From the NCBI GenBank assembly GCA_029239235.1, contig JAQZBD010000038.1, positions 1 through 34,865 on the forward strand: a stretch of DNA of 34,865 nucleotides, given 5' to 3'. Shown here one piece after another: positions 1-34,865 of the stretch (position 1 is the stretch's first letter; the number at the start of each line of letters is the position of its first letter). Under the pieces are notes generated by a model. The model made no database searches. It was not told the origin of the DNA and was given only the letters and a program-made list of their open reading frames with translations. A program made the translations under genes and the position numbers. The stretch comes from Herbinix sp. (lineage in GTDB: Bacteria; Bacillota; Clostridia; Lachnospirales; Lachnospiraceae).

Positions 1-10
1 CCTTCCAGTA

Positions 11-30
11 GGAGGATTTGTCCTCCTTTT
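11..30 (+). terminator. Short hairpin with T-run, possible terminator
   Basis: GGAGGA and TCCTCC form a 6-bp stem with a TTTG loop, followed by TTTT. It reads as a small intrinsic terminator on the plus strand for a gene left of the window. The stem is short, so this is tentative. Confidence 0.4.
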
Positions 31-95
31 ATCTCCATGCAATGTATTATAACCAATATTCTACCAGCATACAACTCAAAACAGGAAGGTGCATG

Positions 96-144
96 AAAAA
101 AGTACCCCTTCTGCATTCAATTCTTAAACACAGGTCAGGGTACT
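96..144 (-). terminator. Terminator of spoVT
   Basis: On the minus strand, just after the spoVT stop, AGTACCC pairs with GGGTACT across a loop of about 30 nt and is followed by TTTTTT. Position and T-run fit an intrinsic terminator, although the loop is long. Confidence 0.5.
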
Positions 145-150
145 CTTATC

Positions 151-699
151 CTATTGTTCCATCTGTCTGCCTAAGAATGCAGATGCTGTGCTGGCAAGCT
201 TTACTTCCATCTCACCAAATTTAGTCTTTGCATCCTTGGTTAAGAGAATCACAGCTCCAATCGCATCACCCTCACTGATAATTGGGGTAATCACCTGGAA
301 TGTAAATTCAGAATCATCTTCATTCATAATTCTTACAAAAGTCTTATCCTCTTTTGCCGCAGTGACTACTTCTCTTTCATTAATCGCTTCTTCCAAGTCA
401 TGACTAATGCTTTTTGCTATGATATCCTTCTTGGTGGGTCCTGCCACAGCAATAAATTGATCCTTATCTGTGATCGCTACAATGTGCCCTGTTGTTTGTG
501 CTAAAGAATCCGCATACTGTTTTGCGAATTGTCCCAACTCGCCAATCGGTGAATATTTCTTTAATATAATTTCTCCTTCGCGGTCTGTAAATATCTCTAA
601 GGGATCTCCTTCGCGAATCCTTAAGGTGCGTCGAATCTCTTTCGGCACTACAACACGTCCCAGGTCATCTATTCTTCTTACAATACCAGTTGCTTTCAT
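151..699 (-). CDS. spoVT: Stage V sporulation transcription factor SpoVT
   Basis: A 182-residue DNA-binding regulator, close to the 178 residues of Bacillus subtilis SpoVT. Residues 1-50 are an AbrB-type swapped-hairpin domain, with the motif GIVRRIDDLGRVVVPKEIRR. The remainder is a GAF-like domain for sensing or oligomerisation. In Bacillus SpoVT works in the forespore, adjusting sigma-G genes and later germination behaviour; the same role is inferred here. The start is set by GGAGGA 10 nt upstream of the ATG. A terminator follows the stop and a sigma-G-like promoter lies upstream. It is the last of four minus-strand genes, 134 bp from dtd, so it is probably expressed separately. It is placed as SpoVT rather than AbrB because AbrB lacks the GAF domain. 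Confidence 0.93.
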   Translation of the reverse strand: MKATGIVRRIDDLGRVVVPKEIRRTLRIREGDPLEIFTDREGEIILKKYSPIGELGQFAKQYADSLAQTTGHIVAITDKDQFIAVAGPTKKDIIAKSISHDLEEAINEREVVTAAKEDKTFVRIMNEDDSEFTFQVITPIISEGDAIGAVILLTKDAKTKFGEMEVKLASTASAFLGRQMEQ

Positions 700-771
700 A
701 CATGATCTTCCTCCATTTAAGTAATTTAGATATTCAAATAATTGTTAAACATTATCTGTTAATATTGTTTG

Positions 772-801
772 TAATATGGGGAAGTTTATACATATATTTC
801 A
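772..801 (-). promoter_or_regulatory. Possible sigma-F/G promoter of spoVT
   Basis: On the minus strand TGAAAT, 17 bp, then CATATTA resembles the forespore sigma-G consensus (about TGAATA, N17-18, CATACTA). It lies about 70 bp before the spoVT ATG. Bacillus spoVT is a sigma-G gene, which raises plausibility. The region is very AT-rich, so a chance match is possible. Confidence 0.35.
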
Positions 802-833
802 AAGAATTATTTAATTTGACTTTCTCTGCATCC

Positions 834-1283
834 CTAACCTAATAATTTTTCATCAAGCACAATGGTAAATGGCCCGTCATTAATTAAGGAAACCTTCATA
901 TCCGCTCCGAATTCTCCTGCCTGCACACTGCCCAAACTTTTCTTTACCCTGCTTAGGAAATATTCATAGAGTTCCTGAGCCATTGCAGGATTTCCGGCAT
1001 TAATAAAGGCTGGCCGGTTTCCTTTTTTACAGTCAGCATATAATGTAAATTGAGATACCACCAATATCTCTCCTCCCACATCTTGCAGGGATAGATTCGT
1101 TTTACCATTCTCATCTTCAAAAATTCGCAGCTTTAAAATCTTGTCTATATACTTATCAGCAATTTCCTTTGTATCTTCAGCGCCAACTCCTAACAGTATT
1201 AAAAACCCTTTTCCAATTGATCCGGTGATCCTATTCTCCACCACCACCTGTGCCTCAGAAACTCTCTGTATGACTATTCTCAT
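834..1283 (-). CDS. dtd: D-aminoacyl-tRNA deacylase
   Basis: A cytoplasmic proofreading enzyme that removes D-amino acids (and glycine from tRNA-Ala) from mischarged tRNA. The 149-residue length is the normal family size. Both signature motifs are visible: SQFTL near residue 79, and NDGPFT near residue 136, where the family usually has N-x-GPVT (the Gly-cisPro chirality filter). The Val-to-Phe change beside the cis-proline is a small departure. GAGG stands 7 nt before the ATG. It sits between the DNA glycosylase and spoVT on the same strand. In many Firmicutes it follows relA; that neighbour is absent here. Confidence 0.95.
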
Positions 1284-1398
1284 GCTTTATCCTCGCCCTT
1301 CAATTTATCTTATCCTTATAAAATCTAATATGTCCTATGAAAAGCTTCCGTTTTAATTGATTAAATCAAACTCTTTCAAGCTTAGCTTCCTAATGCCG

Positions 1399-1893
1399 TT
1401 ACTTATTTGTATAGTCCTTAATAATTGACCACTTCTCTATTAACTGTTCTAGCCTGCTGGTCGCATTCGCCGGGCTGGTTGAAGGCAGCTTTATGGCCTT
1501 TAAGCCTGTTGTGGGATAAATATACTTCATATAAAGCTCATAGGATGCATTTCCATTCGAAAATATCTGCGTAATGTCTGCACTATTCAATACCACCGAC
1601 AGATCATTGGGAACCACATTCTTAATGCTACTATCGGAAGATCCTACAATCTCACAGCTTTGAATCACATCCCACACGGCAATCTGGCATAAGTGAAGCA
1701 TATTTCTCTTTTCCTCAATCGTAGTTGGCATTGGTATATCGTAAATAGAACTGATAACCTTCCAGAATCTATTCTGAGGGTGATGGTAAAAGAACTGTCC
1801 TTCTCTGGATTTTACTGAGGGAAAGGATCCCAAAATCAAGATTTTGGAATCCTTATTGTACAATGGCGGTATTGGATGTTCTATTCTGTCCAT
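1399..1893 (-). CDS. DNA-deoxyinosine glycosylase (Mug/UDG superfamily)
   Basis: A 164-residue protein of the uracil-DNA-glycosylase superfamily, resembling the hypoxanthine/deoxyinosine-DNA glycosylase family. It would excise deaminated bases to begin base-excision repair. Visible motifs are LILGSFPSVKS near the N-terminus (the GxFPS active-site loop), the following HHPQNRFW segment, and LPSTSPANA near residue 140, the second DNA-binding loop. The reading frame continues 11 codons upstream, but that ATG has no ribosome site, whereas GGGAGAG stands 5 nt before the ATG at 1893, so this start was chosen. It lies 82 bp downstream of deoB. The exact base preference cannot be read from sequence. 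Confidence 0.85.
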   Translation of the reverse strand: MDRIEHPIPPLYNKDSKILILGSFPSVKSREGQFFYHHPQNRFWKVISSIYDIPMPTTIEEKRNMLHLCQIAVWDVIQSCEIVGSSDSSIKNVVPNDLSVVLNSADITQIFSNGNASYELYMKYIYPTTGLKAIKLPSTSPANATSRLEQLIEKWSIIKDYTNK

Positions 1894-1975
1894 ATTAACT
1901 CTCCCAAATGGGGCAAAATGCCTCATTTCATTTATGATCTGTTAACCGTTCCTCACAGCTCATATTTTTTGTAAA

Positions 1976-3151
1976 CTATTTTAAGATCTCTGGTAAAAGA
2001 GATGTACCTGCAACTTTACTTTCCACACCGAAGTAATCCAGTACAGTAGCTGCAATATCTGCAAACGTACTTCTGGTTCCAAGATTATTATTCTTCTTAA
2101 TCTTTGAGCCATAAATGACAAGAGGAATATGCTCTCTGGAGTGGTCTGTAGAAGGTGTTCCGGGGTCACAACCATGATCTGCCGTTACGATAAAGATATC
2201 ATCCTCGCGCAGTCCTTCCAGCACTTTTGGCACCTGCTCATCAAAGTAGGTTAATGCTCTTGCATAGCCATCAACATCATTTCTATGTCCATAAATCATG
2301 TCCGTATCTACAAGATTTACAAAGCACAGCCCTTCAAAATCTTGTTTCGTACGTTCTATTAATCGCTCAATGCCTTCTGAATTGTCATGGGTACGCACTG
2401 TATCCGTAATACCTTTTCCTGCAAATATGTCATATATTTTTCCTACTGCAAGGGTATCAAAGCCTTTTTCCTTTAACTGATCCATCATAGTAGTTGAAGG
2501 CACCAGGGAAAAGTCATGACGATTTGAAGTACGTTTATAGTCCGGATATTCACCAATAAATGGTCTAGCTATTACACGGCCTACCGCATGCTCGCCGCTT
2601 AATATTTCACGGGCAATCTCACAGTAACGGTATAATTCCTCTATTGGTACGATATCTTCATGGGCTGCTATCTGAAACACACTATCTGCTGAGGTATATA
2701 CAATCAGTGCTCCTGTTTCCACATGCTCCTTGCCATAATCACGGATAACATCCGTGCCCGAATAAGGAAGATTGCAAAGTACCTTTCTACCTGTTTTTTC
2801 TTCGAAGGGCTTTAATACCTCCTCAGGGAAGCCATTGGGATATGTGGGAAATGGCTGCTCTGAAATAATTCCTGCAATCTCCCAGTGTCCGGTGGTAGTA
2901 TCCTTGCCACTCGATAATTCTTCCATTCTTGCAACACTTCCTTCGAAGGGCTGATCCGCTTTAATCTGCGGGAATTTCTCTTTAACACCTTCGATATGAA
3001 ACAGACCTAGTTTCTCCATATTGGGCATATTAAAATACGTACTTGTTGATGCAGAGTATAGGGTATGACTTCCTTCATCTCCGTAAAGGGCTGCATCCGG
3101 TAAATCACCGATTCCAACACTATCTAAAACTACAATAAAAACACGTTTCAT
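1976..3151 (-). CDS. deoB: Phosphopentomutase
   Basis: Interconverts ribose 1-phosphate and ribose 5-phosphate (and the deoxy forms), linking nucleoside breakdown to the pentose phosphate pathway. The 391-residue length matches the bacterial alkaline-phosphatase-superfamily enzyme. Metal and catalytic residues are visible: D10 in VVLDSVGIGD, the phospho-accepting T85 in GKDTTTGHWE, and the C-terminal cluster TADHGCDPG...TDHSREH that carries the Mn ligands. AAGGAGG stands 6-7 nt before the ATG. No other nucleoside catabolism gene (deoA, pupG, deoC) is beside it, which is common in this group. A perfect 12-bp inverted repeat lies about 145 bp upstream. Confidence 0.97.
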   Translation of the reverse strand: MKRVFIVVLDSVGIGDLPDAALYGDEGSHTLYSASTSTYFNMPNMEKLGLFHIEGVKEKFPQIKADQPFEGSVARMEELSSGKDTTTGHWEIAGIISEQPFPTYPNGFPEEVLKPFEEKTGRKVLCNLPYSGTDVIRDYGKEHVETGALIVYTSADSVFQIAAHEDIVPIEELYRYCEIAREILSGEHAVGRVIARPFIGEYPDYKRTSNRHDFSLVPSTTMMDQLKEKGFDTLAVGKIYDIFAGKGITDTVRTHDNSEGIERLIERTKQDFEGLCFVNLVDTDMIYGHRNDVDGYARALTYFDEQVPKVLEGLREDDIFIVTADHGCDPGTPSTDHSREHIPLVIYGSKIKKNNNLGTRSTFADIAATVLDYFGVESKVAGTSLLPEILK

Positions 3152-3294
3152 TTCGTATCCTCCTTATTTGATCATATTATTAATAAGTAATATTTTACTC
3201 CATTCAAACTTTATCAACTTATTGTCTTTGCAATAAATGCAAGCGGAACTAAATCGTTCTTATTATCGAATACACAGCGCAATTTCAGCGCCTT

Positions 3295-3324
3295 TTATGA
3301 GAAGTTAAAAGCAACTTCTCATAA
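3295..3324. repeat. 12-bp perfect inverted repeat upstream of deoB
   Basis: TTATGAGAAGTT and AACTTCTCATAA flank a 6-nt AAAAGC loop. There is no T-run on either side. It could be a regulator-binding palindrome for the divergent deoB and PAP2 genes or an RNA hairpin in the deoB leader. Confidence 0.6.
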
Positions 3325-3517
3325 CTATATTATAATTATATTTCATCCTATTGTCTATCCTCTCTTATTGTTTCCCAAGCATAGGTATCGATATGAATGA
3401 TTATTTATAATATTTCTCGCAATTTGAAGAACTTTATATCAGATTAGCGTTATATTTTATGAAGTGAATCATATACTATTTACTATAACCTATTGATCCC
3501 TATGCCAAATAAATATG

Positions 3518-3546
3518 TTGTTATCATATGGGATTCATGATATAAT
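3518..3546 (+). promoter_or_regulatory. Sigma-A promoter of the PAP2 gene
   Basis: TTGTTA, 17 bp, TATAAT. The predicted start site near 3553 lies about 50 nt before the chosen ATG at 3603 and right at a TTG codon that would otherwise extend the frame, so the downstream ATG is favoured. Confidence 0.6.
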
Positions 3547-3602
3547 TTACGAAGTTGAAAAGGTCACTAAAACGCACTGTTTTTTGGAAAGGTCGTGCAA
3601 AC

Positions 3603-4298
3603 ATGAAGCCCTTTGGCGCCATCAAAGATTTTATTTTAAAATATAAGCATGGTTTCATATTATTATACTTTTTTGTATACCTGATCTGGTTTTTCAAATT
3701 GGAGCGCACCGTAACAACGCATTTTAACGCAATCTATACAAAATTAGATGATTATATCCCTTTTTGCGAGGTATTTATTATCCCATATTTTTTATGGTTC
3801 TTGTATATCGGTGTAACCATTATATATTTTTTGTTTGCCTCAAGGAATGACTTTTGCAAATTATGTGCGAACATGTTTATTGGCATGACCGTTTGCCTCA
3901 TCATTTATACCATATGGCCCAACGGACATCATCTCAGAGTAGATTTGCATTCTCTTGGAAGGTCAAATATTTTCACTTATTTTTTATCCTATATTTATAC
4001 TGTAGATACCGCAACCAATGTATTCCCCAGTATTCATGTATTTAACTCTATTGCATCTTATCTGGCCATCAGTAAGAGCGATCGGCTTAAAAAATATAAG
4101 TGGATTCAGAACTCTGCTCTGATCCTTACGATTTTAATTTGTATGTCAACGGTACTGTTAAAGCAGCATTCTGTCCTGGATATCTTCGGCGCAGTCGCCC
4201 TCAATATTGCAATGTACTTCATTGTTTATGTTCCTGACTGGAGCAAGATATATGCGGCAAGAAGAGCCCGCCGAGAGCAGCGGTTGTCCAATATATAG
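3603..4298 (+). CDS. PAP2-superfamily membrane phosphatase
   Basis: A 231-residue integral membrane protein with about six hydrophobic segments. The PAP2 motifs are recognisable in variant form: FPSIHVFNS near residue 145 corresponds to PSGHT, and KQHSVLDIFGA near residue 190 to the SRVYLGVHYPSDVLAG-type motif with catalytic His and Asp. The variant resembles the Aur1/inositolphosphotransferase-like PAP2 branch. It probably dephosphorylates a lipid phosphate or prenyl diphosphate at the membrane; the substrate is unknown. The C-terminus is basic (ARRARREQR). The start was taken at 3603 because GGAAAGG lies 10 nt upstream. It stands alone on the plus strand between two minus-strand groups, with hairpins downstream. 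Confidence 0.8.
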   Translation: MKPFGAIKDFILKYKHGFILLYFFVYLIWFFKLERTVTTHFNAIYTKLDDYIPFCEVFIIPYFLWFLYIGVTIIYFLFASRNDFCKLCANMFIGMTVCLIIYTIWPNGHHLRVDLHSLGRSNIFTYFLSYIYTVDTATNVFPSIHVFNSIASYLAISKSDRLKKYKWIQNSALILTILICMSTVLLKQHSVLDIFGAVALNIAMYFIVYVPDWSKIYAARRARREQRLSNI

Positions 4299-4365
4299 CA
4301 TAACCTTATCAGTTCTAAGAATACCATTGATATGCAGATAATAACCTAAATTAAATGTTAATGGA

Positions 4366-4435
4366 AAGCCAGCTGCCTAACACCACATGTGTTACAGCTG
4401 GCTTAATTCATAACAAATGAACATCCTCATTTGTT
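4366..4435. terminator. Two hairpins between convergent genes
   Basis: The first hairpin pairs AAGCCAGCTG (4366-4375) with CAGCTGGCTT (4395-4404), with an inner TAACAC/GTGTTA stem. The second pairs AACAAATGA (4412-4420) with TCATTTGTT (4427-4435). They lie between the converging PAP2 and glycosyltransferase genes and could stop transcription both ways. The T-runs are weak. The rest of 4299-4538 shows nothing else. Confidence 0.5.
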
Positions 4436-4538
4436 TGTTGCTCACTTGTATATTTATTAATTTAAACATTTAAATATGAGTACCAAAAGTTTTCTTTATA
4501 CTACAGCGCTGAATACCTAAATCTAAGTCCACTAAGTC

Positions 4539-5555
4539 CTAATTAAATCCATAAATCTTCTGTGCAATCTTATATCCCATCTCCGCAACTTTATTACCGA
4601 ACTTACCCGGTAGGTTCATAGAACGTCCCAGGATGTGGGATCTTACTTTCTTATACAGACGCTTATCATAGTTTTTCAGGTATTCCCAGAGTTCTTCCTT
4701 CTTAGCCAGACTCTCATCGCTTCCTTCTCTGATTAATAAAACGCTGCTTACCGTGGTAATCATAGCTATATATTTAATCATATAGCTTTGAAGCTTCTTA
4801 CTTTTAATCTGGAAGACATCATGGCATTCAATCAATATTTTATTTACCTTAAGCTGTTGGTCGATTCGCTTTATCATTACCTGCTCATTTACGGACTGAT
4901 CTGCCCTTCCAATGTAATAACGATATAGGTTAACATCCAGATAGTACATTGTCTTCACGTGTGGAAGGGGCTGATATACAAAAATGTTATCCACATAAAA
5001 GGTATGCTTTGGAAGACGTAATCCACAACTTTGCAGTAGCTTTGTGCGGTAAATTGTGGAATGCATCAGAATATTCTGACTCTGTCTGAAATGCAAAATA
5101 TCATCCCAGGTAAATATCTGATTTTTAGGCAAAGCCCAATTATAATTAATTACCTTTTTTCTTTTGGCATCTACTTTTTCATAGACATAATTGGATAAGA
5201 ATAAATCTGGGCTTTTACCTTCCGCAATTAACTCCTTTAAGGTCTCCATAACCTGCTTCAAAGCATTTTCATTTACCCAGTCATCACTATCCACTACTTT
5301 AAAATACAAACCAGTTGCATTGGCAAGCCCTGTATTTACTGCTTCACCATGGCCACCGTTTTCCTGCTGTATCGCCTTGATAATTGTTGGATACTTTGCC
5401 TGATATTCTTCCGCAATTTTCTGAGTATCATCGGAGGAACCATCATTTACAATGATGATCTCCATCTCCTCACCACCGGATAAAAGAGTTTCAATAGCAT
5501 GATCCATATAGGCTGCTGAATTATAGCAGGGTATCGCTGCTGTTAATAATTTCAT
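4539..5555 (-). CDS. Family 2 glycosyltransferase
   Basis: A 338-residue GT-A-fold enzyme. The N-terminal ~110 residues hold the GT2 signature: IPCYNSAAYM, IIIVNDGSSDDT, GHGEAVNTGL, and the metal/nucleotide-binding VVDSDDW (DxD-type) near residue 90. The remainder is a ~200-residue extension seen in capsular or cell-wall polysaccharide transferases. No membrane anchor is evident, so it probably acts at the cytoplasmic face. Donor and acceptor cannot be deduced. AGGAGG stands 5 nt before the ATG. It is the last gene of a four-gene minus-strand run, and two small stable hairpins lie in its 67-bp leader. No other polysaccharide genes are adjacent. Confidence 0.88.
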   Translation of the reverse strand: MKLLTAAIPCYNSAAYMDHAIETLLSGGEEMEIIIVNDGSSDDTQKIAEEYQAKYPTIIKAIQQENGGHGEAVNTGLANATGLYFKVVDSDDWVNENALKQVMETLKELIAEGKSPDLFLSNYVYEKVDAKRKKVINYNWALPKNQIFTWDDILHFRQSQNILMHSTIYRTKLLQSCGLRLPKHTFYVDNIFVYQPLPHVKTMYYLDVNLYRYYIGRADQSVNEQVMIKRIDQQLKVNKILIECHDVFQIKSKKLQSYMIKYIAMITTVSSVLLIREGSDESLAKKEELWEYLKNYDKRLYKKVRSHILGRSMNLPGKFGNKVAEMGYKIAQKIYGFN

Positions 5556-5569
5556 TCCATCCTCCTAAT

Positions 5570-5604
5570 TATCCCGAAGGGATAGTTTATTCTCCCAAAG
5601 GGAG
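5570..5604 (-). promoter_or_regulatory. Two tetraloop hairpins in the glycosyltransferase leader
   Basis: On the minus strand CTCCC-TTT-GGGAG and TATCCC-TTC-GGGATA form two short hairpins in the 67 bp between the aminopeptidase stop and the glycosyltransferase ribosome site. The second closes with a C-UUCG-G tetraloop, a very stable RNA turn. They may act as a partial terminator or an mRNA stabiliser; the role is inferred. Confidence 0.45.
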
Positions 5605-5622
5605 GGTTTTTCCTAATAAAAA

Positions 5623-6738
5623 CTAAATCAAGTTCTCAGGATTTAAACACTCTAATTCTGGTACAATGAATCGGCCATCCTTACGAATTAATACATCATC
5701 AAAATAGATCTCTCCACCACCGAATTCAGGTGTCTGAATACACACCAAATCCCAGTGAATCGCTGAATGATTTCCATTCGGAGCCTCCTCATAGCAATTA
5801 CCAGGAGTAAAGTGGAAGGAACCCATAATCTTCTCATCAAACAAAGTGTCCTTCATTGGCTTTAGGATATAAGGATTTACACCTATTGCAAATTCACCGA
5901 TATAACGTGCGCCTTCATCCGTATTCATTACATTATTAATTCTTACGGTATCATTTGCAGTTGCTTCTACAATCTTACCATTTTCAAAACGGAAAGTGAT
6001 ATTCTCATAAGTGAAGCCCTGGAACACTGCTGGAGTATTGTAGGATAGGGTGCCATTGATGGAATCTCTGACAGGTGCTGTATAAACCTCTCCATCCGGA
6101 ATATTGCGATCACCTGCGCAAGGAACTGCCGGTATATTTTTAATGGAAAAGCTTAAATCTGTACCAGGTCCTACAATTCTTACCTTATCGGTACGATTCA
6201 TGTACTCCACAAGGTTTTGCATGGATTTTCCCATTTTTGCATAATCTAAGTTGCACACTTTGAAGTAAAAATCCTCAAAGGCCTCTGTGCTCGAATTAGA
6301 AAGCTGGGCCATCGCAGAATTAGGATAACGAAGCACCACCCATCTAGTCTTTTTCACACGAATATCATGATGCACCGGTGTCTGATAGTAAGTCTCATAT
6401 AATCTCATTTTCTCGGAAGGTACATCCGCAAGCTCGGATACATTATCGGTTCCACGAATTGCTACATAACAATCCATTTGATCCATCTCTGCTGCGTCAA
6501 TTTTAGCCGCAAGTGACATTTGTTCCTCTGTACAATGGAGCAACTGTTCTCTTAAGATAACCTGATCCGTATAGTGAACAAATGGAACCCCACCTGCAAT
6601 ATAAACCTCTTTCACGATCTGTCTTGCCAAATCCTGAGTGGAAGGCCCGATGTAATGTACGTATACCTTATCTCCCTTTTTCACTTCCATTGAATAATTA
6701 ACTAAAGATTTTGCCAATACTTTTATTCTCTCATCCAT
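5623..6738 (-). CDS. Aminopeptidase, M29 family (AmpS/PepS type)
   Basis: A 371-residue cytoplasmic metallo-aminopeptidase, slightly shorter than the ~410 usual for the family. It would trim N-terminal residues from peptides using two metal ions. The conserved C-terminal half is clear: RNIPDGEVYTAP (first Glu ligand), YIGEFAIGVN (second Glu), and the HFTPGNCYEE...GNHSAIHWDLV stretch carrying the His, Tyr, His and Asp metal ligands. AGGAG stands 8 nt before the ATG. It begins 30 bp after the preceding 849-residue gene and likely shares its transcript. No signal peptide is present. Confidence 0.93.
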   Translation of the reverse strand: MDERIKVLAKSLVNYSMEVKKGDKVYVHYIGPSTQDLARQIVKEVYIAGGVPFVHYTDQVILREQLLHCTEEQMSLAAKIDAAEMDQMDCYVAIRGTDNVSELADVPSEKMRLYETYYQTPVHHDIRVKKTRWVVLRYPNSAMAQLSNSSTEAFEDFYFKVCNLDYAKMGKSMQNLVEYMNRTDKVRIVGPGTDLSFSIKNIPAVPCAGDRNIPDGEVYTAPVRDSINGTLSYNTPAVFQGFTYENITFRFENGKIVEATANDTVRINNVMNTDEGARYIGEFAIGVNPYILKPMKDTLFDEKIMGSFHFTPGNCYEEAPNGNHSAIHWDLVCIQTPEFGGGEIYFDDVLIRKDGRFIVPELECLNPENLI

Positions 6739-6768
6739 TGTTTTGTCTCCTTGTATTATTAGATTTGT

Positions 6769-9318
6769 TTATTCTTCAAGATAGGATAAAAAGACATTAC
6801 CCGCTGCTTCAAACATCTGGGTACTATCTTGAATACCTATTTTTACTCTGCTGCCGGTTGCAGGATTCACAACCATGATATTAAAGGTATCATAACCATA
6901 GATCAGCATTGCATCATTGGAGTCTGTCATAGCTAATACCGGACGTCCTTTTGATACATAATATAACGCATCATCAAGTGTTATGCCTGTTAATCTTACC
7001 GGTGTGTTTTTTGAATATTTTTTCAAAACCTCATAGGCAGAGCTATTATTAATACCAAGCTCATCTCTAGTAACCGCAACTCCTTGATATGCTAACATTT
7101 GTTGCAAACAATTTTCTATTGTATTCCCTGGTGTGGCCTGATAGGACATAGTCTCAAACCGTGAGATCGTATTTTTTGTAAGCTTTACGCCACGTTCCCA
7201 GACAATTTGATTGCTATTATTAATAACTACTCCGATGCCCTCTTTAGCCACTTCTATGGCCTCAGAAGCATTTTCATAAGCACCCTTAATGCCTCCTTCG
7301 ACATAAGCAAAATAAGTAAGTCTAGGCTGAGTCGTATTTTCTAATCTTACGGTTGGATCCTCAGCTATTACCGTGTTCACTGTAGAGAGCACTTTAGGCT
7401 CTCCAGCCATAACAAAGCCACTTGGCAGGGTCATATAATATTCCTTCAACGCTTGATCAGTCACTCTGGAATTACTGTTAATAAGAGCCGGTTCTTCACT
7501 TTCCTGATTCATAATATAATCCGGATCTGCGGAGGTAAAATATTCTCCTCCACCCTCGTTCAATCGTTTTACTCTTTTAAGTTCAATTATATTATCTTTA
7601 ACTTCAATTCCGCTTACATAATAACCGCTTTTATTATAGCTTTTCAGAACTTTTTTATCAATAGACGCAATTTCCAGGGTACTAAGGGGCACCAAAATAC
7701 TGCCATCAATCATGGAGGATATATCGCCCTCTTTGACATAACCATATATGATATTGGAATCTATCATTCCCAACAACCTTATATTGTATCCCTCTTTTGC
7801 GTTGATGTTATCAATACGTCCTGATTCCAAATCCATGATATTAATTTGCTTTGACTTAGATATATCCGCTGTTTCCTGCCACACCACATAACTAATATCC
7901 TCCAGCACCATAACCTGCTCCTGACCAACATTTTCAGCGATCAGATTCAGCTTTTTGGTAATTAGATCAAAGGAATAGATTGAATTATAAGCTTGAAAAT
8001 AATATACCTCTTTTGAATTTAAGTAAGATAAGCTACCAAGATTTTCTTTTAATAGTTGATAAGGCTCATCCACTGGTATATATACCAACTCTTCAATTCT
8101 GCTTTCAGCCCTTACAAACCGATACAGAATAATGGCAACCTTTCCTTCATATTGGCCACGGTTCATATAACCGTATACCATAAAATCAATATTTCCCTCA
8201 ACATCCATGTTAAGAATCCGAATATTATGCTGGTCATACATATCTCTGGTATAATCCGGCTTCTCCTGACGAAAGGAAAACACCTTGGTTGTCTCATTGC
8301 TTGTCAGATCGTAAAACCATAATTCCCTATTTCTGATGAATGCAAGCTTTGTCTTATCTTCACCGGCTGTATACGGTAGTTCCAAATCCGTGGTGATTCC
8401 AAGCTTCAATTCATTCTGCGATACACTTGCAAGCTTAATATCAAAAATAGATTCCATATGTCTCTCATAGTTTAAAAGATACATTCGATCTGTGCCATAA
8501 CGTACACGATAAAACTCTGTTACCCGGTAGCTTTCCATCTGATCCGCCACTTCAGCCTGAACGAAATAATTCAGTGCTATTGAAGCCGTATCCTCGTATA
8601 TTTCTACGATCTCCGGAACGATATCTGTAAGTATGGTGGGTTTTAAATTCCCCCAGGTAACTAGCTCCAAGCTAGAATTAATATTAACATAAGCCAGTGA
8701 TGTGTTATCTGCATCACCTGAGGTCTCTAAATATCTCTCCACCTCGTCTGCCTTTACCTTATCCATAATTGAATTATGAAAATCAAGTACGAAGTCTAAC
8801 TTTTCCTTTAAGTGAGCATTATCATACATTTTTATTCTCTGAAAATAATACATTTTCTCACTCTTACTTGTAATTAAAGTTATTTTAACAGCGTACTCCT
8901 TTTCTTCCTGAAGCTGGGACTTCAATTTTATCTTAGCGGTCTTCTGCTCTCCTGCTTCCTCAAACACGCTGACAGAATCGGACTCAATCAGAGAATTCCC
9001 TGAAAACTCACGAACTTCATAATTCAGTTTCTTTATAACATAATTTTCCTCATTTATCAATACCTCAAAGGTTTGATCCAGGTTAACGGGGGTTACGGTT
9101 TCCCTGACTTTGTTAGCATCTAGATTACTGCTATAGCCATGCAGAAGATTAATGGTAGTATCCCCTGTTTTTATCGTAACTAATGGATATGACACTGCCT
9201 CCATCTTTGTAGTATTATCAATATTAAATACTACCTCTTTAATATCCCTGCTAAAATAATAAAGAGAAGCTATAAAAACTATAATTAAAATAATTATCCG
9301 ATATAATTGTTTTAGCAC
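6769..9318 (-). CDS. Membrane-anchored protein with a degenerate C39-like C-terminal domain
   Basis: Not assigned to a named family. The 849-residue product has one N-terminal membrane segment (about residues 5-23), then a long beta-rich extracytoplasmic region with propeller-like repeats (several LAFIRNRELWFYDL-type strands at residues 300-560), then a C-terminal ~120-residue domain resembling a C39/papain-like fold: ENCLQQMLAYQG, GRPVLAMTDSNDAMLIYGYD, and VVNPATG. The expected catalytic His (usually in GHAVLIVGYD) is Asp, and the only Cys is shifted from the catalytic position, so it looks non-enzymatic. The start is GTG at 9318: GGAGG lies 5 nt before it, inside an otherwise longer frame whose ATG lacks spacing for a ribosome site. 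It sits 58 bp after the methyltransferase gene. Confidence 0.75.
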   Translation of the reverse strand: MLKQLYRIIILIIVFIASLYYFSRDIKEVVFNIDNTTKMEAVSYPLVTIKTGDTTINLLHGYSSNLDANKVRETVTPVNLDQTFEVLINEENYVIKKLNYEVREFSGNSLIESDSVSVFEEAGEQKTAKIKLKSQLQEEKEYAVKITLITSKSEKMYYFQRIKMYDNAHLKEKLDFVLDFHNSIMDKVKADEVERYLETSGDADNTSLAYVNINSSLELVTWGNLKPTILTDIVPEIVEIYEDTASIALNYFVQAEVADQMESYRVTEFYRVRYGTDRMYLLNYERHMESIFDIKLASVSQNELKLGITTDLELPYTAGEDKTKLAFIRNRELWFYDLTSNETTKVFSFRQEKPDYTRDMYDQHNIRILNMDVEGNIDFMVYGYMNRGQYEGKVAIILYRFVRAESRIEELVYIPVDEPYQLLKENLGSLSYLNSKEVYYFQAYNSIYSFDLITKKLNLIAENVGQEQVMVLEDISYVVWQETADISKSKQINIMDLESGRIDNINAKEGYNIRLLGMIDSNIIYGYVKEGDISSMIDGSILVPLSTLEIASIDKKVLKSYNKSGYYVSGIEVKDNIIELKRVKRLNEGGGEYFTSADPDYIMNQESEEPALINSNSRVTDQALKEYYMTLPSGFVMAGEPKVLSTVNTVIAEDPTVRLENTTQPRLTYFAYVEGGIKGAYENASEAIEVAKEGIGVVINNSNQIVWERGVKLTKNTISRFETMSYQATPGNTIENCLQQMLAYQGVAVTRDELGINNSSAYEVLKKYSKNTPVRLTGITLDDALYYVSKGRPVLAMTDSNDAMLIYGYDTFNIMVVNPATGSRVKIGIQDSTQMFEAAGNVFLSYLEE

Positions 9319-9376
9319 GTTAACCTCCATGCTCCCTGCATTCTCTATACTGTTCCCAAATATAATCCACGGGTTA

Positions 9377-10579
9377 CTATTTCTTATTATTTAACAGTTC
9401 ATTCAGACATGGTGATACTCCAAGGAAATTCATACATGTCTCAAGTTCCTCACTGTTTAAACGATCTTCCTTGACCACCTTATCCTTCTTTACAGCACGT
9501 ATTAATATATTCTTAGGTGTATGTTCTATGTCGATAAACTCCAGCAGCTGAACCTTATACCCCTGGGCTTCCAGAATCTCAGCACGCAGTGCATCCGTAA
9601 TCAAGGCTGCCATTCGTTCTTTAATGATTCCATGCTTTAGAACTGGCTTTAATATATCATTTTTGATCTGCCTGTTTAGTTCATGCTGACAACACGGTAC
9701 AGAAAGAATTACCTTCGCATTCCAGGATACCGCCTTATTCAGTGCATGATCGGTAGCAGTGTCACAAGCATGCAATGTGACTACCATATCAATTGTATTG
9801 CTCCCTGAATAGGATGCAATATCTCCTTCTAAAAAATGAAGTTTATCATAGCCGTATTTTTCACTTAAGCGATTACAATGCGCTATTACATCCTTCTTTA
9901 GATCTAGTCCAATGATATTGATTTGATATCCTTTCAGAATTTTCAAATAATAGTACATAGCAAAGGTCAAATAAGATTTCCCACAGCCAAAATCCAATAT
10001 AGTCAACTCTCTTCCCTTTTCTAAAAAGGGAAGAATATCTTCCACATACTCTAAAAAACGGTTAATCTGCCTAAATTTATCTGACTTCGCCTTAACAATC
10101 TGACCTTCCTTTGTCATAACCCCAAGGTCAACTAAAAACGGCAGTGAGGTGCCTTCCTCTAAAATATAATTTTTCTTCTTGTTATGTAATAACAAATCCT
10201 CGGGTGCATCACAGGTATTCAGATCATTTATCACCTTGGCTGGGGCATTTGATTTTCCTATTTTATTTTGTATGGTTAATTTCCCCTTTTTACTAATTAA
10301 TAGCGTTGCTTTCCCAGTCTTTACGTTGATTTCAGCCTGATGAAACAGCCCTTCGAACCAATCCTTTAATTTGAGCAGCAGTTCTTCCTTGCTATAATTC
10401 GTGTGATATATTTTAACTCCGATGTATTCGGAGGCTTGAAAGCATAAGTTACCCTTTAGTAATAATGGACGTATTTTTATTTTTGATACTCTTTCTTTGT
10501 CCATTGAATTGCTAATAATGACGCTTACTAATTCTTTATTTAATGTTTCTTCAAACAACTTATAAATTGCATTATCCAT
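9377..10579 (-). CDS. Class I SAM-dependent methyltransferase
   Basis: About 400 residues. An N-terminal ~170-residue region of unknown role precedes a Rossmann-fold methyltransferase of the METTL25-like (Methyltransf_32) type: motif I ILDFGCGKSYLTFAMYYYL, an acidic motif II GLDLKKDV, LHFLEGDI, and VTLHACDTATDHAL followed by SVPCCQHE. The Cys-Cys-Gln-His motif is typical of this branch. Substrate unknown; RNA or protein targets are plausible for relatives. The frame stays open to a GTG at 10639, but neither that nor the ATG at 10579 has a good ribosome site; the ATG fits where the conserved region begins. It heads the minus-strand run ending in the glycosyltransferase. Confidence 0.8.
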   Translation of the reverse strand: MDNAIYKLFEETLNKELVSVIISNSMDKERVSKIKIRPLLLKGNLCFQASEYIGVKIYHTNYSKEELLLKLKDWFEGLFHQAEINVKTGKATLLISKKGKLTIQNKIGKSNAPAKVINDLNTCDAPEDLLLHNKKKNYILEEGTSLPFLVDLGVMTKEGQIVKAKSDKFRQINRFLEYVEDILPFLEKGRELTILDFGCGKSYLTFAMYYYLKILKGYQINIIGLDLKKDVIAHCNRLSEKYGYDKLHFLEGDIASYSGSNTIDMVVTLHACDTATDHALNKAVSWNAKVILSVPCCQHELNRQIKNDILKPVLKHGIIKERMAALITDALRAEILEAQGYKVQLLEFIDIEHTPKNILIRAVKKDKVVKEDRLNSEELETCMNFLGVSPCLNELLNNKK

Positions 10580-10838
10580 TTTATTCGTCCATTCTATGAT
10601 TCGAGGGTCAAAAATCTTCTTTACCCATATATTCAGCACAATATCTAAATCTGCTTTTGGACTCTAGAATCATTCTATTCTTCTACATAATGTTACAACA
10701 ATCTATTCCCTAGCCATCCACACTATATTTTAATGTCTTTTCATCGATAGTACAACCCAATTATTATAAATTTTATTTTAATATTTAATATTTCTTCAAG
10801 GTTTTATATAATTCCTTTTTCACATTCTCTCTGACCTG

Positions 10839-10847
10839 CATATACTA
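10839..10847 (+). promoter_or_regulatory. Sigma-K-like -10 element
   Basis: CATATACTA fits the mother-cell sigma-K -10 pattern CATAnnnTA, and CACA at 10821-10824 fits the short AC-containing -35 at about 14-bp spacing. The predicted start is ~20 nt before the ATG at 10874. No good sigma-A promoter competes. This supports a spore-surface role for the repeat protein but is a short match. Confidence 0.4.
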
Positions 10848-10873
10848 GTATAAAAAAGCTTAGGAGCTATAAC

Positions 10874-11299
10874 ATGTCATATACAAGTGGTAGATATTAT
10901 GGCAATCGAAGACCGTTCCAGACGCCAAATAATAACTTAAATTTACAGATGATAGGCTCCCCAAATAATACAGGAGGGACAACCGGAAATACGAATTTTG
11001 GTAGTCCTAACACACCCTCCGGTTTGCCGGGAAGTACCGGACAGACACCTCCCATGACTAGAACCACACCCAGCACAGGAGCCCCAACTCCTATTACAGG
11101 AACTCCTGGAACAAGTGCAGGAATGAATCCAGGTATGGGCACAGGTACCGGAATGGGTACTATGCCTTCCCGTCCCAGCACTGGTTTAGGTACTGGCACT
11201 GGTATGGGTACTGGCACTGGGTACCGGCACTGTTCCTGGTGGCCCAACCATTACTCCCGGTATTGGCTTAGGTACGATTCCGACCCACCCGGGTACTAG
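10874..11299 (+). CDS. Coat-like Gly/Thr/Pro/Met-rich repeat protein, 5' part before a frameshift
   Basis: The first part of one gene that is split by a +1 shift. AGGAGC stands 7-8 nt before the ATG. The product starts MSYTSGRYYGNRRP, then enters an Asn/Thr/Gly/Pro region and short GTGMGT repeats. After about residue 115 the repeat stops abruptly and becomes non-repetitive (YRHCSWW) before a stop at 11297-11299. In the next frame, open from 11190, the Gly-Thr-Pro repeat continues without interruption. The shift maps to GGG at 11219-11221, where GG would keep the frame. The 26 residues after the shift are therefore probably not native. Taken together with the downstream part, the intact protein would be about 520 residues. 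Confidence 0.65.
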   Translation: MSYTSGRYYGNRRPFQTPNNNLNLQMIGSPNNTGGTTGNTNFGSPNTPSGLPGSTGQTPPMTRTTPSTGAPTPITGTPGTSAGMNPGMGTGTGMGTMPSRPSTGLGTGTGMGTGTGYRHCSWWPNHYSRYWLRYDSDPPGY

Positions 11300-11342
11300 T
11301 ATAGGGACTCCTCCTAGCTCTTCCGTTACCCCCGGTTCCGGC

Positions 11343-12437
11343 ATGGGAACTGCTCCAACCAGTCCTTCTGTTACCCCTGGTACTGGCATGGGTACTATGC
11401 CTTCTCGCCCTGGTGCTGGTATGGGTACTCCTTCTAGCCCTTCCGTTACCCCTGGTACTGGCATGGGTACTATGCCTTCTCGCCCTGGTGCTGGTATGGG
11501 TACTACTCCTACTACTCCTTCCGTTACCCCTGGTACTGGCATGGGTACTATGCCTTCTCGCCCTGGTGCTGGTATGGGTACTACCCCTACTACTCCTTCT
11601 GTTACCCCTGGTACTGGCATGGGTACTGTGCCTTCTCGTCCCGGTGCTGGTATGGGTACTACTCCTACTACTCCTTCCGTTACCCCTGGTTCCGGCATGG
11701 GTACTGGCGCTATTACCACTCCAGGTAGCCCTTCTACAACTCCCGGTCTTGGCACAGGCATTACTCCGCCTCCGGGAACTATCAGAACCCCTTATATTTA
11801 TGGTACAACACCAAATACACAGAGTTCTACCCCGAACACGGGAAATACAATTAATCCTCCAATAAATATCACACCAGGAATGCCCCCGAACACCGGAAGC
11901 ATGATCCCCGGAATGCCACCTGCAACCGCTCAGACTATGTCTCATAACTCAGTCAATTGGGAGGATTCAACATCGGATATGAGCATGAATCAGAACTATG
12001 CTACTTATCAGGTTTTCGGTGCTTCGTACTTACCAAATAACTCATACGGTGTTCCAATGGGAATGCCTTTATACCCGCTCTATGGATATGATAACAGCTC
12101 TGATCTGGATAAAGATCTTGACTATATGATGGAACTTTATCCACGTACGGCAAAGATAATATTAAAAGAAATATCCATAGCATGCGACTCATTGGATTAT
12201 GAAGGTAGCTGCATGTTTGACGAATATCCTGATCGTGTATCTCTGGATCGAATTGTTGACCGTATCTATGATAAGGTCAAATATATGGAAGAGGAAGAAC
12301 CTATAGTAGAAGCTAGTAGTCTTTATCACAATCCGCGTAGGAGACGCGACAATCATTTACACGACCTCGTTACACTGATTCTGTTGGGTGAGATCTTCAA
12401 TCGAAGAAGGCGTCATCGGAGCAGAAGACGCTGGTAA
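11343..12437 (+). CDS. Coat-like repeat protein, 3' part after a frameshift
   Basis: The second part of the same gene; the ATG at 11343 lies inside a repeat, has no ribosome site, and is unlikely to be a real start. It encodes four near-identical 25-26-residue repeats rich in Gly, Met, Thr and Pro, a further Pro/Thr-rich stretch, then a ~120-residue folded-looking C-terminus: LYPRTAKIILKEIS, CDSLDYEGSCMFDEYPDRVSLDRI, and a very basic tail (RRRRHRSRRRW). The C-terminal motif resembles a small domain I associate with spore-forming Lachnospiraceae, recalled from memory rather than searched. A mother-cell-type promoter and a strong terminator flank the gene. A spore coat or exosporium protein is the best inference; function unproven. 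Confidence 0.65.
   Translation: MGTAPTSPSVTPGTGMGTMPSRPGAGMGTPSSPSVTPGTGMGTMPSRPGAGMGTTPTTPSVTPGTGMGTMPSRPGAGMGTTPTTPSVTPGTGMGTVPSRPGAGMGTTPTTPSVTPGSGMGTGAITTPGSPSTTPGLGTGITPPPGTIRTPYIYGTTPNTQSSTPNTGNTINPPINITPGMPPNTGSMIPGMPPATAQTMSHNSVNWEDSTSDMSMNQNYATYQVFGASYLPNNSYGVPMGMPLYPLYGYDNSSDLDKDLDYMMELYPRTAKIILKEISIACDSLDYEGSCMFDEYPDRVSLDRIVDRIYDKVKYMEEEEPIVEASSLYHNPRRRRDNHLHDLVTLILLGEIFNRRRRHRSRRRW
11379..11687 (+). repeat. Four 78-bp tandem coding repeats
   Basis: Units start at 11379 (75 bp), 11454, 11532 and 11610 (78 bp each). Each encodes a 25-26-residue block built on GTGMGTMPSRPGAGMG plus TPTTPSVTP. Differences are mostly silent or single substitutions, so the array is recent or kept uniform by recombination. 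The DNA is far more GC-rich than its surroundings. Confidence 0.9.
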
Positions 12438-12479
12438 TAAACCTGGTTTGAAGCCTTAATCTGCATAGCATAAGGAAAG

Positions 12480-12524
12480 GAGAATACTATCCTGTACAAA
12501 ACCGGATAGTATTCTCTTTTTATT
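12480..12524 (+). terminator. Strong terminator after the repeat-protein gene
   Basis: GAGAATACTATCC (12480-12492) pairs perfectly with GGATAGTATTCTC (12504-12516) over an 11-nt loop and is followed by TTTTTATT. It lies between two convergent genes and may also slow minus-strand transcripts from ywmB, though that side has a poorer T-run. Confidence 0.9.
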
Positions 12525-12574
12525 CCTGTAGCCTTTTACTTTGTTTATTACGTTATTTTCTAATTTGGGAACCA

Positions 12575-13375
12575 TTAGTAGCTTTCATTTAAGATTGGAG
12601 TAGCTAGTACGATTTTCGTACGGTCGTTCATTTCATTATAAGTGATTGCCACCTGCACGTTTATCTTATTTCCCATAGAGGAGATATATTCCTTTAGCAT
12701 CCCAGTATAACCATATACAGTATACAGATCACCTTCATCGTATTCAAGCGCAACGTCTCCCTGCAGTTCTGTAATCAGAGAGGTTGCTACTGTACGTTTT
12801 TCCTCCACGGATAACTCGCCCTCCCGGCTTCCTTCATACTTTAATATTACCTGTTTCTCTTTAACGGCTAACTTACTTAGTTCTTCTTCAACTATTTTCT
12901 TATATCGATCAATATTTTGAATTCCGCTTAATAAGCTTAATTGGATGATAATATAATTTTTACTGATTTCATTTTCCTTTAAGCTTACTACCTTAATCTG
13001 AGTAGAAGCCTGTTTTGCTTGCTTATACACAAGAAGCTCGCTCCGCTCCTCATCCGACCAGACGGTGTAATCGTTATTTATTGTAAGTCCGATTGCTGCT
13101 GCTATCTTATTAATAATATCCTTTTTATCTGTATCCGCCATTTCACCATTTTTGTATTCCGCAATGATCTCCAGTGTACTTTCCATATCCTTTGTATTGG
13201 ATTTTATAAACGCTTCTGTAATCTGAATATCTTCATGAAATATTTGATTTACTGCAACCTGCGTAAGAACAGCCATCCATAAAACTACTGCTACATACAA
13301 GGTGAGCTTCATTCTTCTGCTTGAGAATATGCTTGTCAATCGATTCATAAAACGATACCATTTACTATTATCCAT
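12575..13375 (-). CDS. ywmB: YwmB family protein (TATA-box-binding-like fold)
   Basis: A 266-residue membrane-anchored protein. It has a short cytoplasmic N-terminus, one hydrophobic segment (about residues 23-43, LTLYVAVVLWMAVLTQ), and an extracytoplasmic part resembling the YwmB family (DUF1779), whose structure recalls the TATA-binding-protein fold. Function is unknown; in Bacillus it lies near spoIID and murAA, and a cell-envelope or sporulation role has been suggested from context. The start is set by GGAGG 8 nt before the ATG at 13375; the longer frame would place that ribosome site inside the gene. It is convergent with the repeat-protein gene and divergent from the DUF402 gene. Confidence 0.75.
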   Translation of the reverse strand: MDNSKWYRFMNRLTSIFSSRRMKLTLYVAVVLWMAVLTQVAVNQIFHEDIQITEAFIKSNTKDMESTLEIIAEYKNGEMADTDKKDIINKIAAAIGLTINNDYTVWSDEERSELLVYKQAKQASTQIKVVSLKENEISKNYIIIQLSLLSGIQNIDRYKKIVEEELSKLAVKEKQVILKYEGSREGELSVEEKRTVATSLITELQGDVALEYDEGDLYTVYGYTGMLKEYISSMGNKINVQVAITYNEMNDRTKIVLATPILNESY

Positions 13376-13458
13376 TAGATCAACCTCCAAGGGCAAATGT
13401 CTGTAAATTCACCTATTATTTTTGCCAAAGATTGATATTTTATTCATTTTAATACAAT

Positions 13459-13487
13459 TTGCACTATATGGTGCTATATGATATAAT
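13459..13487 (+). promoter_or_regulatory. Sigma-A promoter upstream of the DUF402 gene
   Basis: TTGCAC, 17 bp, TATAAT. The TATAAT box is also the first bases of repeat unit 1. Identical ATGATATAAT boxes recur at 13566-13575 and 13656-13665, the last 31 nt from the ATG. Each later box has TTATCA at 18-bp spacing as a weak -35. Confidence 0.65.
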
Positions 13488-13565
13488 GTCGATAGACATT
13501 ATATCAGCGCCGAACGCAGTGAGTGCGCATCCGGCACGCAGTGCCTTATCATGGATGGTTCTTCC
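13478..13565. repeat. Composite palindromic element, unit 1 (88 bp)
   Basis: The unit contains a perfect 12-bp inverted repeat TGATATAATGTC-GATA-GACATTATATCA (13479-13506), short stems within the GC-rich middle (CGCA/TGCG and GGCAC/GTGCC), and a terminal hairpin TATCATGGA/TCCATGATA. It begins with ATGATATAAT, which recurs after the unit, as a target duplication would. It resembles a REP-like or MITE-like dispersed element; no transposase is nearby. Confidence 0.85.
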
Positions 13566-13655
13566 ATGATATAATGTCGATAGACATTATATCAGCGCCG
13601 AACGCAGTGAGTGCGCATCCCGGCACGCAGTGCCCTTATCATGGATGGTTCTTCC
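13566..13655. repeat. Composite palindromic element, unit 2 (90 bp)
   Basis: A direct tandem copy of unit 1, differing only by two inserted C residues (CCCGG for CCGG, and GCCC for GCC). The same palindromes are present. It is followed at 13656 by a third ATGATATAAT that leads into the natural 5' leader of the DUF402 gene. Confidence 0.85.
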
Positions 13656-13696
13656 ATGATATAATTAAGCACAATAAACAAAAGGAGCCATTGCCT

Positions 13697-14179
13697 ATGA
13701 ATACACCCACTCTATATCGGCGACGCTTTATCCCCAATGAATTAATTCCGTTAAAAGATGATGTTATATTAGTGATGGAAAAGGATTTAATTATAACAAA
13801 ATGGATTACTCTTCATCCAAGAAACGATATCGCCAGAGGTATCTCTGCCTTTTACTTAGACAAGGGGATCAAGGTGAGTAAGATTTTTGATAAGCAGGAT
13901 CAGCTTGTATATTGGTACTGTGATATTATACAAGCAAAAGCTGGAGAAGAAAATAATACCGTCATTATTGAAGACCTCTTAATCGATGTCATTCTAGATA
14001 ACGACGGTAGTATGCGTATTATGGATTTAGATGAACTTGCAGATGCATTAGATCAGCGATTAATCACACAGCAAGAAGTTACATATGCCCTGCGTACCCT
14101 GCACTCCTTATTAAACATAATATCAAGCAATCAGTTTAACCTGTTGCAGGAGCCTGTGAATCAAGCTGAACAGCTTTAA
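13697..14179 (+). CDS. DUF402 domain protein
   Basis: A 160-residue cytoplasmic protein of the DUF402 family, which includes nucleoside di/tri-phosphatases and FomD-like enzymes. Fitting features are RRRFIPNELIPL at the start, YWYCDII near the middle, then DLLIDVILDNDG and MDLDELADAL, the Asp/Glu-rich region that binds metal in relatives. Phosphatase activity on a nucleotide is a family-level inference only. The start at 13697 is chosen because AAAGGAGCC stands 7 nt upstream; extending upstream would translate the palindromic repeats. The last four bases overlap the end of rpiB tail to tail, so no terminator separates them. Confidence 0.82.
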   Translation: MNTPTLYRRRFIPNELIPLKDDVILVMEKDLIITKWITLHPRNDIARGISAFYLDKGIKVSKIFDKQDQLVYWYCDIIQAKAGEENNTVIIEDLLIDVILDNDGSMRIMDLDELADALDQRLITQQEVTYALRTLHSLLNIISSNQFNLLQEPVNQAEQL

Positions 14180-14607
14180 TTTTCCTCCAGCATCTGGATT
14201 CTTTTTAAATGTCTTTCATCGTTGGAAAATTCCGTATCCAGGAAGGCTTCTACGATCTTTAAGGCATGACCAACTCCAATTACCCTTGCGCCCATTGCTA
14301 ATACATTGGCATCATTATGGAGTCTGGTTGCTTCTGCACTAAAACAGTCATGGCAAAGTGCTGCACGAATACCCTTCATTTTATTAGCTGCAATCGAGAT
14401 ACCAATTCCTGTACCACAGATTAATATTCCTTTTTCGCATTCCTTATTTTGAATTGCTCTGCCAACAGCCTTTGCATAATCCGGATAATTGCTTGCTGTT
14501 ACATCTCCACAGCCAAAATCCTTATACGGAATTCCTTTTGAATCTAAATACTCCATGACTGCCTTTTTCATGGCATATCCCGTATGGTCATTACCAAGTG
14601 CTATCAT
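14176..14607 (-). CDS. rpiB: Ribose 5-phosphate isomerase B
   Basis: Interconverts ribose 5-phosphate and ribulose 5-phosphate. At 143 residues it is the standard RpiB length. Visible motifs are IALGNDHTGY at the N-terminus (phosphate-binding), ILICGTGIGISIAANK carrying the catalytic Cys, then RAALCHDCFSAEATRLHNDANVL cut here into its two halves, ALCHDCFSAE and RLHNDANVL, with the active-site His. The start at 14607 has GGAGG 7 nt upstream; the longer frame puts that ribosome site inside the gene. It follows ywlE by 75 bp, the sua5-ywlE-rpiB order also found in Bacillus. It overlaps the DUF402 stop by 4 bp. Sugar specificity (ribose versus allose) cannot be settled. Confidence 0.95.
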   Translation of the reverse strand: MIALGNDHTGYAMKKAVMEYLDSKGIPYKDFGCGDVTASNYPDYAKAVGRAIQNKECEKGILICGTGIGISIAANKMKGIRAALCHDCFSAEATRLHNDANVLAMGARVIGVGHALKIVEAFLDTEFSNDERHLKRIQMLEEN

Positions 14608-14682
14608 CTCTTTACCTCCATTCATTTCATCTGCTGCAAAAGCCCTAAGCTTCTTTTGCAGCTAATCTCGTGCCTCTATTTG

Positions 14683-15135
14683 TCATAAATTCTCATTTAA
14701 TTTGTAGACCGTCTTTTTCACCAGACGCCCTAATTCAATATAGCATTCCTCATAATCCATCAGTGTTCCGCCGTAAGGATCAACTACATCGCCAATTTCT
14801 CCGGCAAATTCTTTAATGGTATACACATTTTTTACTTCCGGATAAAGCTCCTGTACTTTCTTTTTTTGACTTGCCGTCATTGTAAGAATAATTGTATTTT
14901 CCTCAAGGTCGGTTGCTTTTAATCCTTTTGCCATATGATTATTTAATTCTAAATCATGCTTTTTCAATACAATTTCTGCTTTTGGATTCAGGGGCTCTGC
15001 AAAAAGCACCACCAGTCCTCTGGAGCATACTTTCATATCACTAACCTTTTCCAGGTTTTTATAAATTGCCTCCGCCATTGGGCTTCTGCAAGTGTTTCCG
15101 GTACAAACGAATATAAGCTTCTGATATTTTTCCAT
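14683..15135 (-). CDS. ywlE: Low-molecular-weight protein phosphatase, arginine type (YwlE-like)
   Basis: A 150-residue cysteine phosphatase. The P-loop FVCTGNTCRSP has the CX5R pattern, and the general-acid DPYGG sits near residue 120. The Thr within CTGNTCR is the residue known in Bacillus YwlE to favour phosphoarginine, so it should reverse McsB protein-arginine phosphorylation rather than act on phosphotyrosine. GGAGG 5 nt before the ATG at 15135 sets the start; the longer frame (to 15168) lacks a ribosome site. It lies 42 bp after sua5 and 75 bp before rpiB in one apparent operon. MecA, a ClpC adaptor from the same quality-control network, is encoded 7 kb away. Confidence 0.92.
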   Translation of the reverse strand: MEKYQKLIFVCTGNTCRSPMAEAIYKNLEKVSDMKVCSRGLVVLFAEPLNPKAEIVLKKHDLELNNHMAKGLKATDLEENTIILTMTASQKKKVQELYPEVKNVYTIKEFAGEIGDVVDPYGGTLMDYEECYIELGRLVKKTVYKLNENL

Positions 15136-15177
15136 AGTTACCTCCAATACAAGAATACCCCACCACATACATTAGCA

Positions 15178-16233
15178 TCATAACTTCACAATGCGATATC
15201 CAGCCGCCTTCAGTAATCGGTTCATAATTGCCTGTCCTAAACTGTTATCAGCAAAGCTTTCAGTATAAATATATTCGGTATGCAACTCATCAAACTCTCG
15301 AAGAACCGCATATAATCCGGCTGCTATGGAAGCTTCATCCTTCCTAGAGCCGATTGTTTTCACAGTTCCGTAACGATATAAGGCCTTCGTTTCATCTGTT
15401 GCGATAACCCCAACACGGTTATTGCTTTCAAGCTTCTCTTTTGCCTTCTGATTAATTGCATCAATTACTTTATCTATATTACCTTCATAAATTGTAAGCT
15501 TACCCTCTGGGGCATAATGGCGGTACTTCATGCCAGGAGCCTTCGGTACCAGCTCTAAGTTCGGTTCCTTTTGCAGCACGATCGGATCATATTCGATCTC
15601 ACCTATGACGTTTTCCAGCATTGCTTTCGTGATACAACCAGGTCTTAATATCATAGGATTGTCACCGGAAAGATCAACGATGGTTGACTCCAGCCCAAGG
15701 GTTGCATGACCTCCATCAATAATCATATCCACTTTACCGCTTAAATCATCAATTACATGCTGCGCTGTCGTAGGGCTTGGTTTACCGCTTAAATTTGCAC
15801 TTGGAGCCGCTACAAATACTCCGGATTTTTCAATCAGAGTTTTGGCAATCAGATTCGCCGGTAAACGAATCGCTACTGTATCCAAGCCTCCTGTGGTTTG
15901 ATCTGGCACAAGCTCTTTTTTCTTAAGAATAATTGTCAGGGGTCCCGGCCAGAAAACCTCTGCCAGCTGATAAGCCTTTTCCGGTATCTCTTTTGCAAGT
16001 ACTTCAATATCCTTAACCTTTGCAATATGAACGATTAAGGGATTATCGGACGGACGGCCTTTTGCCTGATATATTTTCTCAGCGGCAGTTACATCCAGCG
16101 CATTAGCACCCAGTCCATACACCGTTTCTGTTGGAAGTGCTACTAAACCGCCGTTTCTTAAAATTCCTGCCGCCTCCTCGATGCTTTCTTCTGTCAGGTT
16201 TTCTATCTCTAATTTTATTATTTTTGTATCCAT
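15178..16233 (-). CDS. sua5: L-threonylcarbamoyladenylate synthase
   Basis: Makes threonylcarbamoyl-AMP from threonine, bicarbonate and ATP, the first step of t6A37 tRNA modification. The 351 residues are the long Sua5 form (Bacillus YwlC): a YrdC domain at residues 10-200 with GLVALPTETVYGLGANA, KGRPSDNPLIVHI, and APSANLSGKPSPT, then a linker PGMKYRHYAP and the C-terminal Sua5 domain to the end. AAGGAG stands 6 nt before the ATG. It heads the sua5-ywlE-rpiB operon, whose promoter is visible at 16301-16329. Confidence 0.96.
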   Translation of the reverse strand: MDTKIIKLEIENLTEESIEEAAGILRNGGLVALPTETVYGLGANALDVTAAEKIYQAKGRPSDNPLIVHIAKVKDIEVLAKEIPEKAYQLAEVFWPGPLTIILKKKELVPDQTTGGLDTVAIRLPANLIAKTLIEKSGVFVAAPSANLSGKPSPTTAQHVIDDLSGKVDMIIDGGHATLGLESTIVDLSGDNPMILRPGCITKAMLENVIGEIEYDPIVLQKEPNLELVPKAPGMKYRHYAPEGKLTIYEGNIDKVIDAINQKAKEKLESNNRVGVIATDETKALYRYGTVKTIGSRKDEASIAAGLYAVLREFDELHTEYIYTESFADNSLGQAIMNRLLKAAGYRIVKL

Positions 16234-16300
16234 TATCGTACTCCTTGCAACAAAGTGAGAAACACTTCGCTTTGCGCCTTCTCAATTAAGCGCGATTATC

Positions 16301-16329
16301 ATTATAACACCATCCCTCTATAAAAGCAA
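16301..16329 (-). promoter_or_regulatory. Sigma-A promoter of sua5-ywlE-rpiB
   Basis: On the minus strand TTGCTT, 17 bp, TATAAT, with an extended -10 (TGTTATAAT). It leads to a leader of about 60 nt before the sua5 ATG, in which a short TGAGAA/TTCTCA stem can form. Confidence 0.7.
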
Positions 16330-16395
16330 ATTTAGCTTTTTCAACCAAATTATTATGTAGCTAATGCTTTATGATAACCCTGTAACAACGAGTTA

Positions 16396-17139
16396 TTATT
16401 GTGCATTGGCTTCTCCCAGATGATTTGCTTCTATGTAATCCAGTAAGGATTGACAGATTCCGCTGGCCATTTTCGTCTGATAATCCTCCTTCAAAAGCAG
16501 CTCCGCCTCCTCTGGATTTGATAAATATCCGCATTCCACAATAACTAGAGGGCAGTTCGTTTTTGTTACCATAAAATAATTATCATTGGCTTTCGCTTTT
16601 CGGTGATTACCGTCGCCGATGGTCTTTTTAATCTGCTCCTGTATCATCTCCGCCAGCTTTCTGCCCTGCTCTGATTTTGCATAGTAAAATACTTGGGCTC
16701 CCTTAACATATCCTTCACTAAAGCTGTTTTGATGGATACTGACCGCTAACTGTGCTCCACTGGAATTAATGATAGAGACCCGGTTGTTCAAATCTGCTCT
16801 TTTCTTATTAGAATCACTCTCTGAATATAGACCCACATCTTCTTCTCTAGTCAAAATCACCGTAATTCCTTCTTGCTCCAGCATATCCTTAAGCAAAAAA
16901 GAAATACTTAAGTTAATATCCTTTTCTAAGCAATTATTGACCCCGACTTTTCCGGGATCTCTCCCACCGTGTCCGGGGTCAATTACAATTGTTACGTTCT
17001 TATCTTCCGGTTCCTCTTCCCAAAACAAAAAATGTCTCATGGTTCTGATGGAGCGTTCCGTGGTTATAATGCTGGCACAGATTATAAGAAACAGGAAAAC
17101 GATGCTGAAATATTTTTTCATGGTCCATGCACCTAACAT
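16396..17139 (-). CDS. cwlD: N-acetylmuramoyl-L-alanine amidase, CwlD-like
   Basis: A zinc amidase (Amidase_3) that cleaves the bond between muramic acid and the stem peptide. Of 247 residues, about 12-30 form an N-terminal membrane segment, so the enzyme acts outside the membrane. Zinc ligands and catalytic Glu are visible: VIDPGHGGRDPG (His), the Glu in NNCLEKDIN, AVSIHQNS (His), and VIVECGYLSNPEE (Glu). Length and layout match CwlD, which makes muramic-delta-lactam in the spore cortex; this identity is inferred because Amidase_3 paralogs are similar. Two starts are possible: ATG at 17139 (AAGGAA 5 nt upstream) or 17121. It follows the GH18 gene by 107 bp. Confidence 0.85.
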   Translation of the reverse strand: MLGAWTMKKYFSIVFLFLIICASIITTERSIRTMRHFLFWEEEPEDKNVTIVIDPGHGGRDPGKVGVNNCLEKDINLSISFLLKDMLEQEGITVILTREEDVGLYSESDSNKKRADLNNRVSIINSSGAQLAVSIHQNSFSEGYVKGAQVFYYAKSEQGRKLAEMIQEQIKKTIGDGNHRKAKANDNYFMVTKTNCPLVIVECGYLSNPEEAELLLKEDYQTKMASGICQSLLDYIEANHLGEANAQ

Positions 17140-17246
17140 CCAAATTCCTTATATTCTATGAAGGAACAATTTGTCCTATTCTCCTGCTCGTTACTTGTTC
17201 TCTTGGCAGCCATATCGTTTGTGATTACTCGTTAAGATAATGCTTT

Positions 17247-18953
17247 CTAGTTAAGATATCGAATGATAACGTTCCATACACTCTCATTCTCTAATCCCAA
17301 TTTCCATTCCGCCACACCGGCAACATCGGCATCGTAGATAACCTTCATCTTTTCCTCAATGGACTTATCTTCTTCCTGCCACATCTTATAAGTATCACCG
17401 TCTTTGTTGTATTCCACATAATAGCAGCCCTTTACATCATCCCATTTTGCCTCTACCCCATTATTCTTTATCAATTCGGCTGCCGGTGACATTGCATAGG
17501 TTTCGGAAGATAAACTGCCATCTGCACCTTCTTTCCATAACCTTGTATAGAATGGTATTGCAATAATAATCTTTTCCTTTGGAACAACTTTCAACATATT
17601 ATTAACTGCATCTGATACAAAGCCAATGGATGCAACCGGCCCTGCCTCTTCTGAATTCCCATGATACTCATCATATGCCATGGCAATGAGGTAATCCACC
17701 ACCTTACCCTGTTCTTCTCGATCATAATATTCTGTATACGGGGAAGGAACATAGTTATCAACGGACAATACAATGCCGTTATTCCTGCACTTAACAGATA
17801 GCTCACGCAGGAACTGAATATAATCAACACCCGCTTCAGATGGGATTTTTTCGAAATCTATATTTATTCCGTTTAATTTGTAGTCTAAGGCCTTTTCAAT
17901 TAAGGCATTGGAAAGGGTATCCCTCCTTGAAGTATAACTAAGCAGCTGTTTCATATTGACTTCTGTATTAAAATCATTTACCAATGCCCAAACCTCGAGC
18001 CCTCGGGCATTCGCACGCGTCACGTACTTCTCCGAAGCAAGGGAGGTGATGGTTCCCGAAACATCATCAATGCTAAACCAGGTAGGTGACACTACGTTCA
18101 CACCCTTAGTATCATCAATCAAATCCTCCAAGCCTGCATTCGCATCCTGATTGAATACTTGGTGAAATACTAAGTTTATTTTTTTGGATCTGGACTGGGC
18201 TGAATATTCCGGCTCCTGATAGGTGCTTTCCAGGGTTTGATATGCGGATTCTTTCGTTGCCTTCTTCTTAATATAACCCTTAACACCATCCTCCGTCATT
18301 ACCTTAATAAAGCCTTTCTCCGGTGCTTCCTCCGTGTCCACGTAAACTAAGCCGGTACCTACCGGTAACTCTAACAAAATTGGACTCTTGATATCAGGTT
18401 CATAGCGAAGCTGGGTTGCTTTCGATACTTCTGTATATAGATAATCACCCCATTTATAATCAATTACTACACGATTAGGATCTTTATAATATTGAAATGT
18501 AAGATCGGAGTATTGCTGAACGAAATCCAGTGACAGATATACCCTATCTACAAAAACCTCTGCGATTGGGTATTCATATTCTCTCTCTGTCTCAATCATA
18601 CTCTTTGTTACAGTATAGGTGCTGCTGGATGCATCGGCTCTGATGATTTCATCCGGCAATGTATAGGTCAGCACATTCTCATTGTAATCCCAATAAAATC
18701 GATGGTTAAACTCCTGAATCACAGTATCGTAATCTATATATACTTTACCATCAATTAAAATCCCTTTTTCCTCATAGATCTGATCTTGAAGGATTAATAC
18801 AACCTCTTTATCCTCTATTTGGTAATACTCCGATAACGGCATTACCTCATCGCTGGGTGTCAGCATTTTTACAATTGCCAATATAATAATGATGGCTATT
18901 AATACAAGGGCAGAGCCAATGCCTATCACAGCCAATCTCACTTTTCTATCCAT
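17247..18953 (-). CDS. GH18 glycoside hydrolase with SH3 domain, membrane-anchored
   Basis: A 568-residue protein with an N-terminal membrane segment (about residues 8-32), a copper-amine-oxidase-like or stalk region, an SH3b domain at about residues 185-245 (LRYEPDIKSPILLELPVG, GVKGYIKKK), and a GH18 domain to the end. The GH18 active-site strand reads LNGINIDFEKIP; its Glu is the catalytic acid. The relatives are YaaH/SleL/YdhD-type enzymes that cut glycan strands of spore peptidoglycan, so a role in cortex or wall remodelling beside the CwlD-like amidase is likely. GGAGG stands 6-7 nt before the ATG, and a sigma-A promoter lies 40 bp upstream of it. Confidence 0.88.
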   Translation of the reverse strand: MDRKVRLAVIGIGSALVLIAIIIILAIVKMLTPSDEVMPLSEYYQIEDKEVVLILQDQIYEEKGILIDGKVYIDYDTVIQEFNHRFYWDYNENVLTYTLPDEIIRADASSSTYTVTKSMIETEREYEYPIAEVFVDRVYLSLDFVQQYSDLTFQYYKDPNRVVIDYKWGDYLYTEVSKATQLRYEPDIKSPILLELPVGTGLVYVDTEEAPEKGFIKVMTEDGVKGYIKKKATKESAYQTLESTYQEPEYSAQSRSKKINLVFHQVFNQDANAGLEDLIDDTKGVNVVSPTWFSIDDVSGTITSLASEKYVTRANARGLEVWALVNDFNTEVNMKQLLSYTSRRDTLSNALIEKALDYKLNGINIDFEKIPSEAGVDYIQFLRELSVKCRNNGIVLSVDNYVPSPYTEYYDREEQGKVVDYLIAMAYDEYHGNSEEAGPVASIGFVSDAVNNMLKVVPKEKIIIAIPFYTRLWKEGADGSLSSETYAMSPAAELIKNNGVEAKWDDVKGCYYVEYNKDGDTYKMWQEEDKSIEEKMKVIYDADVAGVAEWKLGLENESVWNVIIRYLN

Positions 18954-18992
18954 AATTATCCTCCATTTTGTCAGGTATCATTACTCTTCCTC

Positions 18993-19021
18993 ATTATAGC
19001 ATTAATTTAACATACAGTCAT
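18993..19021 (-). promoter_or_regulatory. Promoter of the GH18 gene
   Basis: On the minus strand ATGACT, 17 bp, TATAAT, about 40 bp before the GH18 ATG. The -35 matches 4 of 6. It lies inside a 70-codon reading frame that therefore is probably not a gene. Confidence 0.55.
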
Positions 19022-19636
19022 TATGAAATTCGACTTTTTAAACTTAATTTTACAAGGATACGACTGGAAGTTGTAAATAATTACAGGGATAGCAGGTGCT
19101 AGAGGAGTCTGTCGGTGCTGCACTAACAAAAAAAGGCTGCCAAGCATTTTAACCCAAGATGTCAGTACACTTTTCATGTATACTTTTCTCTCCCGGCACT
19201 TGCTGACAGCCCTTTTCAAATATTTTATTATTGTTTGTTAGCATAACTTTATTATTCTATGACATATTAACTATTTCATTTTCTTTAGTTTTAACCCAGT
19301 TTTTTCAATTCAGTCCAAAAAGTATAGAGGGCTTTTTAAGTCCTGTTGATAGAAAAATTCACTGTTTCAACCAAACTCATATTTAAATATGTTCATTATT
19401 TTATATTAGCTCATATGCCATAATCCTCTTAAGACTCCCAGTCTAATGTGAATCGGTGCTTTCAATTTAATAAACCTCGGATAAGAAGGTCATTTGTGAT
19501 ATGCTATACTTATCCAGATACCAGATCACATCAGTCTCGTACTTCTAAAGATAAATGGACTACTAAAGATTTAATTTACTTCTAAAGATCTAATATGCTC
19601 GAAAGATTAATTATACTCTAAAGATTGATTATGCTT
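19022..19636. other. Long intergenic region, GH18 to P-loop gene
   Basis: About 615 bp with no convincing protein gene. Contents are a possible small structured RNA (19128-19211, minus), roughly 330 bp of plain AT-rich DNA, and a degenerate 16-20-bp tandem repeat adjoining the P-loop gene stop (19540-19665). Confidence 0.7.
19128..19211 (-). ncRNA. Candidate small structured RNA or terminator-attenuator
   Basis: On the minus strand GGCTGTCAGCAAG (19199-19211) can pair with CTTGGCAGCC (19135-19144), followed by TTTTTTT: an intrinsic terminator closing an ~80-nt element. A second hairpin (AGTATAC/GTGTACT) lies inside. TGTCAG can also pair with CTGACA (the reverse of 19160-19165), which would break the terminator. 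The two exclusive pairings look like a switch, but no known riboswitch class was recognised, and no clear promoter was found upstream. It ends before the GH18 promoter. Confidence 0.35.
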
Positions 19637-19665
19637 TTAGAAATCAAGTATGCTTTTAAAAAATC
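19540..19665. repeat. Degenerate tandem repeat, 16-21 bp units
   Basis: About seven imperfect copies around a core TACTNTAAAGATTNATTA, running from intergenic DNA into the last ~10 codons of the P-loop gene. The core CTAAAGAT is kept in four or five copies. Units vary in length, and there are no spacers, so this is not a CRISPR array. Confidence 0.6.
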
Positions 19666-20263
19666 GGCTTGAACTATTGGTTGTAATCACCGGATCACAT
19701 ACCATCGGTACTGACCAGACCTTTCTTCGAATTTCACCACGTAGCTTCGCCACAATCTTTTCATTACCTTTTGGGATGAAATAAAACCAGGATTCATTTC
19801 CCTTAAGCTGCTCTGCTTCTCTAGCAAACTGCTCTAATTTTTGAAGATCCCAAGCCGAAGCACCACCAATCACAATTTTTAAATCACATCGCAAAAATTC
19901 TTCTCTATTTGCCACAAAATCCGTACCAAAGTCCAGTACCAGAGCCTCATAATCTTCCCCGAAAATATGGGGTATTTGCGCGGGTGTGACTCCCTTATGA
20001 CAGGTGATATTGCGGAAAGAAAAGGTTCCCTTCTCCCTCTTCTGCCATTCATAGGCTTCTTCAATCAATTGTAAGTCATAATGCTTATTGCATTCTAAGA
20101 ATGCGGTTTTTAAACCCACCTCCTCACTAAGATAAAAGGAAAGCATCAAACCGGTGTGAGTTACTCCAACACCATGATGAGATCCAATTAATCCAACCAC
20201 TATTCTTCCCTTCCTTTTTTTCATTATCTGCAACTTTTGAAGTAGCATTGGTTTGCGCAGCAT
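19637..20263 (-). CDS. Degenerate P-loop (MinD/ParA-like) protein, partner of the kinase
   Basis: A 208-residue protein without a named function. It resembles the MinD/ParA fold: strand and loop GLIGSHHGVGVTHTGL at the Walker A place, then ALVLDFG at the Walker B place, then KIVIGGASAWDL. The Walker A lysine of GKGGVGKT is Val, so ATP hydrolysis is doubtful. The same pattern occurs in order in the C-terminal half of the upstream kinase (IGVTH, VVQDFG, LLVLGAKEWEL), so the two are paralogous. Its ATG follows the kinase stop by 1 nt (TAATATG), with AAGGAGAGG 11 nt upstream, so translation is likely coupled. It may be a stable accessory or substrate of the kinase; function unknown. Confidence 0.75.
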   Translation of the reverse strand: MLRKPMLLQKLQIMKKRKGRIVVGLIGSHHGVGVTHTGLMLSFYLSEEVGLKTAFLECNKHYDLQLIEEAYEWQKREKGTFSFRNITCHKGVTPAQIPHIFGEDYEALVLDFGTDFVANREEFLRCDLKIVIGGASAWDLQKLEQFAREAEQLKGNESWFYFIPKGNEKIVAKLRGEIRRKVWSVPMVCDPVITTNSSSRFFKSILDF

Positions 20264-20264
20264 A

Positions 20265-21680
20265 TTACTTCATTCCTCTCCTTATCAAATTAAATATCTT
20301 TTTATACCAGGATAATCTTTGATCTGAAGATTGCAGCTCACGAAAGAAATCTATTTCCTGCTCTGTTGTCAATGACACAAAAGGGTCAGGTTCATAAGGG
20401 ATACGGTAACAGTTCTTAAAACCCATGCTTCCCACTACTCGCTGAAACTGCTTTCCATCTAGAAAATTAAATAAGTAAGAGATCTCTTTAAAATCCGCTA
20501 CCAGTCTCAATACCTGTTCAGAACTCTCCAACTCCCATTCCTTAGCTCCAAGTACTAAGAGCTTTTGATCGGCAGACAAGAATTCCTCCAGATTATCCTC
20601 CGTAAGGCAGCCAAAATCCTGTACTACGATAGGATAACGCGATAGCTCTGCAAGAACCTCTTTCCTATAAGCGTGCATGGGTATCTTATTTATAACAATT
20701 ACCCCGGCTTCCGCCCCCACAGCCCCCATATCTTCATATTGATTCTTCAAGGATGTAACGCACCCACTCTGGTTCTTCTCCTGATAAAGACAAGAAATAT
20801 TTCTTCCGATATAATAATTACAAAGTCGAAAGGAAAAATGCGTGACTCCGATTCTTGATTGCGAACCTGCGATGGCAACTTTCCGCATCCGCCCCTCTTC
20901 ATGAATGAATTGGCCTTTCGTTAATAGTGCTGATAATTGTTGATTCAACTTGACTACGTCAAAATAGCGCCCGGCTGGATTCGATTTGAGACAACGGTTA
21001 ATTATGTGCTTCAATTGCCCGGAGCAATTGCTCACTAAATCAATATTATGAATCGTTGGGTCGCTACTGCGGATATAGCACCCGGTACCCATATAATATA
21101 GTAGCATTCCGATTCCAAAGACATCACAGCGCTCATCAATTTCATCCTGCAAATATAGCTCCGGTGCAGCATATCCAGCAGTTGCAAAATACTTGGGCTG
21201 ATTATAAGCCGCTTTCGTAAAGACAGCGCTGCCGAAGTCAACCAGCTTAAGCGTCATATCGGATAAGATAATGTTGTCCGGTTTGAGATCCACATAGAGA
21301 ATGGGTTGTTCCAAAGAGTGCAAATAATGGATTAGATCACAGAGCTGTGTTCCGAATTTCAGAATAATTTCTTCCTGGAGGATGCCTCTGGAGGCAACAT
21401 ATTCCGTTAACGTCTCACCTTCAAGATATTGTTCGACAATATAGGAACCTTCTTCATCTTCCTCAATATCATAAATTATAGGAATGCAGGAATGTTTGAG
21501 ATTTTTTAATACTAGGGCTTCATTTCTTTGTAATTCATAGAAGGGATGATTTTTTGAGATAAATTTGATTGCTCGAAAAGAATTTAAGATGATATGTTTT
21601 GCAAGATAAACCTTAGCTGTTCCTCCGTGGCCAAGTAAACCTAAGATTTCATATTTTTGAAACCAAATTTCCTGCTGCAT
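20265..21680 (-). CDS. Ser/Thr protein kinase with C-terminal degenerate P-loop domain
   Basis: A 471-residue cytoplasmic protein with no membrane segment. Residues 8-250 are a Hanks-type kinase: glycine loop LLGHGGTAKVY, K39 in RAIKF, catalytic loop YVDLKPDN (D131, K133, N136), DFG at 148-150, and TAGYAAPE. The HRD motif is YVD, so it is a non-RD kinase that may not need activation-loop phosphorylation. Residues 266-471 are a MinD/ParA-like domain with a lysine-less P-loop (GSQSRIGVTH). PASTA repeats are absent, unlike PrkC. The start at 21680 is chosen because AAAGGAG precedes it and the promoter start site falls near the upstream ATG at 21725. Transcribed divergently from mecA. Confidence 0.85.
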   Translation of the reverse strand: MQQEIWFQKYEILGLLGHGGTAKVYLAKHIILNSFRAIKFISKNHPFYELQRNEALVLKNLKHSCIPIIYDIEEDEEGSYIVEQYLEGETLTEYVASRGILQEEIILKFGTQLCDLIHYLHSLEQPILYVDLKPDNIILSDMTLKLVDFGSAVFTKAAYNQPKYFATAGYAAPELYLQDEIDERCDVFGIGMLLYYMGTGCYIRSSDPTIHNIDLVSNCSGQLKHIINRCLKSNPAGRYFDVVKLNQQLSALLTKGQFIHEEGRMRKVAIAGSQSRIGVTHFSFRLCNYYIGRNISCLYQEKNQSGCVTSLKNQYEDMGAVGAEAGVIVINKIPMHAYRKEVLAELSRYPIVVQDFGCLTEDNLEEFLSADQKLLVLGAKEWELESSEQVLRLVADFKEISYLFNFLDGKQFQRVVGSMGFKNCYRIPYEPDPFVSLTTEQEIDFFRELQSSDQRLSWYKKIFNLIRRGMK

Positions 21681-21730
21681 ACACTCCTTTCCTATCAGCA
21701 GCTTATGTAGCAAAAACCAATTCATTTAAT

Positions 21731-21759
21731 ATTATAGTTAAATAATGGAAGATTTGCAA
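21731..21759 (-). promoter_or_regulatory. Sigma-A promoter of the kinase operon
   Basis: On the minus strand TTGCAA, 17 bp, TATAAT. The predicted start site is at about 21724, some 44 nt before the chosen kinase ATG. Confidence 0.75.
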
Positions 21760-21873
21760 TATCTTTTTCATTAGCCTTTTTCACAAACTTTTTTTAAAAT
21801 TTTGTATGATTTACCACTGATTTTAGTAGCAATATTTAAGCGTGTTTTCATATAAATTTCATAGGTATGCATA

Positions 21874-21902
21874 TTGACTTTACTTATATTTTAAATTATA
21901 CT
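21874..21902 (+). promoter_or_regulatory. Sigma-A promoter of mecA
   Basis: TTGACT, 17 bp, TATACT, about 75 bp before the mecA ATG at 21978. It lies downstream of an in-frame ATG at 21867, which rules that codon out as the start for this transcript. Confidence 0.7.
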
Positions 21903-21977
21903 TTTTTTACACCAATGGATGATTTATCGTGGATACGTGTAATCAGTTCCTTTTTAGTACAGAAAGGGGTGTACTTT

Positions 21978-22763
21978 ATGAAGATAGAAAAAATTAATGA
22001 CAACCAAATAAGATGTACCCTGAACAAAAGTGATTTAATTGACCGAGAATTAAAAATAAGCGAGCTTGCCTACGGTACCGAGAAAGCAAAGGCACTGTTT
22101 CGTGATATGATCCAGCAGGCGTTTTATGAATTCGGTTTTGAAGTAGATGATATTCCTTTAATGATAGAAGCTATTCCCGTATCAACTGAATGTCTCATTT
22201 TGGTTATAACTAAGGTTGAAGATCCAGATGAATTAGATACTCGCTTTTCTAAGTTTTCTTCTTTCAATGTTCATAGCACTTCGGACAAATCTGAGAATGA
22301 TGATGACGACGATGATGCATATGCGGATGAAATCATTAACAGCTTTGAACAATTAGAGGATGAACTAGGCGATGATTTGGATGAAAACAGCAAAGAGGAA
22401 GACACCCTTGTGGAAGCAGAAGCAGTAGATATGGATCCTCCCGCAAAATCAGGTGCTCATATTCCTTCCAAATTGACCAAAATATATTCATTCCGCTCCT
22501 TACAGGAGGTCGTGGAATTAGCGTATATTATGCTTGGAATCTACAACGGAACCAATACTCTTTATAAAAATCCTTTGACTGCTACTTATTATCTTGTAGT
22601 AAGCATGTCTGATCATACTCCGGAGGAGTTTAATAAGATTTGTAATATCATATCTGAATATGGCAAGGTGGAGCGTTCCACTTATGCAAGCTCTACTTAT
22701 TACAAGGAACATTATGAAGTCATTGTAAAAGATCATGCGCTGCAGATATTATCTGTAATGTAA
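21978..22763 (+). CDS. mecA: Adaptor protein MecA
   Basis: An adaptor that recruits unfolded or regulatory proteins to ClpC/ClpP; in Bacillus it targets ComK. The 261 residues comprise a conserved N-terminal substrate-binding domain (MKIEKINDNQIRCTL..., about residues 1-90), a long acidic linker (about 95-155, with DDDDDD), and the C-terminal ClpC-binding domain (IYSFRSLQEVVELA, ending HALQIL). The linker is longer and more acidic than the ~218-residue Bacillus form. The start is supported by GAAAGGGG 8-9 nt upstream and by a promoter between it and an earlier in-frame ATG. It stands divergent to the kinase operon and ends in a strong terminator. Confidence 0.93.
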   Translation: MKIEKINDNQIRCTLNKSDLIDRELKISELAYGTEKAKALFRDMIQQAFYEFGFEVDDIPLMIEAIPVSTECLILVITKVEDPDELDTRFSKFSSFNVHSTSDKSENDDDDDDAYADEIINSFEQLEDELGDDLDENSKEEDTLVEAEAVDMDPPAKSGAHIPSKLTKIYSFRSLQEVVELAYIMLGIYNGTNTLYKNPLTATYYLVVSMSDHTPEEFNKICNIISEYGKVERSTYASSTYYKEHYEVIVKDHALQILSVM

Positions 22764-22863
22764 ATGGTTCCTGTCTGCTACAAGCAATGATAACACTGCC
22801 TATCTGGTAGAATAGATCAGCTTAGGCAGATCCACTTTAAGCAATATTGATTCAGAACATCCC

Positions 22864-22899
22864 AACAGAGTATATAGCACTATATACTCTGTTTTTTTT
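22864..22899 (+). terminator. Terminator of mecA
   Basis: AACAGAGTATATAG (22864-22877) is followed, after two bases, by its exact reverse complement CTATATACTCTGTT, with the T-run reaching 22899. A textbook intrinsic terminator. Confidence 0.85.
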
Positions 22900-22976
22900 A
22901 ATTCCAATAATCATAGTAACTGTCCTTAGTCCATCCAGTTATTGAATCCACAGCCTGCTCTTTGGTCTTGTATCAG

Positions 22977-23006
22977 AAAAAGGGCTGCAAGATTTACCCG
23001 CAGCCC
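22977..23006 (-). terminator. Terminator of the sugar-utilisation locus
   Basis: On the minus strand GGGCTGC pairs with GCAGCCC over an 11-nt loop and is followed by TTTTT. It lies about 80 bp past the BKACE stop, at the end of the nine-gene locus. Confidence 0.85.
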
Positions 23007-23085
23007 TCTCTCAGCCTATGATACATTTATTACGCAATACTAGTTAAATTTACAAGCTTAATTATCTATTTTCGTTCAGATTATA

Positions 23086-23886
23086 TTATTTCTTTACGAT
23101 ACCCAATATCTCTCTGGCTTCCGCTGGTGTGGCTGGCTCCAAATCCATTGCACGTATTAAATGAACCAGTTTTTCTACTAACCGGAAGTTATCGTTCGCC
23201 GTTTCATTTTGACTTAAATACCTGCTATCTTCAAAGCCAATTCTTACAACAGTTGCTCCCATGGCAATAGCTGCCGCCAGAAAGCTCCAGTTGTCCCTTC
23301 CAAAGTGCGTAACACCCCAGAGACAGTCTTTGGGTACAAAGGAGCGAAATGCCGTTAAAGCCTCTATCGTGGGTTGCATGCCGCCTTTATGTCCAAATAC
23401 CAAATTGAATAATAAAGGCTCATGAAAGGGATATTCCTCCTTCACCCTCATAACATTGTGAATCATTCCAATATCAAAAACTTCTATTTCCGGAATAATT
23501 CCTTTCTCGTAGCACATGTTTGAGCAGTATTTAATATCCTCGTTGGAATTACGGTAAATTGCTTCCCCAAGGTTTGTGGAGCCTCCATTTAAGGATGCAC
23601 TTTCTGCTTTTGGATAATTCAACGGATAACATCTCTCTATGATATTCATATCCGAAATTCCGCCGGTGGACACCTGCACCACGATATCCCTTTGCTGCAA
23701 TATGCGATCAAAGGCATCAGAGATTAATGTAATATCAGGTGTCAGCTTCCCTTCCTTCGTTTTACAATGAAGATGGCACATCGCACTTCCCATATCTACG
23801 CATTTCGCTACATCCTCAGCCAGCAGCTCCGGTAATAGCGGCTCAGGTCCCGCTACCGGAGCTACCGAGACAATCACTTTTCTCAT
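23086..23886 (-). CDS. Beta-keto acid cleavage enzyme (BKACE, DUF849)
   Basis: A 266-residue TIM-barrel zinc enzyme. The family condenses a beta-keto acid with acetyl-CoA to release acetoacetate and a new CoA ester (as in lysine fermentation Kce). The metal site is visible: CHLHCK near residue 40 (the HxH pair), VQVSTGG, GIIPEIEVFDIG, and VRIGFEDSRY with the late Glu. The Arg often found after HLH (HLHxR) is Lys here (HLHCK). Natural substrate unknown; position next to a DUF1537 kinase in a sugar locus suggests a sugar-derived keto acid. GGGAGG stands 9 nt before the ATG. Last gene of the locus. Confidence 0.88.
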   Translation of the reverse strand: MRKVIVSVAPVAGPEPLLPELLAEDVAKCVDMGSAMCHLHCKTKEGKLTPDITLISDAFDRILQQRDIVVQVSTGGISDMNIIERCYPLNYPKAESASLNGGSTNLGEAIYRNSNEDIKYCSNMCYEKGIIPEIEVFDIGMIHNVMRVKEEYPFHEPLLFNLVFGHKGGMQPTIEALTAFRSFVPKDCLWGVTHFGRDNWSFLAAAIAMGATVVRIGFEDSRYLSQNETANDNFRLVEKLVHLIRAMDLEPATPAEAREILGIVKK

Positions 23887-23968
23887 AACTACTATCCTCC
23901 CATTATCTCTAACAGCTTACATAGTTTAATTCAACAATAGGAAACTAATATCATTTCATAGTTCTTTA

Positions 23969-25396
23969 TTATATTAATTCACAAATAATCCTTTTCAACG
24001 TATCCGCTTCGCCGACATTCCCAGGGAAAATAACGTAGGGCAGCTCTGGGAACCTGCTAGCCTGATCCGTCTTCCATACCGGAATACCCGGTTGTATCTG
24101 ACCTAATACGTAAGCTTTGCGAACTTTTAATGCCTTTACTCCAATATCACTGGATGTGATGCCACCCTTTGCTATCACAAATGCCGGAACTGTCCCGACC
24201 TCTGAGACCAGTCTCTGAACTGATTCGGATATTTTTACGGAACGCAGCAGTGCCTTTTCCTTCGTGTCATTCTCAAGGGTAAGTAATCTGCGCTTTGTGT
24301 ATATCACAACCGTTTTTCCTTGTTCAATAAGGCTCTTACTTATCTTATTAACTCGTTCTACTTCCTCCGTAAGCCTGTCTTCCAGCACCAGATCAGAATC
24401 AAATTCAAGAAATACCAACTTCTCCAGCCCCTCTAATTCCTTCAGCTGGGCCGTTGTCTTTTCTGTATGGGAGCCTATCACTACTAACCCGCCCTGCTTA
24501 ACTTGGCCAGGGAGCATATCTTCTTTTTTTAGTAGGTTCTGATCCGATATTCCTGCTATAATCTTTACAAATTCCGCTGCACTGCGATATAGAAATCTCT
24601 TCCCTTCCCTGATTGCGAGGTACAAGGCCACACAGAAGATTTCTAAATCCCTTTGATCGATTGCATTTACTATGACCTTACCAAAGTCAGTCACGCTGCA
24701 CAGCTTCTCCTTAATAACCTCGATCTGTCGGTCACGAAGCTCCTCCAGGCTTATTGTCGTCACCTCATCAGCAGCATATTTTCCCTTTGTTTTTTCCTCA
24801 ATATACTCACATAAATTTGAGTTGGCATATCCGAAGGTTTTATCTCTGGCAAATTCGGTATCAGCTGCCGGAACCAGTTCATCCTTGTATTTGACATAGT
24901 GAATGTTGTTAATGGTATATCTGCCTCCCGCTTTAAAGTAAGGAATTAAGATCTCTCCATCCATTTTAACACCCAATCCTCGTTCCAGCTCTTCCTTAAG
25001 GACATCGGTTTCCAGAGGATAATGTCCTCTTAGCGTAGAATCCCCCCTGCTGATGATCTGAAAGTTGATCTGAGCCTCACCCGCCGCTCTGATTATGTTT
25101 TGGGCAATCTCTCTATGTAACTGTTCTGTCTGCTCCTGCGTCAACGCTCTGGAATTTGTTAATATATAAAATAACTTTTCTTTACTGCGAAAACCTTCAA
25201 GAATGCTTTCATAACTCCAATCCGTATATACATATACACCATGAACCGTTTGAACTCCCGTTGGATCATCGTCCAGTATCACTAGCTTTGAGTTATCTTT
25301 ATCAATTTCCTGATGTAGTAAATCAACCATCTCACTGCTATGATTTTCTTTGAACTGATATTTCTTCTCTATTTCACTCCATAATAAATTGCCCAT
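23969..25396 (-). CDS. Four-carbon acid sugar kinase family protein (DUF1537)
   Basis: A 475-residue kinase of the OtnK/DtnK/DenD family, which phosphorylates acid sugars such as threonate, erythronate or 3-oxo-tetronate with ATP. N-terminal sugar-binding domain begins ILDDDPTGVQTVHGV (about residue 40); SRGDSTLRGHYPLE follows near residue 118; the C-terminal nucleotide-binding domain has VIAKGGITSSDIGVKAL near residue 405 and FPGNVGE near the end. The usual partners (OtnC aldolase, PdxA-like dehydrogenase, OtnI) are missing; instead a BKACE gene follows after 82 bp. So the substrate may not be a standard tetronate. AAGGAG stands 5 nt before the ATG. Confidence 0.9.
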   Translation of the reverse strand: MGNLLWSEIEKKYQFKENHSSEMVDLLHQEIDKDNSKLVILDDDPTGVQTVHGVYVYTDWSYESILEGFRSKEKLFYILTNSRALTQEQTEQLHREIAQNIIRAAGEAQINFQIISRGDSTLRGHYPLETDVLKEELERGLGVKMDGEILIPYFKAGGRYTINNIHYVKYKDELVPAADTEFARDKTFGYANSNLCEYIEEKTKGKYAADEVTTISLEELRDRQIEVIKEKLCSVTDFGKVIVNAIDQRDLEIFCVALYLAIREGKRFLYRSAAEFVKIIAGISDQNLLKKEDMLPGQVKQGGLVVIGSHTEKTTAQLKELEGLEKLVFLEFDSDLVLEDRLTEEVERVNKISKSLIEQGKTVVIYTKRRLLTLENDTKEKALLRSVKISESVQRLVSEVGTVPAFVIAKGGITSSDIGVKALKVRKAYVLGQIQPGIPVWKTDQASRFPELPYVIFPGNVGEADTLKRIICELI

Positions 25397-25465
25397 GAAA
25401 TCTCCTTACTGCAAGCGATCAGCAGCTCCTGACAAACTCCTTTCCTTGCAATGATCTGGATTGTA

Positions 25466-27433
25466 TTAATGATTCTTATATGCTAATGGAAGCCATACCT
25501 TCATTTCTCCAAAACCCCGATTATCCCAGGCATAATAAGGAATCAATCTGACATTGGTTTTATTCATACCCTGATAATGATAAGTTTGATATAGAGCTTC
25601 CTGGTCATAATCTTCACAGCTGCGCTCAAACATCTGCGTCTCGATTGCCAGGATATCTCTTCCGGCAATCTGCTGAGATACTTCTTTAAATTCAGAGAAG
25701 GGTGAAATTATTAAGTGATCCAAGGTATCTGTATCCGCATCCACAGACTCCAGGCAATATACCAGAGGACCCTTTTCAACAGCCACTTGATTGCTATTTT
25801 CTTCAACCATTGCATGGGAGATGGTAAGGCGCACCGGCATATCAAAGAATATTTCTATTTTTGCCCCCTGCAAGGTAGAAAGCAGAACAGGAAAATAAGT
25901 GCCTGCATCCTTCTTCGTCAGACTGTATTTTTTACCCGAGGGATCCAGGATATAACCCTGCTCCACCCATCCGGGAACTCTTACATTGATAGTAACCTCG
26001 CTGTCCCTATGTACTTTAGTTATGTTCAGCTTGATTAGCCCCTGATTCGGATATTCCGTTTCCTGGCTAATAACAAAATCCCCGCCACTTTCTATCTGTA
26101 TTCTAGCTTCATTGGAACCATACATGCCCAAATATAATTCCTTCTCCGAAACGGAATATGCATACTCTGAGCTTTGAGCCAGAATACGGGCAAGATTCGG
26201 AGGGCAGCAATAACTGGTTATGTATTCTGTTCTTTCCAGAGACCAGACCATCTCATATTCCAGTTTCTTTGCACGCCTTAACATATTTTCATAAAAATAG
26301 CGTTTTCCATCCAAACTTACAGCTGCCAAATTCACATTCAGCATGGTTTTCTCAATGATATCAAAATAAATTGCCTTCTGCTCCATATTGAACATGCGAT
26401 AAGCCCACATCACCAGACCAATGTTGGCGCAGGTCTCGTTATATGCAGTAATATTCGGTAATTGGTATTCATAGCCATAAGCCTGATGAACCTTCTGGTC
26501 AACAAAGAAATTACCATAGGGGGAAACACCATTATAGAGTGCACCGCATCCTCCCGTGATATAAATTTTATGCTTCAGAAGGCTATCCCAAACCCTGTGA
26601 AGCATTTCCTTATATTCTTCATCTCCGGTTTCCGCATAGAGGTCAGCAACGCCGCTGTATAAATAGTTGGATCTTACTGCATGGCCTACTATTTTCTCAT
26701 GGCTTTTTAAAGAAATTCTATCCTGATTGTCGTCGGTACCGTTTTTTACGGAATCTCTTAGGGAAATGGCAAGTTTCGCTAATTCAAGGTACTTCTTATC
26801 CCCTACGGTTCGATACAATTCAATTAGACCCATATAGTGAGAAGGGCAAACGGCAGTTTGAACCTCCCCTGTTTTTGCAGCCTCCTGATACATTGTATAT
26901 ACATAGTCTGCAGCCTTGATCGCCACTTTTAATAAATTATCTTGATCCGTTATTCTATAGTGTAGACAAGCTGTAGTAAATAGATGACCGAAATTATATA
27001 CTTCAAAATCATTGATATCACCCATACGGGTTACCCCGTTGGCACTCATCTCTCCAATAATCTGCTTTGTAGAGAGGTATCCATCCGGCTGCTGTGCACG
27101 GCTGATTAAATCGATATAACCATCTATTTCCTGAAACAGCTTTTGATTATCATCCTTTTGTGCCGTGTAAATAGCAGCTTCCATCCATTTATAAAAATCA
27201 CCGTCACCAAATACGGTTCCATCATGCTCGCCTTGGGCATCTCCTGCACAGATTTTAAAATTTTCTATCACGTGACTTATTTCTTTAGAATCAAACATAT
27301 GCTTTAGCTGCGGCACCATTGCATCTGCACATACTCTCTGGGTTTCCGCCCATATGCCCTTTGTCCATTTAACTGCACTGTGAGGCAGGGAGTGAACTTT
27401 TGAATAAGGCGATTTTCGGGTATCTGTAAGCAT
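25466..27433 (-). CDS. GH127-type beta-L-arabinofuranosidase (DUF1680)
   Basis: A 655-residue intracellular (no signal peptide) alpha/alpha-barrel glycosidase, with an N-terminal catalytic domain and beta-sandwich C-terminus. The zinc-cysteine active site of HypBA1 is conserved: YNETCANIG (E333, C335) and YCCPPN (nucleophile C409, and C410). The position 16 residues before that Glu, where HypBA1 has the acid/base Glu in GEAF, reads HQAY, so Gln replaces Glu; the group HQAYGYEYQLPN looks like a distinct branch. It should release terminal beta-L-arabinofuranose, but this change makes specificity uncertain. Start at 27433: AAAGGAG lies 6 nt upstream. 69 bp before the DUF1537 gene. Confidence 0.88.
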   Translation of the reverse strand: MLTDTRKSPYSKVHSLPHSAVKWTKGIWAETQRVCADAMVPQLKHMFDSKEISHVIENFKICAGDAQGEHDGTVFGDGDFYKWMEAAIYTAQKDDNQKLFQEIDGYIDLISRAQQPDGYLSTKQIIGEMSANGVTRMGDINDFEVYNFGHLFTTACLHYRITDQDNLLKVAIKAADYVYTMYQEAAKTGEVQTAVCPSHYMGLIELYRTVGDKKYLELAKLAISLRDSVKNGTDDNQDRISLKSHEKIVGHAVRSNYLYSGVADLYAETGDEEYKEMLHRVWDSLLKHKIYITGGCGALYNGVSPYGNFFVDQKVHQAYGYEYQLPNITAYNETCANIGLVMWAYRMFNMEQKAIYFDIIEKTMLNVNLAAVSLDGKRYFYENMLRRAKKLEYEMVWSLERTEYITSYCCPPNLARILAQSSEYAYSVSEKELYLGMYGSNEARIQIESGGDFVISQETEYPNQGLIKLNITKVHRDSEVTINVRVPGWVEQGYILDPSGKKYSLTKKDAGTYFPVLLSTLQGAKIEIFFDMPVRLTISHAMVEENSNQVAVEKGPLVYCLESVDADTDTLDHLIISPFSEFKEVSQQIAGRDILAIETQMFERSCEDYDQEALYQTYHYQGMNKTNVRLIPYYAWDNRGFGEMKVWLPLAYKNH

Positions 27434-27485
27434 TACTATCTCCTTTCCTATCCACAACAATTAGGTAATTGCAAAATTCATAAAC

Positions 27486-27612
27486 TAGGCAATTGTATAC
27501 ACAGCAGATACTGTTTCGGAGCGGAAGCTAAGCCCGAAGGAAGCGTTGGAGCGGAGAAATAGTATCTGCTGTGTATACAATTACATAGACTAAATCGTTT
27601 CACAATTGCCTA
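27486..27612. repeat. Long nested palindromic element between genes
   Basis: TAGGCAATTG (27486-27495) and CAATTGCCTA (27603-27612) bracket a perfect 22-bp inverted repeat (27491-27512 against 27561-27582, core TATACACAGCAGATACT), extended by a G-T pair and TTTC/GAAA. The ~38-nt loop carries two GGAGCGG copies and GGAAGC motifs. It lies between the racemase stop and GH127 and would form a stable mRNA stem, like a REP or MITE element. Confidence 0.85.
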
Positions 27613-27613
27613 T

Positions 27614-28306
27614 TTACAACAATCCCTTTTGTCTAAGCGCATCCTTTAATGCCACTGCACCATACCGGGGACTGGACACAACCGGTATTCCGCAAGCTTT
27701 CGCCATATCAGCTTCACAATAAGCCATAGAACCCTGACATAACAGGATTACGTCTGCCTGCTGTGCAACTTCTATGGACTTGTTAACAAGGAGCCTTTTT
27801 AACTCTTCCGGGTTCGCGCCAAAAGCATTCGTTAGACCGTCTACCAGAACTACCTTCTTCCCTAGCTCCCTAGCTACGCGCTGCACCGTTTTCTTTGTGG
27901 GCTCCAGCGTAGTTGGAAGTGTTGCCAATACTCCGATCCGACTGCCTTTAGCCGCCGCTATTCTAACCGCATCCCTGCACATTTCTTCATCAATTCTTAC
28001 AATTGGCACGCCTATGTATTTCGCCAGATCCTGGGAAGCATCCGCTGCTTCGCCAACAGAGGAGCATATATTAAGAATAGCCTCTGCTCCCTCTAAAACA
28101 GCCTTCATATACAAAGCTACCAGCTTTGCGGCTGCGGAGGAGGTCACAACTCCGGCTGCACGGGTTTCTTCCAGGATGGTTGAATCCTGATAGCTTAATA
28201 TTTCAGCACCCTCACCAAGATTTTTAATCACTTCAGACTCCACCATATCAATTAATTCAGGAGTTGTACTTGTATAAACCAAACCTACTTTCATTATAAA
28301 AACCAT
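27614..28306 (-). CDS. Aspartate/glutamate racemase family protein
   Basis: A 230-residue protein of the Asp/Glu/hydantoin racemase superfamily, whose members use two cysteines for racemisation or decarboxylation. One Cys lies in ILNICSSVGEA (about residue 76) and another in LLCQGSMAYCEAD (about residue 186); TLPTTLEPT carries a conserved phosphate/carboxylate-binding loop. Substrate unknown; relatives include amino acid and arylmalonate enzymes. In this sugar locus it could epimerise an acid-sugar intermediate, which is only an inference. The start is uncertain: ATG at 28306 has GAGG 6 nt upstream; ATG at 28294 begins the conserved KVGLVYTS. 98 bp follow the GH42 gene. Confidence 0.78.
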   Translation of the reverse strand: MVFIMKVGLVYTSTTPELIDMVESEVIKNLGEGAEILSYQDSTILEETRAAGVVTSSAAAKLVALYMKAVLEGAEAILNICSSVGEAADASQDLAKYIGVPIVRIDEEMCRDAVRIAAAKGSRIGVLATLPTTLEPTKKTVQRVARELGKKVVLVDGLTNAFGANPEELKRLLVNKSIEVAQQADVILLCQGSMAYCEADMAKACGIPVVSSPRYGAVALKDALRQKGLL

Positions 28307-28416
28307 TCCTTTCCTCAAAGTCTGCAGATTACAACCTTCAGACAGATTTTATGAAAAATTGTTGTATTTCATGCTAACGAGGTATATGGCTAAGATGCCC
28401 TGACATCGGATGAGAA

Positions 28417-30444
28417 TTACAAACTTTCTTCTCCTTCACCCAATAGAACCATGACCTGCGCGGATGATATCTGAATTTTTCCGGAATAAGACTTCTGATC
28501 CAGTATATTCTTATATCTTTTATTCTTTAAATCGATTTCTCCAGTCTGACTTCCATGATTTATTATAAATGTAAATATTCCGTTCTCATTCTCCCTGGAG
28601 GTAATCTCAAGTTCTCCTTTAAATTCAAAGATTAAAGAATGCCCCTTTTCATCGCATATATTCCGTACCAATGAGCTCAAATAATCTTGCTCTGTCTGGG
28701 TTCCAATATAATATGCTTTTCCCTGTCCGTAGCAATTCACTGTAACTGCCGGCATACCTGCATAGAAGTCTTCTGTATATTCAGCAATCACCTGCGCACT
28801 CTCCGTGTGCAAAACATCACACAAGAAGGAGCTTTCGTAAGAATTCTGAGGTTCATGGCCGTCTTTTACCCTGATATAATTTCGCTCTTCAGGAAAAAGA
28901 GCGTCTACCTCTTCCACCCAAATTCCCAACACATCACGCAGTTGTCCCGGATAAGCACCGTATATACAGCGATCATTCTCATCAACATACCCAGTCATAT
29001 AAGTAGCGATTAGGGTTCCTCCAGCTTTCACAAACTGCTCCAATCGCTCCGCTACACCTTCCTTTATCATATAGAGCAAAGGTGCCACAATCGTTTTATA
29101 CTTGGAGAAATCCGAAGTTTGCTTGATGATATCCACGGGTATGTTCTGATAGTAAAAGGGTTTATAATAATGGTGAACCTGCTCCAGATAATTCATATCC
29201 TGAGTTGGTCCGCTGCAAAGCTCAAGCGCCCACCAATTATCCCAATCGAACAAAATGCCCACTTCTGCGGCTGTTCTTCCGGCAACAAAGGATCCATCAA
29301 GCAGCTGCAATTCATTTCCTAAATCCATGCATTCTTTAAAGATTCTAGTATCATCTCTTCCGCTGTGAGAAATAAGAGCCCCATGGAATTTTTCCTGTCC
29401 CCCAATGGACTGCCTCATTTGAAAATACAAGCAGCTGTCAGCTCCACGTGCCAAGCCCTGATATGCAATTTTACGAAGCTCACCAGGCCTTTTCAGCTTA
29501 TTATAAGGCTGCCAGTTCTGCTGGTTGGGCGACTGCTCTACTACATAATAGGATTTCCCATCCTTTAAAGCGCGCATAATATCATGCTTTAATGCCGAAA
29601 AGCTACGTTCATCGGTAGGTGACGGATAGTTATCCCAGCCTGCTACGTCCATATGGGAAACCAGCTCAAATTGGTTCAATTTTTTAATATATCCTGATAT
29701 ATTCGTAAATACCGGTAATTCCGGTGTAGCTTTCTTAAGAATGCGGGCTTCATTCTCATAGCACTCGATGGTGGAAGCTGTAACAAACCGCATATAATCC
29801 AGTTGAATGGCCGGGTTAAAACGATAGTCATCATTTAATTCCGTCGGAAGCATTATTTCTTCAAAGGAAGTTAAGGTTCTTCCCCAGAAGGCGGTGTGCC
29901 ATTTCTCATTCAGATTCTCCAGTGTACGATACTGTTTTTTCAGCCAGAGACGAAACTTCTTCTGACAATTCTCACAATAGCAATAGGTTCCATATTCATT
30001 TGCCACGTGCCAGCCCAGTAACCCTGGGTAATCCTTATATCTCCCAGCCATAACCGCTGCAATTGCCGCTGCTCTTTCACGGTATTTCTCACTATTGACA
30101 CAGAAAAACACTCTCATCCCATGTGTTCTTTTCCGTCCTGCAATATCTACCGGCAGCACCTCCGGATATTTTGCGGACAGCCAGGCCGGTTGTGCAGAGG
30201 TTGGCGTTGACAGTATCACTTGGATTTGATTCGCCCAAAGCAGCTCCAAGATCTCATCCAGCCACTCAAAATGATATACCCCTTCCTCCGGTTCCAGCTT
30301 CGCCCAGGAAAACACCGGTAAGGTCACCGTGTTTACTCCCGCTTTTTTAAATAGCCGCATATCCTCTTCTATTGTCGCTCTATCCCACTGGTCCGGATTA
30401 TAATCTCCGCCAAACAGGACAAAGGAATGTTTCCCATTTTTCAT
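28417..30444 (-). CDS. Beta-galactosidase, GH42 family
   Basis: A 675-residue cytoplasmic enzyme with the three GH42 domains: TIM barrel (about 1-390), a Rossmann-like trimerisation domain (about 395-600, GRTAAEVGILFDWDN), and a short beta domain. Acid/base E150 lies in WHVANEYG and nucleophile E303 in VVEQSPN. The four-Cys zinc site is present: C115, C155, C157 and C160 (CYCENC). It removes terminal beta-galactose from oligosaccharides such as arabinogalactan or galactan fragments. AAAGGAG stands 6 nt before the ATG, and it starts 31 bp after the lacI stop, so it is probably cotranscribed with the regulator. Confidence 0.93.
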   Translation of the reverse strand: MKNGKHSFVLFGGDYNPDQWDRATIEEDMRLFKKAGVNTVTLPVFSWAKLEPEEGVYHFEWLDEILELLWANQIQVILSTPTSAQPAWLSAKYPEVLPVDIAGRKRTHGMRVFFCVNSEKYRERAAAIAAVMAGRYKDYPGLLGWHVANEYGTYCYCENCQKKFRLWLKKQYRTLENLNEKWHTAFWGRTLTSFEEIMLPTELNDDYRFNPAIQLDYMRFVTASTIECYENEARILKKATPELPVFTNISGYIKKLNQFELVSHMDVAGWDNYPSPTDERSFSALKHDIMRALKDGKSYYVVEQSPNQQNWQPYNKLKRPGELRKIAYQGLARGADSCLYFQMRQSIGGQEKFHGALISHSGRDDTRIFKECMDLGNELQLLDGSFVAGRTAAEVGILFDWDNWWALELCSGPTQDMNYLEQVHHYYKPFYYQNIPVDIIKQTSDFSKYKTIVAPLLYMIKEGVAERLEQFVKAGGTLIATYMTGYVDENDRCIYGAYPGQLRDVLGIWVEEVDALFPEERNYIRVKDGHEPQNSYESSFLCDVLHTESAQVIAEYTEDFYAGMPAVTVNCYGQGKAYYIGTQTEQDYLSSLVRNICDEKGHSLIFEFKGELEITSRENENGIFTFIINHGSQTGEIDLKNKRYKNILDQKSYSGKIQISSAQVMVLLGEGEESL

Positions 30445-30475
30445 TATTTGCTCCTTTATATTAGATATAAAAGAG

Positions 30476-31507
30476 TTATTTACAATTCAGGCATTTCACA
30501 CTATTACGTTTGATTAAGGAAGTCTTCATTTCGATCTTCTGAATCCCCTCCGATTTACCTGCGATCTTACTTACCAGTGTATTAACCGCCACACAGCCAA
30601 TTGCATATTTGGGTGTCTGTATCGTAGTAAGGGGTGGATCTAAAAGCTCCGATAAGGATATATTATCAAAGCCCACGATGGAGATATCCTCCGGAATCCG
30701 ATAACCCATTTCACGAAATACACGAATCGCCCAGATTGCAATAATATCATTGTCTGTAAAGAACGCTGTCGGCATCTTTTTTAGAGCCGTTATCCGCTCC
30801 TTTAACTCAGGATAGACGGCATCTCCACCGTTAGAAGAAAACTCAATTATATTTTCTTCCGGAACCGTAAGATGATTTTCTCTGATGGAACGCAGGAAGC
30901 CATAATATCGTTCAACGAAATTATTTGCATTGCCGTTTACATGTAAATAACCAATATCTCTATGTCCCATGGAAGCAAGATAAGAAACTGCCACATCAAC
31001 ACCCTGTTCGTTATTGATGGCAACACAGTCCATATCCTCACTTTCCATATAATTGTCTATAATAACCGTAGGTACATGCATATCAATAAAAAGCTGCATC
31101 TGCTCCTCAACCATTTCCGTAGCCAAAAGCAGAAGTCCTTCCATTTGCTCTCCGCGGATTTTCTCAACCTCCGCAGCAATGGAACTTCTATCCGCATAGG
31201 TTACCATAAGCTTGAAGCCACAGTTTTTTACCTGATATTCCACGCCCTCTATAATACCCGAAAAAATCTGAGAAAAATAAGGGGATTCCTCCATCTTAGT
31301 ACCGTTTTTTCGATATACCAAAAACAGTATCGTCTTTTTCTCTTCCAAGTTTTCCGATAATAAATCTTCGTATCCTAATTCCTTAATTGCACTAAATACT
31401 TTATTTCTAGTAGCATCACTGACTCCAGGCTTATTATTTAAAACAAGTGAAACACTGGCAGGTGAAATCCCTAAAATTCTGGCTAATTCTTTTGCTTTTA
31501 CGGCCAT
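30476..31507 (-). CDS. LacI-family transcriptional regulator
   Basis: A 343-residue repressor. Residues 1-50 form the LacI helix-turn-helix and hinge (KELARILGISPASVSLVLNN, VSDATRNKV). Residues 60-340 are the periplasmic-binding-protein-like sensor domain with AFFTDNDIIAIWAIRVFREMGY and SIVGFDN. It likely represses the surrounding locus until a sugar, perhaps galactose or an arabinose derivative, binds. GGAG stands 7 nt before the ATG. Its own promoter and a 17-bp operator-like motif shared with the binding-protein leader lie directly upstream, indicating autoregulation. It sits between transport and hydrolase genes on the same strand. Confidence 0.92.
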   Translation of the reverse strand: MAVKAKELARILGISPASVSLVLNNKPGVSDATRNKVFSAIKELGYEDLLSENLEEKKTILFLVYRKNGTKMEESPYFSQIFSGIIEGVEYQVKNCGFKLMVTYADRSSIAAEVEKIRGEQMEGLLLLATEMVEEQMQLFIDMHVPTVIIDNYMESEDMDCVAINNEQGVDVAVSYLASMGHRDIGYLHVNGNANNFVERYYGFLRSIRENHLTVPEENIIEFSSNGGDAVYPELKERITALKKMPTAFFTDNDIIAIWAIRVFREMGYRIPEDISIVGFDNISLSELLDPPLTTIQTPKYAIGCVAVNTLVSKIAGKSEGIQKIEMKTSLIKRNSVKCLNCK

Positions 31508-31526
31508 ATTTCATCTCCTAAATTCA

Positions 31527-31543
31527 ACTAAATATTTTAAATA
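31527..31543. promoter_or_regulatory. Candidate LacI-family operator at lacI
   Basis: ACTAAATATTTTAAATA matches ACTAAATTTTTTAAATA at 34724-34740 in 16 of 17 positions. It lies 20 bp before the lacI ATG and just downstream of its -10 box, as an autorepression site would. AT-richness lowers the weight of the match. Confidence 0.55.
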
Positions 31544-31572
31544 ATATTAACATTAATTTTAAACCTTGTCCA
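31544..31572 (-). promoter_or_regulatory. Promoter of lacI
   Basis: On the minus strand TGGACA, 17 bp, TAATAT. The -35 matches 5 of 6 and the -10 4 of 6. It provides lacI and the genes after it with transcription independent of the permeases. Confidence 0.5.
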
Positions 31573-31600
31573 CAGGTATTCTACCAGTTCGAAATATAGT

Positions 31601-32407
31601 CTATTTTACCGATCCAAGGATACCCTCCACGAACTGCTTTTGTAATAGGAAGAATACCAGTATTGTCGGTAAGGTTGATACTATAATACCTACCATAATA
31701 ACTCCATAATCCGGATTAAAGCCCGACGCGAGATTCGCTACGGTCAGAGGGAGGGTAAATTTATCATTACTTTGCAGGGCAATTAAAGGCCACATATAAT
31801 TATTCCAGCTTGCCATAAAGGAAAAGATAGCGGCGGCAGCATAAGTCGATTTCATCATGGGCATGAAAATTCGGAAAAAGATCTGATATTCCTTGCACCC
31901 GTCAACTCTTGCCGCCTGAATGGTTTCAAAGGGAAAGGCATGGGTGTTCTGCTTGAAGAAAAAGATTAAAAATGGTGCGCCGATTGCCGGAAGGATAATA
32001 CAAAGATAACTATTTAATAGTTTCAGTTGTGAAAACATACGAAACATTGGGATGATTCTTGCTGCAAAAGGTACCATCATGGAAGCAATTAGAACCATGA
32101 ACAAGATTTCCTTTCCCTTCGATGGGAATACAACAAAGGCATAACCCGCAAGGGAGCAAATCACGATTGAAGTTATTGTTATGATAACTGCCAGTTCCAA
32201 AGAATTCATAAAGGACTTTCCCAAATCCGCCATCGTAAAGGCTTTTTGAATATTTTCTATGAGAGCATGCCCGAAGGATAGTTTGCCCATGGTAATATCC
32301 TTGGAATCGTTGGTAATACTGATGATCATCCAAAGGAAAGGAAATATTGAAACAAAAGATATGATGATCAATAATGTGTGTCGTAATAAATATCCTAATT
32401 TTCTCAT
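31601..32407 (-). CDS. Sugar ABC transporter permease, MalG-like (CUT1)
   Basis: A 268-residue inner-membrane permease with about six hydrophobic segments. The cytoplasmic EAA loop, which docks the ATPase, reads QAARVDGCKEYQIFFRIFMP near residues 175-195. The C-terminus FVEGILGSVK is typical of MalG-type subunits (VxGLTxGAVKG). Its ATG overlaps the end of the partner permease gene (ATGA), so both are translated together. With the binding protein it forms a CUT1 oligosaccharide importer lacking its own ATPase gene. Confidence 0.94.
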   Translation of the reverse strand: MRKLGYLLRHTLLIIISFVSIFPFLWMIISITNDSKDITMGKLSFGHALIENIQKAFTMADLGKSFMNSLELAVIITITSIVICSLAGYAFVVFPSKGKEILFMVLIASMMVPFAARIIPMFRMFSQLKLLNSYLCIILPAIGAPFLIFFFKQNTHAFPFETIQAARVDGCKEYQIFFRIFMPMMKSTYAAAAIFSFMASWNNYMWPLIALQSNDKFTLPLTVANLASGFNPDYGVIMVGIIVSTLPTILVFFLLQKQFVEGILGSVK

Positions 32408-33273
32408 CTTTCTTTCAGAACTCCTTTCTGAATAATTGTAATAATAGCTACAATGAAGAATACTGCATAGGAAACTGCTGCTGCATAACCATAGCTTGGC
32501 ACAAAGTTAAAGGATAGATCGTAAATATATTCCGATATTGTTCGGGTAGAATTTCCCGGTCCGCCACCAGTCAGATTAACTACTTCATCAAAGAGCTGCA
32601 GGGTAGAGTTTAATGCCATGACACTTGTCAAAAAGACGATGGGCTTTAACAGCGGCACTGTTACTTTTGTGAAGGATTGAATCGCATTGCAGCCATCCAA
32701 ACGGGCCGCTTCGTAGATAGAGCCTTCAATATTTTGCAGCGCTGATAAATAAAAGATCATATAATATCCCGTGTAGCGCCATATTAAGGCTATGATAATA
32801 ACCACCTTAGCCCACCCGGCCTCCAAAACAAATGCAATGGGTGCATCTATGATATTTATTTTAATAAGAAGGTTATTCACAAAGCCGTCAACTGCAAAGA
32901 TATTCTTAAATAAGATGGAATACGATACCAGCGAGGTAACACAGGGAAGAAAAATACAGGTTCTATAGATTCCCCTGCCCTTCAGCCTGGGGTCATTCAG
33001 TGTAACTGCTAGTATCAGTGAGAGCAACAGCATGATTGGTATTTGAACCACGGAGTAGAACAAGGTATTACCAATCGTCGTCCAAAAGGTGTCGTCACCT
33101 ATCATTCTCTTATAATTTGCCAATCCGTTAAAGGAAAGATTAGCACCTTTTCCTGTTTGTAAGGAAAGAAAAAATGCCTGAATCATGGGTATGTAACTAA
33201 ATATTAATACAAACGCCGATGCCAATAAAACCATTGACCAGGCAACAAATACAATTCTATTTTTCTTAAACAT
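32404..33273 (-). CDS. Sugar ABC transporter permease, MalF-like (CUT1)
   Basis: A 289-residue inner-membrane permease with about six hydrophobic segments beginning at residue ~10 (FVAWSMVLLASAFVLIF). The EAA loop is EAARLDGCNAIQSFTKVTVPLLKP near residues 185-208, given here as EAARLDGCNA and TVPLLKP. It pairs with the MalG-like subunit. The start at 33273 is fixed by AAGGAGG 5 nt upstream; a longer frame to 33306 has the ribosome site inside. It follows the binding-protein gene by 85 bp. Confidence 0.94.
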   Translation of the reverse strand: MFKKNRIVFVAWSMVLLASAFVLIFSYIPMIQAFFLSLQTGKGANLSFNGLANYKRMIGDDTFWTTIGNTLFYSVVQIPIMLLLSLILAVTLNDPRLKGRGIYRTCIFLPCVTSLVSYSILFKNIFAVDGFVNNLLIKINIIDAPIAFVLEAGWAKVVIIIALIWRYTGYYMIFYLSALQNIEGSIYEAARLDGCNAIQSFTKVTVPLLKPIVFLTSVMALNSTLQLFDEVVNLTGGGPGNSTRTISEYIYDLSFNFVPSYGYAAAVSYAVFFIVAIITIIQKGVLKER

Positions 33274-33358
33274 CAAATCCTCCTTGTAACTACTGTGCAA
33301 TCCCATTCTATCGCTTTTAAAAGGGGACTCTACACTTTGTAAAATCCCCTTTTATTAT

Positions 33359-34699
33359 TTATTCCTGTACAGTTTGGTTAAATTGCTCTTCTGCCTGGGT
33401 TAAACAGGTATCAACATCTTTTCCACTTAGTAGGTCAGGAGTGACTGCAAGAAGTGCTGCCTGCGCTTCCGAGGAAAATGCGCCGGTATTTACTGCGGGA
33501 ATATCAGAAATCCAGCTTGCAAGGGTTTGATTGATCTTAGTACCTGCAAAGAATTCATCCGCCGTATCGTAAGCAGGCACATTTGATGCCGGTAAATAGG
33601 TTGCCATAATATTTTTCTTCTCAACTAATGTATTATAGAGTTCTGTACTTCCTCCAAAGGTTTTAGCTAAAAAGTCTGCGGCTACCTCCGCATTCTTACT
33701 ATTCTCTATTACATACCAGCTGGAACCGCCTTGATTTGACTTATTGGTTGCACCGCTTATGCTTAAAGACGGAACAGGCGCTACCTTCCATAGACCACTT
33801 TGATCAGCTGCAGCTTTGATTGTCGCTGTAATCCAGGAACCACGAATTACACACGCAACCTCTCCTCCGTTAATCGCACCTGCAAAACCGGTCCAATCAC
33901 TTACAACCTTAACATAGTCACTTTCATTAAACTTCTTAAATACGTCAATACATTCTTTTAAAGCATCATTTTTCGCGAAATTTGCTTTTCCCGCATCATC
34001 TGTAAACCAGGTTCCTGCGGATTGAAGCATGATTTGAAACTCTGAAATATCATTTGGGTTATAGGTTTGAAGCAAATGTCCTTTTTCCTTTAATTTCTGA
34101 CCAAGCTCCTGATACTCTGCCCAAGTCAGATTCTGCATATCCTCATCCGTATATCCTACCTCTTGTATATAGTCCGTACGATAAAACAGACCTGCAACAC
34201 CTGTATCAAAGGGTACGCCATAACCAACTCCGTCATAGGTCACTGCTGCTTTTTTATAGCTGGCGAAGTCGTCATAATTAATGATACCATCCATCGCTTT
34301 AAAAGCTCCCGGATATGACATTAAATATCCCTGTGCAGATAAATCACCTATGATTACTATGTCAGGAAGTCCGTCGGTCTGTCCTGACGCTAATGCTGTA
34401 TGTATTTTTTGAAGGCAGTCTGCTTTCGCCATTTCAACAAAATTAACTGTAGCCCCATCATATAATGCATCTGCTTCTTGTAGTGCAAGACCATTAAAGG
34501 ATGCATCCCATCCCCACACAGTTAATTCAACCGGCTCTGCTTTGACCGGTGCTTCTGTTGCCGGTGCTTCTGCCGCTTCTGTTACACCCGCCGAAGTTTC
34601 ATCTGTTGCTTCATTCTCTTTGCTGCTTGAGCTGCATCCGCCTAATACGGACACAATCATTGCTGTTGCAAGAATAAAAGACAAAATCTTTTTTTTCAT
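33359..34699 (-). CDS. Extracellular sugar-binding lipoprotein (CUT1 ABC transporter)
   Basis: A 446-residue family 1 solute-binding protein. The signal peptide MKKKILSFILATAM... ends in lipobox VLGGC, so the mature protein is lipid-anchored at Cys21 on the outer membrane-facing surface. A Ser/Glu/Ala/Pro-rich linker (TEAAEAPATEAP) precedes the binding domain (ELTVWGWDASF). It captures the oligosaccharide and feeds the permeases. The start at 34699 is chosen because AGGAGG is 7 nt upstream and the signal peptide begins there; the frame remains open to 34744. It heads the locus and has the strongest promoter in the window. Confidence 0.93.
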   Translation of the reverse strand: MKKKILSFILATAMIVSVLGGCSSSSKENEATDETSAGVTEAAEAPATEAPVKAEPVELTVWGWDASFNGLALQEADALYDGATVNFVEMAKADCLQKIHTALASGQTDGLPDIVIIGDLSAQGYLMSYPGAFKAMDGIINYDDFASYKKAAVTYDGVGYGVPFDTGVAGLFYRTDYIQEVGYTDEDMQNLTWAEYQELGQKLKEKGHLLQTYNPNDISEFQIMLQSAGTWFTDDAGKANFAKNDALKECIDVFKKFNESDYVKVVSDWTGFAGAINGGEVACVIRGSWITATIKAAADQSGLWKVAPVPSLSISGATNKSNQGGSSWYVIENSKNAEVAADFLAKTFGGSTELYNTLVEKKNIMATYLPASNVPAYDTADEFFAGTKINQTLASWISDIPAVNTGAFSSEAQAALLAVTPDLLSGKDVDTCLTQAEEQFNQTVQE

Positions 34700-34723
34700 A
34701 TACTTTCCTCCTAAATTTAATTT

Positions 34724-34740
34724 ACTAAATTTTTTAAATA
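34724..34740. promoter_or_regulatory. Candidate LacI-family operator at the binding-protein gene
   Basis: ACTAAATTTTTTAAATA, 16 of 17 identical to the motif before lacI. It lies about 20-35 nt after the predicted transcription start, a roadblock position. An overlapping perfect palindrome AATTTA-C-TAAATT occupies 34719-34731. Confidence 0.55.
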
Positions 34741-34764
34741 TCATTTAGCTGATATTTATTTTAT

Positions 34765-34793
34765 ATTATAGAGTCATTCCATTTAAATGTCAA
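34765..34793 (-). promoter_or_regulatory. Consensus sigma-A promoter of the sugar locus
   Basis: On the minus strand TTGACA, 17 bp, TATAAT: both boxes and spacing match the consensus exactly. The start site would be near 34758, giving a leader of about 60 nt. Such a strong promoter would need repression, matching the operator-like motif directly downstream. No cre (CcpA) box was recognised. Confidence 0.85.
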
Positions 34794-34865
34794 TATTTAT
34801 TATAATAATTATGATATTTCTCTAAGATTTTTACTTTTTTATATGCATTATATCTATTTTATTTA

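Follow-up and report, generated by a model that had tools for sequence, protein, structure and literature searches.

A Ser/Thr kinase fused to a lysine-less MinD/ParA-like domain and its free partner as a putative split-off head of a Tad-pilus-like machine in Lachnospiraceae

What purpose does a Ser/Thr protein kinase serve when its C-terminal half, and the whole product of the gene next to it, are MinD/ParA-like domains without the Walker A lysine? This question is raised by a locus of Herbinix sp. (Lachnospiraceae), and in what follows the window denotes the whole stretch of 34,865 nucleotides which was analysed. The first-pass annotation of the window suggested that the two genes form a signalling or localisation module. 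The features concerned are as follows.

16396..17139, minus strand: N-acetylmuramoyl-L-alanine amidase (PF01520, E 1.5e-50)
17247..18953, minus strand: membrane-anchored GH18/SH3/Cu-amine-oxidase-N protein (PF00704, E 2e-21) with one N-terminal hydrophobic segment
19637..20263, minus strand: free partner, a lysine-less MinD/ParA-like pseudo-ATPase of 208 aa (GSHHGVGVTH)
20265..21680, minus strand: Ser/Thr protein kinase of 471 aa (Pfam PF00069, E 5e-39)
20268..20891, minus strand: C-terminal pseudo-ATPase domain of the kinase (GSQSRIGVTH), homologous to the free partner
21731..21759, minus strand: sigma-A-like promoter of the kinase-partner pair, TTGCAA-17-TATAAT
21867..22763, plus strand: MecA adaptor, divergent neighbour (PF05389, E 3.3e-71)

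The kinase, the free partner and their lysine-less domains

The kinase consists of a kinase domain (about residues 8-255), a short linker and the lysine-less MinD/ParA-like C-domain (about residues 264-450). A longer reading of 486 aa is unlikely because its start would fall 6 bases past the -10 box of the promoter. A sigma-A-like promoter scoring at least 10/12 was found in 35 of the 79 kinase loci surveyed in the family, against 4.6 expected from shuffles; control of the pair by CtsR was rejected, the best sites deviating at 4 to 7 positions. The catalytic lysine, aspartate and asparagine (YVDLKPDN) and the DFG motif are all intact, so that the protein has the catalytic residues of active Hanks-type kinases. 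Its AlphaFold2 model (pLDDT 84.8, pTM 0.68) places a second alpha/beta domain beyond the short linker and has Staphylococcus aureus PknB as its best PDB match. With the PASTA Ser/Thr kinases (PknB/PrkC/Stk1) it shares the kinase domain, this top fold match and a score of 127 bits to NF033483, against a cut-off of 450, but it differs from them in being non-RD, in its C-terminal pseudo-ATPase, and in having no transmembrane segment by hydropathy scan and no Pfam match to PASTA, and an ordinary PASTA kinase was ruled out on the last two grounds. A known defence or BREX kinase was likewise rejected on NCBIfam scores, NF047741 reaching 100 bits where its cut-off is 460 and NF033442 reaching 49 where it is 990.

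The first-pass annotation had described much of this correctly: the positions of the two genes and the 1-nt gap between them, the non-RD kinase without transmembrane or PASTA region, the divergent mecA, and a colinear series of motifs in both proteins (G-S-x4-G-V-T-H, a V-x-D-F-G strand and G-A-x2-W-(D/E)-L). It had proposed on this basis that the free partner is related to the C-terminal half of the kinase and that both are MinD/ParA-like, and the comparisons bear this out. In a single BLASTP comparison the kinase C-domain and the whole free partner were 26% identical over 192 columns (E 9e-12), and in a profile-profile comparison, with 49 and 50 rows, they matched over 183 columns with a probability of 99.85% (E 1.1e-30), while the P-loop of CpaF-like ATPases, used as control, gave only a local match of 48 columns at 40%. 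Judged from these alignments, the similarity is not due to chance. The free partner was modelled by AlphaFold2 with pLDDT 87.2 and pTM 0.86, and Foldseek matched the model to a ParA-family structure (5tvk, E 4e-8), to FlhG (4rz2, E 1e-7) and to MinD (3q9l, E 4e-6), with HypB, the nitrogenase Fe protein and Soj among the other top matches. The predicted model thus confidently places the free partner in the MinD/ParA fold class, as the first-pass annotation had supposed.

Neither lysine-less domain of the window had a significant match in Pfam or NCBIfam, in which the kinase part was recognised, and a known family covering both domains was not found there; a weak Pfam match to AAA_31 or CbiA was given by 2 of 50 relatives. 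PDB sequence searches with the kinase C-domain, with three receiver-type proteins and with the protein of locus L148 returned nothing significant. Loss of the Walker A lysine is general: it was absent from all 211 domains having a letter at that position, which was T, V, A, C or another residue, while the Walker A threonine was kept in 207 of the 211 and followed by histidine in 190. This count covers open reading frames of at least 120 aa from loci L035-L188 and the window, identical ones removed; the alignment has 213 rows, some of which may be cut copies from overlapping stretches. Across 50 aligned free partners neither the Walker A threonine nor the Walker B aspartate varies, and no lysine occurs among the invariant or nearly invariant columns listed for these domains. 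The domains therefore resemble the MinD/ParA/FlhG family in predicted fold, Walker B aspartate and conserved Walker A threonine, but differ from it in lacking the Walker A lysine, in the histidine after the threonine and in being fused to or paired with a kinase.

In a tree of these domains, rooted at the midpoint and weak in its deep branches, 23 sampled Lachnospiraceae kinase C-domains (the window and 22 others) formed one clade with that of L177, a locus outside the family (99/99), and 30 of 32 free proteins fell in one group (80/94) with 12 of the 17 single domains of partner-less kinases. Since the free partner groups with the domains of kinases having only one, it is probably the older form, and the kinase's own copy a divergent duplicate.

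Gene order in Lachnospiraceae and in Tad-pilus-like operons of relatives

Relatives of the free partner were found in 76 of 299 Lachnospiraceae genomes. We read 79 distinct kinase loci, which remained of 96 (the window itself, 35 loci taken from named genomes and 60 further stretches) after removal of 10 duplicates and of 7 lacking a full kinase (L078, L083, L088, L089 and L093; L121 and L123, at contig ends). With 7 of the last 20 places of the family search included, kinase loci were read in 63 of the 76 genomes, and among the 13 others G162 and G178 were seen only as kinase-less forms. A free partner adjoins the kinase in 74 of the 79, so that the pairing which the first-pass annotation wished to see surveyed is consistent; in the remaining five (L048, L053, L069, L081, L086) the partner-type domain lies inside the kinase and there is no free one. 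Looked at from the partner's side, a kinase is adjacent in 33 of the 35 loci from named genomes, the other two beginning near a contig end. The kinase profile used in the neighbour surveys, the outside-family loci, the reading of machine loci and the sampling for the domain tree was built on an alignment with one wrong row (an SAF-type protein of L088, falsely matched as kinase), which could add matches and not remove them.

The flanks of the pair are constant too. Within 2.5 kb upstream, mecA is present in 69 of the 75 kinase loci with room, on the opposite strand in 68, and downstream a GH18 gene is present in 72 of 74 with room. The true start of mecA in the window, judged by eye, is likely near 21978. 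Other genes found downstream are the amidase (48 of 72 loci) and a small protein, c8 (58 of 77), of which the one member searched had no Pfam match, and an SAF-domain gene is found in 14 of 72. Neither c8 nor an SAF gene was found adjoining the pair in the window.

In the order the free-partner profile found relatives in 49 of 295 genomes, and in the phylum in 41 of 398; both counts include the window's genome. The flanks were read at 40 outside-family places, hand-chosen among these matches, and 22 of them proved to be kinase-domain loci. At 12 of the 22 an SAF/CpaB-like gene comes next on the same strand, and at 10 (L149-L151, L163, L172, L175-L177, L179, L180) the SAF gene is followed further downstream by a gene for a CpaF-like ATPase. 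In L173 and L174 the SAF gene is present and the stretches end too early for the remaining machine genes, and in the other 10 loci no recognised SAF gene stands beside the kinase. The order in the full operons is kinase with or without free partner, SAF, a further gene (n6 in most), c61 (ParA-like, in most) and the CpaF-like ATPase; where the stretch continues, a membrane protein and then small proteins follow. In L177 and L149, where hydropathy was scanned, the membrane protein has about six transmembrane segments, and each small protein a single hydrophobic segment at its N-terminus. Profile comparison makes n6 a probable further relative of the lysine-less domain (84%, E 8e-6), while c61 showed no sequence link to it (7%) and matched a ParA-family chain (E 8e-4).

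As for the identity of these genes, the SAF domain (PF08666) scored above cut-off in L177, L149 and L193, and the Tad-like machine of the relatives can thus be credited with an RcpC/CpaB-like SAF protein, although the CpaB model TIGR03177 matched only weakly. The CpaF-like ATPase of L177 and L149 is above cut-off for T2SSE (PF00437) and matches the TadA family TIGR03819 with E 1e-9 and 1e-11, far below that model's cut-off. A TadB/TadC platform or a pilin could not be recognised, as the membrane and pilin-like proteins of L177, of L149 and of the machine in the window's own genome matched no Pfam or NCBIfam model.

One operon joins the two arrangements. L177 reads mecA (divergent), a CAAX-protease-like gene, kinase, partner, SAF, n6, c61, CpaF-like ATPase, a 6-TM protein, three pilin-like genes and GH18. 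Its machine genes fill exactly the space between the genes that correspond to partner and GH18 in the window, so that L177 amounts to the window's locus with its machine in place. In L169 another N-terminal domain, of about 150 aa, replaces the kinase, much as TadZ has a receiver there. The same C-domain also occurs with other N-terminal domains, often in conjugation (VirB4-type) loci.

Separate machine loci and the kinase motifs

In Lachnospiraceae the machine, if there is one, lies elsewhere in the genome. The window's genome has a Tad locus on contig C262 with its own TadZ (match to 3fkq, E 3.5e-6) and matches to CpaF and TadC-type T2SSF, a second T2SSE-type locus on contig C263, and on contig C265 the divergent machine, made up of SAF, n6, c61, a CpaF-like ATPase (514 bits), a membrane protein and three n7-type genes, with neither kinase nor free partner found on that contig. 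The divergent CpaF-like ATPase was found in 37 of the 299 family genomes, of which 32 carry the lysine-less domain against 9.4 expected (p 4e-17, a value that ignores shared descent); conversely, 44 of the 76 domain genomes have no machine. The kinase is absent from all 41 machine places. In 39 of them the partner profile gives weak cross-matches only (at most 36 bits), and the operons of the other two, L088 and L089, contain a kinase-less protein with the domain.

The SAF gene connects the two loci. Of 31 genomes with both, 16 have it beside the kinase, 9 (including the window's genome) beside the machine and 6 at neither place, and none of the 31 has it at both cognate loci (p 2.5e-4, ignoring shared descent); in G099 a second machine carries an SAF gene of its own. 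Among genomes with a kinase locus, SAF beside the kinase was seen only where there is also a machine, 16 of 31 against 0 of 32 (p 8e-7, again ignoring shared descent). This count omitted an 18-bit match 5.7 kb from the machine in G182, and less than 4 kb was available upstream of CpaF in machine loci L217, L229, L233, L241 and L242. That SAF should be at one locus or the other, never at both cognate loci, and never at the kinase locus where there is no machine, is hard to understand unless both loci supply parts of one thing. In-frame stops occur in the CpaF-like genes of 5 of the 37 genomes, and 4 of these belong to the 16 in which SAF adjoins the kinase.

For the window's own pair the link is weaker than in the genera with SAF at the kinase locus, because the C265 machine has its own SAF gene and is preceded by another ParA-like protein. 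In a tree with a weak backbone, the CpaF of C265 is placed on a branch apart from the CpaFs which have the kinase in their operon (L230, L232, L236, L237 and L238, with in-frame stops in CpaF, were left out of this tree). On these three grounds the C265 machine may not need the pair.

The kinase motifs follow the presence of the machine. Across 63 kinases (a set of 50, from which L088 was left out, and 13 more, the sums made by hand) an intact DFG is seen in 30 of the 31 whose genome has the machine, only L069 departing from it with DYG, and in 9 of the 32 whose genome lacks the machine. The catalytic-loop lysine is kept in 26 of 31 against 9 of 32, and all three of lysine, asparagine and DFG are kept in 21 of 31 against 0 of 32. 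The respective p-values (5e-7, 1e-5 and 6e-9) ignore shared descent and score five unreadable motifs as not intact. In a tree of 50 kinases 22 of the 30 without the machine form one clade (99/94), so the loss represents few events, not thirty. Within this clade of 22 genera, 21 have DLQ or DIQ and one DLH in place of DLK, and 18 have DFD for DFG; outside it, two lineages without the machine have DYG and five such kinases keep DFG. Survival of the pair in this clade after loss of the machine suggests that it has some use of its own.

A proposed place for the pair at the head of the machine

In other Bacillota kinase-partner genes of this type head Tad-pilus-like operons, and in Lachnospiraceae the domain co-occurs with the machine. 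The two genes are therefore more plausibly a head that belongs to a machine of known type, with the position of TadZ, and that has become separated from it; a reading of the pair as a self-standing module is to that extent not supported. We put a probability of roughly 0.6 on the pair being the cytoplasmic hub of a divergent Tad-pilus-like machine (type IV filament family), in the TadZ/CpaE slot, coupled to a kinase and split from its machine in Lachnospiraceae. The genomic case for an origin of the pair at the machine head is strong.

TadZ is described as a P-loop protein whose Walker A is atypical, which reaches the pole early and there serves as the hub to which further Tad parts are recruited, and which despite that motif binds ATP and has low ATPase activity (PMC6668835); it is implicated in polar localisation (PMC11217815), and a review lists it among Tad-specific proteins of unknown function (PMC6916266). 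A localisation role for the pair would agree with these descriptions. The pair is like TadZ/CpaE of the Tad system (type IVc pili) in its MinD/ParA-type fold and degenerate Walker A and, in 10 of the 22 outside-family loci and not at the window, in standing beside genes for a CpaB/RcpC-like SAF protein and a CpaF/TadA-like ATPase. It differs from TadZ in having a Hanks-type Ser/Thr kinase where TadZ carries its N-terminal receiver, in the doubling of the domain as a free partner and, in the window, in its separation from the machine. The lysine-less domain had no sequence match to the single TadZ of the same genome (profile, 0.7%), and naming the pair TadZ proper was dropped on that account; we infer a TadZ-like function from position and fold, while by sequence the name cannot be given.

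Kinases encoded alongside an envelope machine are also described for type VII secretion variants (TscD and TsdD), some of which adjoin Tad genes and one component of which has a TadZ-like receiver; these kinases are envelope-anchored, and the text of PMC11217815 available for this comparison mentions no MinD-like domain (MinD, 0 occurrences). Neither a fusion of kinase and pseudo-ATPase nor a kinase in Tad operons appeared in any title or abstract opening among openly licensed PubMed Central papers, and the main texts of PMC3244431, PMC6916266 and PMC6668835 do not contain the word kinase.

MinD-family proteins pair with each other. The kinase C-domain and the free partner would most likely pair likewise, as a heterodimer that does not hydrolyse ATP, and in the place of TadZ/CpaE this heterodimer would mark the site and gather the ATPase and the membrane platform. 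The kinase, at the position of the TadZ receiver, would phosphorylate a protein of the machine or a neighbour and so couple assembly to the state of the cell. Candidates for the target are the SAF protein, through its short cytoplasmic tail, the CpaF-like ATPase, MecA and the GH18 protein. In Lachnospiraceae the operon would have split, with kinase and partner (in some genera SAF too) remaining between mecA and GH18 and the other machine genes elsewhere or lost; in the window's genome the pair would act in trans on the C265 machine. A longer history, which we advance tentatively and hold to be less likely than not, is that a eukaryotic-type kinase replaced the receiver in the TadZ slot of a widespread Tad-like branch of Bacillota, of which we met no description, formed a heterodimer of dead domains with the partner, brought the machine under control by phosphorylation and was split from it in Lachnospiraceae, where loss of the machine then left a pseudokinase with a second job beside mecA.

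The alternative which survives best, though we think it unlikely, is that the pair has left the service of a pilus-like machine and now works with MecA (the adaptor of ClpC proteolysis) and the GH18 wall hydrolase, either as a scaffold or in sensing the state of the envelope, the kinase being a pseudokinase in many genera. The constancy of mecA and GH18, greater than that of the machine, speaks for it, as do the retention of the domain in the 44 machine-less genomes and the degenerate motifs of the 22-genus clade; but mecA is on the opposite strand, and both neighbours already flank the full operon of L177 and so may be mere flanks. The window's kinase, moreover, has all its catalytic residues in a genome with the machine, and the SAF linkage and the co-occurrence tie the ancestral role to the machine. 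We consider it very unlikely that the domains are working nucleotide switches, which would bind ATP without the canonical lysine and run an ordinary MinD/ParA-like cycle with a kinase attached: the conserved threonine, the invariant aspartate and the precedent of TadZ would suit such a cycle, but the lysine is missing throughout and none stands in the conserved columns listed. Hardly credible is a sporulation module, with the downstream amidase and wall hydrolase pointing to handling of the spore cortex, for although spoIVA is present in 63 of 76 domain genomes against 131 of 223 without the domain (p 9e-5, tallied by eye and ignoring shared descent), it is missing in 13 of the 76, some of them incomplete, on which count a role in sporulation only was dropped, and the promoter is sigma-A-like, with sigma-E sites (22 against 15) and sigma-F/G sites (18 against 12.3) among the 79 loci slightly above shuffles.

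With the pair read as the head of a Tad-pilus-like machine, two genes for which Pfam and NCBIfam offer no name beyond the kinase part gain a testable role. How Tad-type machines are placed and switched is an open question, and the split of the operon, together with the correlated loss of kinase motifs, amounts to a natural experiment on the purpose of the kinase. A fusion of a kinase with a TadZ-like pseudo-ATPase would bring the construction of an envelope machine in gut-type bacteria into direct connection with Ser/Thr phosphorylation.

Additional proteins of the machine operon

Besides the kinase and its free partner, there are genes in machine operons for one or two additional proteins, of the families n6 and c61. 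In L177, a locus from outside Lachnospiraceae, these genes lie as follows.

L177:10425-11039 and L177:11041-11838, n6 and c61 genes, with equivalents in other machine operons

Both families have a ParA-like look, and in the aligned rows the canonical P-loop lysine is absent from them too, so a single machine may contain as many as four dead MinD-type domains. In-frame stops were noticed within the CpaF-like genes at the machine loci of five genomes (G125, G157, G182, G197, and G218), suggesting that these machines may be decaying, unless the stops are assembly errors.

A small protein at kinase loci

A conserved small protein of about 70-100 aa, c8, is present at 58 of the 77 kinase loci.

L045:8604-8900, c8 gene at the kinase locus of a relative, with equivalents at other kinase loci

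Its C-terminal end lies near YMGDY...LKEIRFDKVY, and the one member scanned gave no Pfam match. In the window, the region directly downstream of the free partner (19460-19640) is AT-rich with recurring AAAGAT/TAATTTA-like words. The window also encodes a 364-aa protein with MGT/PSRPGAG repeats (11343-12437).

The lysine-less domain in probable conjugation loci

The lysine-less domain was also observed in proteins of ~360-420 aa with a different N-terminal domain, encoded in the same loci as VirB4/TraG-type ATPases (L157-L159, L161, L181-L185, L078, and L083); conjugative elements are the probable identity of these loci. By appearance the N-terminal domain resembles a receiver, but Pfam and PDB gave no supporting match for this.

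Possible filament-type systems of the Herbinix genome

Elsewhere in the window's genome, contig C262 (L194) carries a Tad locus with TadZ, and contig C263 (L195) a further locus with a T2SSE-type ATPase, putatively PilB-like as judged by its size and start. Taken together with the divergent machine on contig C265, these two loci suggest that the genome perhaps encodes three filament-type systems.
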